Of a DNA stretch of 64,000 nucleotides, positions 1-64,000 are shown in pieces (position 1 is the stretch's first letter; every line of letters starts with the position of its first letter). This DNA is from an uncultured Pontibacter sp. (GTDB taxonomy: Bacteria > Bacteroidota > Bacteroidia > Cytophagales > Hymenobacteraceae). The notes beneath the pieces are model-generated. The model was not told where the DNA came from, did not search any database, and saw nothing but the letters and a program-made list of their open reading frames with translations. The DNA lies in assembly GCF_947495565.1 (NCBI RefSeq), contig NZ_CANLZM010000015.1, positions 58,532 to 122,531 on the forward strand, given 5' to 3'. Made by a program: the position numbers and the translations under genes.

Positions 1-2
1 AG

Positions 3-1019
3 ACCAAGGAGGTAGATTATCTGAATGTGATTCGGTATGATATAGCCATACCGGCAGAAGAAGGGGGCGGCTACAGTGAAAGGTATTGGGAGGCATCGCA
101 TACGCCGGTGCTGGATGAGGAAGGAAATATAAAGTACATTATCCAGAACACCCATGACGTAACGGAGCGGGAGATAGCCAGGCAGGCGCAGGAAATTAGC
201 GAAGAGAAGTTTAAGTTTCTGACAGATGCCGTGCCGCAGCTGATCTACATGACAGATGAAGCAGGTGACCTGACATACGTGAACCAACGCTGGGTAGAGT
301 ATACTGGCCAGTCGATGGAAGAGTCGCTGCAGGAGGGGGGCTGGGAAAAAGCAATTCACCCGGACGACATGCGTGTGCTTAAGCAGAAAATGGATGAGGC
401 AATGGCCGCAGGCGAAGAGCTACAGGCAGAGTTGCGCATCCGTAACCAGTATGGCATGTACAGATGGTTTCTTACCAGAAGCCAGCCGCTTAAAGACAAA
501 GACGGTAATGTAATACTGCGGGTAGGCAGTTCCTCCGATATTCAGGATAATAAGCAGCTAGTGCAGGAACTGCTGGAAAGCAATGAGCAAATGTCTGTTC
601 TGGCCGACCAGGTGGAGCGTGCTTATCAGAAAGCTGAGGCGGAACGTAAAATATTGGAGCGCCTTATTATGAAGGCACCTGTCTTTTTCTGTATTCTCAG
701 AGGGCCGGAGCACCGCTATGAACTTATGAACGAAAAGTATAAGCAGCTATTTCCTGAAAAGGAGCTGCTTGGCAGAACCGTGGCAGAGGCGCTGCCGGAG
801 GTAGCGGAGCAGGGCTTCGTAAAAATTCTGGACGAAGTATATAGAACAGGTAAAGATTTTGTGGCAGAAAACATCACTCTCAAACTAGACCGTTATAATA
901 GAGGTGAGTTAGAAGACATGTGCGTCACGTTTATTTACCAAGCCATATATGATGAGCAGGAGCAAGCAACCGGCATTATGGTGTGCGGCTATGATGCAAC
1001 TGCATTAATTAAAAAATAA
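3..1019 (+). CDS. PAS-domain sensor protein, 5' end cut by window
   Basis: The reading frame is open to the first base of the window, so the ORF-track GTG at 27 is probably not the true start and the gene continues upstream. The visible part starts with the end of one PAS/PAC unit (...NTHDVTEREIA), then a full PAS with PAC (about residues 55-175 of the track ORF, PQLIYMTDEAGDLTYVNQRW), a short coiled linker, and a third PAS-like domain (about 215-330). The protein ends at that last domain, with no histidine kinase, GGDEF or methyl-accepting domain after it. It is a cytoplasmic-type ligand or redox sensor fragment whose output domain, if any, would be upstream. The CZB-domain gene follows after about 60 bp in the same direction, and PAS and CZB domains often work together in signalling proteins. 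Family assignment is firm; the signal sensed is unknown. Confidence 0.85.
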   Translation, partial: TKEVDYLNVIRYDIAIPAEEGGGYSERYWEASHTPVLDEEGNIKYIIQNTHDVTEREIARQAQEISEEKFKFLTDAVPQLIYMTDEAGDLTYVNQRWVEYTGQSMEESLQEGGWEKAIHPDDMRVLKQKMDEAMAAGEELQAELRIRNQYGMYRWFLTRSQPLKDKDGNVILRVGSSSDIQDNKQLVQELLESNEQMSVLADQVERAYQKAEAERKILERLIMKAPVFFCILRGPEHRYELMNEKYKQLFPEKELLGRTVAEALPEVAEQGFVKILDEVYRTGKDFVAENITLKLDRYNRGELEDMCVTFIYQAIYDEQEQATGIMVCGYDATALIKK

Positions 1020-1078
1020 AATGCCTAATAAGGCTGTTGCCTTGCCAGGAGAAATACATTAGCTCTTTTAACTTACCA

Positions 1079-1441
1079 ATGAACCAAGCACAAGTAGACT
1101 TTCAACAACTGCGGATTAAACATATCCTGTTTAAGTCGAAGGTGCGCTCTGTGCTGTATGGAGGTACAAAAGATGAGGTTTTCTTTTCCCGCAGTGGTCC
1201 TCTTAGCACTTGGTTCAGTTCAGTAGGCATGGGCAGATACAATGATATGCCTGGTATGCAGGAGCTAGCAAGAGTGCAGCAGGAGCTAAGCTCTACTGCC
1301 GACCAGTTGTTTCGCCTGTACGCTGGAGGCAAAATTGAGGAAGCATTAACCGGGCTGCAACAAATCGAGGAGCAGTCTGACAGATTCCTGAAATCACTGT
1401 TCAGGTTAGAAGAAGGAGTATCTGCACTGGGTGCAGTATAG
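1079..1441 (+). CDS. Degenerate CZB (chemoreceptor zinc-binding) domain protein
   Basis: A small all-helical protein (120 aa from the ATG at 1079). The track start at 1037 is a TTG and adds 14 residues with no family resemblance, so the ATG is preferred. The pattern IKHILFKSKVRSVLYGG followed by GPLSTWF and a helix ELARVQQELSSTADQL fits the CZB fold, which binds zinc or HOCl-oxidised cysteine in chemoreceptors and diguanylate cyclases. The family ligands are His, Cys (CxLGxW) and two His. Here only the first His is present: the Cys position is Gly and the later His positions are Gln and others, so zinc binding is doubtful. It lies just downstream of the PAS protein and probably shares its transcript. 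Assigned by motif only; moderate confidence. Confidence 0.6.
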   Translation: MNQAQVDFQQLRIKHILFKSKVRSVLYGGTKDEVFFSRSGPLSTWFSSVGMGRYNDMPGMQELARVQQELSSTADQLFRLYAGGKIEEALTGLQQIEEQSDRFLKSLFRLEEGVSALGAV

Positions 1442-1461
1442 TAGTTTGTGCCAAGTATAAC

Positions 1462-1516
1462 TACCAACCAGAACCGGCCTGCCACATCCACTGTGGCAGG
1501 CCGGTTCTGGTTGGTA
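1462..1516. terminator. Bidirectional terminator, perfect 25-bp inverted repeat
   Basis: A perfect inverted repeat (arms 1462-1486 and 1492-1516, core ACCGGCCTGCCACA) with a 5-base loop lies between the convergent CZB gene and def. It has no long T-tract, but its strength and position suggest termination of both transcripts. Confidence 0.8.
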
Positions 1517-1532
1517 TAAATTCAATGCAAAA

Positions 1533-2102
1533 TTAGCGTCTCTTAGCCATGCTCGGGAAGCGCATTTTATAGTCTGCGTCTACCTCTCCTTTCGATATTT
1601 TGGTGAGCTTGTTCTTGATCAGGCGCTTCTTCAGGCCGGACAGGTAATCGGTGAACAGGATACCCTCGATATGATCGTACTCGTGCTGAATTACGCGAGC
1701 CGTCATGCCATCGTACGTGTCCTCGTGCTCGTTCCACTCCTCATCAAAATAGCGGATAACAATGCGCTCCGGGCGGTAAACTACCTCGCGTACACCAGGT
1801 ATACTAAGGCAGCCTTCCTCAAAGCCCCACTCTTCGCCGTCTTCCTCAATAATCTCTGGGTTGATAAAGGCTTTCTTCACGCCCTTTCCCTCATCCTTCT
1901 CATCCATCATAGGTTCAGAGTCGATCACGAACAGGCGAATGCCTTTGCTGATCTGCGGAGCGGCCAGTCCTACGCCATGCGCATGGTACATAGTGGCATA
2001 CATATCTTCAACGAGCTCTTTTAGCTCCGGAAAATCCTTCGGGATGTCTTGTGCAGGCTCTTTGAGAACCGGATCTCCGTAGGCGGTAATTGGGTAAATC
2101 AT
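1533..2102 (-). CDS. def: Peptide deformylase
   Basis: Removes the formyl group from the N-terminal methionine of new proteins; a cytoplasmic metal hydrolase (189 aa, normal length). All three family motifs are visible: GVGLAAPQI near residue 43, EGCLSIPG near 97 with the Cys metal ligand, and QHEYDHIEG near 139 with the HExxH pair. The start ATG overlaps the stop of ruvX by 4 bp (ATGA), so the two are translationally coupled and read from the promoter upstream of ruvX. The C-terminus is rich in Lys and Arg (KKRLIKNKLTKISKGE), common in Bacteroidota homologues. Nothing abnormal seen. Confidence 0.97.
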   Translation of the reverse strand: MIYPITAYGDPVLKEPAQDIPKDFPELKELVEDMYATMYHAHGVGLAAPQISKGIRLFVIDSEPMMDEKDEGKGVKKAFINPEIIEEDGEEWGFEEGCLSIPGVREVVYRPERIVIRYFDEEWNEHEDTYDGMTARVIQHEYDHIEGILFTDYLSGLKKRLIKNKLTKISKGEVDADYKMRFPSMAKRR

Positions 2103-2515
2103 ATGTTTCTGCTTTCTAAATACGACTGAAGTATAATTACGGCGCTTATGCGGTCTACTGTTGCTTTGTCCTGGCGAGCCTTCTTTCGCAGTCCACCGGC
2201 CAACATGGTCTGCTGCGCGATCTTAGAGGTAAAACGCTCATCCACCAGGTGCACTGGTATAGCCGGAAACTCCTTCTGAAGCTTGCGCTGAAACCCCACC
2301 ACGTGCTGCGTGTTGTCGGTAGCCTCGCCGGAAAGGCGCTTAGGCATGCCCAGTACAAATGCTTCCACAGGTTCGCGCTGCACATAAGCTTTCAGGTAAG
2401 GCAACACATCCTGGGCATGAACGGTTTCTAACGGACTGGCTATTATCTGGAGCGTGTCTGTAGCAGCCAGTCCCACTCGCTTTGTTCCGTAGTCAATCCC
2501 TAAAATTCTGCCCAT
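2099..2515 (-). CDS. ruvX: RuvX/YqgF family Holliday-junction resolvase-like nuclease
   Basis: An RNase H-fold protein of 138 aa. The N-terminal GRILGIDYGTKRVGLA carries the first catalytic Asp; LGMPKRLSGEAT, VHLVDERFTSKIA and the late DRISAVIILQSYL supply the other conserved regions. YqgF/RuvX proteins are linked to Holliday-junction resolution and, in E. coli, to 16S rRNA 5' end maturation; which role applies here cannot be told from sequence. It is the first gene of a two-gene minus-strand operon with def, overlapping it by 4 bp. A TAnnTTTG promoter element lies about 20 bp upstream of the ATG. Confidence 0.93.
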   Translation of the reverse strand: MGRILGIDYGTKRVGLAATDTLQIIASPLETVHAQDVLPYLKAYVQREPVEAFVLGMPKRLSGEATDNTQHVVGFQRKLQKEFPAIPVHLVDERFTSKIAQQTMLAGGLRKKARQDKATVDRISAVIILQSYLESRNI

Positions 2516-2534
2516 AGTATACTTGCTTACACTG

Positions 2535-2542
2535 CAAAGGTA
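2535..2542 (-). promoter_or_regulatory. TAnnTTTG -7 element for ruvX-def
   Basis: On the minus strand this reads TACCTTTG, matching the Bacteroidota sigma-factor -7 consensus TAnnTTTG, about 20 bp before the ruvX ATG. No clear TTG -33 box is seen at the usual distance. Confidence 0.5.
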
Positions 2543-2674
2543 AGGATTTTAATGGTTGGTTGATAATGCTAGGTTGCCAGGTAGTAGTATGGGCATCACG
2601 CTAGCCAGGAAAAGAGAGTTGAGACAGTAAATTTGTGCCTCAAACCTCTTCAGACTTGCTGGCGCGGCAAAAAC

Positions 2675-5083
2675 CTACAGCTTAAACTCTAGCGTTACAT
2701 AGTAGTTACGGGCATCCGAAGGAATAATACCCGGCCCCGGGTAGCCGGTGGCGCGACGCGTATAGTAGCGGTTGTCGGTTAGGTTGTTGATGCCGGACTC
2801 CAGCGTAAAGCGCTTGTAAGTATAGCTGCCCGATAGGTCCATTACCCAGTAAGCGGGTATAACACCTACCACAGCGGTTGGCTCTTTGATAGAGTTCTCC
2901 GCGTCGGTGTACTGATCGGCGGTGTAAGCATACTGATAGGAGAGCTTAAAGTTATTGCGCTTAAACGATAGGCCTGCCTTGGCTATAACGGATGGCGCCA
3001 GCTCTACTTCGTTGCCGTCAATTGCCTTGTCCGGAGAGTCATAGACCGTGTGCACCAGCGTGATGTTAGAAAAAGCGGATAAGCTGGTAGGGTGCTCAGC
3101 GCCATAGTATAGCTTCAGGAGGTCGGCTTCCACAAAGGTCTCTAGTCCGTAGTGGTAGGAGTCGCCTACGTTGGTGCGAAGACGGTCGGTGGTGCCTTCT
3201 ATTTTTCTAAAGTTGATGCGGTCCTGGTAGGCCAGGTAAAAAAGGCTGACATCGTAATTCAGCACCCCGCTTACGTTGCCCCTAAACCCCAGGTCGGTGC
3301 TGTAGCCGCTTTCGTCTTTCAGGTTCTGGTCCGGTACCAAATTAGGGTTGAGCACGCGCATGTCGTTAAAGTTGATGGCGCGGTAATTCTGCGAGAAGTT
3401 GCCGTATACTTCCATCTGCTCACTCGGTTTATAGCTCAGGCCCACACCCAGAAGCAGGACATTACGCGAGCTTTCACGATTTTCCGGAATCACCTCGTCG
3501 TAAATAATAGTGCCGGCGTTATTGGGCACTGTGTAGCGGTAGCTGCCGTCAGCGTTGGTGTTGATCCACTCGTAGCGCACGCCGGGGGTTATACTTAGCT
3601 TGGGTGTAATGTTAAAGATGTTCTCGGCGAACACGGCCACATTGCGGCTCAGGTAGTCGTAGTTAGATTCGTTCGGTGCCCCAGTTTCGGAATCAAACCT
3701 GAAGTCAGCATCGGAGCCGGCAGAGGCATCGCCCTGCTCCTGATCGGTAAACCCACGGTAGTAGCGGGTGCCCACCAAGAGGGTAGAGAAGGAGTTGCCC
3801 AGGTCGTAGCGGTGAATCAGGCGCGTTTCGTTTCCGATGTTTTGGAACTGATCTTTGAGCAGCAGGCGCTCTTCCATATTATCCGGGCGGTTTATTTTGC
3901 CCATATAGCCCAGTGCGTCGCGCTGCGCCAGCAGACCAAAGTTGCGGATGTTAAGCTTGGTGCGTTCACCCAAACGGTAATCCAGCGTCAGGGCCATCAG
4001 GTTCCAGTTTACCTTAAACCAGTTGCGGTTGCGCTTCGACTGCCGCGCATCCTGCTCAAAATCAATATCGGTCAGGCCGCCCGGCTGCTGTGCCAGGTAA
4101 TCCATATATGTATAGTCAAAGCCTATTTCCAGCTTGCTGTTCGCCTTATAATGCACGGAGCTAAAAGCGGTATGCGCATCAAAACCAGAATTATCGCGCC
4201 ATCCGTCGCCGCGCTTGTAGTGATAGAAGCTGTAGTAATGAAACTTGCCCTTGCTGCCGCCAATGCTGTTAAAAGAGTTGAGCAGGCCCCAGGAGCCGGC
4301 TGTCTGGCGGGTGGTTAGCTCAAACGGCTTATCCTCCGGACCCTCTTTCATCACGAAGTTGATCATGCCCCCGAACTGTGTGCCATACTGCAGCGAGGCT
4401 GCCCCACGCACTACCTCAATGCGGTCCAGTGCTTCGGTTGGCGGGGTGTAATAGCTTTCCGGGTAGCCCAGCGCATCGGCAGAGATGTCGTAGCCATTCT
4501 GACGGGTATTGAAGTTGGAGGTACGGTTCGGGCTGAGGCCACGGCCCCCGATGCCCAGTTGCAGGCCTGCGCCGTCGCTCTCCCAAATGTTGAGGCCAGC
4601 CACTTTGGCAAAAACCTGGCGGCTGTTGTTGGTGGCTTTATTGGCTATAAGGTCGCTTAGCACCACTACCTCGCTCTTTTTGCCATCGTAGATAGCGGTT
4701 CCCTCCACTGAGTTCAGGCGGGTAATACCGAAGGTCTTCTCCCGTTTGCCTTTCACGTTTACCTCGTTCAGTTGCCCTTCCAACTGTTTCAGGGAAAAGT
4801 CAAGTATAACATTGCCGTTGCTGATGTTTACCTGCTGCGTAGCCGAAGCCCAGCCTATACTATAGGCGGTGAGCACGTAGGTGCCGGGAGCCAGGCCAGT
4901 TACCGTATAGTTGCCTTTAGCATCTGCCTTATATAAAGAGCCGGAATTGTTTAGCAGCACCTCGGCCTGCGGCACCGGCTGCTTGGTGGCGGCACTGTTA
5001 ACCTTGCCAGTGATGGAGAACGTTTGGGCCAGCGCAGCCAGAGAACTGCAGAGCACCAGAGCGATTGTTAATGTTACGCGCAT
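2675..5083 (-). CDS. TonB-dependent outer-membrane receptor (iron-type)
   Basis: An outer-membrane transporter of 802 aa driven by TonB. It has a signal peptide ending LAALAQ (about 1-19), a carboxypeptidase-like regulatory domain (about 20-105, ITGKVNSAATKQPVPQAEV), a plug domain (about 125-245, with GIGGRGLSPNRTSNFNTRQNGYDIS in the loop region and RIEVVRGAASLQYG at its end), then the beta-barrel ending in YYVTLEFKL with a terminal aromatic/leucine pattern. It resembles ferric-dicitrate or siderophore receptors rather than SusC glycan receptors, and no SusD gene is adjacent. It is the last gene of the DUF4856-imelysin-HTTM-receptor operon, 6 bp after the HTTM gene, which supports an iron or metal uptake role. 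The exact ligand is not deducible. Confidence 0.93.
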   Translation of the reverse strand: MRVTLTIALVLCSSLAALAQTFSITGKVNSAATKQPVPQAEVLLNNSGSLYKADAKGNYTVTGLAPGTYVLTAYSIGWASATQQVNISNGNVILDFSLKQLEGQLNEVNVKGKREKTFGITRLNSVEGTAIYDGKKSEVVVLSDLIANKATNNSRQVFAKVAGLNIWESDGAGLQLGIGGRGLSPNRTSNFNTRQNGYDISADALGYPESYYTPPTEALDRIEVVRGAASLQYGTQFGGMINFVMKEGPEDKPFELTTRQTAGSWGLLNSFNSIGGSKGKFHYYSFYHYKRGDGWRDNSGFDAHTAFSSVHYKANSKLEIGFDYTYMDYLAQQPGGLTDIDFEQDARQSKRNRNWFKVNWNLMALTLDYRLGERTKLNIRNFGLLAQRDALGYMGKINRPDNMEERLLLKDQFQNIGNETRLIHRYDLGNSFSTLLVGTRYYRGFTDQEQGDASAGSDADFRFDSETGAPNESNYDYLSRNVAVFAENIFNITPKLSITPGVRYEWINTNADGSYRYTVPNNAGTIIYDEVIPENRESSRNVLLLGVGLSYKPSEQMEVYGNFSQNYRAINFNDMRVLNPNLVPDQNLKDESGYSTDLGFRGNVSGVLNYDVSLFYLAYQDRINFRKIEGTTDRLRTNVGDSYHYGLETFVEADLLKLYYGAEHPTSLSAFSNITLVHTVYDSPDKAIDGNEVELAPSVIAKAGLSFKRNNFKLSYQYAYTADQYTDAENSIKEPTAVVGVIPAYWVMDLSGSYTYKRFTLESGINNLTDNRYYTRRATGYPGPGIIPSDARNYYVTLEFKL

Positions 5084-5089
5084 TTTAAT

Positions 5090-6463
5090 TTAGTTCTGCC
5101 CCACTGCCTTTTGCGGCAGAGCAAGTCTATTTAAAGGTAATATCCAGGGCTTCGGCAGGAAGCTTTCTTTTTCGGCCGCTAAGTTAACACTTGGGTCGAT
5201 AAAAAGCCGGCTGCCGCGGCCATTCATGCTTACATACACCTCGGCGCGCACCTGTGCGCCGGGTATGCCACGGGAGGCAAAGTCCTGCTGCAGCATGTGG
5301 GCATACTGCAGGATCATGTCGGGCTGGGTGGCCATCTGCTTCTCCTGGTTGATGGTTAGGTAGTCGCGGTTGTTGATCTCTATCTCATAGCCGGTGTTGG
5401 GGTCACGCACATAGAAAAAGGTTGTGCCGGTTTTTTCCATCAGCATCACGCGCCAGGAGAAGCGGTAGCCCTGCTCAGTCCAGAAAAGCTGGCCGGGGTA
5501 AAGTATAAAACGCCACGGCACCAGCACCTGCAGCACAAAGTACACGGTCAGCAGGCCCAGCAGCAGCGGCTGCGCGGCAGGCTGCGCAAACTTCGGGAAG
5601 GCTGGCTGCCGCACGTTGGCTATACTTCTTAGCCCGTTCAGCACCTTGTTATGAAATTCCTCGGAGAAGAAGATCAGCGTACTCGCCATCATGATGTATG
5701 GGAACATGCCGATCTGGAAAAGCACCGCCGTAAGCACATGAAATACGACCACGGTAAAGTATGCAAATAGCCTGCTCCTGCGCCAGCTCAGGAAAAATGG
5801 AATAGTAAGGTCGTAGAAGGCCCCAAACCAGCAGAACAGGTAGGCCACCCATACTTTGTCGAGCAGCGGCCCGATGAGCGGCAGGTGCGTGTGGGCCGGT
5901 AGCCAATAGCGCAGCGGCATGGCCTCCAGCAGCCAGTCGGGATTTAGCTTGGCCAGGCCCGCATAAAAGTATACAAGCCCCAACTGTAGCTGGAAGATCA
6001 GCACAGCCCAGCGCGGCACATGGCTTACCCAAGTATGCGGCTTGCGCAGCGCATCCAGCGAGAAATGACGGTTAGCCGGTACTAAAATCAGCAGCAGCGC
6101 CACTATACTTACAAAGTAGTAGTGGTTCAGGTAATTGGTCTTGTCAATGAGCTCGACGTAGGTAAAGCTCAGGAAGAAAAGCAATGCCGACAGGCGGTAA
6201 AACAAGCCCAGCACTATTCCCAGCAAGGCCAGCACCATCACTGCGAAAAGAGCATACATGCCTGCCTCACCCAGCGGCTGCACCCACTCAAAACCGTAGT
6301 AAGTAAAGTATAGCTTTGGCTGTACATACAGTTCCGTTACCCAGCCCTTCCAGATAAAGCGCAGGATACTAGCCAGCATCATCCCGCCAAAAATAACACG
6401 GAATGCCGCCAGCGGAGCCGCGGATACAGGGGCAGTAAGGTATGGCTTTAACTTCTGGAGCAT
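5090..6463 (-). CDS. HTTM-domain (vitamin K-dependent gamma-carboxylase-like) membrane protein
   Basis: An integral membrane protein of 457 aa with an HTTM domain, the membrane fold shared with vitamin K-dependent gamma-carboxylase. The N-terminal PLAAFRVIFGGMMLASILRF, the NYLNHYYF segment and YFYAGLAKLNPDWL are typical family blocks. Multiple hydrophobic spans run from about 15 to 340, followed by a soluble C-terminal tail of roughly 120 residues. Bacterial HTTM proteins have no proven carboxylase activity in most lineages. Gene order (imelysin upstream, TonB receptor 6 bp downstream) repeats the arrangement seen in many Bacteroidota iron-uptake type loci, so a role in metal acquisition or maturation of a surface partner is inferred only from context. 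Confidence 0.88.
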   Translation of the reverse strand: MLQKLKPYLTAPVSAAPLAAFRVIFGGMMLASILRFIWKGWVTELYVQPKLYFTYYGFEWVQPLGEAGMYALFAVMVLALLGIVLGLFYRLSALLFFLSFTYVELIDKTNYLNHYYFVSIVALLLILVPANRHFSLDALRKPHTWVSHVPRWAVLIFQLQLGLVYFYAGLAKLNPDWLLEAMPLRYWLPAHTHLPLIGPLLDKVWVAYLFCWFGAFYDLTIPFFLSWRRSRLFAYFTVVVFHVLTAVLFQIGMFPYIMMASTLIFFSEEFHNKVLNGLRSIANVRQPAFPKFAQPAAQPLLLGLLTVYFVLQVLVPWRFILYPGQLFWTEQGYRFSWRVMLMEKTGTTFFYVRDPNTGYEIEINNRDYLTINQEKQMATQPDMILQYAHMLQQDFASRGIPGAQVRAEVYVSMNGRGSRLFIDPSVNLAAEKESFLPKPWILPLNRLALPQKAVGQN

Positions 6464-6530
6464 GTCTGTGCTTGCCGGTTATACTTCCTGCGGCCAAGCC
6501 TGAAAGCGCAGCCGAAGGGAAAAACAACAG

Positions 6531-7646
6531 TTAGTCGCCGTCGTTGTCGTTATAGGTTATAGTAACACCAAGAGCGGCTGGCATATCAGTTTTAGTAAGC
6601 ACAATGAGGCGCTGCAGCTCGTCATATACTTTGGTTACGGCCTGTGGCTGCGTGCTAACGGCCTCTGCAAGCGGAACCTGTATGGCATTGGCGGCGGCCA
6701 GTGCGGCATCAAACTGTGCCTCAATGGCGTCAGAGAGCAAACCGTTTTCATAGGGTGCCTGCACATGGTCCAAATAGTCATCCAGGCCGGGGCCATTTGT
6801 ACCAGTTGCTGTCTGCCCCATAAAGATAGCTTTCTGAGCACGGATAGCCTGCTTCAGCAGCTCCAGCGAGATGCGGCTATAATAAGCCTCTACCTGCTCT
6901 GGAAGGGCAGTGCCTGAGGTAAACCTGCCGCTTGGGATACCCACTTTAGCGCGTTTGGTCAGGTCTATCTCATAGTTCAGCTCGTTTACCAGACTGCCGA
7001 TGGCGCTTCCCACTGCCGTGCCCGGCGAGTTTTTGAAGGTGGTAGCATAGTCGCCGGTGGTCCAGCCGCTTTGCACAGCCTCCACGCGCTGTTTTACTAG
7101 GCTGCTAACATCCTGCAGGTACTGTTTGCGCTTGCCAGCATTAGCACCGGAAGTGTACTGGTTTACTACGGCAGCCTCTGTTCCGGCTCCGTACAGCAGG
7201 TAGTCCAGGGCCGGAAATCCCTTGGCATCCAGGTTGGCGGCAGCCTGCAGGTTATAAGAAGTGGCCGCGATGTTGCGCTCAATCTCGGCGGCATCGGTAG
7301 GGTAGGTGTTAAGGTTTGTGCGCAGCAACTGGTCGTCTGCAGGACCAAATTCATACGTGCCCACGTCTTGCCAAGCCAGGTAAGCGTTTTGGTAAGACGT
7401 GCGGGCCGCTGCTAATGTTGCTGTGGTGGGTGTTGCCGCAAAAGCCGCAATAGCCGCGTTCATGGCATCAGTCTTCTCCAAAAATACACTATAAGCCGGT
7501 ATAATCAGGTTCTCAGCATAGTTAGCCACCATGGCCTGGCGGTCGTAGTCGGCTTTAGGGTTATTGCCATCGCTGTCGGAGCTGCAGCTGCTTAGTAGGG
7601 CAAAGCAAGCCAGGGCCATCACGGTATATCTTTTAAACGCTATCAT
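6531..7646 (-). CDS. Imelysin-family lipoprotein (iron-regulated)
   Basis: A 371-aa lipoprotein with signal peptide and lipobox LLSSC near residue 21, followed by an acidic/Ser linker. The body is the helical imelysin fold: an YLAWQDVGTYEFGP segment near 90-105 and GFPALDYLLYG near 142-152, the latter at the position of the family GxHxxE motif but with Pro replacing the His and Asp replacing the Glu. Imelysin and EfeO proteins are periplasmic or surface proteins tied to iron uptake. It lies between the DUF4856 lipoprotein and the HTTM membrane protein in one minus-strand operon. The changed motif may mean a different metal site. Confidence 0.9.
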   Translation of the reverse strand: MIAFKRYTVMALACFALLSSCSSDSDGNNPKADYDRQAMVANYAENLIIPAYSVFLEKTDAMNAAIAAFAATPTTATLAAARTSYQNAYLAWQDVGTYEFGPADDQLLRTNLNTYPTDAAEIERNIAATSYNLQAAANLDAKGFPALDYLLYGAGTEAAVVNQYTSGANAGKRKQYLQDVSSLVKQRVEAVQSGWTTGDYATTFKNSPGTAVGSAIGSLVNELNYEIDLTKRAKVGIPSGRFTSGTALPEQVEAYYSRISLELLKQAIRAQKAIFMGQTATGTNGPGLDDYLDHVQAPYENGLLSDAIEAQFDAALAAANAIQVPLAEAVSTQPQAVTKVYDELQRLIVLTKTDMPAALGVTITYNDNDGD

Positions 7647-7737
7647 GTGGTATACTTTAAATGCGAAAGGCAGCAGCTATGGAATGGCTATCCCGCAGCT
7701 GCTGCACTTACTAAAACACTAACAAATAAATAAGGCG

Positions 7738-8841
7738 CTACAGCTGTCCTTTAATGCTATCCATGTCATAAGCAGTGCTCAGGATGTCAATAGCTGTGTT
7801 AATATCGTCGGCAGTTGTCTCGTACAGGTTGGTGCCGATGGCGTTCATTACCTCCTGGTATTTGGCAGTTGATAACTTGCGGTCGGTTTTATACTGCAGG
7901 CTCATGATAAAGCCGATGGCCTCCGACAGGTAATGGCTTTTCAGGGCCTGGTCGGCGATGTTGGTTTTGGTTGCATTCAGCTCAAGTATGGCTGATGCGG
8001 CAACCAGGCGCTCCCACTCGGCACGAACAGTGGCGGCAGCCTCGTTCTTGCCTGTCATGTCTTTAGCTGAGATGGCGGCGCGGCCTTTGATGAAGGCATC
8101 CATCAGAGCTTTGTTGCTGCCCAGCACGGCATCTACTTTGTTGCTGTAGCTAGCCCAGAACTTCAGGCCGTCTTTGTTGGCAGGGAAATCCACAGGGGCT
8201 CCAAAGTATCCGAAAGCCTCATCCCAGTGGTGCTCCATTTTGGTGCCTTCGCCTTCGGTAACTGTTGTGTTGTCTACGGCTGCGCCGATTTTCTCCTCTG
8301 TCAGGTAGCCTTCTACAGCCTGGTTGTAGAATACGGCACCCATCAACCCTTTTTGGATCAATTGTGCGTACTCTATCCCGTTTTCGTCTACCAGGTATTT
8401 CTTGGTTCCGTCTGCAGAGGTAAGGATGCCAGCAGTTCCTTCAGAGGCTGCAGCGCCTTCGCTTTGGCTGGCAGCGGCCACGGCGTCAAAGTAGTTTTCA
8501 AACTGAGCCTGCGCTGTAAGTATGGTTTTGTTTTTTAGTTGCTTTGAGGTGGCTTCGTTCAGAGCAGGGTCAGAGAAGGCGTTGTTTGTATTGGCATACA
8601 TGTCCTTCATCTTCTGGGCATCCAGCCTGGCGCCGTTGTTGCCTGTTTTAACATAGGCATCCAGCTCAGAAAGCATGGCTAATCTGGTCGTCTGGCCAGA
8701 GTAATTTACATTCTCAAAGCTGTAGGTGGAGGGCACGTTGTAAGACAGTGCATCATCGTCATCTGAGCATGAGGTAAAAGTTAGACAGGCTGCCAATCCG
8801 ACAAGAGCCAGTGTTGTGTGTCTTCTGATAGAGCTAAGCAT
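7738..8841 (-). CDS. DUF4856 lipoprotein, first gene of iron-type operon
   Basis: A 367-aa lipoprotein of the DUF4856 family. The true start is taken as the ATG at 8841, because it gives a clean signal peptide (MLSSIRRHTTLALVGLAACL) with lipobox TFTSC, and because a promoter -7 element sits upstream at 8881-8888; the longer track ORF adds 14 unlikely residues. After the Cys comes an acidic tether (SDDDD). The rest is predicted helical with NVPSTYSFENVNYSG near 30-45. DUF4856 genes are regularly found next to imelysin genes in Bacteroidota, and the two folds are probably related peptidase-like helical bundles. Function is unproven; metal uptake is inferred from its operon partners. Confidence 0.9.
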   Translation of the reverse strand: MLSSIRRHTTLALVGLAACLTFTSCSDDDDALSYNVPSTYSFENVNYSGQTTRLAMLSELDAYVKTGNNGARLDAQKMKDMYANTNNAFSDPALNEATSKQLKNKTILTAQAQFENYFDAVAAASQSEGAAASEGTAGILTSADGTKKYLVDENGIEYAQLIQKGLMGAVFYNQAVEGYLTEEKIGAAVDNTTVTEGEGTKMEHHWDEAFGYFGAPVDFPANKDGLKFWASYSNKVDAVLGSNKALMDAFIKGRAAISAKDMTGKNEAAATVRAEWERLVAASAILELNATKTNIADQALKSHYLSEAIGFIMSLQYKTDRKLSTAKYQEVMNAIGTNLYETTADDINTAIDILSTAYDMDSIKGQL

Positions 8842-8880
8842 TTCTATATATTTTATTTGGACTGATTTAAAATAGTGATG

Positions 8881-8911
8881 CAAAGCTAAGCAACGGGTAT
8901 ATTAGAGGCAA
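8881..8911 (-). promoter_or_regulatory. Promoter of the DUF4856-imelysin-HTTM-receptor operon
   Basis: The minus strand reads TTG (8909-8911), 20 bases, then TAGCTTTG (8881-8888): a full Bacteroidota -33/-7 pair (TTG-N17-23-TAnnTTTG), about 40 bp before the ATG at 8841. No recognisable Fur box was confirmed by eye. Confidence 0.65.
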
Positions 8912-9122
8912 GTGTTATTTAGAATAAGTTTAAATAAAATTAAAGTGTAGGCTTCACAATCCTCTCAGGGGCAAGTATGGGAGGAGAGGTTAGAAGCTGC
9001 TCAGCAACTTTAACAAATCTAGATTTGTATAGATATAAAGGACCTCAGTATATTTAAGGTGAATTTTTGGACTACTTTGCCCTGCCTGTACTGTGGCATT
9101 TTACCAATTTATACTTTAAAAC

Positions 9123-10784
9123 ATGAGCAAGATGGAGCATGGTGAAGAAAAGAGCAGCGTCCGGAACTCTGCATTCCAGATAAAGCTGCCGCTGTTTATA
9201 AGCCTGGCGCTGGTAGTGGGCCTGCTGCTGGGTGCTACAATGTTCTCTCCCTCCACCACAAATCCGCAGGGCACTGCCAAAAGCTATCTTAAATTCCGTG
9301 ACGTGCTGAGTTACATTGACCGCGACTATGTAGATACTGTGGATGTAGAGGAGCTGACTGACTTTGCCATCACTAAGATGCTGGAGAAACTGGACCCGCA
9401 CACGGCTTACATTCCGGCTGACGAGCTAGCCATGGCGCGATCTTACCTGGAAGGTGATTTTGAGGGGATCGGAGTAGAATTTAATATCTTTAAAGATACT
9501 ATTTATGTAATTACGCCGCTGAGCGGAGGCCCATCAGAGGCAGCGGGCATACAAGCCGGCGATAAAATCATAAAAGTAGACGGTGAGACAGTAGCCGGTA
9601 TCGGCATCAACAACGAAGGTGTTTTTAAGCGCCTGCGCGGGCCAAAAGGCAGCAAGGTGAACCTCTCCATCCAACGGAACGCCATCAAAAAGCAACTTAG
9701 CTTTACCATTGAGCGCAGCAAAATACCGACAAACTCTGTGGATGTGAGCTACATGGTGGATGATAAAACCGGTTACATTAAGGTTAGCCGCTTTTCGGCC
9801 AACACCTACGAAGAGTTCATGGCAGCGCTCAACAGCTTAAAAAGTAAAGGCATGGAGCAGTTGTTACTCGATTTGCGCGGCAACCCCGGCGGTTATATGG
9901 ACCATGCCATCCGGATGGCTGATGAGTTTATAGCCGGCGATAAGATGATTGTGTACACCGACGGCAAGGGCGACAGGTATGATTCGAAAACTTTTGCGCA
10001 AAGGGAAGGAGTGTTTGAGAAAGGGCCTCTGGTGCTGCTGCTGGACGAAGGAAGCGCTTCTGCCTCTGAGATTGTGGCCGGTGCCCTGCAAGACAACGAC
10101 CGCGCCTTAATAGTGGGCCGCCGCTCTTTCGGCAAAGGTTTGGTGCAGATGCCGATCCCGTTGAACGACGGTTCTGAGCTGCGCCTGACTATTTCGCGTT
10201 ACTACACGCCTAGCGGCCGCTCCATCCAAAAACCTTACAGCGAAGGGATGGATGATTACCAGATGGATATTCTGAACCGCTTTGAGCGAGGCGAGTACTT
10301 TCACCCGGACAGCAGCTTGTATGTAGACTCGCTAAAGTATAAAACACTAAGTGGCCGAGCTGTTTACGGCGGAGGCGGCATTATGCCCGATGTGTTTGTG
10401 CCCCGCGATACCACAGAACTGTCGGAGTACCTGAGCCAGCTGTATAACAAGAACGTAATCAGGGAATATACACTCGGCTATTACCAAAAGCACCGCAAAG
10501 AGCTGGATAAAATGCCTTACGAAAAGTTTGTCAACAGCTTTGAAGTGACTGATAGAATGCTGCAGGAGGTGGTGCAGACTGCCACAGCATCTGGCGTAAC
10601 TTATAACGAGGCGCAGTTTAAACGCTCCAGCAACCTGCTCCGGAATCATTTAAAAGCCTTTATTGCCCGAAGTGTGTATGGCAACGATGGCTTCTTCCCG
10701 GTGCTGCACCAGTCGGATGAGGAGTTTCAGCAGGGGCTGAAGTATTTTAGGAAGGCGCAAAGTATGGCAGCAGGAGGTATGTAG
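9123..10784 (+). CDS. S41 family C-terminal processing peptidase
   Basis: A serine protease of the CtpA/Prc (tail-specific protease) family, 553 aa. There is one N-terminal membrane segment (about 19-41, LFISLALVVGLLLG) placing the rest in the periplasm, an S41 N-terminal helical part, a PDZ domain (about 105-185, GGPSEAAGIQAGDKIIKVDG), and the catalytic domain with LLLDLRGNPGGYMD, the nucleophile region GSASASEIVAGALQ (about 311-325) and the Lys motif RRSFGKGLVQMP. The Ser-Lys dyad is intact. A C-terminal helical extension of about 130 residues is usual for Bacteroidota members. Likely degrades or trims periplasmic proteins. Transcribed alone. Confidence 0.95.
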   Translation: MSKMEHGEEKSSVRNSAFQIKLPLFISLALVVGLLLGATMFSPSTTNPQGTAKSYLKFRDVLSYIDRDYVDTVDVEELTDFAITKMLEKLDPHTAYIPADELAMARSYLEGDFEGIGVEFNIFKDTIYVITPLSGGPSEAAGIQAGDKIIKVDGETVAGIGINNEGVFKRLRGPKGSKVNLSIQRNAIKKQLSFTIERSKIPTNSVDVSYMVDDKTGYIKVSRFSANTYEEFMAALNSLKSKGMEQLLLDLRGNPGGYMDHAIRMADEFIAGDKMIVYTDGKGDRYDSKTFAQREGVFEKGPLVLLLDEGSASASEIVAGALQDNDRALIVGRRSFGKGLVQMPIPLNDGSELRLTISRYYTPSGRSIQKPYSEGMDDYQMDILNRFERGEYFHPDSSLYVDSLKYKTLSGRAVYGGGGIMPDVFVPRDTTELSEYLSQLYNKNVIREYTLGYYQKHRKELDKMPYEKFVNSFEVTDRMLQEVVQTATASGVTYNEAQFKRSSNLLRNHLKAFIARSVYGNDGFFPVLHQSDEEFQQGLKYFRKAQSMAAGGM

Positions 10785-10960
10785 CTTTTACGTATTTCTG
10801 AATTTAGATCACGTATGAAGACTATACTTTACCAGGGATAAGAACGAGTGGAGAATGTTTTAACGTTTTCTATCTTTTAGTTTTATTTGGTAGATCATAC
10901 TACGAAGTATAAACTCAATCCTCTGTACAAAACCTAACGACACCTTAAAACTAATCATAC

Positions 10961-12166
10961 ATGGCATTTTACTATAAACTTGGGGAGATCCCGCACAAAC
11001 GCCACACGCAGTTCCGGCAACCTGACGGCAGCCTGTATGCGGAGCAGCTGGTGGGCACGCTGGGCTTCAGTGGCGTTTCGTCGTTGCTGTACCATATTAA
11101 CCCGCCCACGCAGATCAGCCGCATCGGCGACCCTAAACCTTTTGCGCCTAAAAGGGCAGAAGGCGTAAAGCTGGCGCCGCAGCACCTGCGCACCGTAGAG
11201 GTAAACGCTACCGGCCCCGACTACCTGAGCGCCCGTAAAACCATGCTGTTTAACAATGATGTGGCCATCAGCCTCTGCAACCCTTCGGAGCATGAAATGG
11301 ACTACTACTATAAAAACGGCCAGGCCGACGAGGTAGTGTTTGTGCACGACGGCACCGGCGACCTGCTTACCCAAATGGGGCGCATCCCCTTTGGCCCCGG
11401 CGACTACCTGGTTATTCCGCGCACCGTTATTCATAAATTCCGTTTCGATAAAGGCGAGAACCAGGTAAGGCTGCTGGTCATTGAGTCTTTCAGCCCGATA
11501 GAAACGCCCCGCCGTTACCGCAACCACTTTGGCCAGTTATTGGAGCACTCGCCGTTCTGTGAGCGCGATATGCGTCCGCCGGTAGAGCTTATCACTGAGA
11601 ATACAGATGGCGAGCACCTGGTGCAGGTAAAAAAGGAGGGAGAGTTGCACCAGTTCTACTACAACTTCAGCCCGCTTGATGCCGTGGGTTGGGATGGCTA
11701 TTTTTATCCGTACGCTTTCAATATCAAGGATTTTGAGCCGATTACCGGCCGCATACATCAGCCGCCTCCCGTGCACCAGACTTTTGAGGCGCACAATTTC
11801 GTGATCTGCTCATTTGTGCCGCGCCTCTTCGATTACCACCCGCTGTCTATACCTGCGCCCTACAACCACTCCAACGTAGACTCCGACGAGGTGCTATACT
11901 ATGTGGAAGGCAACTTTATGAGCCGCAAAGGCGTGGACCGTGGTTCGTTTACCATCCACCCGGGCGGCATTCCGCACGGGCCGCACCCAGGCACCGTGGA
12001 GGCAAGTATAGGCAAGAAGGAAACAGAAGAATACGCCGTGATGATCGACACGTTTAAACCCTTGCACCTAACAGTAGAGGCCCTGCCGTACCTGGACGAG
12101 AAGTATCCGATGAGCTGGAACGAACACGGTGACGGGAAAGTGCGCAAAGGCGATATGTTTGACTAA
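10961..12166 (+). CDS. hmgA: Homogentisate 1,2-dioxygenase
   Basis: Opens the aromatic ring of homogentisate to maleylacetoacetate in tyrosine and phenylalanine breakdown; a cytoplasmic non-heme iron(II) enzyme of 401 aa. The cupin-type family signature is clear: GPGDYLVIPRTVIHKFRF near 147, PPVHQTFEAHNFVICSF near 270, and HSNVDSDEVLYYVEG with the iron ligands His303 and Glu309. The third ligand by spacing to the human enzyme is His339 in HPGGIPHGPHPG. The next pathway enzymes (fumarylacetoacetase, 4-hydroxyphenylpyruvate dioxygenase) are not adjacent, and a strong terminator closes the transcript, so it appears monocistronic. Confidence 0.97.
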   Translation: MAFYYKLGEIPHKRHTQFRQPDGSLYAEQLVGTLGFSGVSSLLYHINPPTQISRIGDPKPFAPKRAEGVKLAPQHLRTVEVNATGPDYLSARKTMLFNNDVAISLCNPSEHEMDYYYKNGQADEVVFVHDGTGDLLTQMGRIPFGPGDYLVIPRTVIHKFRFDKGENQVRLLVIESFSPIETPRRYRNHFGQLLEHSPFCERDMRPPVELITENTDGEHLVQVKKEGELHQFYYNFSPLDAVGWDGYFYPYAFNIKDFEPITGRIHQPPPVHQTFEAHNFVICSFVPRLFDYHPLSIPAPYNHSNVDSDEVLYYVEGNFMSRKGVDRGSFTIHPGGIPHGPHPGTVEASIGKKETEEYAVMIDTFKPLHLTVEALPYLDEKYPMSWNEHGDGKVRKGDMFD

Positions 12167-12186
12167 ACTGCTTCTAGTTTTGTAAC

Positions 12187-12240
12187 TTGCGGCGTGAAAG
12201 GCAGAAACTAAGGTTCTGCCTTTCACGCCGCAACTGTTTT
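12187..12240 (+). terminator. Rho-independent terminator after hmgA
   Basis: A perfect 20-bp inverted repeat (12187-12206 and 12214-12233, core GGCGTGAAAGGCAGAA) with a 7-base loop, then CTGTTTT. Confidence 0.9.
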
Positions 12241-12257
12241 CACCCTTATACTTTACA

Positions 12258-12785
12258 TTGATGAAAAGAATGATGATGGCTGTGCTGCTGTTTGCCATAA
12301 TAGCCACTGCCTGTGAGAAGATTGATGACCTGCTTACTTTTTACATTAACGAGGAGGAGACTTTCACCATTGAATCGGGGTTTCCGCTAGGCGCACTGAT
12401 ACCTGCTACGCCGTTTACCGTTACCACTAACTCAGAAGAGACGTTTAAGAACAATAAAACCCGTGCGAAACTGGTAAAGGACGTTACCCTGAACAGGCTG
12501 GAGCTAACAATCAAAAAACCAGAAGGGCAGAACTTCGATTTTCTAAAGCGGATCGAGCTATACATTTCCAGCGAAGACCAGCCGGAGGTAAGAATAGCCT
12601 ACCTCGATGAGGTGCCCACAGGCAGCAGTGTGCTGAAGCTGAAATCGACGAACGCTAAACTTGACGAGTACATTAAAAGCAACAACTATACTATCCGCAC
12701 GCAAGCCGAGATATCAAAGCCTATAACGGAAGACATTACCATTAAAGCCGATATGCGATTTAAAGTAACCGCAGATCCTTTATAA
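12258..12785 (+). CDS. Hypothetical lipoprotein, beta-rich
   Basis: A 175-aa protein with a short signal peptide (MMKRMMMAVLLFAIIA) and lipobox IATAC at about residue 19, so it is probably membrane-anchored. Two ATGs open the frame (12258 and 12261). The mature part alternates short beta-like stretches (TFTIESGFPLGALIP, LVKDVTLNRLELTIKK, IELYISSED) and ends in TIKADMRFKVTADPL. No named family was recognised. Its stop is followed within two bases by the start region of the GroES-like gene, so the two are co-transcribed, but the functional link is unknown. Confidence 0.8.
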   Translation: MMKRMMMAVLLFAIIATACEKIDDLLTFYINEEETFTIESGFPLGALIPATPFTVTTNSEETFKNNKTRAKLVKDVTLNRLELTIKKPEGQNFDFLKRIELYISSEDQPEVRIAYLDEVPTGSSVLKLKSTNAKLDEYIKSNNYTIRTQAEISKPITEDITIKADMRFKVTADPL

Positions 12786-12786
12786 G

Positions 12787-13179
12787 ATGTATACAATACA
12801 AATGAGAATTTCAGAACATAATAAATTAGAGAAGATAATTATCGTAGGCGACCGCGTGCTGATAAAGCCGAAAACCGCCAGCGACCAAACCAAGAGCGGC
12901 TTATACTTGCCTCCGGGGGTGCAGGCAAAGGAGAAGGTGCAAGAAGGTTACATCATGCGTGTTGGACCTGGTTACCCTATCCCCGCTGACTTTGGCTTTG
13001 ACGAAGAAACATGGGGGCAGGAGGAAGAAGAGGTGCGCTACATTCCGCTTCAGGCCAAGGAGGGCGATCTGGCTATTTACCTGCAGCGCGATGCCATCGA
13101 GATTAACTACCTCGGCGAGAAATACTTTATCGTGCCACAATCGGCAGTGCTCATGCTGGTGCGTGAAGAAGATTTATAA
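12787..13179 (+). CDS. GroES-like co-chaperone family protein
   Basis: A Cpn10-fold protein of 130 aa (125 if the in-frame ATG at 12802, giving MRISEHNKLEKI, is used). GDRVLIKPKTASDQTKSGLYLPP near 20-45 and YIMRVGPGYPIP near 57-68 are the GroES mobile-loop and barrel segments. It is about 35 residues longer than classical GroES, with an acidic insert (EETWGQEEEE) and the ending KYFIVPQSAVLML. No groEL lies in the window, so this is the stand-alone GroES-like paralogue found in many Bacteroidota rather than the groESL partner. It follows the lipoprotein gene closely. Confidence 0.85.
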   Translation: MYTIQMRISEHNKLEKIIIVGDRVLIKPKTASDQTKSGLYLPPGVQAKEKVQEGYIMRVGPGYPIPADFGFDEETWGQEEEEVRYIPLQAKEGDLAIYLQRDAIEINYLGEKYFIVPQSAVLMLVREEDL

Positions 13180-13220
13180 ACAAGTACCCGCCGAAAGAGG
13201 GAGGTTTATACTTTAACAGG

Positions 13221-13260
13221 AAGCGCCTTGGCTGTATGCAGCCAAGGCGCTTTGCTTTTA
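13221..13260. terminator. Bidirectional terminator between convergent genes
   Basis: A perfect 14-bp inverted repeat (AAGCGCCTTGGCTG / CAGCCAAGGCGCTT, 13221-13234 and 13239-13252) with a 4-base loop followed by TGCTTTTA. It separates the GroES-like gene from the minus-strand lipoprotein. Confidence 0.88.
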
Positions 13261-13267
13261 TACTTGG

Positions 13268-13816
13268 TTACTCTAACGGCTTTGTCAGGTCAAAATCAGC
13301 TTGGAAGCGAAGTTGGTTGTCGCGCTTTAAAATGTAGCTGAACGTACGGCCGTCGGGGCTGATGGCAAGTATCCACTCATTGGTAGCGGCGGCCGGCAGG
13401 AGCTGGGCTGTATAGGCATCTGCCGGAAAGCGTTGCTCCAGTTCATTGGCAGAAGTAAGGGCCAAGCCGCCATATAGGGTGATCTCGTCCGGGGTGCCAT
13501 CCTCATGGCGGTGGTCGTGCTTCAGTTGCAGGCCTTCCGGTGTTTTACTGATCACCCAGGTCCTGGATTTATCCTCGCCAACTGCAAACGGAATATGGAT
13601 GGTGCTATCAGAACACGTTTGCACGGTCATCAGAAGCGGCGCACCCGCAAAAGGGTCTTTGCCATCCGCCGGGAAAACCACTTTTCCGCTGAATGACTGT
13701 CCGCACAGGCTGCTCATACTTTTATAGAACGATTGCTGCGGGTTGCCAAGTTGATACTGCGGCTTAACGCAGGCTGCCAGCCATAGCAGACAGATAAAAG
13801 TCATCAGTTGCTTCAT
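13268..13816 (-). CDS. Conserved secreted lipoprotein of unknown function
   Basis: A 182-aa protein with a signal peptide and lipobox LAAC at residue 16. Its core has recognisable blocks: CGQSFSGKVVFPADGKDPFAG, IHIPFAVGEDKSRTWV and LKHDHRHEDGTPDEITLYGG. I recall very similar unnamed proteins in Proteobacteria with the same HDHRHEDG and PADGKDPFAG blocks, so it is a widely shared envelope family with no assigned activity. The His/Asp-rich HDHRHED stretch could bind a metal, which is only a suggestion. Transcribed alone, convergent with the GroES-like gene. Confidence 0.85.
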   Translation of the reverse strand: MKQLMTFICLLWLAACVKPQYQLGNPQQSFYKSMSSLCGQSFSGKVVFPADGKDPFAGAPLLMTVQTCSDSTIHIPFAVGEDKSRTWVISKTPEGLQLKHDHRHEDGTPDEITLYGGLALTSANELEQRFPADAYTAQLLPAAATNEWILAISPDGRTFSYILKRDNQLRFQADFDLTKPLE

Positions 13817-14117
13817 GGGAGCAAAATAGAGAATAAATCTGGGGAAGGCTATATTTATACGTTAGCATATGCCGCAGTTGGTTAAATTTGCTGTCGCTTA
13901 GCGGGTTAGCAAGTATAAAGTAATGCAGTGGCCAGCTCAAGAACAAAGACAGACACAGCAAAGCAGCGGGAGCATCAGTTGGTTTTCCGAGTTCTATACT
14001 TAGAACTATACTTCGTCAAAATATAAATTTGTTTTAAAGCAACCTCTGCCATTGCTTTAGCATCTGATTAGATGAAGACTTCTAAGCGAACCAATGTCTG
14101 TCATACATCATCAATCT
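13817..14117. other. Intergenic region between divergent genes
   Basis: About 300 bp between the minus-strand lipoprotein and the DUF5916 gene, so it must hold both promoters. It contains three AAGTATA/TATACTT copies (about 13910, 13993 and 14007) and no convincing full TTG/TAnnTTTG pair. The short ORF on the minus strand here looks like chance. Confidence 0.5.
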
Positions 14118-16625
14118 ATGAATCTAAAATTACTGCTGCCTCTTGTCTTATGTATGCTTTACTTTAACTGTCGTGCCCAGGAGCAGAAGCAGGAGCAGAA
14201 GAAGTATAATTACCCTCAAAAAAACTTGCAGGCGCTTCGCGTGGACCAGGCGCTGAAGATAGACGGTGTACTTGATGAGCCCATGTGGCAGCGGGCGGAA
14301 ATTGCCACGCAGTTCATTAAAAACAGGCCTAACCCGGGGCCTCTCGAAAAACACCCCACCGAGGTGCGCATCCTTTATGATGATGCCGCCATTTACATAG
14401 GAGCCATTATGCATGATGTGTCGCAGGATTCCATTTTTAGGGAGCTGGGCCGCCGAGATGACCTGGGTAACACAGACTTTTTCGGCATTTTTCTGGATAC
14501 TTACCTGGATGAGATAAACGGTTTTGGATTTTTGGTGACTCCAGCTGGGGTGCAGCTCGATGCCCGCTACTCCTCCAACGGCGAAGACTGGAGCTGGAAC
14601 GCCGTGTGGGAGAGCAGCACCAAACTGAACGAAACAAGCTGGGTAGCCGAGTTGAAAATTCCGTACTCCGCCATCCGGTTTAGCAGCAAGCCTGTGCAGT
14701 TGTGGGGGCTTAACTTTATGCGCAACCGGCAATCCACGCGCGAGGCTTTCTTCTGGAATTACGTAGACCCGGCCAAAGACGGTTTCGCCAACCAATGGGG
14801 CAGGCTGGAGGGGCTGCGTAATATTGAGGCACCGCTGCGCCTGTCGTTCACACCGTATATTTCGGCTTATATGGAGCGTTATCCTGTGGCACAGGAAGAG
14901 TCCGGGCAGTCATCACACGACCATAACTTTAATTTCAGTGGGGGCATGGACGTAAAGTATGGCATCAACGACGCGTTTACGCTGGACATGACGCTGGTGC
15001 CGGATTTTAGCCAGGTGCAGTCTGATAACCGGGTGCTGAACCTCTCGCCGTTTGAGCAGCAGTTCAGCGAGAACAGGCCTTTTTTCCTGGAAGGGACAGA
15101 ACTGTTCAACAAAGGCGGCTTTTTTTACTCCCGCCGGATTGGGGGCAGGCCAGTTAACTCCGGAATTATTTACGACGATGCCTACAGCGAGTACGAGGTA
15201 GTGGAGAGCCCAAGCGAAACCAAGATGATCAACGGCACCAAAATTTCAGGCCGAACAGAGTCTGGCTTGGGCATCGGTATTTTTAATGCGGTGGTAGGCG
15301 AGCAGTACGCCGAACTGGAAGACAAGGAAGGAAACCGGCTAAAGCTGAAAACGCAGCCACTCACCAACTACAACATCGCCGTTTTCGATCAGTCGCTTAA
15401 AAACAACTCCTATGTAACACTGGTAAACACTAACGTGATGCGGCAGGGCTCCACCTACGATGCTAACCTGACCGGCCTTCTCTTCAGGATAGCTAACAAA
15501 GGAAACAAGTATGCCATTGATGGAAAGGGTGCCCTGAGTCAGCAGTTTCGCTCCGGAGAGACAGACCGAGGCTACATGTACCGGCTGGGTATGGGCAAAG
15601 TAAGCGGCAATTTCCAGTTCAGTGCGGCTCATGTGCTGTATTCCGATAAGTATAACCCAAACGACTTGGGTATTCTGTTCACAAACAACTCATCGGCGCA
15701 GGAGGTTGATTTCTCCTACAATTTCTACGACCCTTTCTGGAAGCTGCTAAACCTGTACACTACTATTGGGGCAGTATACGAGCGGCGTTTTCAGCCTAAC
15801 AAATTTCAGAATTTTGTAATCTACGGTAACGTAAACGGCACCTTTAAAAACTTTACAAGTGCTGGCATCAACATCAACCTGGAGCCTGTTGTAACCTACG
15901 ATTTTTTTGAGCCTCGCCTGAACGGAAGGGTATATGCTTTTCCGGTAAACTATAGTGCAGGAGGTTGGGTGTCTACTGACTACCGTAAGCGGTTTGCCGT
16001 GGACCTGAACATGAGTTATCGCACATTTGATGAGCATAAGCGCCGCAACTTTAGCTATGGCATCTCGCCGCGTTTTAGGGTAAATAACCAGCTTAGCTTT
16101 AACTACAGCTTTGAGTCGGGCAACCGGTACGATGATATGGGGTTTGTGAATATTCTCCGCTACAAAAACGCTGACGGCAACGAGTGGAAAGACCCTGATG
16201 TGGTGTTTGGCTTACGCGAGGTGCATTCCGTCTACAACAGCCTATCAGGTAGCTATGTCTTTAACAACCGAATGTCGCTGGGTTTGCGGGTGTGGCACAA
16301 CTGGAGCAAAGTAAACCACAACCGCTACTTCAGGCTGCTTGATCATGGCGCTCTGGAGCCGCATCAGTACGCACCGGAAAAATCGCCGGACGTAAACTAT
16401 AACTCTTTTAACCTGGATATGGTGTACTCGTGGTGGTTTGCACCGGGCAGCGAGATAAGTATAGTTTGGAAAAATGCTTTTGAGGAGCAGGTGAACATAG
16501 TGGACCCGTACTATTTCAATAACTTCTCCCATACCCTCCGCTCACCGCAAAGCAACACTTTCTCGGTTAAAGTACTTTATTATTTAGATTACCTTACGCT
16601 GAAACGGAAGCTCGCAAAGCAGTAG
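14118..16625 (+). CDS. DUF5916 outer-membrane protein with N-terminal CBM9-like domain
   Basis: An 835-aa secreted protein. The ATG at 14118 is preferred over 14094 because it yields a compact signal peptide (MNLKLLLPLVLCMLYF). Residues about 30-220 form a family-9 carbohydrate-binding-like domain (IDGVLDEPMWQRAEIATQF, VRILYDDAAIYIGAIMHD, WVAELKIPYSAIRF), followed by the DUF5916 part, which looks like an outer-membrane barrel (FTLDMTLVPDFSQVQSDNRVLNL, then many alternating aromatic strands). CBM9-DUF5916 proteins are common in Bacteroidota and of unknown substrate; a role in handling an extracellular polymer is inferred from the CBM9-like head. It converges on the subtilisin gene across a perfect terminator. 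Confidence 0.9.
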   Translation: MNLKLLLPLVLCMLYFNCRAQEQKQEQKKYNYPQKNLQALRVDQALKIDGVLDEPMWQRAEIATQFIKNRPNPGPLEKHPTEVRILYDDAAIYIGAIMHDVSQDSIFRELGRRDDLGNTDFFGIFLDTYLDEINGFGFLVTPAGVQLDARYSSNGEDWSWNAVWESSTKLNETSWVAELKIPYSAIRFSSKPVQLWGLNFMRNRQSTREAFFWNYVDPAKDGFANQWGRLEGLRNIEAPLRLSFTPYISAYMERYPVAQEESGQSSHDHNFNFSGGMDVKYGINDAFTLDMTLVPDFSQVQSDNRVLNLSPFEQQFSENRPFFLEGTELFNKGGFFYSRRIGGRPVNSGIIYDDAYSEYEVVESPSETKMINGTKISGRTESGLGIGIFNAVVGEQYAELEDKEGNRLKLKTQPLTNYNIAVFDQSLKNNSYVTLVNTNVMRQGSTYDANLTGLLFRIANKGNKYAIDGKGALSQQFRSGETDRGYMYRLGMGKVSGNFQFSAAHVLYSDKYNPNDLGILFTNNSSAQEVDFSYNFYDPFWKLLNLYTTIGAVYERRFQPNKFQNFVIYGNVNGTFKNFTSAGININLEPVVTYDFFEPRLNGRVYAFPVNYSAGGWVSTDYRKRFAVDLNMSYRTFDEHKRRNFSYGISPRFRVNNQLSFNYSFESGNRYDDMGFVNILRYKNADGNEWKDPDVVFGLREVHSVYNSLSGSYVFNNRMSLGLRVWHNWSKVNHNRYFRLLDHGALEPHQYAPEKSPDVNYNSFNLDMVYSWWFAPGSEISIVWKNAFEEQVNIVDPYYFNNFSHTLRSPQSNTFSVKVLYYLDYLTLKRKLAKQ

Positions 16626-16626
16626 T

Positions 16627-16682
16627 AAGTATACATAAAAAGAGCCGGCAGCAATAAGCTCCGGCTCTTTTTATGTATACTT
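16627..16682. terminator. Bidirectional terminator with AAGTATA at both stem ends
   Basis: A perfect 22-bp inverted repeat (16627-16648 and 16661-16682). The GC core AGAGCCGG is flanked by AAAAA/TTTTT, so it can stop transcripts from either side. The outermost bases of the stem are AAGTATA and TATACTT. Confidence 0.92.
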
Positions 16683-16692
16683 CTAGTTCAGG

Positions 16693-19600
16693 TTACTTCC
16701 TGATCATGATCTTGCTGGTGTATACTTTATCGCCGTGTTGCAGGCGCACAATGTATAAGCCATTGGAGTGCTTGCTCAGGTCGAATACACCCTTGTATTG
16801 GCCATTTATCTGCTTTACTGAGGCTGAGTACAGCTGCTTGCCCAGCAAATCTACCACTGTCAAGGTTAAGTTTTCGGGTGTAGCGGTTTCTACAGTATAA
16901 CTGAACTTGCCATCGGCGCTTGGGTTCGGGAACACCATTAATTCCGGCCCCACATTACGCTCAGCGCTCTCCAACTCATACCTGTACGCCAAAGACATAT
17001 CCGAAACACAGCCTTCCTTAAAGGTAATAACGCTGTACTGGCCATTCAGTGTAGGCGTGAAGCGTTGGCCGATGGCGCCTTCCAAAGGTTGGCCGTCTAA
17101 GTACCACTGGTTGCCTTCTGGCTGGCTGGAAATCAGTTCTTTGCCTTGGCGTGTTACCTTTGGCTGGTCCAGGGGTGTACCATTTTTAAGCGTTACCGCC
17201 ACACGGGGGCTTGGGCAGCCAAGGGCGCGCACCTTCAGGTCGTAAAAGTAATAGTAGTAGCTCTCCCAGGAGCTGGTAGCAGTGTTTCCGCTGATAGTAA
17301 AGACATCTTTTATCCCAAACGGATACCCCTGCACACCGTTATTGTTTCGGTAAATAGTGGCTCCTTCCTGATAAGAGATCGCGATGTTATACGTACCAGC
17401 CTGCGGCAACTCCAGACCCAGGTAGTAAAGCTGCCCTTGGTCGTTAGTGTCGTCGGGCTGAGGGCCTTGGGCTGGAGTGCTGCGGGTGGCGGTAACCCTT
17501 AACTCGCGTGCCGATACAGGTGCGCCGTTGCTGTCGTACACCGTAAAAGTTATTTTGCCGCTATGCCCAATGTATAGCCGCGCCTGCTCTAGTATAAGCG
17601 GGGCCTGCGTTGTTACCTGCACATCCGGGCTAAACTGGTTATAGCCACCGCCTGGAAAATGGTTTTTATCTGCAGGGCCAATGGTGGCAGAAAAATCATC
17701 GAAAGCTGCGAAGAGCGAATTGCCTGCTGTGTTTGCCTGCACCTGTACCTGGTTGCCCGCCGCTATTGGAGTGGTGCTGGTAGAGGAGGTATACCAATAA
17801 GGCGTGCCCCCGCCTTCTGCCGAGAAGGTATAAGTAGGGTTTGTGCCGCAACGGAAAGCCGAGGCATTGGCAGGTATAGCCGCATCGCCGGACACTGTAA
17901 AAGTATACCCGCGCTGGTTGTTGCTAATTACCGCATCCGAAGCTAAGGCTGATTGCGCAAGCAGCTCGTAAGTAGCGCCTGCCTCCGTGGCAAAGGAGCC
18001 GTTTAGCAGCAGTTCAGCTTGTTCAAAAGCCGCCATTTTTTTATCGAAAGTACCTGTAAGCGTTGTCAACTCCTGCCCATTCTTCAGTACTTTTATACTT
18101 ATAGGGATGTTCTGTTGCTCCGCTGTGCCGTTGTTGCTTATGGTTACCACTACGCCTTGCGCAGCATTGGCACACAGCGAGGTTGCCCCGACTGGCTGCA
18201 CGGCAGCTATACTTACGTCGTTTTGGGGTTTTATGAATTGGATCAGGTAATCCTGCGTTTCGCCATGGGTATAGCTGCTGCAGGCGTTTACTGTGGCGGC
18301 ATCAGTGGTTTCCTGCACTACCACGCGCATACGTACCTTGTCGCCGGTTACCAGAATGCCGGGAGCCTTGATAGAAGCTGTATAAGTACCATCGCCGCTG
18401 ATAACCCCGGATGTGGCAACTACTTCGGAAGGGTCCGCAAAACTGCCGTTGCCGTTCCAGTCGATGTACACCTTAGCAACCTTGCTGGCCGACGTGCCGC
18501 AGCTGCCAAGCTCTAGCTTAAGCTGTTTTGTCTGGCTCGGCTCCATGCTGAACACGGTAGAAGTAAGGTCGCGGTAGGTGGTGCAGTCGTCCTGCTGGCT
18601 TACACTCTGAAATCCGAAGGTAAGCTTTTTGATACGGGCCCCTTGGTTAGAGGCGGGCGCACTGGCGCAGGCTGCTGTGCCTCCTGCGCCGCTCACCAGC
18701 AGCGCGTAATCCTGGGTGCCTGCGGTTAGGTTGCCTTTATGCCTAATAGTTATCGTATACGTTTGGCCCGGAACAGCGTCTGGCACCAGTATCTGCTCCA
18801 CATTGTCTACTATATTGTCGCCGGTTGTGGCGGCAGCCTCGGGAGTGGCAGGGTTCAGCATCCAGGGGAGATAGTCTTTGCCATTGCCCGCTACGCGAAT
18901 ATCCAGGTCGTTTACCAGTTTCGGGGCGCGGTTGTTCAGCGCTTTGGTGCCTATGGCTGTTACAGTGGCCTTTGGGTCAGTCCAAGAAATCGTGATCTTA
19001 AGCGGGCCGTTGCCTGAGGCAGTTACCTGCAGTGTCTGCGTCTCGTTTTGTTTCAGCGTTTTCTCCTGCAGCAGGTGCGTACCGCCGGTATTGCTGATAA
19101 CGTTGGCTGCCTGCTCAGCATTTAAGAGTCCCCAGCCAAAGCTGTAGTCGGGGCCTTCGGAAGTGCCTGCTTCGTCGGCGGTATGTATAGCTAAGCCTTT
19201 TAAAGTAGCCGCCCGCATAAATTTGCCAAAGTTGATCTTGGAGTAATGCTCCTGCAGCAACAGCAAAGTACCTGCTACGTTGGGCGCCGCCATAGAAGTG
19301 CCGCTCTGCACCTGATAGCTACGGTCGTTGCTAGAGTAGGTGGAGAGTACGCTGACGCCGTTGCCCACAATGTCCGGCTTTATACGCCCGTCATCTGTGG
19401 GTCCCCAAGAGCTGAAAGCAGCCATTTTTACATCCTGTGGCTGGTTGTACCCATCCGTAATAGAGGAAACAGCGCCTACAGTAAGTATGTTTTTGGCAGT
19501 ACCTGTAGTAGAAATTACATCGTAACCATTGTTGCTGCTTATATTGTTCGGGCGCGACGGCACCAGCTCAAACGTACCGTTGCTGTTGCGCTGGAAGTAT

Positions 19601-20460
19601 GGCTTGCCTACCTCAGGGCCTCTTTCGCTGCGGTTGTTGCCCGAAGATTTTACGATGAGGTAGTACGGTGCGTTAAAAGCAATTTCATCCCAAGTGGCGG
19701 CTTCGCTGTTGTAGTACCCAAAGGTATAATCTTCTTCGCGGCTCACGCTGGTATTGCCCCACCACTCCCAGTACGGGTCTTCGTCGGTGCCTTCGCGGTC
19801 TGAGTTAAAGCGCCAGCCAGCCAGGTTGCCATACGAGTGATTAGAGATCAGCAGGTCTTTGGCAGCCTCGGCCATCTCGGCATTATCCCCGTTAAAATCA
19901 TAGGCCAGTAAAGATTTATAGCCAAAGGCCATTCCTTTTGCCAGTTGGTTTACACCGGTGGCTATCATGGTGCCGGCTACGTGCGTGGCGTGTTCGCTAA
20001 CTTTAGTTGGATTATCTTTCTGGATGATACGTCCCGTTAACTCCTGATGTGAGGCAAGTACACGGCCACCATCCCAGACGGCAAGCTTGTTCGTTAGGTT
20101 GCTGCTGCTGCCGCTCAAGTTCAGGCCCAAAGCGCCCCCTGACCACAATTGGTTGGTGCGGGTGGTGGCAGCTGCGCTTGAGTTGTTGTAAGTGATGTAG
20201 TAAACAGGCATTCCGGTCGCGTCCAGTCCCTGCAGCGAAATAAATGTACCGTCTTTATACTCTTTCTCTATTACCCAGCCATACTTCGCAGCCAGCGCCA
20301 ATGCCTTGGCACGGTTTGCCTGGTGATCCTTTTTGGCATCGATGGCGATGCGCTGTAGTGCCTGTGTGTTGGCACGGTCCGGGGTAAGGCCACGTTGCGC
20401 AAGTGCTGTAGAGCCTGTAGCCAGACCTAGCGCAATAAGCCAAAGGCTCAGTCTTTTCAT
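16693..20460 (-). CDS. T9SS-exported subtilisin-like (S8) serine protease
   Basis: A 1255-aa secreted protease. The signal peptide ends STALAQ (residue 22). The S8 domain (about 110-455) has the Asp in AVWDGGRV, His in ATHVAGTM and Ser in SGTSMAAPNVAG, so the triad is intact; the segment between them is long, as in Bacteroidota S8 enzymes. A beta-sandwich pre-peptidase-like region follows, then a GEVED domain (about 660-755, VYIDWNGNGSFADPSEVV), Ig-like repeats, and a type-A T9SS sorting domain at the C-terminus (VFPNPSADGKFSYTV ... LYIVRLQHGDKVYTSKIMIRK). It should cross the outer membrane through T9SS and act at the surface or outside the cell. Monocistronic and convergent with the DUF5916 gene. 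Confidence 0.95.
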   Translation of the reverse strand: MKRLSLWLIALGLATGSTALAQRGLTPDRANTQALQRIAIDAKKDHQANRAKALALAAKYGWVIEKEYKDGTFISLQGLDATGMPVYYITYNNSSAAATTRTNQLWSGGALGLNLSGSSSNLTNKLAVWDGGRVLASHQELTGRIIQKDNPTKVSEHATHVAGTMIATGVNQLAKGMAFGYKSLLAYDFNGDNAEMAEAAKDLLISNHSYGNLAGWRFNSDREGTDEDPYWEWWGNTSVSREEDYTFGYYNSEAATWDEIAFNAPYYLIVKSSGNNRSERGPEVGKPYFQRNSNGTFELVPSRPNNISSNNGYDVISTTGTAKNILTVGAVSSITDGYNQPQDVKMAAFSSWGPTDDGRIKPDIVGNGVSVLSTYSSNDRSYQVQSGTSMAAPNVAGTLLLLQEHYSKINFGKFMRAATLKGLAIHTADEAGTSEGPDYSFGWGLLNAEQAANVISNTGGTHLLQEKTLKQNETQTLQVTASGNGPLKITISWTDPKATVTAIGTKALNNRAPKLVNDLDIRVAGNGKDYLPWMLNPATPEAAATTGDNIVDNVEQILVPDAVPGQTYTITIRHKGNLTAGTQDYALLVSGAGGTAACASAPASNQGARIKKLTFGFQSVSQQDDCTTYRDLTSTVFSMEPSQTKQLKLELGSCGTSASKVAKVYIDWNGNGSFADPSEVVATSGVISGDGTYTASIKAPGILVTGDKVRMRVVVQETTDAATVNACSSYTHGETQDYLIQFIKPQNDVSIAAVQPVGATSLCANAAQGVVVTISNNGTAEQQNIPISIKVLKNGQELTTLTGTFDKKMAAFEQAELLLNGSFATEAGATYELLAQSALASDAVISNNQRGYTFTVSGDAAIPANASAFRCGTNPTYTFSAEGGGTPYWYTSSTSTTPIAAGNQVQVQANTAGNSLFAAFDDFSATIGPADKNHFPGGGYNQFSPDVQVTTQAPLILEQARLYIGHSGKITFTVYDSNGAPVSARELRVTATRSTPAQGPQPDDTNDQGQLYYLGLELPQAGTYNIAISYQEGATIYRNNNGVQGYPFGIKDVFTISGNTATSSWESYYYYFYDLKVRALGCPSPRVAVTLKNGTPLDQPKVTRQGKELISSQPEGNQWYLDGQPLEGAIGQRFTPTLNGQYSVITFKEGCVSDMSLAYRYELESAERNVGPELMVFPNPSADGKFSYTVETATPENLTLTVVDLLGKQLYSASVKQINGQYKGVFDLSKHSNGLYIVRLQHGDKVYTSKIMIRK

Positions 20461-20884
20461 ATAAAAACGGGAGGGTAAAAGTGTTCCATTCTAAAGATAC
20501 TGTAAAATCATTATAAAGGCAAAGAGGTTCCTGATGATTAAATATTTAGGTTGAGGCTATCGTGTTGGGGAAGTTTTATACTAGTGCAGCTGCTGTTGCT
20601 GTAATGCGAGGCAGTTTATACTTGCTGTTCACCTTCCGAATTATACTTATATTAAATAGCTGCTGCGTATGTAAGTATGCTTTTGCAAGGGACTAAAGTA
20701 TAAATCAGCAAACCTGCCGCGAGGTTTCAACTTGTGGCTTTCCATGTCAGCAAGCTTTCAGCTTGCGCTAACCAGCAGCATTTATACTTCCATAAACCGA
20801 AAGTTCGCCCCCAAAAGCTATAAAATGGAATTTTGAGGCAGAAGCTGCCGAGGCTGCAAAAGCTACTACAGGTGCTAAAACAAA
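20461..20884. other. Intergenic region rich in AAGTATA copies
   Basis: About 425 bp with no credible gene. It holds four copies of AAGTATA/TATACTT (about 20616, 20642, 20697 and 20781), a small hairpin AAACCT-GCCGCG-AGGTTT near 20709, and the palindrome GCAAGCTTTCAGCTTGC near 20750, which resembles other short palindromes in this window. The protease promoter should lie at the 20461 side. Confidence 0.5.
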
Positions 20885-20916
20885 GAAAGCGCCCCGGCCA
20901 TAACCGGGGCGCTTTC
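20885..20916 (-). terminator. Terminator of hemB
   Basis: A perfect 13-bp inverted repeat (GAAAGCGCCCCGG / CCGGGGCGCTTTC) with a 6-base loop, followed on the minus strand by a T-rich stretch (TTTGTTTT). Confidence 0.9.
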
Positions 20917-20941
20917 ATAAAGTATAGTTATCTCTACAGAA

Positions 20942-21913
20942 TTATTGCTGCTGATATTGCGCGAACTCCTTGGCAAAGTAAGACAAGATGATGTCGGCGC
21001 CGGCGCGTTTTATGCTTAGCAAACTCTCTAGCATGGCTTTCTCACCGTCTATCCAGCCTTTTTCGGCTGCGGCTTTCACCATAGCGTACTCACCGCTCAC
21101 GTTGTAGGCGGCAATAGGCAGGTGTGAGCTCTCGCGCAATGATTTAATGATATCTAGGTAAGCCAGGGCTGGTTTTACCATCAGGTAGTCTGCGCCTTCG
21201 GCCGTATCCAGTTCGGCTTCCAGTAATGCTTCGCGGCTGTTGGCCGGGTTCATCTGGTAGGTTTTCTTGTCGCCCATTTTAGGGGCGGAGCTCAAAGCAT
21301 CGCGGAACGGGCCGTAGAAGGCACTGGCATACTTTGCTGTGTAGCTCATGATGCCTACTTTTTGATAACCGTTCTCGTCCAGCACGTGGCGGAGGTGCGC
21401 CACACGGCCATCCATCATATCTGAAGGGGCCACTACATCGGCACCGGCCTGCGCTTGTGCCAGAGCCATTTTGCCCAGTACCTCCAGCGTCTCGTCGTTC
21501 AGGATTTCCCCGTTCTGCACAATGCCGTCATGGCCGTCAGAGCTGTATGGGTCCATTGCGATATCGGTAAACAGCACCACTTCCGGGAAATTCTTCTTTA
21601 TTTCACGGATGGCTTTAGCGTAGAGGCCGTCAGGGTTGTGGCTTTCGGTAGCATACTTGTCTTTAAGCTGATCCGGTATGCTTGGGAACGGCGCAAAAGC
21701 TTTAATGCCTAGAGCAACGCAGGATGCTATTTCCTCTTGCAGCGTATCAATGGAAAAACGGTTGATGCCAGGCATGGAGGCTACTTCTACCCGCTGGTTC
21801 TGCCCCTCTATAACAAATAAAGGAAGTATAAAATCGTTAACCCCCAGTGTTGTTTCCTCCACCAGGTTGCGTATAGCTTCCATTTGGCGGTTGCGTCTTG
21901 GTCTTCTGATCAT
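20942..21913 (-). CDS. hemB: Delta-aminolevulinic acid dehydratase (porphobilinogen synthase)
   Basis: Condenses two 5-aminolevulinate molecules to porphobilinogen in heme synthesis; cytoplasmic. From the ATG at 21913 the protein has 323 aa (MIRRPRRNRQ), the family's usual length. The track start at 21958 overlaps a TAnnTTTG promoter element and is rejected. Visible motifs are FPLFVIEG-like ILPLFVIEG, DIAMDPYSSDGHDG, VAPSDMMDGRV, the Schiff-base Lys region SYTAKYASAFYGPFRDA and the second Lys in YLMVKPALAYLD. The allosteric-metal-type DP(Y)SSDGHDG loop lacks the cysteine cluster of zinc enzymes, suggesting a magnesium-dependent type. Single-gene transcript with its own terminator. Confidence 0.97.
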   Translation of the reverse strand: MIRRPRRNRQMEAIRNLVEETTLGVNDFILPLFVIEGQNQRVEVASMPGINRFSIDTLQEEIASCVALGIKAFAPFPSIPDQLKDKYATESHNPDGLYAKAIREIKKNFPEVVLFTDIAMDPYSSDGHDGIVQNGEILNDETLEVLGKMALAQAQAGADVVAPSDMMDGRVAHLRHVLDENGYQKVGIMSYTAKYASAFYGPFRDALSSAPKMGDKKTYQMNPANSREALLEAELDTAEGADYLMVKPALAYLDIIKSLRESSHLPIAAYNVSGEYAMVKAAAEKGWIDGEKAMLESLLSIKRAGADIILSYFAKEFAQYQQQ

Positions 21914-21955
21914 ATCTATCGTTTTTACAGAAAAACTGTCTGTTTTAAATCTTTG

Positions 21956-21963
21956 CAAAGTTA
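21956..21963 (-). promoter_or_regulatory. TAnnTTTG -7 element for hemB
   Basis: Minus strand TAACTTTG, about 42 bp upstream of the ATG at 21913. It shows that the longer ORF start inside this box is not used. A -33 TTG is not evident. Confidence 0.55.
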
Positions 21964-22150
21964 CGGCTTAAATGGTAGAAAAGCTGTGTGTTTGTAACAG
22001 TAGGGCAGGCGTATGTCGGGGAGAGGGTATAAAAGAAGAGTAGTGCAGCTGTCTTCCTGCCCCTTCGGGTCAGTCGGGTTAAAAACTCAGCAGCATAGAT
22101 AGGCACGAGTTACAAATTCGCGCCAGCAGACGCGGCAGACGGAAGTATAA

Positions 22151-22175
22151 AAAAAGGGACGCAGCCCGCTGCGTC
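22151..22175 (-). terminator. Terminator of the serine dehydratase gene
   Basis: On the minus strand GACGCAG-CGGG-CTGCGTC is followed by CCTTTTTTT, a compact intrinsic terminator 35 bp after the stop codon. Confidence 0.88.
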
Positions 22176-22209
22176 TCAGCAAAACAAAAGCTACCGAAAA
22201 TCAGCTAGA

Positions 22210-23121
22210 TCACTGGTTATCGTTATCCTCATCCGGTAAAATCTCCACATCCTGCACCAGCACAAAATTCTCGATCTCGCGGGCTCTCGGTGTATTGGCA
22301 AGGCCTCCTTCAGCGGTCTCTTTATACTTGCGTTCCATACTTTCGCCCACTTCGCCGAGGGCCGCCACGCACTGGTCTACCGGTATAACCGGATCAACGC
22401 CGGCAATGGCCAGCTGCGAGGAAGAAAAGGCGATAGCCGCGGCGCTTGCGTTGCGCACAATGCAAGGCACCTCCACCAGGCCCGCCACCGGGTCACAAAC
22501 CAGGCCCAGCATACATTGTATAGTAATGGCCACGGCATTAAACACCTGCTGCACATCGCCACCGAGGCAGTATACAATGGCACCTGCTGCCATAGCAGCA
22601 GCGCTACCCGTTTCGGCCTGGCAACCACCCACGGCACCGGCTAGCGAGGCGTTTTGCTCAATAATAAGAGCTATGCCAGCAGCTACCAATAGGCCCTCGT
22701 GTATTTTTCTGTCATCCAGGCCATGCAGTTCCTGCAAAGTGGTTAACGTGCCCGGCAGTATACCGGAGGCGCCCGCCGTTGGAGCTGCCACCACGCGGCC
22801 CATGCAGGAGTTAACCTCCTTGGCGCCCAACGCACGCGATACCAGCATCTGAAACTCCGGCGAGAGAACCGTAACCGGCGATTTGGCTACTTTCTTGGCG
22901 CTGTTGTTTACCATGCCCGAGCGTGATCTCATGTCTTCGGTGAGGCCGGTTTGCACGGCATCCTTCATCACATCAAAGGCCTTGGCAATGTTCTCCCAGA
23001 TATAAGCTTCGGAGCGGCCTTTCTGCTCAATCTCGTACTCCAGCACAGGCTGGTATAGCGGTTCGCCGGTTTCAGCGCAGTGCTTTTTCCAGCTCTTAAA
23101 ATCAGTGAATAGTAATGACAT
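22210..23121 (-). CDS. sdaAA: L-serine ammonia-lyase, iron-sulfur type, alpha chain
   Basis: Deaminates L-serine to pyruvate and ammonia with an oxygen-sensitive 4Fe-4S cluster. The 303-aa chain matches the catalytic alpha domain: SRSGMVNNSAKKV near 68, the cluster Cys in EVNSCMGRVVAAPTAG (about 105), GGCQAETGSAAAMAAGA (about 165), and the Cys pair in GLVCDPVAGLVEVPC (about 210-223). The beta (ACT-like) domain found in the single-chain enzyme is absent and no beta-chain gene lies next door, so the partner, if needed, is elsewhere. The C-terminal acidic tail (ILPDEDNDNQ) is normal variation. Transcribed alone. Confidence 0.93.
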   Translation of the reverse strand: MSLLFTDFKSWKKHCAETGEPLYQPVLEYEIEQKGRSEAYIWENIAKAFDVMKDAVQTGLTEDMRSRSGMVNNSAKKVAKSPVTVLSPEFQMLVSRALGAKEVNSCMGRVVAAPTAGASGILPGTLTTLQELHGLDDRKIHEGLLVAAGIALIIEQNASLAGAVGGCQAETGSAAAMAAGAIVYCLGGDVQQVFNAVAITIQCMLGLVCDPVAGLVEVPCIVRNASAAAIAFSSSQLAIAGVDPVIPVDQCVAALGEVGESMERKYKETAEGGLANTPRAREIENFVLVQDVEILPDEDNDNQ

Positions 23122-23315
23122 GTTTTAATTCCTTCTATAGTGTTTGTCGCGTTTGGTCGGGCAGTTGCAGTGTACCTGGCCTTGCTACAAGTATACGTAT
23201 TTCAAAGATAACATAACCAGTGGCAGGAAATGTTCTATACTTTAAAAGTATGCGTGGTTAACCTATAGCGGCTCAGGCCGTTTCCTGAAGAGTAAACTCA
23301 ATTTATACTTATACT

Positions 23316-23600
23316 ATGGAGAAAGACAAAAAGCGAGTAGCCATGCGCGTGCACGGCAAAGTACACGGCGTGTTTTTCAGGGCCAGCACAGAGGAAAAGG
23401 CACAGGGGCTCGGCCTTACGGGCTTTGTGCAGAACGAGCCCGACGGCACAGTATACTTAGAGGCCGAAGGAAGCGCTGCCGCCCTGGAGCAGCTGGAGCA
23501 ATGGGTGCATCAGGGTCCAACCCGTGCGCGGGTAGAAAAGGTAGAAGTAGAGGAAAAAGAAAGTATAGAAGGGTTTGAGAGGTTTGAGCAGCGGCGGTAG
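23316..23600 (+). CDS. acyP: Acylphosphatase
   Basis: A 94-aa enzyme that hydrolyses acyl phosphates such as carbamoyl or 1,3-bisphosphoglycerate. The phosphate-binding loop VHGKVHGVFFRAST carries the catalytic Arg (about residue 22) and GFVQNEPDGTVYLEAEG carries the catalytic Asn (about 40). Normal length, cytoplasmic, and apparently monocistronic. The downstream 160 bp has no clear terminator. Confidence 0.95.
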   Translation: MEKDKKRVAMRVHGKVHGVFFRASTEEKAQGLGLTGFVQNEPDGTVYLEAEGSAAALEQLEQWVHQGPTRARVEKVEVEEKESIEGFERFEQRR

Positions 23601-23767
23601 AGAATTAAGTTTAGCACAAGTGTACGCCTGCGTAATGTACCGGAACAAGCGCTGTTAAGTAAAATTGAGTGTAAGGCTGCGCAGCCCGCGTCTGTTCCGG
23701 TGCAGGTTTAAAAAGTATAGCCGCACTCACCTCCAACAAACTACCCCGGCCGAGGTAACTGGCCTGC

Positions 23768-24448
23768 TTACAGACTGTTGTAATAAGCTACCAATTTGGC
23801 TATGTCGCTGTCGTTGCGCAGGTTCAGTGCGTTTGATTTGATGTAGGTTTGCAGGTAATCGGCTTTCTCCGGCAGGGCAGACAGAAGCGAGCTTTTGGTT
23901 TTCTTCACTTTTACCAATTTGTTGCCATTGGCTACGTAATAATCTTCGCTCTCCTGCACTTCCCGGTCTATAGTAGCGGAGCTGTAGTTTTTGCGGTCAA
24001 ATATATTTTTGGAGGTGCGCTTCAGTAAAGCTGTCTTACCGTCAGTAAGCACCTCCAGAAAGGTGTCAGGAGAAACACTCTCGCCGCTGTAGCCTTTACG
24101 GAAGATCTTGCTTACTTTCTCGTTGTTTTGGATGTAGCTAATGCTGAACTCCTGTACCGGTTCTATCAGCTCTCTTACCTGGTTATCCTTGGTCTTAAAA
24201 ACGATCACATCCTTCACCTGGTCATACATCATGTTGATACCCTGATAGATGGTGCCGTTGCTCAGTGCAATACTGCCCTCCGCCCAATCGGGGTGCAGGT
24301 AAGGAGAGCCCTGCATAGAGATGGTGTTGTACTCATGCACAGCCTTGCCTTTCATATCAGAGGTTTGAGTATACTGTGCCGCAGCATCCATGTAAAATAG
24401 CCCGCTGGCCAGAAACGAAAGCACAAGTACTTTAACTGCTTTTCTCAT
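23768..24448 (-). CDS. Secreted protein of unknown function
   Basis: A 226-aa exported protein; start taken at 24448 because MRKAVKVLVLSFLASGLFY...AAAQ is a proper signal peptide, while the track start at 24487 adds 13 residues before it. The mature part is predicted mixed alpha/beta with PYLHPDWAEGSIALSNG near 50-65 and QVKDVIVFKTKDNQVRELI near 80-95, resembling a family of Bacteroidota periplasmic proteins annotated only as hypothetical. The C-terminal third is Lys/Ser-rich and helical (ALPEKADYLQTYIKSN). No T9SS sorting domain or lipobox is present, so it is probably periplasmic. No function can be assigned. Confidence 0.8.
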   Translation of the reverse strand: MRKAVKVLVLSFLASGLFYMDAAAQYTQTSDMKGKAVHEYNTISMQGSPYLHPDWAEGSIALSNGTIYQGINMMYDQVKDVIVFKTKDNQVRELIEPVQEFSISYIQNNEKVSKIFRKGYSGESVSPDTFLEVLTDGKTALLKRTSKNIFDRKNYSSATIDREVQESEDYYVANGNKLVKVKKTKSSLLSALPEKADYLQTYIKSNALNLRNDSDIAKLVAYYNSL

Positions 24449-24553
24449 ATGGTGTATTCGGTATAGCTTTAGGTGCTGAAGATGCAAAAAAATCTTAATA
24501 TAAACTATGGCGTATCTTTATTTTCGTCAAGTATTTAGACGTATAACCTGCTG

Positions 24554-24561
24554 TATGTTTG
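24554..24561 (+). promoter_or_regulatory. TAnnTTTG -7 element for the DinB-like gene
   Basis: TATGTTTG, about 27 bp before the ATG at 24589. A weak TTTAG in place of the -33 TTG lies 15-16 bp upstream. Confidence 0.55.
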
Positions 24562-24588
24562 TGCCATACAACTTAAAACTATGATACT

Positions 24589-25143
24589 ATGAAAACACTG
24601 GAAGAGCTATCTAGAATAACAAAGGGCCTTTGCGAAACCGTAGCCCACGAATTTGCCTCCATCAGCCTGGTTGACCTTAACTACAAGCCCGCCTCCGGTA
24701 GCTGGAGTATGCTGGAGTGCCTGGAGCACCTGAACCGCTACAGCCGCTATTATAACCCTGCTTTGGCCAAGGCCATAGCCCAAAACTGCGACGGGAACTA
24801 TATGCCTAACATAACTTACAGCTGGCTGGGCAGAAAATCGTTGGAGATGGTGCAGCCGCAGAATATGAAGAAGCACAAGACTGTGAAACACATGAACCCC
24901 AATAACAGCCAGCTAACCCGCGCCACTATAGAGGAGTTTCTGCAGCACCAGCAGGAGTTACGGTACATGCTGGAAGACTCTAAAAGCGCAAATCTGAGCC
25001 GAAAGGCTGTGCCGGTAGAGTTTTTTAAGCTGCTGAAACTGCGTATAGGGGAGACGTTGGAGTTTGTGGTGGTGCATGAGGAGCGGCACGTGCAGCAGGC
25101 GTTACGGGTAAAACAGCAACTGGCGCAGCTTGCGGCTGCATAA
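24589..25143 (+). CDS. DinB-family metal-dependent protein
   Basis: A 184-aa four-helix bundle of the DinB/YfiT superfamily. SGSWSMLECLEHLNRYSRYY near 36-55 carries the first His ligand, and VVHEERHVQQALRV near 158-172 carries the last two, so the three-His metal site appears intact. In organisms with bacillithiol, related proteins act as thiol transferases, and a bacillithiol-type gene (ytxJ-like) is present elsewhere in this window. That role is inference; many DinB proteins have no known substrate. It has its own promoter and converges on the thioredoxin/NHL gene with only 5 bp between the stop codons. Confidence 0.88.
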   Translation: MKTLEELSRITKGLCETVAHEFASISLVDLNYKPASGSWSMLECLEHLNRYSRYYNPALAKAIAQNCDGNYMPNITYSWLGRKSLEMVQPQNMKKHKTVKHMNPNNSQLTRATIEEFLQHQQELRYMLEDSKSANLSRKAVPVEFFKLLKLRIGETLEFVVVHEERHVQQALRVKQQLAQLAAA

Positions 25144-25148
25144 GCTTT

Positions 25149-26585
25149 TTATACTTCTGCAGCCGCAAAACTTATCTCCACTTCCTGTTTTTCGCCGGTT
25201 TGTATATCAACAGTAAATAACTGATGGCTGTTGGTGCTGGTAACCCAAAGCTGCCCGTTCAGGAAAATAATATCGTTGGGTTCTTGCAGGCCGTCGGTGA
25301 GGGTATGTACACGTCTTCGCTGCATGTCCAGCACCTTGATTTTGCCATTGTAAGTGTCGGCAATGTATACTTTACTGTCTATTACCTCCAGGCCCACGCA
25401 GTGCTGCAGCAGCGCATCATCAGAGTCTCCGTCTACGTCTCCAAAATCGAACAGGCCTCTGCCGAGCGGTGTGAGCACCATGCCTGTTTCTGTGTTTACA
25501 GTACGTATGGCGCTGGCCTCAGCATCGGCTATGTAGAGCACTGGCCCGCTGATGGCTAGGCCGCTGGGTTGGTTAAAGGCCGCCTCTCGCAGAGGGCCAT
25601 CGGTTAAGGCTTCGCGGCCACTACCGGCAAAGCGGTATACTTGCTCCGTGGCCAGGTCCATGCGCAGGAGTTGGTGGTTGCCGGCGCTGGCTATAAACAT
25701 GCTGTTTTTGTAGATAAGCAAATCCCAAGGGCTGTTTGGGTTAACATGTTCTTCCAGCTTGTCTTGCAGAAAATAATAACCTAACTCGCCAGTGCCTGCT
25801 GCGGTGCTTACCTGCTTAGCCTGCAGGTCTATTTTCCGGATGGCGTTGTTTTTGGCATCAGCCACATAAAGTATGTTTTCATGCAGCGCCATGCCGTGGG
25901 GTTCGTAAAAAGTAGCTTCTGTGTAGTTGCCGTTTTTAAAGCCTTGCTGGCCGCTGCCGATTACCTCCAGCACCTGCCCCTGCTGGTTTAACTTTAATAT
26001 GCGGTTATGGCCGCTGTCGGAGAGGTAAATATTTCCCTCGGCATCATGCACCAGCTTAGACGGAAAGTATAAACCAGCACTTTGCCGCCGCTCATGCTCC
26101 ACGTGGAAACCAATCGGCTCGTGGTTCAGGACTTCCTTGTGCTCCTCCTTCAGCTTCTGGATGTAGGGGCGGACAGTATCATATACACTTTCGCCTGCGT
26201 GCTGGCCTATTACCTTGCCATTAGGGTCTATCAGCACTGTGGTGGGCCAGGCACGAACGCCGTATTGGTTCCAGATTTTATAGTCAGCATCGTTTACCAC
26301 AGGGTGCTCTACCCCAAATTTTCGGATAGCCTGCCGGATTGTCTTGTTCTGTTTTTCGGCATCAAACTTGGCAGAATGTATACCTATCACAACCAATATA
26401 TCAGCGTACTCCTCCTCCAGCCGCTTCAGGTCAGGAACAATGTGTTGGCAGTTAATACACCCAAAAGTCCAGAAGTCGAGCAGCACAATTTTGCCCCGGA
26501 AATCTTTGATAGACCAGTTCCTGTCGGTGTTAAGCCAGCCGTGTTCGGTGTTAATGTCTGGTGCGTTTACGCGTCCGGTAAGCAT
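25149..26585 (-). CDS. NHLRC2-like protein: thioredoxin domain plus NHL beta-propeller
   Basis: A 478-aa cytoplasmic protein with no signal peptide. Residues about 10-150 form a thioredoxin-like domain with redox motif WTFGCINCQH (CINC) and the cis-Pro region VRAWPTTVLIDPNG. Residues about 175-470 are NHL repeats forming a beta-propeller (LSDSGHNRILKLNQQG, VADAKNNAIRKIDLQ, IADAEASAIRTVN, IADTYNGKIKVLDMQ). This layout equals animal NHLRC2 and its bacterial relatives; the biochemical role in bacteria is not established. It could couple a thiol redox centre to a binding propeller. The gene stands alone and ends 5 bp from the convergent DinB-like gene. Confidence 0.92.
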   Translation of the reverse strand: MLTGRVNAPDINTEHGWLNTDRNWSIKDFRGKIVLLDFWTFGCINCQHIVPDLKRLEEEYADILVVIGIHSAKFDAEKQNKTIRQAIRKFGVEHPVVNDADYKIWNQYGVRAWPTTVLIDPNGKVIGQHAGESVYDTVRPYIQKLKEEHKEVLNHEPIGFHVEHERRQSAGLYFPSKLVHDAEGNIYLSDSGHNRILKLNQQGQVLEVIGSGQQGFKNGNYTEATFYEPHGMALHENILYVADAKNNAIRKIDLQAKQVSTAAGTGELGYYFLQDKLEEHVNPNSPWDLLIYKNSMFIASAGNHQLLRMDLATEQVYRFAGSGREALTDGPLREAAFNQPSGLAISGPVLYIADAEASAIRTVNTETGMVLTPLGRGLFDFGDVDGDSDDALLQHCVGLEVIDSKVYIADTYNGKIKVLDMQRRRVHTLTDGLQEPNDIIFLNGQLWVTSTNSHQLFTVDIQTGEKQEVEISFAAAEV

Positions 26586-27109
26586 CGTATAAGTCTGTTT
26601 TTGGTATATGGGTTGCTATAGTTGTTACAGGTTTGGAAGGCGTTTTGTTCTTATAATTGTAGCAATACCGTGTCCAACCACCCCTGCCCCTCAGAGCTAC
26701 GCTCGCTATCTTCGAACTCGCGTTCTCGGTAGTCTAAGGAGGGGAATTATGTAGAAGCTCCGTCAGAAGGGGCTATTGAAAACTGATCCCAGTCTTTCCG
26801 TGGGGGTAGGGGCCCTCGTAAAGAGCGCCTTGTAGATTTCTGGTTTCGCTTCAGCGAATTTGCGACGAAGGAGCAAAGGAAATGTACAAGGCGCGATGCG
26901 GGAAGACGAGGCCTCCCTTAAAGAGGGCCCCTACCCCCGCCTGGAGGAAGCCAAAGCCAGAGGTGAAAAGAGCAGGTTGTAAGGCTAGGGATAAACAGCA
27001 GTTAGCAAGTATAGCTTGGCTCTAGTTGCAGAAAGCAGCGGCAGTTAAAGGCACAAGCGGACGCTTGCACCATATTAAGCACCTTTACCCATAACTCGCA
27101 TAATTATCG
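26586..27109. other. Long intergenic region with a nested hairpin element
   Basis: About 520 bp without a credible gene. It contains a 137-bp nested inverted-repeat element (listed separately), one AAGTATA copy (about 27006), a short palindrome CAAGCG-GA-CGCTTG (about 27055-27070), and the nuoA promoter region at its right end. The strand is unusually C/G-run rich near 26680 and 26800-26940 compared with neighbours. Confidence 0.55.
26802..26938. repeat. Nested hairpin element, possible miniature mobile element
   Basis: Outer arms are a perfect 16-bp inverted repeat (GGGGGTAGGGGCCCTC, 26802-26817 and 26923-26938). Inside is a second pair of 16 bases with one mismatch (GCGCCTTGTAGATTTC, 26825-26840 and 26879-26894), and inside that a small TTCGCT-TC-AGCGAA hairpin. 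The two outer pairs nest on one axis, like a MITE or a long structured RNA. No second copy was seen in the window and no target-site duplication was found by eye. Confidence 0.6.
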
Positions 27110-27117
27110 TAAATTTG
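27110..27117 (+). promoter_or_regulatory. TAnnTTTG -7 element for nuoABC
   Basis: TAAATTTG, 20 bp before the nuoA ATG. No convincing TTG at -33. Confidence 0.5.
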
Positions 27118-27136
27118 CCTAAACAGCTGCAATACA

Positions 27137-27646
27137 ATGGCAGAGAATTATATTTCAGACTTCGGGACCATCCTGCTCTTTCTGGTGGGCGGGGCTATAT
27201 TTGTGATGATCGGGTTACTGACAGCCAGGATTATCCGGCCAAACCGCCCAAACTCAGAGAAACTAACTACTTATGAGTCTGGGGAGGAGCCAATTGGCAA
27301 CGCCTGGGTGCAGTTTAACCCGCGTTTTTACGTGGTGGCGCTTATTTTTATAATTTTTGATGTAGAACTGGCTTTCCTGTTTCCGTGGGCAACAGTGTTT
27401 GGTCGGCGCGAACTGATTGAGGCTACAGACGGTGTATGGGGATGGTTCTCTTTGGTCGAAATGTTCATCTTTATAGGAGTGCTGGTGCTGGGCTTAGCCT
27501 ATGCCTGGGCAAAAGGCCACCTCGACTGGATAAAGCCCAAGCCAGTGCTGCCGCAGAGCCGCTCCAAAATACCGATGGATGTATACCAGCGCGTAAACGA
27601 GCGAAAGTATGAACCACAGAAACCACAGCAGCAGGAAACGGAATAA
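27137..27646 (+). CDS. nuoA: NADH-quinone oxidoreductase subunit A
   Basis: A membrane-arm subunit of respiratory complex I, 169 aa. It has three transmembrane helices (about 9-31, 75-95, 108-130) and the family signature [32 protein letters not shown] at 47-78, with the conserved Cys of the loop replaced by Glu as in many bacteria. The C-terminal tail of about 35 residues is charged and proline/glutamine-rich, longer than in E. coli. nuoB starts 3 bp after the stop, so they are co-translated. Confidence 0.95.
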
Positions 27647-27649
27647 CAG

Positions 27650-28201
27650 ATGGATTTACCACAGGATAAAACTGGCGAAGGCGGTGTAGTGATCACCAAA
27701 CTGGACGACCTGCTGAACTGGGCGCGGCTGACCTCGCTGTTCCCGATGGGGTTTGGCCTGGCCTGCTGTGCCATTGAAATGATGGGCGCTTATGCTTCTG
27801 GCTATGACCTGGACCGGTTTGGCGTGATACCGCGCGCCTCCCCAAGGCAGTCTGATGTGATGATTGTGGCAGGTACGGTTACTTTTAAAATGGCCGATCG
27901 TGTGCGCCGCCTGTATGAGCAAATGCCGGAGCCGCGCTATGTTATCTCAATGGGAAGCTGCTCTAACTGCGGTGGTCCGTACTGGGAGCATGGTTACCAC
28001 GTGGTGAAGGGTGTGGATAGAATTATACCGGTGGATGTGTACGTGCCAGGCTGCCCGCCAAGGCCGGAAGCTTTGATAGGTGGCTTTCTGAAGCTGCAGG
28101 AGATCATCCGAAAGGAAAGTATACGCGCCCCGAGAGCCGTACAACAACTTATGGCCAAGCGTACGGCAGCAGCAGAAGCGGCTAGTCAAGAGAACGCCTA
28201 A
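27650..28201 (+). CDS. nuoB: NADH-quinone oxidoreductase subunit B
   Basis: A 183-aa peripheral-arm subunit that holds the N2 4Fe-4S cluster, the last step before quinone. The ligands are visible: tandem Cys in [10 protein letters not shown] (about 42-43), Cys in [12 protein letters not shown] (about 105) and Cys in [10 protein letters not shown] (about 135). The C-terminal 25 residues are Ala/Arg-rich and variable. It follows nuoA by 3 bp and precedes nuoC by 25 bp. Confidence 0.97.
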
Positions 28202-28226
28202 GTTAATCACTCATTCGCCCAATTTT

Positions 28227-28826
28227 ATGATTTTCGAGGAGCTACAGCAGTTTATACGTGACACCTTTGGCGCAGAGGTTATACTTGAGGCCAAAGCCAA
28301 TGCCCTGCAACCCTACTTGCTGGTGCAGCCGGAGCGCCTGCCAGACATTTGCCTGGAGCTGCACGACAACCCGCAAACCTACTTCGATTTCCTGTCCTGC
28401 CTGACAGGAATGGACAACGGCTCCGAAGCCGGCACCCTGGAGGTAATTTATACTTTATACTCAATCCCGTTTGATCATCACCTGACGCTGAAGGTGCAGG
28501 TGCCGCGCAACAGCACAGCCGAGCAAACTATTCCGCAGGTGCCTACCGTTAGCCACATCTGGCGCACCGCCGACTGGCACGAGCGTGAGGTATTTGATAT
28601 GTTCGGCATTTACTTTAAAGATCACCTCGACATGCGCCGCATCCTCTGTGCCGCCGATTGGGAAGGACATCCGCTCCGCAAGGATTACGTGCTGCAGGAT
28701 TACTACCACGGCATCAAAGTCCCCTTCGACCAGCACAATGAGCTAAACGGTTTCAAAAGCGAGCCGCAGCTGATCATCAAAAGAGAGAACGAGCAGTTTC
28801 CGGATATGCGGGAGAAGCCGGAGTAG
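28227..28826 (+). CDS. nuoC: NADH-quinone oxidoreductase subunit C
   Basis: A 199-aa 30-kDa-type subunit of complex I, kept separate from NuoD (fused in E. coli). WHEREVFDMFGIYFKDH near 112-128 and RRILCAADWEGHPLRKDY near 131-148 are the family blocks. It is the last gene of this transcript: a near-perfect inverted repeat follows the stop, and the next genes run the other way. NuoD is found only 2.1 kb later, so the usual nuoABCD order is interrupted here. Confidence 0.96.
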   Translation: MIFEELQQFIRDTFGAEVILEAKANALQPYLLVQPERLPDICLELHDNPQTYFDFLSCLTGMDNGSEAGTLEVIYTLYSIPFDHHLTLKVQVPRNSTAEQTIPQVPTVSHIWRTADWHEREVFDMFGIYFKDHLDMRRILCAADWEGHPLRKDYVLQDYYHGIKVPFDQHNELNGFKSEPQLIIKRENEQFPDMREKPE

Positions 28827-28854
28827 CACCGGATCCAACAAGCCGCTGAAAACA

Positions 28855-28896
28855 AATAGAGGCCGCCGGTTATATTTCCGGCAGCCTCTATTTTAT
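28855..28896. terminator. Bidirectional terminator between nuoC and the SPFH gene
   Basis: A 15-bp inverted repeat with one G-T wobble (AATAGAGGCCGCCGG, 28855-28869 / CCGGCAGCCTCTATT, 28878-28892), followed by TTATACTT. It sits between convergent genes and should end the nuoABC transcript. Confidence 0.88.
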
Positions 28897-28908
28897 ACTT
28901 GGCTATAC

Positions 28909-29709
28909 TTACTGCACATTCTTGAAAAACGTTGGCGAGTTGCTGTAAAGCGGAGTTTTGCCGTCCCATTTCTCAATAAACTGCTGCTGTATGAGCAGGG
29001 GCGTGAGTGTGCGTTGGCGGAGTTCGTTGGCGCGGGCTTCGGCCTCGGCTTCCACAATCTTTTTGCGGGCTTGAGCCTCGGCTACTTTCAGCTCGTTCTC
29101 TACCTGCAGGGCCTGCTGCACGGCGCGGTTTTTCAGGTTTACGGCACGCACAATCTCGTCTGGGTACTGCAAACCACTGGTCATCTGCTCCAGCTCAAAG
29201 CCCTCTTTTCGTAAGGCGTTGTCTAAAGCAATCTGTACTTTGTCTTCAAAACTTTGGCGGTTTGAGATGATGCTGTCGGTACTATACTTGTTGAACTGAA
29301 TGCGGAAGGCATCGCGGGTGTAGTTAAACAGCGTAGTTTCGGTGATCAGCTCAATATCTTTACGGTACTTGCTGAAGATGCGCGGGCTCTCGCCGGGGCT
29401 TACTCTAAAGGAGATAGTCGGATCAACGGTAAAAACAGAACCGTCTTTGGCGTTAACGGTAAAGGCTGGGTAATCCACCGTCTGCACGAAAGTTGGAAAC
29501 TGAAACACCTCCTCGGTAAATGGGTTGAACCACACACGGCCGGTTACCAGGTTTACGTCCTGCACGCCTTTGTCGGTGCCGTAGAGCTTTACAAGTATGC
29601 CTTCGTGACCTGCATCAATGCGTGTGCAGGATTTCATGGCAGTGATAGAGAAAACAAGTATAAGTATGAAGCTGATACTCCAGGTCAGGAGCTGACGGGC
29701 ATTGTTCAT
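28909..29709 (-). CDS. Prohibitin/SPFH-family membrane protein
   Basis: A 266-aa protein with one N-terminal membrane anchor (about 8-27, LTWSISFILILVFSITA) and an SPFH (band 7) domain (about 30-205), starting RIDAGHEGILVKLYG and including VDPTISFRVSPGE and RDAFRIQFNKYSTDSI. A coiled-coil follows (LQVENELKVAEAQARKKIVEAEAEARAN). This is the prohibitin layout; such proteins form rings at the membrane that control proteases and membrane domains. The small two-span membrane gene lies 3 bp upstream in the same operon. Both run against nuoABC and nuoD. Confidence 0.93.
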   Translation of the reverse strand: MNNARQLLTWSISFILILVFSITAMKSCTRIDAGHEGILVKLYGTDKGVQDVNLVTGRVWFNPFTEEVFQFPTFVQTVDYPAFTVNAKDGSVFTVDPTISFRVSPGESPRIFSKYRKDIELITETTLFNYTRDAFRIQFNKYSTDSIISNRQSFEDKVQIALDNALRKEGFELEQMTSGLQYPDEIVRAVNLKNRAVQQALQVENELKVAEAQARKKIVEAEAEARANELRQRTLTPLLIQQQFIEKWDGKTPLYSNSPTFFKNVQ

Positions 29710-29712
29710 TAG

Positions 29713-29901
29713 TTAGGCTTTAAGTTTGTTGATGGAAAGACGGATGACGAAGAAATTGGCGATGACAAGCACCAGCAGCAGCCCCAGGCCAATAGCTACC
29801 TTCAGGTCGGAAGGTTGGCGCACCAGCGATGCAATTTCTGTAAACGTAAGTATATCGACGAGCAGCAGCAGGCCGAGAAGTATAATGTATGGGAATTTCA
29901 T
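29713..29901 (-). CDS. Small two-span membrane protein
   Basis: A 62-aa protein almost entirely membrane: two hydrophobic helices (about 4-22 IILLGLLLLVDILTFTEIA and 36-54 VAIGLGLLLVLVIANFFVI) joined by a short polar loop (SLVRQPSDLK), with a basic end (SINKLKA). No named family recognised. Its stop is 3 bp before the start of the prohibitin-like gene, so it is probably translated with it and may be a membrane partner. Coding reality is supported by the tight spacing and sensible ATG rather than by homology. Confidence 0.72.
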   Translation of the reverse strand: MKFPYIILLGLLLLVDILTFTEIASLVRQPSDLKVAIGLGLLLVLVIANFFVIRLSINKLKA

Positions 29902-29980
29902 AGGAAGTATATTATAAAAGCAATATAGCGAATTCCTGTGAATTTATAGTTGCTTTGTGCAGGTTAGGTGGAAAGCAAGC

Positions 29981-30066
29981 GCCCTCGCTAGCGCGAGCTT
30001 GCAGCTCGTGCTGTTGTTCTATTGCTTCAGTGGAAGTACGAGCTACAAGCTCGCACTAGCGGGGGC
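29981..30066. repeat. Inverted-repeat element at the 3' side of the AT-rich gene
   Basis: Arms of about 32 bases with roughly four mismatches (29981-30012 and 30035-30066; core GCGAGCTTG-AGCTCGT) and a 22-base loop. The right arm ends on the TAG stop codon of the minus-strand gene at 30066. Bases 30035-30061 recur exactly at 30788-30814. Confidence 0.75.
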
Positions 30067-30584
30067 TAACTTCCATAAGAAGCTCTAATTATTTGATTTA
30101 GCTTTTTGAGTACTCCGCTATTTGCTTCAGATACCTTAGTCCTAAAAGAATAGAAGTCATCTGCTCTTGCACTCAACGGCTTGGTATCATAATATAGAGC
30201 ATGTAATTTTCCATTGATTGACATCAAACCTTTGACTAATTCATCGAAATAGTTAGTTTCTTCTTCATCGAAGTAAATTTTTATCTCTAACAAGTTTTTA
30301 TTAAGATCATTAAGGCTTGGAAAGACTACTGCATCAATAGTTTTAGGGTCAATTTCGCGTGATAGAATTTCATATATAGCTAACTGTTCCCACATTAACT
30401 TTGCTTTTGCATAACTTGAATAAAAGTTGTTTACAGCACTGATTCTATTTTGCTGGAATAAAGTGTGATTTATTTCGACTTTTCTAGATTTTGTATCGAA
30501 GAATCTTTTTATAAAATAACCTATAGCTAGAAGTAATAGAGTTATTTGGCTCCAGTACTCAACAAATAATTTTTCTAAATTCAT
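30066..30584 (-). CDS. AT-rich hypothetical membrane-anchored protein, possibly acquired
   Basis: A 172-aa protein not recognised as any family. It has one N-terminal hydrophobic span (about 12-28, QITLLLLAIGYFIKRFF), then a charged helical body (KVEINHTLFQQNRISAV, AKLMWEQLAIYEILSREID, EIKIYFDEEETNYFDEL), consistent with a membrane-anchored coiled or helical cytoplasmic domain. Base composition is clearly more AT-rich than its neighbours, codon choice differs (many AAA, TTT, TTA), and it carries none of the AAGTATA heptamers that pepper the rest of the window. It is bracketed by exact 27-bp direct repeats (30035-30061 and 30788-30814). Together these suggest lateral gain, perhaps as a small defence or cargo gene, but no function is claimed. 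Confidence 0.72.
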   Translation of the reverse strand: MNLEKLFVEYWSQITLLLLAIGYFIKRFFDTKSRKVEINHTLFQQNRISAVNNFYSSYAKAKLMWEQLAIYEILSREIDPKTIDAVVFPSLNDLNKNLLEIKIYFDEEETNYFDELVKGLMSINGKLHALYYDTKPLSARADDFYSFRTKVSEANSGVLKKLNQIIRASYGS

Positions 30585-30955
30585 ATTGATGGTAATACAT
30601 AAGTAGAACTATTTCAGAAATTATATACTGTAGAAAAATCCTTGGATTTGCCTAAGTCTAAAGTACAAATTACTTTATAAATATATTCAATAAGTATAAT
30701 ATAGATAATTAGATTTTACCAGCTTCCAACAAACCCCTGCTCGTGCCTCTCAAATCACTACGCAGCAATACTTTCAGCTAAAGTAACAGTACGAGCTACA
30801 AGCTCGCACTAGCGCAAGCAGTGCAAAATATTGCCTTGCGTTATAAATCAGTTTTTGAATTAATCTCGTTTCAACAAACCCCTGCACAAATCCCCCTTTT
30901 TTCCGAACTTTGCGGAAGAGGCAACTTTCTAACCTTTTAACTTTCTAACTCGCCT
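30585..30955. other. Intergenic region upstream of nuoD
   Basis: About 370 bp. The left half is AT-rich and continues the foreign-looking composition; it holds one AAGTATA (about 30691). The 27-bp repeat copy is at 30788-30814. A C-rich stretch and a repeated TTTCTAAC/TTTTAAC motif (30924-30950) precede the nuoD start. No clear TAnnTTTG box with correct spacing was found for nuoD. Confidence 0.5.
30788..30814. repeat. 27-bp direct repeat copy
   Basis: An exact copy of 30035-30061 (beginning AGTACGAGCTACAAGCTCG) in the same orientation, 726 bp after the first copy. The pair brackets the AT-rich hypothetical gene. Confidence 0.85.
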
Positions 30956-32161
30956 GTGTCTACGATCTATAAAAACTACCTGCTGCAGTCGGAGCCGAAC
31001 AAGTTCAGCCAGGATGCCCTGAAGGCCGGCGAGATGATCGTAAACATGGGGCCACAGCACCCGAGCACGCACGGCGTACTGCGCCTGGAGGTGGTCACCG
31101 ATGGCGAGATAATACAGGAGGTGGTGCCGCACATCGGCTATCTGCACCGCTGTTTCGAGAAGCACGCCGAGAGCATGGCTTACAACCAGACCATCCCTTA
31201 TGTAGACCGCATGGATTACCTGGCCGCCATGAACTCGGAGCATGTGTGGTGCATGGGCGTGGAGAAGCTGCTGGGCATTACCGATCAGATTCCGAAGCGG
31301 GTGGAGTACATACGCGTGCTGGTAACGGAGCTAAACCGCATCGCCTCGCACTTTGTAGCCATCGGCACCTACGCCATCGATATTGGGGCTTTTACACCTT
31401 TCTTGTGGCTGCTGCGCGATAGGGAGCACATACAGCGCCTGCTGGAGTGGGTGTGCGGCGCGCGCATGCTTTACAATTACATTTGGGTGGGCGGTTTATA
31501 CTATGATTTGCCCATCGGGTTTGAGGAGCGCTGCCGCGAGTTTATTGAGTACCTACAGCCCAAGCTCGACGAGCTGGATACTATACTTCTGAGCAACAAA
31601 ATTTTTATAGACCGAACGGCCAATGTAGGCGTACTGCCGCTGGATGTGGCGATTAACTACGGCTGCTCCGGCCCCATGCTGCGCGGCTCGGGTTTAAAGT
31701 ATGATTTGCGCCGCGTGGACGGCTACAGCGTATACCCGGAGCTGGATTTTGAGGTGCCGATAGGGCAGGGGCTTGCCGGCACCACCGGCGACTGCTGGGA
31801 CCGAAACTATGTCCGTGCGCTGGAGTGCCGCGAGTCTGTAAAGATCATCAGCCAATGCCTGGACCAACTTACCGGCGACTACAAACGCACCCCCGACTTT
31901 GACCCGCAGGCAGCCTGCCCCAAGAAAATACGCATGACCGGTAGCCAGGAGTTATACTTTAGAGGGGAAACTCCGCGTGGCGAGCTGGGCTACTATTTCC
32001 GGACCACCGATAAAAGCGATGTGCCTTTCCGGGCAAAAGGCCGCGCGCCAAGTTTTGTAAACCTTTCCGTACTGCCAGATATTAGCCGGGGCTGCATGGT
32101 AGCCGACCTTATTGCCATCGTCGGCTCTGTGGATATTGTGCTGGGTGAGGTAGATAGGTAA
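30956..32161 (+). CDS. nuoD: NADH-quinone oxidoreductase subunit D
   Basis: The 49-kDa-type quinone-site subunit of complex I, 401 aa. [15 protein letters not shown] near 30-44 is the quinone-binding His loop; [25 protein letters not shown] and the late [27 protein letters not shown] ending are all present. The frame opens with GTG at 30956 (then [10 protein letters not shown]), with no ATG that keeps the N-terminal block, so a GTG start is proposed. Other nuo genes (E to N) do not follow; the next gene runs the opposite way, so the rest of complex I is encoded elsewhere. Confidence 0.96.
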
Positions 32162-32444
32162 GGGTAGTTATACTTGCTACTCACTGGCGCAAGCATCCGC
32201 TTGAGCCTTTGCTGCTGCCACTTTAAATCAGCGAATATTAGTAACTGCCGTTCATCTCCCTTTGAAGCGGGTAAGGGGATGATAATCGTTTTCAGAACTT
32301 AACCTGATGCTTCTGGCCTCAGTGAAGTCGGAGACTTTACATCATAGTTAGGTCACGAGTCAGGAGACTCGCGCCAGAAATAAACAGCGTGTTGGAGAAA
32401 ATCCTATTCATCCTCTTATCCTGCAAATCCAGATTCAGACAAAA
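32162..32444. other. Intergenic region with short palindromes
   Basis: About 280 bp downstream of nuoD with no credible gene. It contains one TATACTT (about 32168), the palindrome CAAGC-ATCC-GCTTG (about 32188) and CACGAGTC-AGGA-GACTCGCGCCAG (about 32353), both similar to short palindromes in other intergenic regions of this window. Confidence 0.5.
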
Positions 32445-32469
32445 AAAGCCTGCTTCATCAGCAGGCTTT
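32445..32469 (-). terminator. Terminator of the lutB-like gene
   Basis: AAAGCCTGCT-loop-AGCAGGCTTT; on the minus strand the stem is followed by TTTTTTT. Confidence 0.9.
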
Positions 32470-32474
32470 ATACT

Positions 32475-33848
32475 TTATCCCCGTTGCTCTTTCCAGAGTT
32501 GGTTGAATGATTTTTTAGGTACATGCAGCGGCTCGCGGCGTTTACTCCAGGTATCCTTCAGCACATACTTCAACACAAAGTTCTTGATGCCGGAAGGAGC
32601 CAGGTTGAGCAGTGTGCGGCTCTTCATAGCTTTAAGCCACAGGTTTATGGCTGTTTTCTCCTGGCTTTCGGTCATGCCCTGGTCTACGCTTTGCTTTCGG
32701 TTTAGCAGCAGCAGGTTATGGATGTTGATTTTTACCGGGCATACAGACGTACAGGCGCCACACAAGGAACTGGCAAAACTCAAATGCTTGTGCTCAGCCA
32801 TGCCGTTATAGTGCGGCGAAATCACAGAACCGATCGGGCCGCTGTAAGTGGTCTCATACGTATGGCCACCAATATTTTTGTATACCGGGCACACGTTCAG
32901 GCAGGCGCCGCAGCGGATGCAGTTCAGCGCTTCGCGTTTTTCGGGCAGGGCCAGCAGGTCGGTGCGGCCGTTGTCCAGCAAAATCACATACATCTCTTCC
33001 GGGCCATCCGTTTCTTTTGGCTGGCGCGGTCCGGTTAAAACTGTATTGTAAACCGTTACGTTTTGGCCGGTACCACTAGTGCTCAAAAGCGGCCAGAACA
33101 GGTCTAAATCCATTATAGACGGAATCATCTTCTCGATGCCCACAATGGCGATATGCGTTTTCGGGAAAGCGGTGGAAAGGCGGGCATTGCCTTCATTTTC
33201 CGTTACAGCCACACCACCCACATCAGCTATCAAAAAATTGCCGCCAGTTATACCTACCTCGGCCGAAGTATACTTTTCGCGTAGCAGCTTGCGGGCCACA
33301 CCCACCAGCTCCTCAGCATTATCAGTAGGAGGGATGCCCAGCTTGCGCACAAACAGATCCGCAATATCCTTTTTGGACATGTGCATGGCCGGCGTAACGA
33401 TGTGGTAAGGCCTTTGCTCTGCCAGCTGTACTATGTACTCGCCCAGATCTGTTTCTACCGTTTCAATACCATTCTTCTCCAAGTACTCGTTCAGGTGGAT
33501 CTCCTCCGTGGTCATTGATTTAGACTTTACCACCGAGCGGGCGCGTTTACGCTTCATAATCTCCCCAATCTCCTTCAAAGCCTCCTGCGCGTCGCGGGCC
33601 CAGATCACCTTGCCGCCACGAGCGGTAAAGTTGGCCTCAAACTCCATCAGGTACTTGTCTAAGTTGTTGATGGTCTGTGTTTTTATGAAAGAGCCGCGCT
33701 CCCGGGCCAGTTCGTGGTCAGAGTATTGGGTAAGGCCACGCTGCACAGCGGCGTTATACTTACCGATGTTAAACCTAATGGTGGCGCGGTGGCCTTGGTC
33801 GAATGATTTTGTCTCCGCGTCCTGCAGAAACTGTTTCAGTTTGCTCAT
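32475..33848 (-). CDS. lutB: LutB-like iron-sulfur protein (lactate utilisation)
   Basis: A 457-aa cytoplasmic protein of the LutB/YkgF family, the iron-sulfur subunit of L-lactate oxidation to pyruvate. An N-terminal LUD domain (about 60-290, VVKSKSMTTEEIHLNEYLE and GITGGNFLIADVGGVAVTENEGN) is followed by a ferredoxin-like pair of 4Fe-4S motifs, CIRCGACLNVCP near 308 and CGACTSVCP near 362. The C-terminal LutB domain (about 375-455) ends with the characteristic SFNQLWKE. The partners LutA and LutC are not adjacent, so the operon is broken up or they are elsewhere. Monocistronic with its own terminator. Confidence 0.93.
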   Translation of the reverse strand: MSKLKQFLQDAETKSFDQGHRATIRFNIGKYNAAVQRGLTQYSDHELARERGSFIKTQTINNLDKYLMEFEANFTARGGKVIWARDAQEALKEIGEIMKRKRARSVVKSKSMTTEEIHLNEYLEKNGIETVETDLGEYIVQLAEQRPYHIVTPAMHMSKKDIADLFVRKLGIPPTDNAEELVGVARKLLREKYTSAEVGITGGNFLIADVGGVAVTENEGNARLSTAFPKTHIAIVGIEKMIPSIMDLDLFWPLLSTSGTGQNVTVYNTVLTGPRQPKETDGPEEMYVILLDNGRTDLLALPEKREALNCIRCGACLNVCPVYKNIGGHTYETTYSGPIGSVISPHYNGMAEHKHLSFASSLCGACTSVCPVKINIHNLLLLNRKQSVDQGMTESQEKTAINLWLKAMKSRTLLNLAPSGIKNFVLKYVLKDTWSKRREPLHVPKKSFNQLWKEQRG

Positions 33849-33907
33849 ACTGTATCTCCCCTGCGTGTTCCTGGGTAATCTATACTTCAGGCTACCCTTA
33901 TAAAAAG

Positions 33908-33936
33908 AAAAACACCCTTAAAGGTAGGGTGTTTTT
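33908..33936 (-). terminator. Terminator of the M28 peptidase gene
   Basis: AAAAACACCCT-loop-AGGGTGTTTTT, a T-flanked stem 170 bp downstream of the minus-strand stop at 34107. It could also act on readthrough from the plus side. Confidence 0.75.
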
Positions 33937-34106
33937 CTTAGAGTTGAAAAGTTAGAATGTTAGAAGGTTAAAAAGTAAAACTGTAAATGATCATAAGCTG
34001 AAAGTGCACTTTTCATACTTTCATTTTTGATCGTAAAATCCTATGGCTGCTGAACTGCAAAGCCATACTTACCACTTTCTAACGTTCTAACTTCTAAACC
34101 TTCTAA

Positions 34107-35651
34107 CTACTTCTTATTGCTGTCTACTACGATGCGGTTTTCGCGGTTTGCCAGCTCCCATGCCACGTGGAACGCCAGTCGGGCTACCTTCTCAGCGCTC
34201 TCGTAGATGATCTTGTCCGGCTCATCGCCTGGCTGGTGGTAATCATCGTGCACGCCGTTGAAGTAGAACACGATTGGAATACCGTTTTTGGCGAAGTTAT
34301 AGTGGTCTGAGCGGTAGTAGAAACGATTCGGGTCGTTCTCGTCGTTAAAAGTATAGTCAAGCTTCAGGTTCACGTACTTCTCGTTCATCGCCTCGTTAAT
34401 CTGGTGCAGCTCAGAAGAAAGCTTGTCCGCACCGATTACATAGATGTAGTTGCTGTCGTTAGTCTTCTCATGCTCATAATCCATACGGCCGATCATGTCG
34501 ATGTTGACGTTAGCAACGGTGTTCTCAAGCGGGAAGATCGGGTTGTTGGCATAATATTCAGAGCCTAGCAGACCTTTTTCCTCACCGGTTACCGTCATAA
34601 ACAGTACGCTACGGCGCGGGCCGTAACCGTCTTTCTTCGCCTGCGCGAAAGCCTCGGCCAGCTCAATTACAGCTACTGTGCCAGAGCCATCATCGTTGGC
34701 GCCATTGTAAATTTTGTCGCCTTCCAAAGACTCGTCTACGCCTACGTGGTCGTAGTGAGCTGTTACAACAATTATCTCATCCTTTTTATCGGTGCCCTCC
34801 ACAAAGCCAAGCACGTTTTCAGTGGCTAGCGGCTCAGAAGTTCTGCTCATCAGTATTTTAATATCTGAAGAAGGAGTAAAAGAAGCTGTGGTTGCGGTTT
34901 GCTGCAGTTTTTCTGGCATGGTGCCTAGTATGGCTGCTCCAACTGTAGGTGTGGCAAAGATAGTAGCCGGGCGGCTGCCTGTATCGCCTGCCTGCGAAAT
35001 GGAAGGCTGCGAAATGCGGTGCGAAAAGCGATCAGCCATGCCGCGGTATTCTTCAGCGCCTAACACATACACAACACCCTTAGCGCCTGCCTTCTCGGCG
35101 GCGGCAGAGAAACCGCGCATTTTTGTCTGCATCTCGGCTGGCGTAAGCATGGTTACAATTAGTTTGCCTTCAGCGCCTTTCCCTGCAATCTGAGCGGCAT
35201 CAGCCACATAAACAGCCGCTATGTTTTGCTCAGTTGTAAACGGAGAGGAGCCGAACGGGAAAAAGTCCTGCATCATCAGGTATTTTTCGGTGCCAACGGT
35301 AATATGGCCTTCTCCCCAGCTGCTTTTCTGCAGGTCAAAAGTTTGATAGTACGGATTGGTGCTGTTGCTTTGCACAGGGCCTGTCAGTCCATCCTCCCGA
35401 AACTCGCGGGCAATGTACTCAGCAGCCATTTTCTGTCCTTTCTCGCCAGTGTTGCGGCCTTCATACTCATCAGAAGCGATAATGTACAAATGCTTGGAAA
35501 GGTCTGCTGCCGTAATGCTTTCGGCATACTTAGGGGCTGCCTCGCTTAGCTTGGCCACATCGGTTGTTGGTTTGCTGGCGCTTGGCCCTTGGGCGCAGCC
35601 ATAGCCAGCGGCGGCTAAGAGCAGGGCAGCATAGAGATTGTGTCTCTTCAT
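34107..35651 (-). CDS. M28-family zinc aminopeptidase with PA domain, lipoprotein
   Basis: A 514-aa secreted peptidase. The signal peptide has a lipobox-like GYGC at about residue 19. A PA (protease-associated) insert lies at about 110-250, and the M28 catalytic domain at about 290-505 with zinc ligands in TAHYDHVG (His), NGANDDGSGT (Asp), TGEEKGLLGS (Glu), VNIDMIGR (Asp) and DDYHQPGDE (His). All five are present, so it should be an active aminopeptidase on the cell envelope. Its start is followed upstream by ispF on the same strand at 86 bp; a joint transcript is possible. Confidence 0.94.
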   Translation of the reverse strand: MKRHNLYAALLLAAAGYGCAQGPSASKPTTDVAKLSEAAPKYAESITAADLSKHLYIIASDEYEGRNTGEKGQKMAAEYIAREFREDGLTGPVQSNSTNPYYQTFDLQKSSWGEGHITVGTEKYLMMQDFFPFGSSPFTTEQNIAAVYVADAAQIAGKGAEGKLIVTMLTPAEMQTKMRGFSAAAEKAGAKGVVYVLGAEEYRGMADRFSHRISQPSISQAGDTGSRPATIFATPTVGAAILGTMPEKLQQTATTASFTPSSDIKILMSRTSEPLATENVLGFVEGTDKKDEIIVVTAHYDHVGVDESLEGDKIYNGANDDGSGTVAVIELAEAFAQAKKDGYGPRRSVLFMTVTGEEKGLLGSEYYANNPIFPLENTVANVNIDMIGRMDYEHEKTNDSNYIYVIGADKLSSELHQINEAMNEKYVNLKLDYTFNDENDPNRFYYRSDHYNFAKNGIPIVFYFNGVHDDYHQPGDEPDKIIYESAEKVARLAFHVAWELANRENRIVVDSNKK

Positions 35652-35737
35652 GGTTTCGTTTAGGTGTTTATTGAGTATTAGTTCAGGTTAGACAGGTACT
35701 GGTACGGCAGGTTTAATTTACTGTTGAGATAGCCTGC

Positions 35738-36223
35738 TTATTGCTTTACAATTAAAACTGTTGCAAAGGCAGCCACCCCTTCTTTTTTGCCTACAAAGCC
35801 GAGTTGCTCGGTGGTGGTGGCTTTGATAGAAATATCCTCCTCCGGTATGCCCATCACATTGGCCAGGCAGGTTTTCATCTCAGGGATGTGCGGGTTTACC
35901 TTGGGCTCCTGCAGGCAGATGGTGGAGTCGATGTTGCCGATTTCGTAACCCTCGCGGCTAAGCAGGTGCACCACTTCCTTCAGCAGGATTTTGGAGTCGA
36001 TGCCTTTATACTTAGGGTCCTTGTCGGAGAAGTGGTAGCCGATGTCGCGCATGTTGGCGGCACCCAGCAGCGCATCGCAGATGACGTGGATAAGTACATC
36101 CGCATCGGAGTGGCCCAAAGCACCGTGCGTGTGCGGAATTTTAATGCCTCCAAGCCAGAAGTCGAGCCCCTCCTGCAGTTGATGCACATCATAGCCGAAG
36201 CCGGTTCTTATTTTCAGTTTCAT
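35738..36223 (-). CDS. ispF: 2-C-methyl-D-erythritol 2,4-cyclodiphosphate synthase
   Basis: The fifth enzyme of the MEP isoprenoid pathway, 161 aa from the ATG at 36223. The track ORF is 48 residues longer, but the family begins at KIRTGFGYDVHQL, so the internal ATG is chosen. Zinc ligands are in GYDVHQL (Asp, His) and the block GALGHSDADVLIHVICDALLGA follows; DIGYHFSDKDPKYKG and the late ATTTEQLGFVGKKEG loop are also intact. The rest of the pathway is not in the window. The 340 bp upstream carries the divergent promoter of the T9SS cargo gene. Confidence 0.96.
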   Translation of the reverse strand: MKLKIRTGFGYDVHQLQEGLDFWLGGIKIPHTHGALGHSDADVLIHVICDALLGAANMRDIGYHFSDKDPKYKGIDSKILLKEVVHLLSREGYEIGNIDSTICLQEPKVNPHIPEMKTCLANVMGIPEEDISIKATTTEQLGFVGKKEGVAAFATVLIVKQ

Positions 36224-36564
36224 AGTAGTGTATCGGAAGTATAAATAAGTATAAAGCCCAAACGGAATCAGCCTTAAAAGTAAATCTAAACCAAAAATAC
36301 GATTTTGCGCCACTAACAAGTATGATTTTGCATTTACCTGCTCTGGGTATAGACGCTGCTTGTACAACAGCTAGCGAAATGAAAGCTTATATAAGCAGAG
36401 GTGAATGTTAAAAGTTAACCATTATTTATTGTTAATATATGATTGAAACCATATATAGATTACTAGCTTTGCATGCGATTGTTATTTGAACATATATGCG
36501 TGCAAATTTTGCGCATTGATATTTGTTCCAAGCATACTGCAAAGTATAATTCTAAAAGAACGCC
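36224..36564. other. Intergenic region between divergent ispF and the T9SS cargo gene
   Basis: About 340 bp, AT-rich toward the right. It holds three AAGTATA copies (about 36238, 36247 and 36541) and the promoter listed at 36443-36471. No other gene is seen. Confidence 0.5.
36443..36471 (+). promoter_or_regulatory. Full TTG / TAnnTTTG promoter for the T9SS cargo gene
   Basis: TTG (36443-36445), 18 bases, then TAGCTTTG (36464-36471), a textbook Bacteroidota promoter. It predicts a 5' leader of about 85-90 bases before the ATG at 36565. Confidence 0.7.
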
Positions 36565-37992
36565 ATGTTGTCCAGAAACTCCAAAGGTCCGATTTTAAGC
36601 AAAGTGCTTTTACTGTCTATTGTTGCTCTTTTTTCCTTAAGTGCATATGGGCAAACCTCTCCACGTGCTGTAACCGAGATTATAACCGACTACAAGGGAT
36701 ACTGGATAAGCAGCAACAATGCAAATACTGTAAAACCGGATAACAGCCATCACCTTTTAAGCTTCATGTACCAAGGCGTACACATCTCTACCGGGGTAGA
36801 TGACGATAAGCTATCAGCTAATGGAATAACATTTACTGAAGGTAACTACAGGTCATTACCAGAGTTTGTGGTAACAGCCGTATTAAGCTCGAATACCAAA
36901 GTGGCTTTGGGGCAGCTATACGATGGTGTGGACAATGGCAAAAGTACTCCGTCTCCTTCCGGTGATATAAACCTATACCTACAGGACGGCATACGCGGAC
37001 TGGATTTAGGTACTGGCGTAGCCAACTTGCCGTTTGGGTCACTAATCTTTGATATGACTAACATCGTGCCAAGCGCAGTGGGCGATGCTCTTCCGGATAT
37101 ACTTGTTACGCAAATTGCCGACCCTTCGGCCTCGAAAGACTCCTATGAGTTTCTAGACGAAAACGGGAATGTTGTAGGAAATAGAGTGGAGATCATTTTC
37201 ACTAACATCCCCTCAGTTGGCAAATGGACAGCTGACTTTTATGAAGCGAGCAAGAGCCCTATGACATTGGAAACCGGTTTCAAAAAAACTGAACGTGACC
37301 TTCGCTTATGGGCCGGGGACTTTGCAGATTTTGGCCTGACACAGAAAAATGTGTCTCAGATAAGAAAGTTCAGAATCAACCTTAGCGGAAACAGTGATGT
37401 AGCTTTTGTGGCTTACAACGGAAATGCATTTGTTGACGAGAGCCCTGTGCCTTTGCCTATCACATTAGCCAGCTTCGGAGCGCGCCAAAACAGACAAAAT
37501 ATACTGCTTGATTGGGTTACAGCCACAGAAGAGAATAGCAGCCACTTTGAAGTACAAGTGAGCCAGGACGGAAAAACCTTTTCAAGTATAGGGAATGTAG
37601 CTGCCGCAGGCAATTCTAATTTTATGCTTAACTATAGTTTTAAGTTTAGCCCTGGAAATGCCAGGAGCCATTACTTCCGCCTAAAGCAGGTAGATCTGGA
37701 CGGCACATTTGAATACAGCAAAGTAGTTACAGCTGCAGTTGCTCTGGATCAAGACACGCATTTGTACCCCAATCCTGCAAAAGGGAATGTTGTAAAGCTG
37801 CAGCACCCACTTGCGTCAGGATCAGAAAAAATAGTGGTTTGGAGTGCGTCTGGTGTGAAGCTTCTGGAGAGGGAAGTAACCAAAGGCAGCACAGAGACTG
37901 AGCTGAACGTGAAAAAGCTCCCGAAAGGAATGTATCAAGTAGTATGGCAAAGTTCCTCCGCACGCATTACCAAGAAACTGCTGCTTGATTGA
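36565..37992 (+). CDS. T9SS cargo protein of unknown function
   Basis: A 475-aa exported protein with a signal peptide ending AYGQ near residue 30. The mature N-terminal two thirds (about 31-300) are unrecognised; they carry acidic Asp-rich loops (STGVDDDK, YDGVDNGKS) and a repeated W-x-ADFYEASKSP-like segment. An Ig-like region follows (about 300-385, LDWVTATEENSSHFEVQVSQDGKTF), the typical penultimate module of such proteins, then a type-A T9SS sorting domain (about 395-475, LYPNPAKGNVVKLQ ... LLLD). It should be exported across the outer membrane and anchored or released. Own promoter, own terminator. Confidence 0.88.
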   Translation: MLSRNSKGPILSKVLLLSIVALFSLSAYGQTSPRAVTEIITDYKGYWISSNNANTVKPDNSHHLLSFMYQGVHISTGVDDDKLSANGITFTEGNYRSLPEFVVTAVLSSNTKVALGQLYDGVDNGKSTPSPSGDINLYLQDGIRGLDLGTGVANLPFGSLIFDMTNIVPSAVGDALPDILVTQIADPSASKDSYEFLDENGNVVGNRVEIIFTNIPSVGKWTADFYEASKSPMTLETGFKKTERDLRLWAGDFADFGLTQKNVSQIRKFRINLSGNSDVAFVAYNGNAFVDESPVPLPITLASFGARQNRQNILLDWVTATEENSSHFEVQVSQDGKTFSSIGNVAAAGNSNFMLNYSFKFSPGNARSHYFRLKQVDLDGTFEYSKVVTAAVALDQDTHLYPNPAKGNVVKLQHPLASGSEKIVVWSASGVKLLEREVTKGSTETELNVKKLPKGMYQVVWQSSSARITKKLLLD

Positions 37993-38017
37993 TCTTTCAT
38001 GAAATGAAAAAAAACAA

Positions 38018-38049
38018 AAAGAGCCGGCTGCGTATGCAGCCGGCTCTTT
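38018..38049. terminator. Bidirectional terminator
   Basis: A perfect 14-bp inverted repeat (AAAGAGCCGGCTGC / GCAGCCGGCTCTTT) with a 4-base loop between the convergent T9SS cargo gene and the old-yellow-enzyme gene; A- and T-rich on both sides. Confidence 0.9.
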
Positions 38050-38076
38050 GCATATATATGTAAAAGCGCTTCAGGC

Positions 38077-39174
38077 TTAGGCCTCTACTTCCGAAAGGGA
38101 AGGAAAATCGATATAACCCTCGGCACCAGGAGTATAAAACTTGTCTTTGTCGGCTTGCTGCAGCTCCGCCTGCTGTGCGAAACGGTCCGGCAGGTCTGGG
38201 TTTGCGATAAACGGAACGCCGTAAGCCACCATGTCGGCATCGCCTTCCTCAATTACTTTATTACCGCTTTCCTGGGTAAAGCCACCGTTGATAATCAGGT
38301 TGCCTGTATAAAGCGGGCGGTAGCGTTTTGCGATGTTTGGCTCTGCGTGCGGCAGGTTGCTGACATCGGTAAACGGTTCTGAAAGGTGCAGGTACGCCAG
38401 GTTATACTTGTTCACGCCCTCAACAATGTAATCAAAAGTTGGGATGGTGTCTTCGTTCAGCGTCATGCCGAAAATACCGTGCAAGCTTGGGTTCAGGCGA
38501 ATACCTACTCTCTCAAGAGGCATTACTTCTCCGATCGCATCCAGCACCTCGAAAAGTATGCGTGCTCTGTTCTCGATAGAACCTCCGTACGCATCGGTGC
38601 GGGTGTTAGAAGTCGAAGAAAAGAACTGGTGCAGCAGGTAGCCATTAGAAGAGTGAACCTCTACGCCATCAAAACCAGCTTCCATGGCATTTTTGGCTGC
38701 ATTTTTAAAGTCCTGCACAATCTGCTTTATTTCTGCAACAGTAAGCTCACGCGGTGTTTCAGTCTCTTTGAAGCCCTGCGGCGTAAACGACTTGTCGTTA
38801 GGGTTAATAGCAGACGGAGCCACTGGTAACTCACCGTTATGGAAGTCGGGGTGCGATATACGGCCTACGTGCCATAGTTGCAGAAAAATCTTGCCGCCTT
38901 CCTCGTGCACGGCTTTGGTTACTTTTTTCCAGCCTTCTACCTGCTCAGCGCTGTAAATGCCTGGTGTGTTGATATAACCAACTGCCTGCTTCGAGATCTG
39001 CGATCCTTCTGAGATAATAAGGCCTGCGCCGGCACGCTGGGTATAATACGTGACCATCAAATCATTCGGGACGTTACCCTCATTGTCGGCGCGGCTTCTG
39101 GTCATGGGCGCCATAATTACCCGGTTTTTCAGTTCCAGGTCATGTAATTTTATCGGTTTTAAAAGAGGTTGCAT
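38077..39174 (-). CDS. Old yellow enzyme family alkene reductase
   Basis: An FMN-dependent NADPH:enone or nitro-compound reductase (NemA-type), 365 aa from the ATG at 39174. The track ORF is 23 residues longer, but the family starts at PLLKPIKLHDLELKNRVIMAPMTRSRA. Active-site blocks are FLQLWHVGRISHP near 103 and GVEVHSSNGYLLHQFFSS (about 180), with GGSIENRARILFEV after it. The OYE His/Asn pair appears as VEVHSSNG. It is the third gene of marR-AKR-OYE, 94 bp after the reductase, so its expression should respond to the same regulator and perhaps to electrophile stress. Confidence 0.94.
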   Translation of the reverse strand: MQPLLKPIKLHDLELKNRVIMAPMTRSRADNEGNVPNDLMVTYYTQRAGAGLIISEGSQISKQAVGYINTPGIYSAEQVEGWKKVTKAVHEEGGKIFLQLWHVGRISHPDFHNGELPVAPSAINPNDKSFTPQGFKETETPRELTVAEIKQIVQDFKNAAKNAMEAGFDGVEVHSSNGYLLHQFFSSTSNTRTDAYGGSIENRARILFEVLDAIGEVMPLERVGIRLNPSLHGIFGMTLNEDTIPTFDYIVEGVNKYNLAYLHLSEPFTDVSNLPHAEPNIAKRYRPLYTGNLIINGGFTQESGNKVIEEGDADMVAYGVPFIANPDLPDRFAQQAELQQADKDKFYTPGAEGYIDFPSLSEVEA

Positions 39175-39268
39175 ATTAATTGCTGTTTGTTGATTGTTAA
39201 ATTGCTGTAAGAGAATGAAGGGGCTATGTTTTCGCCCCTCCACTCAATCAGGCATTCAAAAATTCAGG

Positions 39269-40087
39269 TTAATCCCAGTCAGGGGCAAACGGTGGGTTGA
39301 CGATGCGGCCATTGTCTTGCCTTAAAGCAGTGATTTCCTGCATCTCCTCCGGGGTTAGCTCAAAATCGAAGATGTTGAGGTTTGCCTTCATGTGTGCTTC
39401 TTTGGAACTTCTCGGGATAGCCATTACACCGTCTTGCTGTATCATCCAGCGAAGCGTTACCTGGGCTTCATTCTTGCCATACTTCTCGCCAATGCCTTTG
39501 AGCGTATCGTTGCCCATCACCTTACCTTGAGCAATGGGGCTATAAGCCGTTAGCGTAATGTCATTCTTGCCAAAGTAGTTGTTGAGTGTGTCCTGATTAA
39601 TAAAAGGATGATACTCCACCTGGTTTGTGATGATCTCAGCGCCGGTTGCCAGCACCTTGTCGAGCAGGGTAGTAGTATGGTTGCTCACCCCGATATACTT
39701 TGTGTAGCCTTTTTCCTGTGCCTTAACCAGTTCGCCTATATATTCTTCCACAGGAACCTCTGGATTTGGCCAATGGACTAAGAGCAGGTCTACCTGTTTT
39801 GTCTTCAGCTTCCGCAGGCTTTCCTCCACCGACGGCATAAACTGCTGCTTGTCCAGCTTTTCGTACCATACTTTAGTTGTCAGGAATATTTCTTCGCGAG
39901 GAATTCCGGAATCCTCTATGGCACGGCCAACGCCTTCTTCATTATTATATATCTGGGCCGTATCTATATGGCGATAGCCAGCCTCCAGGGCCGCTCTCAC
40001 CATTTTGTAAGCGGTATCGTTTTCTAACTGAAAAGTGCCAAAACCAAGTGCCGGCACAGTAGCACCTTTTATATTAATTTGTTTCAT
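39269..40087 (-). CDS. Aldo/keto reductase
   Basis: A 272-aa NADPH-dependent aldehyde/ketone reductase, DkgA/B-like. The catalytic tetrad is visible: Asp in GYRHIDTAQIYNNE, Tyr in the same block, Lys in LTTKVWYEKL and His in LLLVHWPNPEVP; the NADPH site includes IPRSSKEAHMKANL. Likely clears reactive carbonyls or reduces diketo sugars; the substrate is open. It is the second gene after marR, 51 bp downstream, with a MarR-like palindrome in the gap. Confidence 0.95.
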   Translation of the reverse strand: MKQINIKGATVPALGFGTFQLENDTAYKMVRAALEAGYRHIDTAQIYNNEEGVGRAIEDSGIPREEIFLTTKVWYEKLDKQQFMPSVEESLRKLKTKQVDLLLVHWPNPEVPVEEYIGELVKAQEKGYTKYIGVSNHTTTLLDKVLATGAEIITNQVEYHPFINQDTLNNYFGKNDITLTAYSPIAQGKVMGNDTLKGIGEKYGKNEAQVTLRWMIQQDGVMAIPRSSKEAHMKANLNIFDFELTPEEMQEITALRQDNGRIVNPPFAPDWD

Positions 40088-40107
40088 ATTGATAGTAAGT
40101 ACATTAA

Positions 40108-40120
40108 TTGTGTATACAAA
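40108..40120. promoter_or_regulatory. Putative MarR half-operator before the aldo/keto reductase
   Basis: TTGTGTATACAAA on the plus strand (minus TTTGTATACACAA) shares the TTTGTATA half-site with the perfect palindrome in the marR promoter. It lies about 20 bp upstream of the reductase ATG. Confidence 0.5.
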
Positions 40121-40138
40121 TGTTGAGTCAAAAAAATA

Positions 40139-40588
40139 CTACCCGCGTAGTTTGTCGAGTAGGTTACTTGCCAGAACAGCTTCCTCCTGCGAAAGGTTAT
40201 GGAATCGCTCAAATAAAGTAGGGAATTTATCGTCTACTTCCTGTAGCTTCTTCAGGCCGCTTTCAGTTATCCGCACATCAATCATGCGGCGGTTGGTCTG
40301 ACAGATATCACGGGTTACGTAACCTTTCTCAATCAGTTTGTCGATGAGGCGGGTAACGTTAGAGTTGCGGTCTACCATGCGGTTCTGTATATCGCCGAAG
40401 CACACCGGGCTCGGGTGTTGCCCCCGAAGTATAGCCAGCACGTTTTGCTGCTGCAGCGTAAGGCCCAGCCCTTTAAAAAACGGAATCAGCTGCTGGTTTA
40501 GCCAATTGTTTGTGAACAACAGGTTAGCCATCAGGCGACGGTAATCGTCCTTAAACTCTTTCTGGTGTATTTCGTCTTCTATCCTCAT
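40139..40588 (-). CDS. MarR-family transcriptional regulator
   Basis: A 149-aa winged-helix repressor; the ATG at 40588 (MRIEDEIHQKEF) replaces the 68-residue-longer track start, since a clean promoter lies just upstream of it. The helix-turn-helix and wing run from LTLQQQNVLAILRGQHP through the recognition part NRMVDRNSNVTRLIDKLIEKGYV to RRMIDVRITESG. MarR proteins bind palindromes and release them on binding phenolic or electrophilic ligands. A perfect palindrome overlaps its own promoter, so autoregulation is likely, and the two downstream oxidoreductase genes are the natural targets. Confidence 0.92.
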   Translation of the reverse strand: MRIEDEIHQKEFKDDYRRLMANLLFTNNWLNQQLIPFFKGLGLTLQQQNVLAILRGQHPSPVCFGDIQNRMVDRNSNVTRLIDKLIEKGYVTRDICQTNRRMIDVRITESGLKKLQEVDDKFPTLFERFHNLSQEEAVLASNLLDKLRG

Positions 40589-40596
40589 TGTTATGG

Positions 40597-40627
40597 CAAA
40601 GTTAAGAAATTTATTTGTATATACAAA
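40597..40627 (-). promoter_or_regulatory. marR promoter overlapped by a perfect operator palindrome
   Basis: Minus strand TTG, 19 bases, TAACTTTG (40597-40604) gives a full promoter. The 14-bp palindrome TTTGTATATACAAA (40614-40627) covers the -33 region, where a bound MarR dimer would block RNA polymerase. Confidence 0.7.
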
Positions 40628-40733
40628 ATTTGTAAATGTAAGGTTTGGCGGGAGCAGAGAAATGAGGCAGTCGATGCTAATAGCAGGCAGAGAGCACAAG
40701 CGGACGCTCGGGGAGGAAAACATCAACTGCACC

Positions 40734-40776
40734 AAAACAGCAAAGGCTGCCAGTTTGTGGCAGCCTTTGCTGTTTT
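40734..40776 (-). terminator. Terminator of the M16 peptidase gene
   Basis: A perfect 19-bp inverted repeat (AAAACAGCAAAGGCTGCCA) with a 5-base loop and T4 at the stem base, just downstream of the minus-strand stop at 40792. Confidence 0.9.
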
Positions 40777-40791
40777 CATACTTTATCATAA

Positions 40792-42063
40792 TTATACTTC
40801 TGATGTTTCCTCCACCGGCTGCTCCTTTTTCTCCGCCTTATATAGCAGGGTAGAGCAATTGGTTTGGCGCAGTACCGCCTGGGCACAACGCTGGATATCG
40901 TCTGACGTAACGGCCTGCACCTTTTCTCCCTCTTGATTAATCAGGTTGGCGTCGCCGAGGAGTTTGCTGTAGGCCAGGTTCATGGCGCGGTTCAAAAGCT
41001 CTATCTCCGAGAAAACAATGCTGGTTTCGGCCTGGTTCTTTACTTTATTCAGTTCCTCCTCATCCACAAGGTTATCGATCAGTTCCTGCACAATGGCTTC
41101 TACGGCCGCGTTGGCTTCCTGCAGGTCCACGCCTTCGTTCAGTTTACCCTGAATAATGAGCAGGCCTGGCTCCACGCTTCCGGTTACAGACGCTGTGATG
41201 GAGTTGAAGAGTTTCTGCTCCTTTACCAGCCGTTCGTAAAGGCGGCTTGATTTGCCCCGGCCCAAAATGTCGCTGATCAGGTCTACGGCGTGGTAATCGG
41301 GGTGCTGGCGGCTTGGCATGTGGTATGCTTTATAAAGAGCGCTGAGCGGTACGTCAGAACTGATTTCCAGTGTACGCGCCTCCGTCTGCCGCGGCTCCTC
41401 CTTTAACTGGCGCTCATACTTTTCGCCGGCAGGTATCGGGCCGAACCATTTTCCCGCCAATTCTTTTGCATGCTCAAAAGTGACGTTGCCGGCTACTACA
41501 AGTATAGCGTTGCTCGGAGAATAATGCTTCCGGAAGAAAGACTTCACAATATCCATGGTGGCCTCCTCGATATGAGAGATCTCCTTGCCAATAGTGGCCC
41601 ACTTGTAAGAATGCTCTTTGTAAGCCAGTGGCCGCAGCTTCAGCCATACATCGCCGTAAGGTTGGTTCAGGTAGTTCTGCTTAAACTCCTCTACCACCAC
41701 TTTGCGCTGCACCTCCAGGCCATGGTCGCTAAAGGCAAGCTCCAGCATACGGTCCGATTCCAGCCAAAAGCCTGTTTCCAGGTTCTGCGCCGGCACCGAA
41801 AGGTAATAATTGGTGATGTCGGGGCTGGTAAAAGCATTGTTCTCGCCGCCTACGCGCTGCAGAGGCTCATCATACACCGGAATGTTCTTGGACCCGCTGA
41901 ACATCAGGTGCTCGAACAGGTGCGCAAAACCAGTGTGCGCCTCCTCCTCATCACGCGAGCCTACATCGTACAGCACGTTCAGTACCGCCATCGGGGAAGT
42001 ATGATCCTCATGCACAATCACGCGCAGGCCGTTATCAAGGGTAAATTCTTTAAACTCTATCAT
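40792..42063 (-). CDS. M16-family zinc metallopeptidase
   Basis: A 423-aa peptidase of the pitrilysin/processing-peptidase family. The inverted zinc motif HLFEHLMF (HxxEH) lies near residue 48, with the distal Glu region VVVEEFKQNYLNQPYGD near 125-140; RGKSSRLYERLVKEQ near 255 belongs to the second domain. No signal peptide is visible (starts MIEFKEFTLDNGLRV), so it seems cytoplasmic, unlike many M16 pairs. A companion inactive M16 gene is not adjacent. Divergent from the E1 dehydrogenase gene. Confidence 0.94.
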   Translation of the reverse strand: MIEFKEFTLDNGLRVIVHEDHTSPMAVLNVLYDVGSRDEEEAHTGFAHLFEHLMFSGSKNIPVYDEPLQRVGGENNAFTSPDITNYYLSVPAQNLETGFWLESDRMLELAFSDHGLEVQRKVVVEEFKQNYLNQPYGDVWLKLRPLAYKEHSYKWATIGKEISHIEEATMDIVKSFFRKHYSPSNAILVVAGNVTFEHAKELAGKWFGPIPAGEKYERQLKEEPRQTEARTLEISSDVPLSALYKAYHMPSRQHPDYHAVDLISDILGRGKSSRLYERLVKEQKLFNSITASVTGSVEPGLLIIQGKLNEGVDLQEANAAVEAIVQELIDNLVDEEELNKVKNQAETSIVFSEIELLNRAMNLAYSKLLGDANLINQEGEKVQAVTSDDIQRCAQAVLRQTNCSTLLYKAEKKEQPVEETSEV

Positions 42064-42315
42064 TGCTCTTCTTCGGTTTTTAAAATGATCAGTATACAGG
42101 AGCCAAACTGCCGCAAAACAGCAAATCTATACTTTATACTATGTCTTAGCTTGCAGGCTTTACAGCTTTTCTGTAGCTTTTGCTCGCCAACTGTGCGTTG
42201 CCGTTTGGCACTTGTGTATAATCAACTAAACAAAAGTATAAATTAATGGCATACATTTCAGGTGCCTTGCCATTACTTTAACCAGACAAACTATAACGAG
42301 GTTTTCATAAAAGAG

Positions 42316-44295
42316 ATGAATTACAACCGCAAAGAATATTCTGAGGAGGAACTGATACAGCTATACCGCGCCATTCTGAAGCCGCGCATGATTGAGGAGC
42401 GTATGCTAGTGCTGCTGCGCCAGGGGCGCGTAACCAAGTGGTTTTCCGGTATTGGCCAGGAAGCTATTTCGGTGGGCTCAGCCTTGGCCCTGGATCAGGA
42501 TGAGTATATTCTGCCGCTGCACCGCAATTTAGGCGTATTTACAAGCCGCGGCATCGACCTGGGCCGCCTGTTTGCGCAGTTCCAGGGTAAGACTCACGGC
42601 TTTACCAAAGGCCGCGACCGCTCTTTCCACTTCGGCACCAATGAGCACCACATTGTAGGTATGATTTCGCACCTGGGCCCGCAACTGGCTGTAGCCGACG
42701 GTATTGCCCTGGCGGATTTGCTGGAGAACAAGGAGAAGGTAACGCTGGTGTTTAGCGGCGATGGCGGCGCCTCGGAAGGTGATTTCCATGAGGCGCTGAA
42801 TGTGGCAGCCGTGTGGGGGCTACCGGTTATCTTTATGATCGAGAATAATGGCTATGGCCTTTCCACGCCAAGCAACGAGCAGTTCAGGTTTAAGCATTTC
42901 ATTGACAAAGGCCCTGCATACGGCATTGATTCCCTGCAGATAGACGGCAACAACATTCTGGAAGTTTACGACACCGTGCGCCAAGCAGCGGCCAGTATCC
43001 GTAAGAACCCGCGCCCGATGCTGATTGAGGCCATTACGTTTAGGATGCGCGGCCACGAAGAAGCGAGCGGCACCAAGTATGTGCCGCAGGAGCTGTTCGA
43101 GAAATGGGCTAAGAAAGACCCTGTGGAGAACTTTGAAAAGTACCTGCTCGATGATCTGGTGCTGACCCAGAAGACCATGGAAAGTATAAAGGAGGAGCTG
43201 AAGGCCGAGATAGAGGAGGGGCTGCAGACAGCCTTTGCCGAGCCAATGCCGGAAGCCAACCGCGAGCAGGAAATAGCCGATATGTATAAGCCTTTCTCTC
43301 AGGAGGTGATACAGCCAGCCGGTGACGGTAAAACAGAGCGCCGTTTTGTGGATGCCATCTCGGATGGCCTTCGCCAAAGTATGGAGCGCTACCCGGAGCT
43401 GGTGCTGATGGGTCAGGATATTGCCGAGTATGGTGGTGTATTTAAAATTACTGAGGGCTTCGTAGATAAATTCGGCAAAGACAGGGTTCGCAACACGCCA
43501 CTTTGCGAATCGGCTATACTTGGTGTTGGCTTGGGCATGTCGGTGCGCGGGCAGAAAAGTATGGTAGAGATGCAGTTCGCCGATTTTGTGAGCGCCGGCT
43601 TCAGCCAGATTGTAAATAACTTGGCCAAGAGCCATTACCGTTGGGGGCAAAATGCCGATGTGGTGGTACGCATGCCTACGGGCGCCGGCACAGCAGCAGG
43701 TCCGTTTCACTCGCAGAGCAACGAGGCCTGGTTCTTCCATACGCCGGGCCTGAAGATCGTGTACCCATCCTCGCCTTACGATGCTAAAGGCCTGCTGAAT
43801 GCCGCCATAGAAGACCCGAACCCGATCATGTACTTTGAGCACAAGCTGCTTTACCGCTCCATCTCGCAGGAAATTCCAGATGATTACTACACCGTGGAGA
43901 TTGGTAAGGCTAAAACAGTGGCGGAAGGCTCTGACCTAACTATCATCACGTACGGTATGGGTGTGCACTGGGCCAAGCAGCTGCAGCAGGAGCTAACGGG
44001 TGCAAGTATAGAAATCCTGGACCTGCGTACACTGTTGCCTTGGGATAAAGATGCGGTACGCGCTGCCGTGGAGAAGACAGGCCGTGCCATTATACTTCAT
44101 GAAGATACCATGACCGGTGGCATCGGTGGGGAGATTGCCGCCTGGATTAGCGAGCACTGCTTTGAGCTGCTGGATGCGCCAGTTGCCCGCGTGGCCAGCC
44201 TGGACACCGCCGTGCCGTTCGCGCCACCGCTTGAGCAGGAGTTTCTGCCAAAGCAGCGTTTGCGCCAGAAAGCAGAAGCAATGTTAAATTACTAA
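42316..44295 (+). CDS. Fused E1 alpha/beta 2-oxoacid dehydrogenase
   Basis: A thiamine-diphosphate enzyme of 659 aa from the ATG at 42316 (MNYNRKEYSEEEL; the track start adds 18 residues). The alpha half (about 1-320) has the TPP motif GDGGASEGDFHEALN ending in the NN of IENNGYGLS; the beta half (about 345-655) has GQDIAEYGGVFKITEG and MPTGAGTAAGPFHSQSNEAWF. This is the branched-chain (2-oxoisovalerate) type, fused as in many Bacteroidota; pyruvate as substrate cannot be excluded. The E2 and E3 genes are not adjacent, though lipA, which makes the lipoyl cofactor needed by the E2, lies 2 kb downstream. Confidence 0.95.
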   Translation: MNYNRKEYSEEELIQLYRAILKPRMIEERMLVLLRQGRVTKWFSGIGQEAISVGSALALDQDEYILPLHRNLGVFTSRGIDLGRLFAQFQGKTHGFTKGRDRSFHFGTNEHHIVGMISHLGPQLAVADGIALADLLENKEKVTLVFSGDGGASEGDFHEALNVAAVWGLPVIFMIENNGYGLSTPSNEQFRFKHFIDKGPAYGIDSLQIDGNNILEVYDTVRQAAASIRKNPRPMLIEAITFRMRGHEEASGTKYVPQELFEKWAKKDPVENFEKYLLDDLVLTQKTMESIKEELKAEIEEGLQTAFAEPMPEANREQEIADMYKPFSQEVIQPAGDGKTERRFVDAISDGLRQSMERYPELVLMGQDIAEYGGVFKITEGFVDKFGKDRVRNTPLCESAILGVGLGMSVRGQKSMVEMQFADFVSAGFSQIVNNLAKSHYRWGQNADVVVRMPTGAGTAAGPFHSQSNEAWFFHTPGLKIVYPSSPYDAKGLLNAAIEDPNPIMYFEHKLLYRSISQEIPDDYYTVEIGKAKTVAEGSDLTIITYGMGVHWAKQLQQELTGASIEILDLRTLLPWDKDAVRAAVEKTGRAIILHEDTMTGGIGGEIAAWISEHCFELLDAPVARVASLDTAVPFAPPLEQEFLPKQRLRQKAEAMLNY

Positions 44296-44391
44296 GATCT
44301 ACAAAAGCAGTCTAGTGTATTGTTTTGCAGTATGCTATGCTGATTTTGTGTTTAAACTATTTATATAAAATAAAATCCATATATTTGCATC

Positions 44392-44604
44392 ATGCATTTT
44401 CTTCGCCCATACCTCTTTATGTTGCTGTGTTTGTTTCTGCTTGCGGGTTCCGGTTGCCAGCGCAAAGGAATTCCGTGCCCTAAACCTACCAGCAAACGCA
44501 CTGTAAAGATACAAGGGCCAAACTCACAGGGGCTAGAGGCTATTAAAGTATCAACAGACAAAAACGGCAGGGTGAAGAAGAAGCGCGTGTTAGGATTGTT
44601 TTAG
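44392..44604 (+). CDS. Small lipoprotein-like protein
   Basis: A 70-aa protein with a hydrophobic signal (FMLLCLFLLAG) and lipobox AGSGC near residue 22. The mature part is basic (PKPTSKRTVKIQGP ... RVKKKRVLGLF) and has a second Cys (GIPCPKP). A TATATTTG box lies at 44380-44387, only 5 bp before the ATG, which would fit a nearly leaderless transcript or be chance. No family recognised. It precedes another small exported basic protein. Confidence 0.65.
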   Translation: MHFLRPYLFMLLCLFLLAGSGCQRKGIPCPKPTSKRTVKIQGPNSQGLEAIKVSTDKNGRVKKKRVLGLF

Positions 44605-44635
44605 AAACCAGTTTAATCAGAATCAGTATAAGACC

Positions 44636-45010
44636 ATGATGAAGGTGCGTGTTGCTGAATTTTGCTGCCAGACAGCATATAAGTATGGCTTTGGCCTGCT
44701 GCTGTTTTTCCTGTTAGGTACTTTACCCGGCTATGGGCAGGTAAGCTATGAGGCATCGGCTAGGCATGAGCAGCAGCTACGGAAATCGCTGAAAGACGCG
44801 GAGAAAGTAGACAATAAGTATAAAAGCACCCATCTGAACACTGATACTTATACTTTTAAGAAAGGAGTGGCTGGCCGCAAACGGGTTAAGAGAGACGATG
44901 GTCGTTCTAAGCTGCAGTTTAACGTAAACGGAGAACCAGCCAAGAAGCCAAAGCTCTTTAAGAAGAAGAGAAAGTATAAGTCTCGGAGCGAGAGAAGAGA
45001 ATCAAACTAA
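44636..45010 (+). CDS. Small exported protein with very basic tail
   Basis: A 124-aa hypothetical protein. A signal peptide ends near residue 35 (LLGTLPGYGQ), then an acidic/Gln helix (ASARHEQQLRKSLKDAEKVDNKYK), and a tail of about 55 residues packed with Lys and Arg (KKPKLFKKKRKYKSRSE). Such a basic tail could bind nucleic acid, lipid A or polyanions at the envelope, but this is speculation. No relative was recognised. It lies between the small lipoprotein and the ytxJ-like gene in one direction, with gaps of 31 and 21 bp, so a small operon is likely. Confidence 0.7.
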   Translation: MMKVRVAEFCCQTAYKYGFGLLLFFLLGTLPGYGQVSYEASARHEQQLRKSLKDAEKVDNKYKSTHLNTDTYTFKKGVAGRKRVKRDDGRSKLQFNVNGEPAKKPKLFKKKRKYKSRSERRESN

Positions 45011-45031
45011 AAAGAGAAAGGACCTGACAAA

Positions 45032-45373
45032 ATGAATTGGCACCCGCTAACCAGCGTTGAGCAGTTGGATGAGATTATAGAAGAATCCAAAAACACCCCA
45101 GTCGTTATTTTTAAGCATAGCACCGCCTGTTCTATTAGCTCAACTGCCAAAAGCCGCCTGGAGCGCCAGTGGCAGGGCGCTGGCTTGGATCATATAAAAC
45201 CTTATTACCTTGACCTGATCAGCTACCGACCTGTTTCGAACGAGGTGGCAGAGCTGTTGCAGGTAAGGCACCAGTCGCCGCAGGTGCTGCTGGTGCAGGA
45301 TGGTGTTTGCACCTACAATGCCTCGCACTTGGGCATTAGCGTAGACGCTATCAAAAAGCAAACCGCAGCATAG
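45032..45373 (+). CDS. ytxJ: Bacillithiol-system redox protein YtxJ-like
   Basis: A 113-aa thioredoxin-fold protein. The active-site segment FKHSTACSISSTAKS near 27-41 holds one Cys in a CSIS context, the monothiol bacilliredoxin pattern, and VRHQSPQVLLVQDG near 77-91 is the cis-Pro region. YtxJ proteins remove bacillithiol from proteins; bacillithiol is the main low-molecular-weight thiol of many Bacteroidota. The DinB-like protein in this window may belong to the same thiol chemistry. Confidence 0.9.
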   Translation: MNWHPLTSVEQLDEIIEESKNTPVVIFKHSTACSISSTAKSRLERQWQGAGLDHIKPYYLDLISYRPVSNEVAELLQVRHQSPQVLLVQDGVCTYNASHLGISVDAIKKQTAA

Positions 45374-45548
45374 TAATCTATACTTTTGCCAAGCTTCTTT
45401 GCCAAGGAGTTTGGGCCACTGTCCGGGCATAGTATTTTCTTTCTTAACCTGTTGCCTTGTATGCTTTGCCGTAAATGAGAGCAGAAATCCTGAGTTTGAA
45501 ATACACGTAAAGTTAAGTACCTTTATACCATCTGAAACTCACTGGCCT

Positions 45549-46277
45549 GTGATAAGATTTTTAACAATCATACTTGTGGCGGCACTTCTGGCAGCCACTC
45601 CAGCCGTTGCTCAGACGGATGAAAGTGAAAGCTTTGAGCGAGAGACGAGCTACGGCATCAATTTCAACTCCAACGGTGGGCTGATTGGCGGAGCCTTTGT
45701 GCGCTCTACCTTCTTTATGAACGAGCGGATGTACCAGTTCGGAGGCATTGAGATTGTAGAAGTAAAGCACCCTAAAGAAGAGCGCTACCTGAATTATGTG
45801 GGCGAGCCTTTCGTGTATGGCAAGAAGAACTACTTTTTTGTGGTGAGGCCGCACTATGGCCGCGAGCTTGTACTATTCCGGAAAGCGGCTGAATCAGGTG
45901 TGCAGGTAAATGCCTTAGGTGCGATAGGCCCTTCCATTGGTTTGCTTGTGCCATACTATATAGACTATAGCTACGACGGCACCACCAACGATGTGCGCAC
46001 AGTTCCATACGATGAGACCGTACACGTTAATACGGATTACATACTGGGAAGCGACACCGTTTTCCGGGGGCTGGGCCAGACTAAAATTAAACCGGGCCTG
46101 CATGCAAAAGCCGGCCTTAGCTTTGAGTACGGCAGATACCGCGAAAGCATAGCGGGCATAGAGGTTGGTGTGACCGTAGAGTACTTCCCGAGCAAGCCAA
46201 TCATTATCCCGTTAGCCGAAAATAATAATACCTTCACCTCGGTATACTTGAACCTGTACTACGGCAGCAGAAAGTAA
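45549..46277 (+). CDS. Outer-membrane beta-barrel-like protein
   Basis: A 242-aa protein if it starts at the GTG at 45549, which gives a good signal peptide (VIRFLTIILVAALLAATPAVAQ). The track ORF is 50 residues longer, with an odd Cys-rich front, and is not preferred. The mature part alternates aromatic and polar residues (YGINFNSNGGLIGGAFVRSTFF, KAGLSFEYGRY, SVYLNLYYGSRK), typical of a small outer-membrane barrel, and ends in a strand with an aromatic pattern. No named family recognised. It follows ytxJ at 175 bp. Confidence 0.75.
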   Translation: MIRFLTIILVAALLAATPAVAQTDESESFERETSYGINFNSNGGLIGGAFVRSTFFMNERMYQFGGIEIVEVKHPKEERYLNYVGEPFVYGKKNYFFVVRPHYGRELVLFRKAAESGVQVNALGAIGPSIGLLVPYYIDYSYDGTTNDVRTVPYDETVHVNTDYILGSDTVFRGLGQTKIKPGLHAKAGLSFEYGRYRESIAGIEVGVTVEYFPSKPIIIPLAENNNTFTSVYLNLYYGSRK

Positions 46278-46378
46278 CCCCCCCCCTACGAACAATTACC
46301 AGAGCCGGTTTGTTAAAGGAGCATACTTGCCACAGGCACATTTTTAGCCTATGGTTAAACTCTTAACCCATAACTTCC

Positions 46379-46386
46379 TATCTTTG
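46379..46386 (+). promoter_or_regulatory. TAnnTTTG element abutting the lipA start
   Basis: TATCTTTG ends only 4 bases before the first ATG (46391). If used, transcription would begin at or inside the first codons, so the mRNA is leaderless or translation begins at the ATGs at 46400/46403. Confidence 0.45.
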
Positions 46387-46390
46387 CACC

Positions 46391-47302
46391 ATGGATGAAA
46401 TGATGACACTTCCGGTTATTCAGCCCAACGCCAAGCCCGAGGGACTTAACGCGCTGGGCCAGCCACGCAAGCCAAACTGGCTTCGGGTAAAACTACCGGT
46501 TGGGAAGGAATACGCCAAAGTAAGAAGCATTGTAGATGAATATAAACTGCACACCATATGCGAGAGCGGTAACTGCCCGAACATGGGTGAGTGCTGGGGT
46601 GCAGGCACAGCAACCTTCATGATCTTAGGTAACGTGTGTACCCGCAGCTGCTCTTTCTGCGCTGTGGCCACCGGCCGACCCAACGAGTACGATGAAGACG
46701 AGCCGCGCCGTGTGGCCGAGGCGATACAGCTGATGGGCGTAAAGCACGCTGTAATTACCTCCGTAAACCGTGATGAGCTGAAAGACCGTGGCGCCGCTGT
46801 ATGGCACGATACGGTAAAGCAGGTGAAGCTGATGTCGCCGACAACAACCATCGAAACGTTGATTCCGGATGTGAAAGGCACTTGGGATGCATTGATTACG
46901 ATGATTTCGCCGGGGCAGGAGGTTGTTTCGCATAACATGGAGACGGTGAGGGAGCTGTACCGCCGCGTGCGTCCGCAGGCTAAGTATGACCGCTCGCTGG
47001 AGCAGATCCGCCGCACCAAAGAATTTGGGCAGCGCACCAAGACTGGTATCATGCTGGGCTTAGGCGAAACCCGTGAGCAGGTATACCAAGCCATGGATGA
47101 TCTGGCTGCTAACGGTTGCGACATCCTGACATTAGGCCAGTACTTGCAGCCAACAAAGATGCACCTGGAGGTAGCCGAATTTATTCACCCGGACCTTTTT
47201 GACCACTACCGCGAAGAAGGCTTAAAAAGAGGAATTAAATATGTGGAATCTGGTCCATTAGTAAGATCTTCATATCATGCCGAGCGCCACGTAAACGTTT
47301 AA
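46391..47302 (+). CDS. lipA: Lipoyl synthase
   Basis: A radical-SAM enzyme that inserts two sulfurs into octanoyl groups on lipoyl domains, 303 aa. The auxiliary cluster motif [12 protein letters not shown] (about 57-68) and the radical-SAM motif CTRSCSFC (about 83-90) are complete. The C-terminal block [10 protein letters not shown] includes the conserved Ser ligand. Three ATGs (46391, 46400, 46403) are in frame; the closeness of the TATCTTTG box favours a later one. Needed for E2 subunits of 2-oxoacid dehydrogenases and for the glycine cleavage H protein, whose partners (E1 fusion, gcvP) are in this window. Confidence 0.96.
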
Positions 47303-47319
47303 CAGCATAACATCAAACC

Positions 47320-47361
47320 AAAGAAGCCCCTGTAGCATTTAATTGCTGCAGGGGCTTCTTT
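47320..47361 (+). terminator. Terminator of lipA
   Basis: AAAGAAGCCCCTGTAGCA-loop-TGCTGCAGGGGCTTCTTT (one mismatch) followed by ATTTTA. Confidence 0.9.
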
Positions 47362-47739
47362 ATTTTATATTTATACAATAATAGTCAAATTGTAATAAAC
47401 TAATATTTTGATAATAATATTCAAATATATTTTAAAATAGAGGTATAAAATGTAATTTTAAGAGCGAATCCTTAATACTACAACTATGCCTATGTAAACA
47501 AATTTACTTATCTCCTCGCAAAGTTTCTTTGCACTGCTTACCCCCACTTCCTTCTTGATGAAAGAAAAATGGTCGACTTAATATAAGATTTGACTGTTAC
47601 TATAGTTATATATAAATATAGCATGATCTTGTTGTCTTGGAGAAAACCATTTTTGGGCAATCAAGTAAAAGAGTAAAGATAGATATAGCCCTATCTATGA
47701 ATATTTAAGTGACGTTATATACAGTTTTTTTAAATTTTT
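47362..47739. other. AT-rich intergenic region upstream of the adhesin gene
   Basis: About 380 bp, markedly AT-rich, with no ORF of note and no AAGTATA copy. It contains CAAAG...CTTTG near 47519 and a small ATAGATA...TATCTAT-like palindrome near 47680. The adhesin promoter must lie here, but no full TTG/TAnnTTTG pair was found; possible curved or silencer DNA. Confidence 0.45.
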
Positions 47740-50700
47740 ATGATTAAACATCTACTGCTGACCTTTCTTTTACTGACTGGCAGTATCACCCTTAGCCAAG
47801 CGCAGGAGAGCATATCCCTAGGGAGGGCTACCACTTTTTCTGCCCTGGCCAGCAAGAAAATTGTAGCCAAAGGCCCCGGAATAACTCAAATAGACGGTAA
47901 CATTGGTATTAGCCCCGGCAGAACCATTGAAGGCGAACAGTTTCTGGATGTGCTAGGCCGGAAGGAGCGTAACTCAGTACTAGCGATTGCAGGTATGCAG
48001 AGCGCCAATAGCGCCTATAATGAGCTGATCAGTTTGCCTATAACGATGAACCATGGCCCAGTGTTGGGTAATAATAACTCATTAGGTCCCGGTGTTTATA
48101 AATTCGATTCCAATACGACGCTTAACGGCAACCTGCGCCTCGACGGCCAAAGTGATATAAACTCGAAGTTTATATTTATTATAGATGGCAACTTTACATC
48201 CAACAGTGGCAGTATCCAGTTCTCCGACATGGGAGCCTCTGCCAAAAATGTGTACTGGGTTGTAAACGGCAGCGCTACTATTGGGGCAGGCAGCTCCTTT
48301 CAGGGCAATATTATTGCCACAAAAGACATTGCCTTCCAAAACAGGGCTGCGCTAGTTGGTCGTGCCATTTCACTTGATGGTACTATTTACTTCGACCAGA
48401 ACTCTACGGCTATGCCGCTTATCATACAGACTAATCTTGAAGTAAAGAAAGATGTAGAGTACAGCGAGATTACGTTAGGTGCCAGAGTGGTTTATACTAT
48501 AAAAGCCACTAATAAGGGGCTGGGCCAGGCTATGTATGTCGTGGTAAAAGAGCAGATACCAGCCGGACTGAAATTTATAAGGTCTGTCTCTGCTACAAAA
48601 GGCACATACAACGAAGAAACGCATGAATGGCTGATTGGCGATATGGCGGTAGGGCCTACAGAAACCCTGAAGCTGGAGTTTGAGATTGTGGGCACGGGTA
48701 ATATAAAGAATGAGGTTGTTATCATTGGTGATAACCCGGACCCTGTACCAGATAATGATGAGGACGATGCAGTAATCATACTTCCAGACTTAGGAGTAAT
48801 GAAGGTGCTGCTCAACCCGAAGGAGTCTTATGCGGTAGGCGATCTTGTAGATTATAGGATCACGCTCACAAACTATGCTGATGCCGCCGAAAACAATGTA
48901 TACATAAGAGAGAAGCTGCCGGAGGGGCTGGAGCTAGTAAGTTATACCGCTAGTGCAGGTGTATATAATAACGACACAGGCATTTTTTATGTGCCATCCG
49001 TTGCAGGCAATTCTTCTGTTACGCTTACTATAAAAGCCAAACTGGTTAAGGCCGGTGAGATCAGAAACGTGGTCAGCATTATAGCTAAAGACATTGTACC
49101 GGTAGACCCTACCAACCCTGTAGATCCTGCTAACCCAACTGGTCCGGAAGATTATAAGGACTCTGACCCAGACAATGACGAGGATGAGGTGACAATACCT
49201 AATGTAACCTGTAGCCCTGAAATAAGTGTGGCTTTTGAGGCAGCACCAGCAACGGTATGCGCAAGTGCAACAGGCATCACACTGAAAGCAACAACATCAG
49301 TAATAGGCGGAACCTACAACTGGGTACTACCAGCCGGATGGAACTTTGCAGCAGGCACTAACCGAAACAGCAATGAAATAACTGTAAATGCAGGTAATGC
49401 CAGCGGAAGTAAAACAGTAAAAGTAAATTTAATTGACCAGTGCGGTAATACTGTAAGTGCAGAGACTGCTGTAAATGTAACCGGTGCTCCGGTTGCCCCA
49501 GCTATAACAGGTGAGGCTATTGTATGCTTTAACGGAAACATTACCTTAGGCGCGGGTGAGTCTGAAGAAGAACTGACTTACGAGTGGACTGTAGGCGATA
49601 ATCTGGAAATAGATGGCCCGGCAGATGGAGCCAGTGTAAGCGTGAAGCCAAAGAACGGCAGCTTGCTAGGCGGCAGGGTAATGCTTAAGATTACGAACAG
49701 CTGCGGTTTCAGCAGTACAAGCTTTAAAGTGCTAACAATAGCACCTGCTCCAGCAACTCCTGTTGCCATTTCTGGAGATATAGATGTATGTGCAGCCAAA
49801 CCAGTTACCTTCACTACGCCAGTAGTAGTAGGTGCAACAAGCTATACTTGGAGCTTCCCGGCTGACTGGACTGTGGTAGGAGATGCAACCGGCAGAGAAG
49901 TAGCTGTAATGGTAGGCGAGTCCAGCGGCGAGAAAGAAATCAGCGTGAAAGCTAATAACGCTTGCAGCAGCAGCGAAGCCTTTACCAGAACAATTAATGT
50001 AAACGCCGCGCCAAGCACCGAGAATTTCGCTCTTAATGGCGATGCTGAAGCTTGCCAGAACGCTACTCTTGTATTTACGGCAACTGCACTAGAGGGAGCT
50101 ACTTATAGCTTTGAAGCAGAAGGCGGCTTAACGAAAGTATCAGAAACAGGCAATAAAGTAACAGTGAAAGCAGGCGCCACAAACGGTACCGTAACTGTAA
50201 CAGTAACTGATTTCTGCGGCAACACATTCACTGTAACTAAAACAGTGGTAGTAACGCCTTTATTGGCTACTCCTGCCATTTCCGGTACAAGCAATGTGTG
50301 CCAGAACAGCACAGGAAATATATACACAGCGCCAGCTTATGAAGGTGCGGTAGCTTACAAGTGGACTGCCAACGGCGGCCTGGCAATTACTTCCGGAGCA
50401 GAAACAGCTACGGTAGCAGTTAGTGCAGGTGCCAGTGGAGGAACTCTAACGCTGGAAGTTACGAACGGATGTTTTACAGTTAAGACGACAAAAGTAATCG
50501 GTATTAACCCGCTGCCACAGGCTCCGGCAAGTATAACCGGCGATGCCGCAGTGTGCGCCGGAACACAGCAGACTTATACAACTGCAGCCGTAGCAGGTGC
50601 CACTTCATATACCTGGAGCTTCCCTTCAGGCTGGGCAGTAGTTTCTGGCGAGGGAGAAAGAACAGTAACGGTAACAGTTGGCAACAGCAGCGGAAAAGTA

Positions 50701-51798
50701 AGTGCAAAAGCTACTAACGAGTGCGGTAGCAGCGTGCAGGCAGCCGCTCTTGATGTTGCTGTGAACGATGTGCTGGCAGCCCCGGTCATTAGCGGCAGCA
50801 ACGGCGCTTGTATAGGTGCATCACTAACTTATACTATACCGGCTGTTAACGGCGCCACAGGATATGCGTGGCAGGTGCCAGCAACCTGGACGCTCGTATC
50901 GGGCCAAAACACAAACAGCATTATAGTAACAGTTGGCAGTGCAGCCGGCAACATGACGGTAGCTGTGAAAAATGAGTGCGGTCTGGGTGAGGCAGCGGTA
51001 AAAGCTGTAGCTCCAGTATTGGCTCCTGTCGCCCCGGCTATTGCGGGCAACAACGATGTATGTGAGTTTACGCAACAGCTCACCTATTCAATTTCAAACC
51101 CAGAGGAAGGAGCCACTTATACTTGGTCGCTGCCGCAGGGCTGGAGCTTTGAAGGTGGTAACAGCGGTACAAGTGTAACAGTAAATGCCGGCTCAACAGC
51201 AGGTGCTATTAAAGTGGTAGCAGAAAATAGCTGTGGCACTTCAGAGGGACAGCTGAATATTCAAATCTTCACGCCTCCTGTTGCACCGAGCCAGCTTACT
51301 GATAACAGCAACGTTTGCGACGGACTGGTATTCTCTGTTGAGCCGGTGGCAGGTGCCAGCGGTTATACATGGGCAGTAAGCAGCGGCTTCACCATCACTT
51401 CAGGCCAGGGTACACCCTCTATCACAGTGAAAGCCGACAAGAACGACGCGGTGGGTACAGTAACTGTTGTTGCCGAAAACGGCCCTTGCAGCAGCATGGA
51501 GGCTACAGCGGCAATAGATGCTGCTAAAGCAGACGGCAACCTGGACTTCCCGAAAGCCTTTAGCCCGAACGGCGATGGCACAAACGACAACTGGCACATC
51601 AAAAACCTGGAGAAGTTCCCTAACTCTGAAGTAACCATTTTTAACCGATGGGGATCTGAGGTGTTCAAGACGAAGAGCTACCAGAACAACTGGAATGGAA
51701 AAGGACTGGAGCAGGGTACTTACTTCTACAAAGTAAGGGTGACATTGTGTGATGGTGTAGTAAAAGAGTTTACCGGCTATACTACCATCTTTAGGTAG
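47740..51798 (+). CDS. Ice-binding-domain surface adhesin with PKD-like repeats and type-B T9SS domain
   Basis: A 1352-aa exported protein. Signal peptide about 1-22 (ends SQAQ). Residues about 23-226 are a DUF3494 ice-binding domain (GRATTFSALASKKIVAKGP at the front, LGPGVYKFDSNTTLNGNLRL, TIGAGSSFQGNIIATKDIAF at the end). Two DUF11 repeats follow (about 227-490, VVYTIKATNKGLGQAMYV and VDYRITLTNYADAAENNVY), with an Asp/Pro-rich linker (VDPTNPVDPANPTGPED). Then nine PKD-like repeats of about 85 residues (about 490-1265), each with one Cys near the front (VC) and one near the end (CG). The C-terminus (about 1268-1352, FPKAFSPNGDGTNDNW ... VTIFNRWGSEVF) is the gliding-motility-type (type-B) T9SS sorting domain. 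The next two genes are the usual PorP/SprF and OmpA partners. Predicted to be displayed on the surface with the ice-binding head outward. Confidence 0.93.
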   Translation: MIKHLLLTFLLLTGSITLSQAQESISLGRATTFSALASKKIVAKGPGITQIDGNIGISPGRTIEGEQFLDVLGRKERNSVLAIAGMQSANSAYNELISLPITMNHGPVLGNNNSLGPGVYKFDSNTTLNGNLRLDGQSDINSKFIFIIDGNFTSNSGSIQFSDMGASAKNVYWVVNGSATIGAGSSFQGNIIATKDIAFQNRAALVGRAISLDGTIYFDQNSTAMPLIIQTNLEVKKDVEYSEITLGARVVYTIKATNKGLGQAMYVVVKEQIPAGLKFIRSVSATKGTYNEETHEWLIGDMAVGPTETLKLEFEIVGTGNIKNEVVIIGDNPDPVPDNDEDDAVIILPDLGVMKVLLNPKESYAVGDLVDYRITLTNYADAAENNVYIREKLPEGLELVSYTASAGVYNNDTGIFYVPSVAGNSSVTLTIKAKLVKAGEIRNVVSIIAKDIVPVDPTNPVDPANPTGPEDYKDSDPDNDEDEVTIPNVTCSPEISVAFEAAPATVCASATGITLKATTSVIGGTYNWVLPAGWNFAAGTNRNSNEITVNAGNASGSKTVKVNLIDQCGNTVSAETAVNVTGAPVAPAITGEAIVCFNGNITLGAGESEEELTYEWTVGDNLEIDGPADGASVSVKPKNGSLLGGRVMLKITNSCGFSSTSFKVLTIAPAPATPVAISGDIDVCAAKPVTFTTPVVVGATSYTWSFPADWTVVGDATGREVAVMVGESSGEKEISVKANNACSSSEAFTRTINVNAAPSTENFALNGDAEACQNATLVFTATALEGATYSFEAEGGLTKVSETGNKVTVKAGATNGTVTVTVTDFCGNTFTVTKTVVVTPLLATPAISGTSNVCQNSTGNIYTAPAYEGAVAYKWTANGGLAITSGAETATVAVSAGASGGTLTLEVTNGCFTVKTTKVIGINPLPQAPASITGDAAVCAGTQQTYTTAAVAGATSYTWSFPSGWAVVSGEGERTVTVTVGNSSGKVSAKATNECGSSVQAAALDVAVNDVLAAPVISGSNGACIGASLTYTIPAVNGATGYAWQVPATWTLVSGQNTNSIIVTVGSAAGNMTVAVKNECGLGEAAVKAVAPVLAPVAPAIAGNNDVCEFTQQLTYSISNPEEGATYTWSLPQGWSFEGGNSGTSVTVNAGSTAGAIKVVAENSCGTSEGQLNIQIFTPPVAPSQLTDNSNVCDGLVFSVEPVAGASGYTWAVSSGFTITSGQGTPSITVKADKNDAVGTVTVVAENGPCSSMEATAAIDAAKADGNLDFPKAFSPNGDGTNDNWHIKNLEKFPNSEVTIFNRWGSEVFKTKSYQNNWNGKGLEQGTYFYKVRVTLCDGVVKEFTGYTTIFR

Positions 51799-51824
51799 GC
51801 AGCAGCTTAAATTTAGTAATTCCA

Positions 51825-52763
51825 ATGAAAATGAGAATATGTTACCTATTGCTGGCCCTGTTGCTTACCACGGCTGCAAGCGCGCAGCAGAATCCGCAGT
51901 ACTCGCAGTATATTTTTAACAGCATGTCTATCAACCCGGCTTATACGGGCAGCAAAAATGTGCTGAATATAAATGCCTTTCACCGCTCGCAATGGTCTGG
52001 GGTAGAAGGAGCGCCAAGCACCCAGTCGTTGGCCGTGGATGGTGTAATAGCGAACGATAGACTGGGCCTGGGCCTGAACCTGACGCGCGATGAGATTGGC
52101 GCCCACACCACCACCAGCGTTTATGGTAACTTTGCCGTGAAGCTGCAGGTGAGCGAAGATGCCATCTTTAGCTTAGGCCTGGCGCCTGGTTTAGTGCAGT
52201 ACACGGTAGATGGCAGTAAGTTTGGCATCACCGATGACCCCTCCATCCCTACAGGAAAAGAAACAAGTATAAAACCAGATGTAAAGATCGGGGCCTACTT
52301 TCACACCAACCGCTTCTACGCGGGTTTTTCAGGCACAGAGCTGCTGCAGTTTAAAGACATGGACCAGGTGGAGCCGGAGCGCCACTACTTTTTTACCGCT
52401 GGATATGTGTTTGATGTAAGCCCTTTTGTAAAGCTGAAGCCAAGCCTATTGGTAAAAGAGGATTTTCATGCACCCACAAGTATGGATGTGAACGCCTTTA
52501 TACTTCTGGCAGACCGCCTCTGGCTGGGTAGCTCTTACCGTACCAGCATGAATGTTTTTAGCGATGCGGAGATGGGAGACGTGGAAAAACGCACCGCTGT
52601 AGCCTTCATTGGAGAGCTGCAGGTAATGAAGCAATTGCGCCTGGGTTACTCTTACGATAAAATGCTAAACGGATACAGCAACCAGAGCACCCACGAAGTT
52701 TCAGTTGGCTACTACTTCTTCCGTAAGAAAGAGACCAAAATGATGACGCCGCAGTACTTTTAA
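51825..52763 (+). CDS. PorP/SprF-family T9SS membrane protein
   Basis: A 312-aa outer-membrane barrel of the PorP/SprF family, needed for secretion or anchoring of type-B sorting-domain cargo. The signal peptide ends ASAQ (about 21), followed by the family hallmark NPQYSQYIFNSMSINPAYTGS near 23-43 and RSQWSGVEGAPSTQSLAV, and it closes with STHEVSVGYYFFRKK. It starts 26 bp after the adhesin stop and precedes the OmpA gene by 20 bp, so the three form one operon. In such sets the SprF paralogue serves the specific neighbouring cargo. Confidence 0.95.
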   Translation: MKMRICYLLLALLLTTAASAQQNPQYSQYIFNSMSINPAYTGSKNVLNINAFHRSQWSGVEGAPSTQSLAVDGVIANDRLGLGLNLTRDEIGAHTTTSVYGNFAVKLQVSEDAIFSLGLAPGLVQYTVDGSKFGITDDPSIPTGKETSIKPDVKIGAYFHTNRFYAGFSGTELLQFKDMDQVEPERHYFFTAGYVFDVSPFVKLKPSLLVKEDFHAPTSMDVNAFILLADRLWLGSSYRTSMNVFSDAEMGDVEKRTAVAFIGELQVMKQLRLGYSYDKMLNGYSNQSTHEVSVGYYFFRKKETKMMTPQYF

Positions 52764-52783
52764 CCCTTAGCGCTTACTATTAT

Positions 52784-54769
52784 ATGAAATTTAAGAATAT
52801 ACCCTTTTACATAGCAGCTGCCGCTGTGCTGGGCTTTTCGCCTGTGGCACAAGGCCAGTCATCGCTGCGCAAGGCAGATAAACATTACGATAACTATGAA
52901 TTTGCACTAGCACTGCCAGCGTATAAGGAAGCCATACAAAAACGTAAACCAGAACTGCCAACTGTAGAGCGTATTGCCACAGCCTACCGCCTGACACGCC
53001 AGAACAAAGAAGCTGAAGTATGGTATGCCAAGGTGGTGGCCATGCCAAGCCGTCCGCCCATGAACCTGTATTACTATGCTGAGGCGCTGCGCAGCAACGG
53101 CAAGTATGTGGAGGCAAAAGAGCAGTACATGCAGTGGGGCGAAGAAATGCCAGAGTATGCAGAGCGCGCTCAACAACTCATGAGAGCTACCGATCAGTCG
53201 CTACGCCTGATGAAAATGCCTGCAGTGGCGGAGGTTACGCCGGTAGCTACCCTGAACAAAAACGGAGCCTCAGACTTTAGTCCGATGCAATATGGTAGCA
53301 ACGGCATCGTCTTTACCTCTGACCGTGGTGTGCAGAAAGACGGCAAAAACCCTAAAGTATACGGCTGGACAGGCCGCCCATACCTGCAGCTGTTTGTAGC
53401 CCAGGATGCCGGAGAAGGCAATTACGGAAAACCAGAGCCGCTGCAGGAAGTAATAAACGCCGATTACCACAATGCAACAGCCTCTGCCGCAAAAGACGGT
53501 AGCAAACTATACTTTACCCGCACTAAAATGGTGCCTGCGCTGGATAACGCAAATGCAGATCCTACCAGTTGGGCAGAAAAAAACGAAAACCAGAACCTTA
53601 TAAACCGTCTGGAAATTTATTCCGCAGAGAAGCAGGGCGGAAGCTGGGGCAATATCCAGGCATTTGATTACAACAAAGTAGAAGAGTATTCGGTAGGCCA
53701 CCCGGCTGTTTCGCCAGACGGGCAGGTGCTATACTTTGTGTCTGATATGCCGGGCAGTCTGGGTGATACGGATATTTATTATAGTAAGCGCAAAGCAGAT
53801 GGCACATGGGGAGAACCTGTAAATGCCGGTGCCGTGATAAACACCAGTGGCCGCGAGAGTTTCCCTTATGTGGATGCTGATGGTAAATTATACTTTGCTT
53901 CCGAAGGCCATGTAGGCATGGGGGGCATGGATATTTTTTCTGCCGAGGGAGAGCCGGGCAGCTGGCGTGCAGTGAAAAACCTGGGTTACCCGATCAATAC
54001 GCCTCAAAACGACTATGGCATCATGTTTACAGAGCCAGGCGTGCGCGGCCTATTGTCATCTAACCGCGACTCTCAGAACGGAACTGAAGATATCTATGCC
54101 TTCAAAATTCTGCAGAAACCGGTAGTGCTGGCTATTACAACGCTGGGCCGCTTCCAAAACAATAAGAAGAAGACGGTGCAGGAGCCGCTTCCAAATACCA
54201 GAATCATGATGAGCCAGAAGAACTCAAAAGATTCTACAGTGGTTATTACAGATGAGAAGGCGCAAAGCTTTGCCGATGCCCGCGCTGGCAACACCTATAC
54301 TTTCAAAGGCTCCAAAATTGGATTCCTGAAAATGGAATCCGGGATAGAAGTTCCGGCTACAGCTTCGGATACCGTGCAGGTGGCACTGGTGTTTGATAAA
54401 AATGAGGTGGAGAAGGCCATCGTGCTGGAAAACATCTATTACGACTTGGATAAAGCTGACATTCGTCCGGATGCGGCTAAAGAACTGAACAAGATCGTGA
54501 CGCTGCTCAAGAACAACCCGACGGTGGAGATTGAAATGGGCGCGCACACAGATAGCCGTGAAAGTCACCTGTACAACCAGCAGCTTTCGGAGCGAAGAGC
54601 GCAGGCCGCCGTGGATTACTTGGTGTCTATGGGTATAGAAAGACGCCGGCTGACGGCAAAAGGCTACGGCAAAACCAGATTGGTGAATAAGTGTGCTGAA
54701 GGTGTGCAGTGCCCGGAAGAAGAGCACCAGAAAAACCGACGCACTGAGTTTATCATCAAGAAGAACTAA
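52784..54769 (+). CDS. OmpA-family protein with TPR and WD40-like repeats
   Basis: A 661-aa envelope protein. Signal peptide about 1-24 (ends AQGQ), TPR-like helices (about 25-150, ADKHYDNYEFALALPAYKEAI), PD40/WD40-like beta-propeller (about 170-450, SDFSPMQYGSNGIVFTSDR, GHPAVSPDGQVLYFVSD, DIYAFKILQKPV), a carboxypeptidase-like linker, and a C-terminal OmpA peptidoglycan-binding domain (about 545-661, YYDLDKADIRPDAAKELNKI). The OmpA Asp and Arg positions (KADIRP, NRRTEF) are present. These proteins accompany PorP/SprF and adhesins and tie the secretion apparatus to peptidoglycan. Last gene of the adhesin operon. Confidence 0.94.
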   Translation: MKFKNIPFYIAAAAVLGFSPVAQGQSSLRKADKHYDNYEFALALPAYKEAIQKRKPELPTVERIATAYRLTRQNKEAEVWYAKVVAMPSRPPMNLYYYAEALRSNGKYVEAKEQYMQWGEEMPEYAERAQQLMRATDQSLRLMKMPAVAEVTPVATLNKNGASDFSPMQYGSNGIVFTSDRGVQKDGKNPKVYGWTGRPYLQLFVAQDAGEGNYGKPEPLQEVINADYHNATASAAKDGSKLYFTRTKMVPALDNANADPTSWAEKNENQNLINRLEIYSAEKQGGSWGNIQAFDYNKVEEYSVGHPAVSPDGQVLYFVSDMPGSLGDTDIYYSKRKADGTWGEPVNAGAVINTSGRESFPYVDADGKLYFASEGHVGMGGMDIFSAEGEPGSWRAVKNLGYPINTPQNDYGIMFTEPGVRGLLSSNRDSQNGTEDIYAFKILQKPVVLAITTLGRFQNNKKKTVQEPLPNTRIMMSQKNSKDSTVVITDEKAQSFADARAGNTYTFKGSKIGFLKMESGIEVPATASDTVQVALVFDKNEVEKAIVLENIYYDLDKADIRPDAAKELNKIVTLLKNNPTVEIEMGAHTDSRESHLYNQQLSERRAQAAVDYLVSMGIERRRLTAKGYGKTRLVNKCAEGVQCPEEEHQKNRRTEFIIKKN

Positions 54770-54804
54770 AAAAGACTTAAATTCTCATTAGCTTTCATAG
54801 TTTG

Positions 54805-54835
54805 GAAAGGCTCTGCGGTTTCTGCGGAGCCTTTC
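54805..54835 (+). terminator. Terminator of the adhesin operon
   Basis: GAAAGGCTCTGC-loop-GCGGAGCCTTTC, a 12-bp stem with one wobble, 35 bp after the OmpA stop. Confidence 0.8.
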
Positions 54836-54862
54836 ATCATTCTAGGGAAACCGGAAAGTATA

Positions 54863-54909
54863 AAAGGCAGGAGCGGCGGTAGATTTTTTCTGCCGCCGCT
54901 CCTGCCTTT
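54863..54909 (-). terminator. Terminator of the sugar dehydrogenase gene
   Basis: A perfect 17-bp inverted repeat (AAAGGCAGGAGCGGCGG) with a 13-base loop that contains TTTTTT, on the convergent minus-strand side. Confidence 0.88.
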
Positions 54910-54929
54910 CAATGTAGTAGCTGCTATCT

Positions 54930-56120
54930 CTACTTCTTTCCTGTATAGGCTACTCGGTAAATAATGCCGTTCTCATCATCAGATATCAACATAGAGCCAT
55001 CGGTATGCTGCGCCAGCCCAACCACGCGGCCAAACTGAGCCTGATTATTATCAACTAAAAAGCCTGTCACGAAATCCTCTATACTTTTGGCCTGACCATT
55101 CTCGAAGCGTACACGCACTACTTTATAGCCAACCGGCTCTTTGCGGTTCCAGGAGCCGTGCAGCGTCACAAGCGCATCTCCTCTGAACTCCTCCGGAAAC
55201 TGAGAGCCTTTATAAAAAAGCAGATCCATGGGAGCGCTGTGGGCATCGTAAGTAGCAACCGGGAATTTCGTCTGCTTGGCGTACTCTTCCCAACTCATGC
55301 CTTTCGGTGGCTCATCAGCCAGGTTTGGTTTGCCATCCTCAAAAACATATGGCCAGCCGTAGTTGCCGCCGTCTACCAATTTGTTCAGCTCCTCCTTCTG
55401 TGTCTCATCGCCTAGCCAATCTATCCCGTGGTCAAACCCATAAAGCTCTTTAGTCTGAGGATGCCAGTCAAAGCCAATGGTATTGCGCAGGCCTTTGGCA
55501 AAAATACGCCGGCTCGATCCTTCAGGCTTCATCTGTACCATAGTAGCGTTCTCCTCATGTGTTTCTGCGCAGGCGTTGCAAGTGCTGCCAACAGATACAT
55601 ATAGCATGCCGTCCGGCCCAAAACGAAGGGTGCGGTTCGGGTGCTGGCCACCTTCCGGAAAACCTGTGGCAATCTGCTTCAGCTCTCCCAACGTGCCGTC
55701 TTTATTAAGAGTGGCAGTATAGATATCATTCACAGCCATCAGGTATGCTTTGCCGTCACGGATAGTGATGCCGTGCATGCCTTCTTTGGTGGCTACCACT
55801 TTTTGCTGATCAGCTTTCCCGTCTTTGTTCGTGTCCCGGATCATGGTGACAGTGCCTTTGTCGCGGTCCGTAACATACACGGTTCCATCTGTGTGCACAG
55901 CCAGCATGCGGGGTTTATTCAGGTTTTCAGCAAACTTAGCGATAGTAAAACCTGCCGGAACCTTAAGTTGGCTTATCCGCTCAGAGGTGGCAGGTACTTT
56001 AGCCGCTTTAAAAATGTGGCCTTCCATGGAGGCGCTGATTGGCGGTTTGGTGTCTTGAGCCCAGGCGGCAGATACTGCCAAAGCCATTCCTAAAGCCAGT
56101 GTGGTAATTCTTGTTTTCAT
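54930..56120 (-). CDS. PQQ-dependent sugar dehydrogenase-like (sorbosone dehydrogenase) protein
   Basis: A secreted or periplasmic six-bladed propeller enzyme of 396 aa. Signal peptide about 1-21 (AVSAAWAQ). Propeller blocks: NKPRMLAVHTDGTVYVTDRDKG near 67-88, FPEGGQHPNRTLRFGPDGMLYVSVGSTCNAC near 155-185 with a CNAC pair, GFDWHPQTKELYGFDHG near 215, VDGGNYGWPYVFEDG near 250 and VTLHGSWNRKEPVGYKVVR near 320. It belongs to the soluble glucose/sorbosone dehydrogenase group using PQQ; PQQ synthesis genes are not in the window, so the cofactor source is unknown. It stands divergent from the second TonB receptor gene, and a shared nutrient is possible but unproven. Confidence 0.92.
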   Translation of the reverse strand: MKTRITTLALGMALAVSAAWAQDTKPPISASMEGHIFKAAKVPATSERISQLKVPAGFTIAKFAENLNKPRMLAVHTDGTVYVTDRDKGTVTMIRDTNKDGKADQQKVVATKEGMHGITIRDGKAYLMAVNDIYTATLNKDGTLGELKQIATGFPEGGQHPNRTLRFGPDGMLYVSVGSTCNACAETHEENATMVQMKPEGSSRRIFAKGLRNTIGFDWHPQTKELYGFDHGIDWLGDETQKEELNKLVDGGNYGWPYVFEDGKPNLADEPPKGMSWEEYAKQTKFPVATYDAHSAPMDLLFYKGSQFPEEFRGDALVTLHGSWNRKEPVGYKVVRVRFENGQAKSIEDFVTGFLVDNNQAQFGRVVGLAQHTDGSMLISDDENGIIYRVAYTGKK

Positions 56121-56285
56121 AATATTTCTTTAGATTTCAGGCACTTAGCCCTATCCTGCATTTTACCACTGGCAGCAAAGAATAGTTGCAATAAGCGCCT
56201 GTGGCATCAGCTCTTCTAAATGCTTTTAAACTTTCAGGGGCTTTACCCGTTTTCAGATTGATTAATCAACTAAACATCTATTTCA

Positions 56286-58565
56286 TTGCGTTATACTTAT
56301 ACTTTTTTCCTGTTTTTGATGATGATGCTCCCGCAAGTGCTGCAGGCGCAGGAGCTATACAGCGGCTATGTATTGGGTGCCGGTACAGAGCAGCCGCTTC
56401 AGGGCGTAACAGTTACTGCCAGCTCAGGCGAGCAAGGCATCAGCAACGAGAACGGATATTTCAGTTTGGCAACACCTGGTGCTGCCAGGCGACTTGTTTT
56501 TAGCTATATCGGCTACAGAACAGAAATAATTAACAGCCCTAGCGGCAGCCAGGAATTGCGGGTGCTGCTGCAGCCGGATGCAGCCAGCCTGCAGGAGGTG
56601 GTGATTACCGGCTACGAAACTAACCGGCCGCTGCTGCAAACTGCCGGGGCGGTAAGTATAATTGAGCGGGAGGTGATAGAGCGTTTCGATGAAAGCTCTC
56701 TTGTGCGGGCGGTAAATACGGTGCCAGGCGTGAGAATGGAGGAGCGGGCACCTGCCAGCTACCGCATCTCAATACGTGGAAGTGCCCTGCGCTCGCCTTA
56801 CGGCATCCGAAACGTAAAGCTATACTACGATGGCATTCCGTTTACAGAGGCAAACGGTACTACGGCGCTTAATTTAATGGATGCGTCTAATATAGGAAGT
56901 ATAGAAGTGCTGAAAGGCCCGACCGGAAGTATGTACGGAGCAGGTACAGGCGGCACAGTGCTGCTGGAGCCACGGCGTGCCGCTGCCGGAGAGCAGTCTT
57001 TGGAAGTAGGGGCGATGACTGGCTCTTTTGGGTTGAGGCGATACACTGCTACGGCACGCGTAGGAAGTGAAAAGAGCAGCATACTGGTGCAGTATGCACG
57101 GCAGGAGTATGACGGACATCGGCAGCAGTCGGCGGTAGACCGTGAGGTGCTGCTGCTAAGTTCTGAGTTTAAGCCGTCTGATAAACGCACTTTGGCCGCT
57201 AACCTGATTTACTCTGATTTATACTATGAGTTGCCAGGCGGGTTAACAGAGGAGCAATATGCAGAAGACCCAAGCCAGGCGCGCGGCGGTATGTTCGGAA
57301 GTGTGGCGCAGAACGCCTCTATGAATCAAAGAGGAGTAAATGTGGGGCTGAAGCAGGAGTATACTTTCAATGAGAGGTTCAGCAACACCACCTCCGTTTA
57401 TGGCCTGCACCGTTTCCGTAATCATCCTTTCAACACCGACTATGAGCGCAACACGAACCAGGAATTTGGCGGCCGAACCAGTTTTGCCTACAAGGCGCAG
57501 CTCGGAAGTATAGGCGCTACTTTTACGGCAGGCGGGGAGTATCAGCGTGGATTTGAAGCTGCCCGAACCTATGACAACAACAGCGGCACGCCCGGCGACC
57601 TGCGCACCGACGATGAAGTGATTGCCAAGTCCGGGTTTGGTTTTGCTCAGGCCGAGTTTGAGCTGCCCGCCGATATAATTGCTACAGCCGCGCTCAGCCT
57701 GAACGATACCAAGTATGAAATCACGCGCCTGCACCAGGTAAGCAGCGGCAACTACAAGTATAACCGCGATTTTGAAGCTGTGCTGTCGCCGAGGGTGGCG
57801 CTGCTGAAGCAACTAACGGATCAGGTAAGTATACATGCCAGCATTAGTTCTGGCTTCTCGCCGCCAACCGAAGAGGAAATCCTAACTTCCGATGGGCAAC
57901 TGAACGAGGAACTGGAGGCTGAGAAGGGCACCAACTATGAGGCAGGCATTCGTGGCTTTGGCCTAGGCGGCAACTTATACTTTGATGTGGTGGGTTATTA
58001 CTTCAAGTTAAAGGAAACCATCGTAAGCCGCCAGGATGTATCCAGTGTGGCTGTATTCAGGAATGTGGGCAATACCGACCAAAAAGGCATCGAGGCGAAT
58101 ATAAGTTATACTTTGGTAAATGAGCCTACGCAGCAGCTGAGCCTGCTCAAAGTATGGACCAGCTATACTTACAGCCATTTCCGGTTTGATGAGTATCAGC
58201 AGAATGAGAACAACTACTCCGGCAACGAGCTAACAGGTGTGGCGCCACATGCCGCCACTGCTGGCCTAGATGTAAGCACCAGCTTCGGTTTATACCTGAA
58301 CCTGACAGCTAATTACGTAGATGAAATCCCTTTAAATGATGAGAATACCGTGTATGCCGACAGTTACTTGGTGGCCGGTGCTAGGCTGGGTATAAAACGA
58401 CAGTTAGGGCAGCATTTTGGGCTGGAGTTATTTAGCGGTATAGACAATCTTTCAGATAAAAAGTATAGTCTGGGCAACGACCTCAATGCGTTTGGAGGTC
58501 GGTTTTTTCAGCCGGCACCTGGGCGTAACTACTACGGCGGCCTTAGCCTGAAGTATAACTTATAA
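56286..58565 (+). CDS. TonB-dependent outer-membrane receptor with TTG start
   Basis: A 759-aa receptor. The frame has no ATG between the upstream stop and the signal peptide (RYTYTFFLFLMMMLPQVLQAQ), so a TTG at 56286 (or ATT at 56280) is the best start; the first ATG, at 56319, would remove much of the signal. A carboxypeptidase-like domain (about 23-105, GTEQPLQGVTVTASSGEQG) precedes the plug (about 115-230, PGVRMEERAPASYRISIRG, RNVKLYYDGIPFTEANG), then the barrel ending YYGGLSLKYNL. Resembles ferric-siderophore or vitamin receptors; no SusD neighbour. Five or more AAGTATA copies lie inside the gene. Confidence 0.92.
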   Translation: MRYTYTFFLFLMMMLPQVLQAQELYSGYVLGAGTEQPLQGVTVTASSGEQGISNENGYFSLATPGAARRLVFSYIGYRTEIINSPSGSQELRVLLQPDAASLQEVVITGYETNRPLLQTAGAVSIIEREVIERFDESSLVRAVNTVPGVRMEERAPASYRISIRGSALRSPYGIRNVKLYYDGIPFTEANGTTALNLMDASNIGSIEVLKGPTGSMYGAGTGGTVLLEPRRAAAGEQSLEVGAMTGSFGLRRYTATARVGSEKSSILVQYARQEYDGHRQQSAVDREVLLLSSEFKPSDKRTLAANLIYSDLYYELPGGLTEEQYAEDPSQARGGMFGSVAQNASMNQRGVNVGLKQEYTFNERFSNTTSVYGLHRFRNHPFNTDYERNTNQEFGGRTSFAYKAQLGSIGATFTAGGEYQRGFEAARTYDNNSGTPGDLRTDDEVIAKSGFGFAQAEFELPADIIATAALSLNDTKYEITRLHQVSSGNYKYNRDFEAVLSPRVALLKQLTDQVSIHASISSGFSPPTEEEILTSDGQLNEELEAEKGTNYEAGIRGFGLGGNLYFDVVGYYFKLKETIVSRQDVSSVAVFRNVGNTDQKGIEANISYTLVNEPTQQLSLLKVWTSYTYSHFRFDEYQQNENNYSGNELTGVAPHAATAGLDVSTSFGLYLNLTANYVDEIPLNDENTVYADSYLVAGARLGIKRQLGQHFGLELFSGIDNLSDKKYSLGNDLNAFGGRFFQPAPGRNYYGGLSLKYNL

Positions 58566-58570
58566 GTTGT

Positions 58571-59173
58571 TTAGCGCCTTCTGTCGGGTATTGGTGGAAA
58601 TTCTGCCATGATATCAGCCACAGCCAGGTTAATCCGCTCCATATCCTGAGAGGTAGGGTTGATGCCCGCTTCCGAAAAACCGCGCCATAGCAGTTGGTTG
58701 GTAGTTGGGTCGATAATATCAATAATAAGCGTGCCCGTCGGGAAGCTATGAATAGGTCTGTAGCCTGTTATCCCGTTTGTAGCATACCGAAAACGATAGC
58801 CAAACCAATAACTGTAGCCATAGCCAAAGCCTTCCGGAAAAGTATAATCCAAAGTCGGTACCTGGCTTGTATCTACGGCAAGATCATAGGCAATCAATAA
58901 ACTTGGGTTCTCTACTTCGGGGCGCAGGCCGTCTTTTACAAGTTCGCTGGCAATGGCTTCTTTTATGCGCTGGTCTAGCAGCAGGTTAAACTGTGGGCCT
59001 GCACCGCCTGCCCGAGGCTTAGGTACTTCTGCAGTATACCAGTTAAAAGTCCGGAACCGCGTGAAATCTACAGTAGGGTCATAAAAGAACTTCCTGCCAG
59101 CCGAAGGAATGCGGGAGCAGCTGGCTAACGTCAGAAGTATCAGGAGGAAAGTATAGAAATGGCTTGTTTTCAT
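58571..59173 (-). CDS. DUF4136 lipoprotein
   Basis: A 200-aa lipoprotein with a signal peptide and lipobox LASC near residue 19. Domain of unknown function 4136 covers most of the rest: FFYDPTVDFTRFRTFNWYT near 29-47, RIKEAIASELVKDGLRPE near 70-87, and GTLIIDIIDPTTNQLLWRGFSE near 145-166. DUF4136 proteins are small periplasmic/envelope proteins of unknown role in Bacteroidota and Proteobacteria. The gene ends 5 bp from the convergent TonB receptor. Confidence 0.92.
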   Translation of the reverse strand: MKTSHFYTFLLILLTLASCSRIPSAGRKFFYDPTVDFTRFRTFNWYTAEVPKPRAGGAGPQFNLLLDQRIKEAIASELVKDGLRPEVENPSLLIAYDLAVDTSQVPTLDYTFPEGFGYGYSYWFGYRFRYATNGITGYRPIHSFPTGTLIIDIIDPTTNQLLWRGFSEAGINPTSQDMERINLAVADIMAEFPPIPDRRR

Positions 59174-59373
59174 GATGTGTTAAATAAGGGCTGTTAATGA
59201 TACATGGCTGCTGCGCCTCTAGTTATAGTATACTGATTTATAAGCACAGAAGTATAGCAGCACAAATATATGGATAAATTTTTTTGAGTAAACGCCTTAG
59301 CAGTGGCGGTATTATGCTAACGCATCAGTAAAATGGCTGCGGCTAAAGTATAAAGATAAGAATCGGCCAAAAA

Positions 59374-59407
59374 CACAAAAGCCTGACCAAATGGCCAGGC
59401 TTTTGTG
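59374..59407 (-). terminator. Terminator of gcvP
   Basis: CACAAAAGCCTGACC-AAAT-GGCCAGGCTTTTGTG with one wobble pair, T-rich within the stem, just downstream of the gcvP stop at 59427. Confidence 0.88.
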
Positions 59408-59426
59408 CTGTAAAATCAGGAGCGGG

Positions 59427-62345
59427 TTAGCCAACGGCTACCATCTCGTTTCCATTCTCGTCATAAGCTTCAATCGGGGCGCAAGAGCAAACCAGGTTAC
59501 GGTCGCCGTAGGCGCTGTCGATGCGGCTAACAGTTGGCCATACTTTGTTGTCGCGCAGGTAAGCCATCGGGAACACCGCTTTCTCGCGAGAGTAAGGGCG
59601 ATCCCAGTTTTCTACCATCACCACTTTAGCTGTGTGCGGCGCGTTTTTAAGTACGTTGTTTTTCTGGTCAGCCTTTCCTGCTTCTACCTCACGTATCTCC
59701 TCACGGATCGAGATCATCACATCACAGAATCTGTCCAGTTCTTCCTGTGCCTCAGACTCTGTTGGCTCCACCATCAATGTGCCCGCAACCGGGAACGATA
59801 CCGTGGGTGCATGGAAACCATAGTCCATAAGACGCTTCGCGATATCCTCTACCTCTACGCCAAACTTCTTAAACTCGCGGCAATCCAGAATCATTTCGTG
59901 TGCGCAGCGGCCATTTTTGCCTACATACAGCACCGGATAGTGCTTCTCTAAGCGTGCCTTAATATAGTTGGCGTTCAGAATAGCTACCTTCGTTGCCTCT
60001 GTCAAACCTTCACCGCCCATCATGGCAATGTAAGCATAAGATATCGGCAGGATAGAAGCAGAACCCCAAGGAGCAGCAGATACAGCGTGAATAGCGTTTT
60101 CGCCGTTGATTTTTCTTACCGCGTGTCCCGGAAGGAACGGAGCAAGATCTTTCACCACACCGATCGGGCCCATGCCAGGGCCACCGCCACCGTGCGGAAT
60201 GCAGAATGTCTTGTGCAGGTTCAGGTGGCAAACGTCAGCACCGATATGCGCCGGAGAAGTTAAACCTACCTGCGCGTTCATGTTGGCGCCATCCATATAA
60301 ACACGGCCACCGTTGTCGTGGATAACCTGGCAGATCTCAATGATGCTTTCCTCATACACACCGTGTGTGGAAGGATACGTCACCATCAGGCAAGACAACT
60401 CATTTTTATACTGCTCAGCTTTCGCACGTAGGTCGGCTACATCAATGTTGCCTTTCTCATCGCACTTCACAATCACTACTTTCATACCGGCCATTACCGC
60501 AGAAGCAGGATTGGTGCCGTGTGCAGAAGAAGGAATCAAAGCAATGTTGCGGTGATGATCGCCACGCGACTCATGGTAAGCACGAATTACCATTAGACCA
60601 GCATACTCGCCCTGTGCGCCAGAGTTTGGCTGCAGCGACACAGCATCAAAACGAGTGATTTCACATAACCAAGCCTCCAGGTCAGTAAAGATCTGCTCAT
60701 AACCTTTGGTTTGGTCGGCTGGGGCAAATGGGTGCAACTGCCCGATCTCTGGCCAGGTAACCGGAATCATCTCGACAGTAGCGTTCAGCTTCATGGTGCA
60801 AGAGCCAAGCGGAATCATGGAGTGAACCAAAGAGATATCTTTATTCTCCAGGTGCTTCATGTAGCGCAGGATTTCGTGCTCTGAGTGATGCTCGTTAAAC
60901 ACATAATGCGTCAGGTAGTCGCTCTTACGGATCAGGCTCTCTGCCCAGGTAATTTCAGTCTCCTCCGGAAGCTCATTTATACTTAACACATCAGCAGACT
61001 TGCCGGCCACTTTCGCAAACACAGCCAGTATAGCTTTCACATCCTGCAGGTCGGTGTTCTGGTGCAGTGAAATGCCGATGTTGTTCTCTCCAAAATAACG
61101 GAAGTTGATGCCAGCTGCCTCAGCCTCTGTACGGATAGCGTCTCTCAACTCAGCGCTTTCCACGGCAATCTTCAGTGTATCGAAATACTGCTCGTTCTGC
61201 TGCTTAAAGCCAAGTGCCTGCAGGCCTTTTTCTAGTTGCTGCGCCAGTACGTGCGTGTTCAGGCCGATATACTTCAGGCGACGTGGGCCATGGTATACAG
61301 CATACATGCCAGCAATAACAGCCAGAAGTACCTGTGCTGTACAAATGTTAGAGGTAGCTTTTTCGCGGCGGATGTGCTGCTCACGTGTCTGCAGGGCCAT
61401 GCGGTAAGCCTTGTTACCCTCTGTGTCCACAGAAAGACCAATAATACGACCCGGAATCACGCGCTTAAAGGTATCTTTGGTAGCAAAGTATGCTGCGTGC
61501 GGTCCGCCAAAGCCCATCGGTACGCCAAAACGCTGGGTAGTGCCTACCACGGCATCCGCGCCCATCTCACCCGGAGGTGTTAGCAGCGTCAGCGAAAGAA
61601 TGTCGGCAGCCACAGCTACAAATGCTTCGTTTGCGTGCGCTTTAGAAATAAAGTCAGTATAATCGAAAATGGCACCATCGGCAGCAGGGTATTGTACCAG
61701 GGCACCAAATAAAGTCTCGTCAGAGAAATCAACCTCGCGGTGGTCTCCAATTACCAGTTCAATGCCTATCGGTGTAGCGCGCGACATCAGTACATCAATT
61801 GTCTGTGGCAGCACGTGCTCCGATACAAAGAAACGGTTAGCGTTTTTGCGGGATCCTTTACGCTGAGAGAAGAACATAGCCATAGCCTCGGCAGCGGCAG
61901 TGCCTTCATCCAGTAAAGAAGCATTGGCGATCTCCATACCTGTCAGGTCCATCACCATGGTCTGGTAGTTGATCAGCGCTTCCAGTCGGCCTTGTGCAAT
62001 CTCAGCCTGGTAAGGAGTGTAGGCAGTATACCAGCCCGGATTCTCCATAATATTACGAAGTATAACCGGAGGTAAAATAGTATCGTTGTAGCCAAGCCCG
62101 ATGTAAGACTTGTACACTTTGTTTTGCTTGGCGATCTGTGAGAACTTGTTCAGGAAGTCTCTCTCGGAAAGCGCGGCAGGAAGGTTGAGAGGCTTCTTCA
62201 GTCGGATGGCGGCTGGTACAGTCTCCTCAATCAGTTGGTCCAGTGTTTCTGCGCCAATAGTGCGCAGCATGTCCTGCATTTGCTCTTTGTCGGGGCCGTT
62301 GTGGCGCTCCTTAAATACATCAGCAGGTTTGGTCTTAAAGATCAT
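59427..62345 (-). CDS. gcvP: Glycine dehydrogenase (decarboxylating), P protein
   Basis: The 972-aa PLP enzyme of the glycine cleavage system that decarboxylates glycine and passes the aminomethyl group to the lipoylated H protein. Both homologous halves are fused in one chain, as in E. coli: the N-terminal half contains [19 protein letters not shown] and the C-terminal half contains the PLP lysine in [18 protein letters not shown]. The family start [11 protein letters not shown] fits the ATG at 62345. GcvT and GcvH are not adjacent. It has a TAnnTTTG-like element upstream and its own terminator. Confidence 0.98.
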
Positions 62346-62427
62346 AACGATGTTATATTAGTCTGGAATTTTTTGGGTTTTCTGCTCCTTCGGAAGCCAG
62401 CCTGTCGCCAGTTCCTAACTCTTGCTA

Positions 62428-62435
62428 CAAAAGTA
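62428..62435 (-). promoter_or_regulatory. TAnnTTTG -7 element for gcvP
   Basis: Minus strand TACTTTTG, about 83 bp upstream of the gcvP ATG. A TTG lies about 25 bases further upstream, slightly beyond the usual spacing. Confidence 0.4.
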
Positions 62436-62582
62436 GTAATACTTTATTATATTGAAGCATCAAAGCTAAATAGTTAAAGATGCGCAGCAGAGTATAATAA
62501 CCTGAAGTATAAGCGCGAGCACCGGCTTTTGTTTATACATTCAAACACAAAAACAACGGCAACAATTCAACCTGAAAGTCTT

Positions 62583-63824
62583 ATGAGCAACCTGAAGATC
62601 GGCATCATCAAAGAAGGTAAAGTACCAGTAGACAAGCGTGTGCCACTTACTCCTAAAAAATGCGTGGAGGCCATGCAGGAGTTTGCAGCGATGCAGGTGG
62701 TGGTGCAGCCAAGTGGTATCCGTTGCTTTACCGACGCCGAGTACCAGGAGCTTGATATTCCGCTGCAGCAGGATTTATCTGACTGCGATGTGCTGATGGG
62801 GGTGAAGGAGGTGCCTGTAGAGTTGCTGGTTCCGAATAAGACCTATCTGTTCTTTTCCCATACTATAAAAAAGCAGCCGCATAACGCCAAACTGCTTCGG
62901 GCCATACTTGACAAGAACATCACCCTGATAGATTACGAGCTGCTAAAAACACCGGAAGGGCAGCGGGTAGTTGCCTTTGGCCGATACGCTGGCATTGTGG
63001 GCGCTTATAACGGAGTACTTACCTACGGCAAAAAGCATAAGCTATTTGACCTAAAGCCGGCCTACCTCTGCCATGAGATGGAGGACATGCAGGAAGAGTA
63101 TTTTAAAGTAAAACTGCCGCCGATCAAAATTGCCATCACCGGAGGCGGGCGTGTGGCCTGCGGTGCTATGGAGGTGCTCGATAAGATGGAGATAAGAAGG
63201 GTGAGCGTATTTGACTACCTGTACAAGCAGTTCTCAGAGCCTGTTTATGCCCAGCTGCACTCCGGCGATTATAATGCCCGCCCCGATGTAGAAGTATGGG
63301 ATTCGCCGGACTTCTATGCCAACCCACACTTATATAAGAGTACCTTTCGCAAATTTACCAAAGTTACCGATCTGCTGATGGCCTGCGCCTACTGGGACCC
63401 ACGCGCACCAAAGCTCTTTACAGAAGAAGACACCCGCAACCCGGATTTTAAAATAGACACCATTGCCGATATAACCTGTGATGTGAACGGCTCTATACCT
63501 ACCACCAAGCGTGCTACTACAATAGAGGAGCCAGCCTACGATTACAACCCGGCTACAGGAGAACTGGAGCAGCCATACTTCCGAGCCAGCAATATAACAG
63601 TGATGGCCGTGGACAATCTACCTTGCGAACTTCCGCGCAACGCCTCCCGTGACTTTGGTCGCCACTTAATAGATAATGTATTCCCCCAGTTTTTCAACGG
63701 AGATGCAGGTGGCATGCTAGCGCGAGGTACTATAGCTAAAAGTGGTAAGCTGATGCCCCTTTATAGTTACTTACAAGAATATGCTGACAGTGCAATAAGT
63801 AATAAGGAGAGGCAAGAGGTATAG
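62583..63824 (+). CDS. Saccharopine/alanine dehydrogenase-like NAD(P)-dependent oxidoreductase
   Basis: A 413-aa enzyme from the ATG at 62583 (MSNLKIGIIKEGKVPVDKRVPLTP; the track start adds 18 residues). The N-terminal half is the AlaDh/PNT catalytic domain (KVPVDKRVPLTPKKC, VLMGVKEVPVELL, YLFFSHTIKKQPHN), the second half the NAD-binding Rossmann part (IAITGGGRVACGAMEVLDKM, GxGxxG variant). It fits lysine-forming saccharopine dehydrogenase relatives or alanine dehydrogenase-like enzymes; which reaction is not decided by sequence. The stop codon TAG is formed by the first unit of the downstream GTATA repeat. Terminator at 63930. Confidence 0.88.
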   Translation: MSNLKIGIIKEGKVPVDKRVPLTPKKCVEAMQEFAAMQVVVQPSGIRCFTDAEYQELDIPLQQDLSDCDVLMGVKEVPVELLVPNKTYLFFSHTIKKQPHNAKLLRAILDKNITLIDYELLKTPEGQRVVAFGRYAGIVGAYNGVLTYGKKHKLFDLKPAYLCHEMEDMQEEYFKVKLPPIKIAITGGGRVACGAMEVLDKMEIRRVSVFDYLYKQFSEPVYAQLHSGDYNARPDVEVWDSPDFYANPHLYKSTFRKFTKVTDLLMACAYWDPRAPKLFTEEDTRNPDFKIDTIADITCDVNGSIPTTKRATTIEEPAYDYNPATGELEQPYFRASNITVMAVDNLPCELPRNASRDFGRHLIDNVFPQFFNGDAGGMLARGTIAKSGKLMPLYSYLQEYADSAISNKERQEV

Positions 63825-63897
63825 TATAGTATAGTATAGTATAGTATAGTATAGTATAGTATAGTATAGTATAGTATAGTATAGTATAGTATAGTAT
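63819..63897. repeat. GTATA pentanucleotide microsatellite, about 16 copies
   Basis: A perfect tandem run of the 5-base unit GTATA from 63819 to 63897 (79 bases). The first copy overlaps the last codon and stop of the dehydrogenase gene; the rest lies in the 3' untranslated part before the terminator. The unit contains the AGTATA core of the iterated heptamer seen across the window. Confidence 0.97.
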
Positions 63898-63929
63898 GAG
63901 CGATAATGATAAATAGAAACTAAAAAAGG

Positions 63930-63960
63930 AGCCCGCGCAGCAATGCCGGGCTTCTTTTTT
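63930..63960 (+). terminator. Terminator of the dehydrogenase gene
   Basis: AGCCCG-loop-CGGGCT followed by TCTTTTTT, about 30 bp after the microsatellite. Confidence 0.85.
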
Positions 63961-64000
63961 GCCCGCTGAAAAGCGCCATCTGATGACAGGCAGCTGATCA

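Follow-up and report, generated by a model that had tools for sequence, protein, structure and literature searches.

Does a surface protein with a DUF3494 ("ice-binding") head and a type-B sorting domain of the type IX secretion system (T9SS) hold ice or some other ligand? The question is raised by a gene trio in the 64-kb stretch of DNA from an uncultured Pontibacter sp. analyzed here (the window), which a preliminary description had read as a possible ice adhesin sharing the logic of the Marinomonas one but built on T9SS. Our results favor, as a probable reading, a type-B adhesin that is anchored statically and whose DUF3494 head has been repurposed.

Gene order, domain content, and fold of the trio

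The three open reading frames, all on the plus strand, encode proteins of 1352, 312, and 661 aa and are spaced by 26 bp and then 20 bp. Domain searches define the first product (positions 47740 to 51798) as a DUF3494-headed type-B T9SS surface protein. Its probable signal peptide, read by eye, spans residues 1 to 22 (MIKHLLLTFLLLTGSITLSQAQ; 47740 to 47805) and is followed by the DUF3494 head (residues 23 to 226; 47806 to 48417), delimited by profile, model, Foldseek, and row mapping, in which Ice_binding (PF11999) matches residues 37 to 222 with 110.8 bits (Pfam cut-off, 28.7). The stalk is made up of two DUF11 repeats (48436 to 49200; PF01345 in two stretches, the first at residues 233 to 345, end approximate) and nine PKD_6 repeats (49207 to 51525, limits approximate; PF19408 in nine stretches, 476 bits). 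A type-B sorting domain closes the protein (residues 1269 to 1349; 51544 to 51786), scoring 85.9 bits for CHU_C (Pfam cut-off, 27) and 59.7 bits for TIGR04131 (NCBIfam cut-off, 35).

The 312-aa protein (51825 to 52763) belongs to the PorP/SprF family of outer membrane carriers, which act as shuttle and anchor (TIGR03519, 261.4 bits; cut-off, 90.55). The 661-aa protein (52784 to 54769), by its Pfam and NCBIfam profiles a PorE-like TPR/beta-propeller/OmpA candidate peptidoglycan tether without a lipobox, has PD40 and OmpA matches above the Pfam cut-off and a TPR-like ANAPC3 match below it; it scores nearest to CHU_0125_OmpA (467 of 620 bits) and then to PorE (376.7 of 600 bits), under both cut-offs. 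Profile matches and open reading frame positions thus bear out the domain list first proposed for the long protein, as well as the PorP/SprF and TPR-PD40-OmpA genes 26 and 20 bp downstream. With 51.5 bits, the 1352-aa protein is not a member of the NCBIfam IBP_CFB equivalog (cut-off, 400 bits). Upstream, a terminator-like hairpin of lipA (47320 to 47361, plus strand; 18-pair stem with a T-rich tail) is separated from the trio by 378 bp of AT-rich DNA and would set the trio apart as a unit of its own. The Bacteroidota -33/-7 promoter pattern has a single match in the 64-kb window, no more than expected by chance, and none upstream of the trio.

An AlphaFold2 model of the head, built from an alignment of 12 sequences, is confident (pLDDT, 89.4; pTM, 0.88) and consists of a beta-solenoid with a long alpha helix. 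All 31 PDB matches that Foldseek returned with E ≤ 0.001 are ice-binding proteins or engineered or mutant versions of them, the best being AnpIBP (7bwy; TM, 0.89; rmsd, 1.1). Since the model is confident and every significant match is of this kind, the window head is, as modeled, a true DUF3494 domain.

Conservation of the cassette and divergence of its head

Full-length relatives with 76 to 77% identity are found in P. anaerobius and P. litorisediminis, which supports the assignment to Pontibacter. PF11999 is present in 50/50 Pontibacter genomes, compared with 65/395 sampled class-wide. From the 50 genomes, 93 long DUF3494 loci were taken, and PorP/SprF and PorE-like genes lie directly downstream in 92 of them with order unchanged, which rules out a chance cluster of three genes. 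The exception, L099 (genome G034), has an SprF match at the locus on the same strand, and its deviation is, as far as can be told, an artefact of open reading frame choice. Carrier similarity distinguishes locus A, to which the window belongs and which occurs in 50/50 genomes (G034 by inference), from locus B, a further copy present in 44/50. Of 48 locus A copies scored, 46 have lipA upstream, and all four domain types recur in 33/33 sampled cassette surface proteins. Protein length is 821 to 1632 aa at locus A and 1378 to 3193 aa at locus B. Another type-B C-terminal domain (CTD) gene and PorP/SprF pair sits immediately upstream of a locus B cassette (G000:C12:5034-6215). In two Pontibacter genomes with no locus B DUF3494 head detected, the cassette subfamily of SprF is still represented twice (second copies at G022:C2:632011-632940 and G035:C15:129258-130196); there, the head may have been lost, replaced, or become too divergent.

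Among the Hymenobacteraceae (151 genomes), only genera with the cassette have the carrier subfamily (E ≤ 1e-70): it occurs in 75 genomes, all in the genera labeled g1, g2, g3, and g6, with none listed for g4 or g5. The same trio was recovered at loci taken from g2, g3, and g6, whereas g5 loci encode shorter DUF3494 proteins with a different C-terminus and no trio. Genomes of g4 and g5 contain only a distant PorE-like protein (about 250 to 307 bits, versus 534 to 689 for relatives of the trio's).

The head is the fastest-evolving part among those compared. In 48 locus A orthologues, median identity to the window is 40% for the head, 74% for the CTD, 71% for SprF, 64% for the PorE-like protein, and 94% for LipA. 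Eleven Pontibacter genomes (L003 to L013) also encode a separate canonical DUF3494 protein of 467 to 579 aa, in which the N-terminus is lipobox-like and DUF3494 lies C-terminally. Its median identity between species is 94%, compared with 41% for the locus A heads of these species, and it has a close relative in another family (L168); this pattern looks like recent horizontal transfer.

To locate the ice face, we used the rows reported for IBPv, where row 1 comprises A41, A212, A193, L174, and A147 in domain A and A253, G429, A410, A391, and A364 in domain B, each with a Thr/Ser row alongside; changes from small residues to Leu in this row sharply lower activity (PMC5673226). The published numbering is offset by 21 from the PDB chain (5/5 residues agree), and the columns were then transferred to relatives. 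The window head has K40, T215, D196, S178, and N151 in row 1 and V42, Y217, A198, T180, and T153 in row 2. Thus, the flat, regular ice face that the preliminary description proposed to look for in a model is missing from a fold that is itself present: the b-face of the window head lacks a regular small-residue row paired with one of Thr/Ser. Asp, Glu, Lys, or Arg fills about half of row 1 in the 93 Pontibacter heads (locus A, 50%; locus B, 47%); the corresponding share is 6% for known ice-binding proteins (IBPs), 10% for IBPs at class level, and 0% for type-B proteins of the IBPv-like kind. A general increase in charge as the cause was ruled out, the whole domain being 14% charged versus 9%. 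Four or more small residues occur in row 1 of 1/93 Pontibacter A and B domains and of 68/82 comparison domains; the Fisher test on this row (68/82 versus 3/106) is descriptive, the sequences being related. This row test cannot settle ice binding by itself: Q, E, K, and N also stand in the rows of SfIBP, which is an active ice-binding protein. Canonical DUF3494 lipoproteins of Pontibacter have a single Asp in row 1, and the lone Pontibacter head that comes near an ice-like face is that of L099 (QSSST/NSTTT, uncharged). Row test and distribution together led us to reject a PF11999 match as proof of ice binding.

Proposed anchoring of the candidate adhesin and alternative readings

The genome that carries the trio also encodes SprA (2410 bits), and 7 of its 9 PorP/SprF genes directly adjoin a type-B CTD gene. 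Type-B substrates require a cognate PorP/SprF carrier and remain bound to it, and they appear to be static when accompanied by a PorE-like gene (PMC12618676, PMC9143113). By analogy, the long protein would be exported through Sec and then the SprA T9SS translocon, its type-B CTD being captured by the adjoining PorP/SprF protein and staying bound in the outer membrane, where the PorE-like protein would tie the complex to peptidoglycan. The DUF11 and PKD repeats would form a stalk and the DUF3494 head its outermost part; this head retains the beta-solenoid but not the flat small-residue rows. The SprF/OmpA pair first assigned to the protein stands as regards its own carrier; the OmpA member is better described as a PorE-like cell wall tether, an arrangement published for static type-B adhesins. 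One such static adhesin is Fjoh_3952/3951/3950, which comes with a PorE homologue (PMC12618676), and PG1035-PorP-PorE is a published complex (PMC9143113). No lipobox-like motif was detected in the cassette proteins of the loci taken.

A type-B CTD and an SprF-family carrier would also suit an SprB-type adhesin moved along the cell during gliding. However, SprF requires a Cys-X-Cys tail to engage the gliding track (PMC12635249), and 0/92 carriers have one; the only Cys of the window carrier is at position 6. In addition, the downstream PorE-like gene sets the window protein apart from dynamic type-B adhesins (PMC12618676), and P. coccineus and P. amylolyticus are gliding-negative (PMC12281811). 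A moving adhesin is hence very improbable, and we discarded it on the absent tail and the PorE-like neighbor, the same two features that make a static anchor the best reading. The head might instead be a folded cap without ligand, on a protein that serves envelope or T9SS integrity, as PG1035 has been proposed to cap PorP (PMC9143113); its rapid variation alongside a conserved CTD, SprF, and PorE-like protein would fit. We regard this as unlikely, since the long stalk (821 to 1632 aa at locus A and up to 3193 aa at locus B) and a DUF3494 fold kept by all genomes point to a job at the tip.

That this tip binds ice, making the protein a T9SS-built ice adhesin, is an option that the true DUF3494 fold with its 31/31 significant matches to ice-binding proteins or their mutants, the suitability of stalk and anchor as a tether, and the imperfect rows of SfIBP all speak for. 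Yet we find it highly doubtful. The window rows hold residues of the bulky kind that sharply cut IBPv activity (PMC5673226), only 1/93 Pontibacter domains keeps at least four small residues in row 1, and the heads share 41% identity where the separate canonical DUF3494 protein of the same genomes shares 94%. Moreover, the genus in which the cassette is core is mesophilic: it is carried by P. coccineus BT731, which grows at 10 to 35°C (optimum, 30°C), and by P. amylolyticus, which grows at 4 to 40°C (optimum, 35°C) (PMC12281811). These ranges support the case against an ice ligand but do not decide it, because they are compatible with freezing in nature. What stood of the adhesin logic proposed at the outset is the distal N-terminal DUF3494 domain, the repeat stalk, and the type-B anchor; ice as the ligand did not, given the charged or bulky rows in the window and nearly all Pontibacter relatives, the mesophilic setting, and the fast divergence of the head. 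For the statically anchored adhesin that we prefer, the most likely ligand, we infer, is polar or charged, e.g., a glycan, extracellular matrix, or another cell surface.

Tandem-head relatives and known systems

Better candidates for T9SS ice adhesins than the window protein lie elsewhere, judging by their sequences. In other Bacteroidia families, seven loci (L191, L192, L193, and L195 to L198), a non-random sample chosen for long open reading frames, combine two DUF3494 domains, a repeat stalk, and a type-B C-terminus with SprF- and PorE-like genes downstream. Both TIGR04131 and CHU_C exceed their cut-offs in all four proteins scanned, and the ice rows of these tandem IBPv-like heads read AAAAA/TTSSS or close to it. 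The tree places IBPv-like type-B heads with IBPv domains A and B, and sets the Hymenobacteraceae type-B heads apart by a branch whose support, 92/83, is below the tool's strict mark; this separation suggests two independent couplings of DUF3494 to type-B secretion. We give even chances to the wider proposal that DUF3494 joined the T9SS type-B/PorP/PorE build at least twice, once as tandem heads with an ice face and once as the single repurposed head of the Pontibacter clade. If so, several Bacteroidia families with tandem heads would have ice adhesins anchored without a transmembrane segment, and the single head of Pontibacter and related genera would be a fast-evolving adhesin tip for another ligand. 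In a Sphingobacteriaceae metagenome-assembled genome (L044; 7686 to 8351 and 10667 to 11989), a canonical DUF3494 lipoprotein-like gene lies near one for a protein of 1457 aa that has two DUF3494-like domains and ends in a different, type-A-like C-terminus.

Naming proteins "ice-binding" from PF11999 alone is thus risky, the domain being core in a mesophilic genus with the ice face gone. Matched pairs that share fold and anchor but differ in the ice face could be used to learn what makes a DUF3494 surface bind ice. Among known systems, MpIBP of Marinomonas primoryensis is an RTX adhesin, Ca-dependent and exported by type I secretion, and its ice domain is unrelated to the window head and not N-terminal. 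Common to both is a cell surface build in which a long stalk of repeats carries a binding domain (PMC5014055).

Proteins that combine two DUF3494 domains with DUF11 are known from Arctic sea-ice metagenomes (PMC9957290); Flavobacteriales are the source of most of them, and most lack transmembrane segments. They share with the window protein the pairing of DUF3494 and DUF11 in Bacteroidota but have two heads rather than one. That survey took transmembrane domains as anchors, and we found no mention of CHU_C in it; a T9SS anchor in sea-ice Bacteroidota would escape surveys that count transmembrane domains. Our literature search, which covered few subscription papers, found no paper linking DUF3494 to T9SS.

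The Fjoh_3952-3951-3950 system of Flavobacterium johnsoniae has the window's order of type-B substrate, SprF-like carrier, and PorE-like gene; the carrier-dependent secretion and static display seen there would have their counterpart in the window trio, although no DUF3494 head is reported for Fjoh_3952, whose head and stalk differ (PMC12618676). In Porphyromonas gingivalis, PorP similarly holds the type-B protein PG1035 and PorE ties it to peptidoglycan (PMC9143113), but PorE is a lipoprotein there, whereas the window's PorE-like protein lacks a lipobox, and the window genome has several PorP/SprF pairs where that system has one. Finally, IBPv (5UYT) and other DUF3494 ice-binding proteins have the beta-solenoid of the window head (TM, 0.89), and where their rows present Ala/Gly and Thr/Ser, the Pontibacter clade has charged or bulky residues instead.
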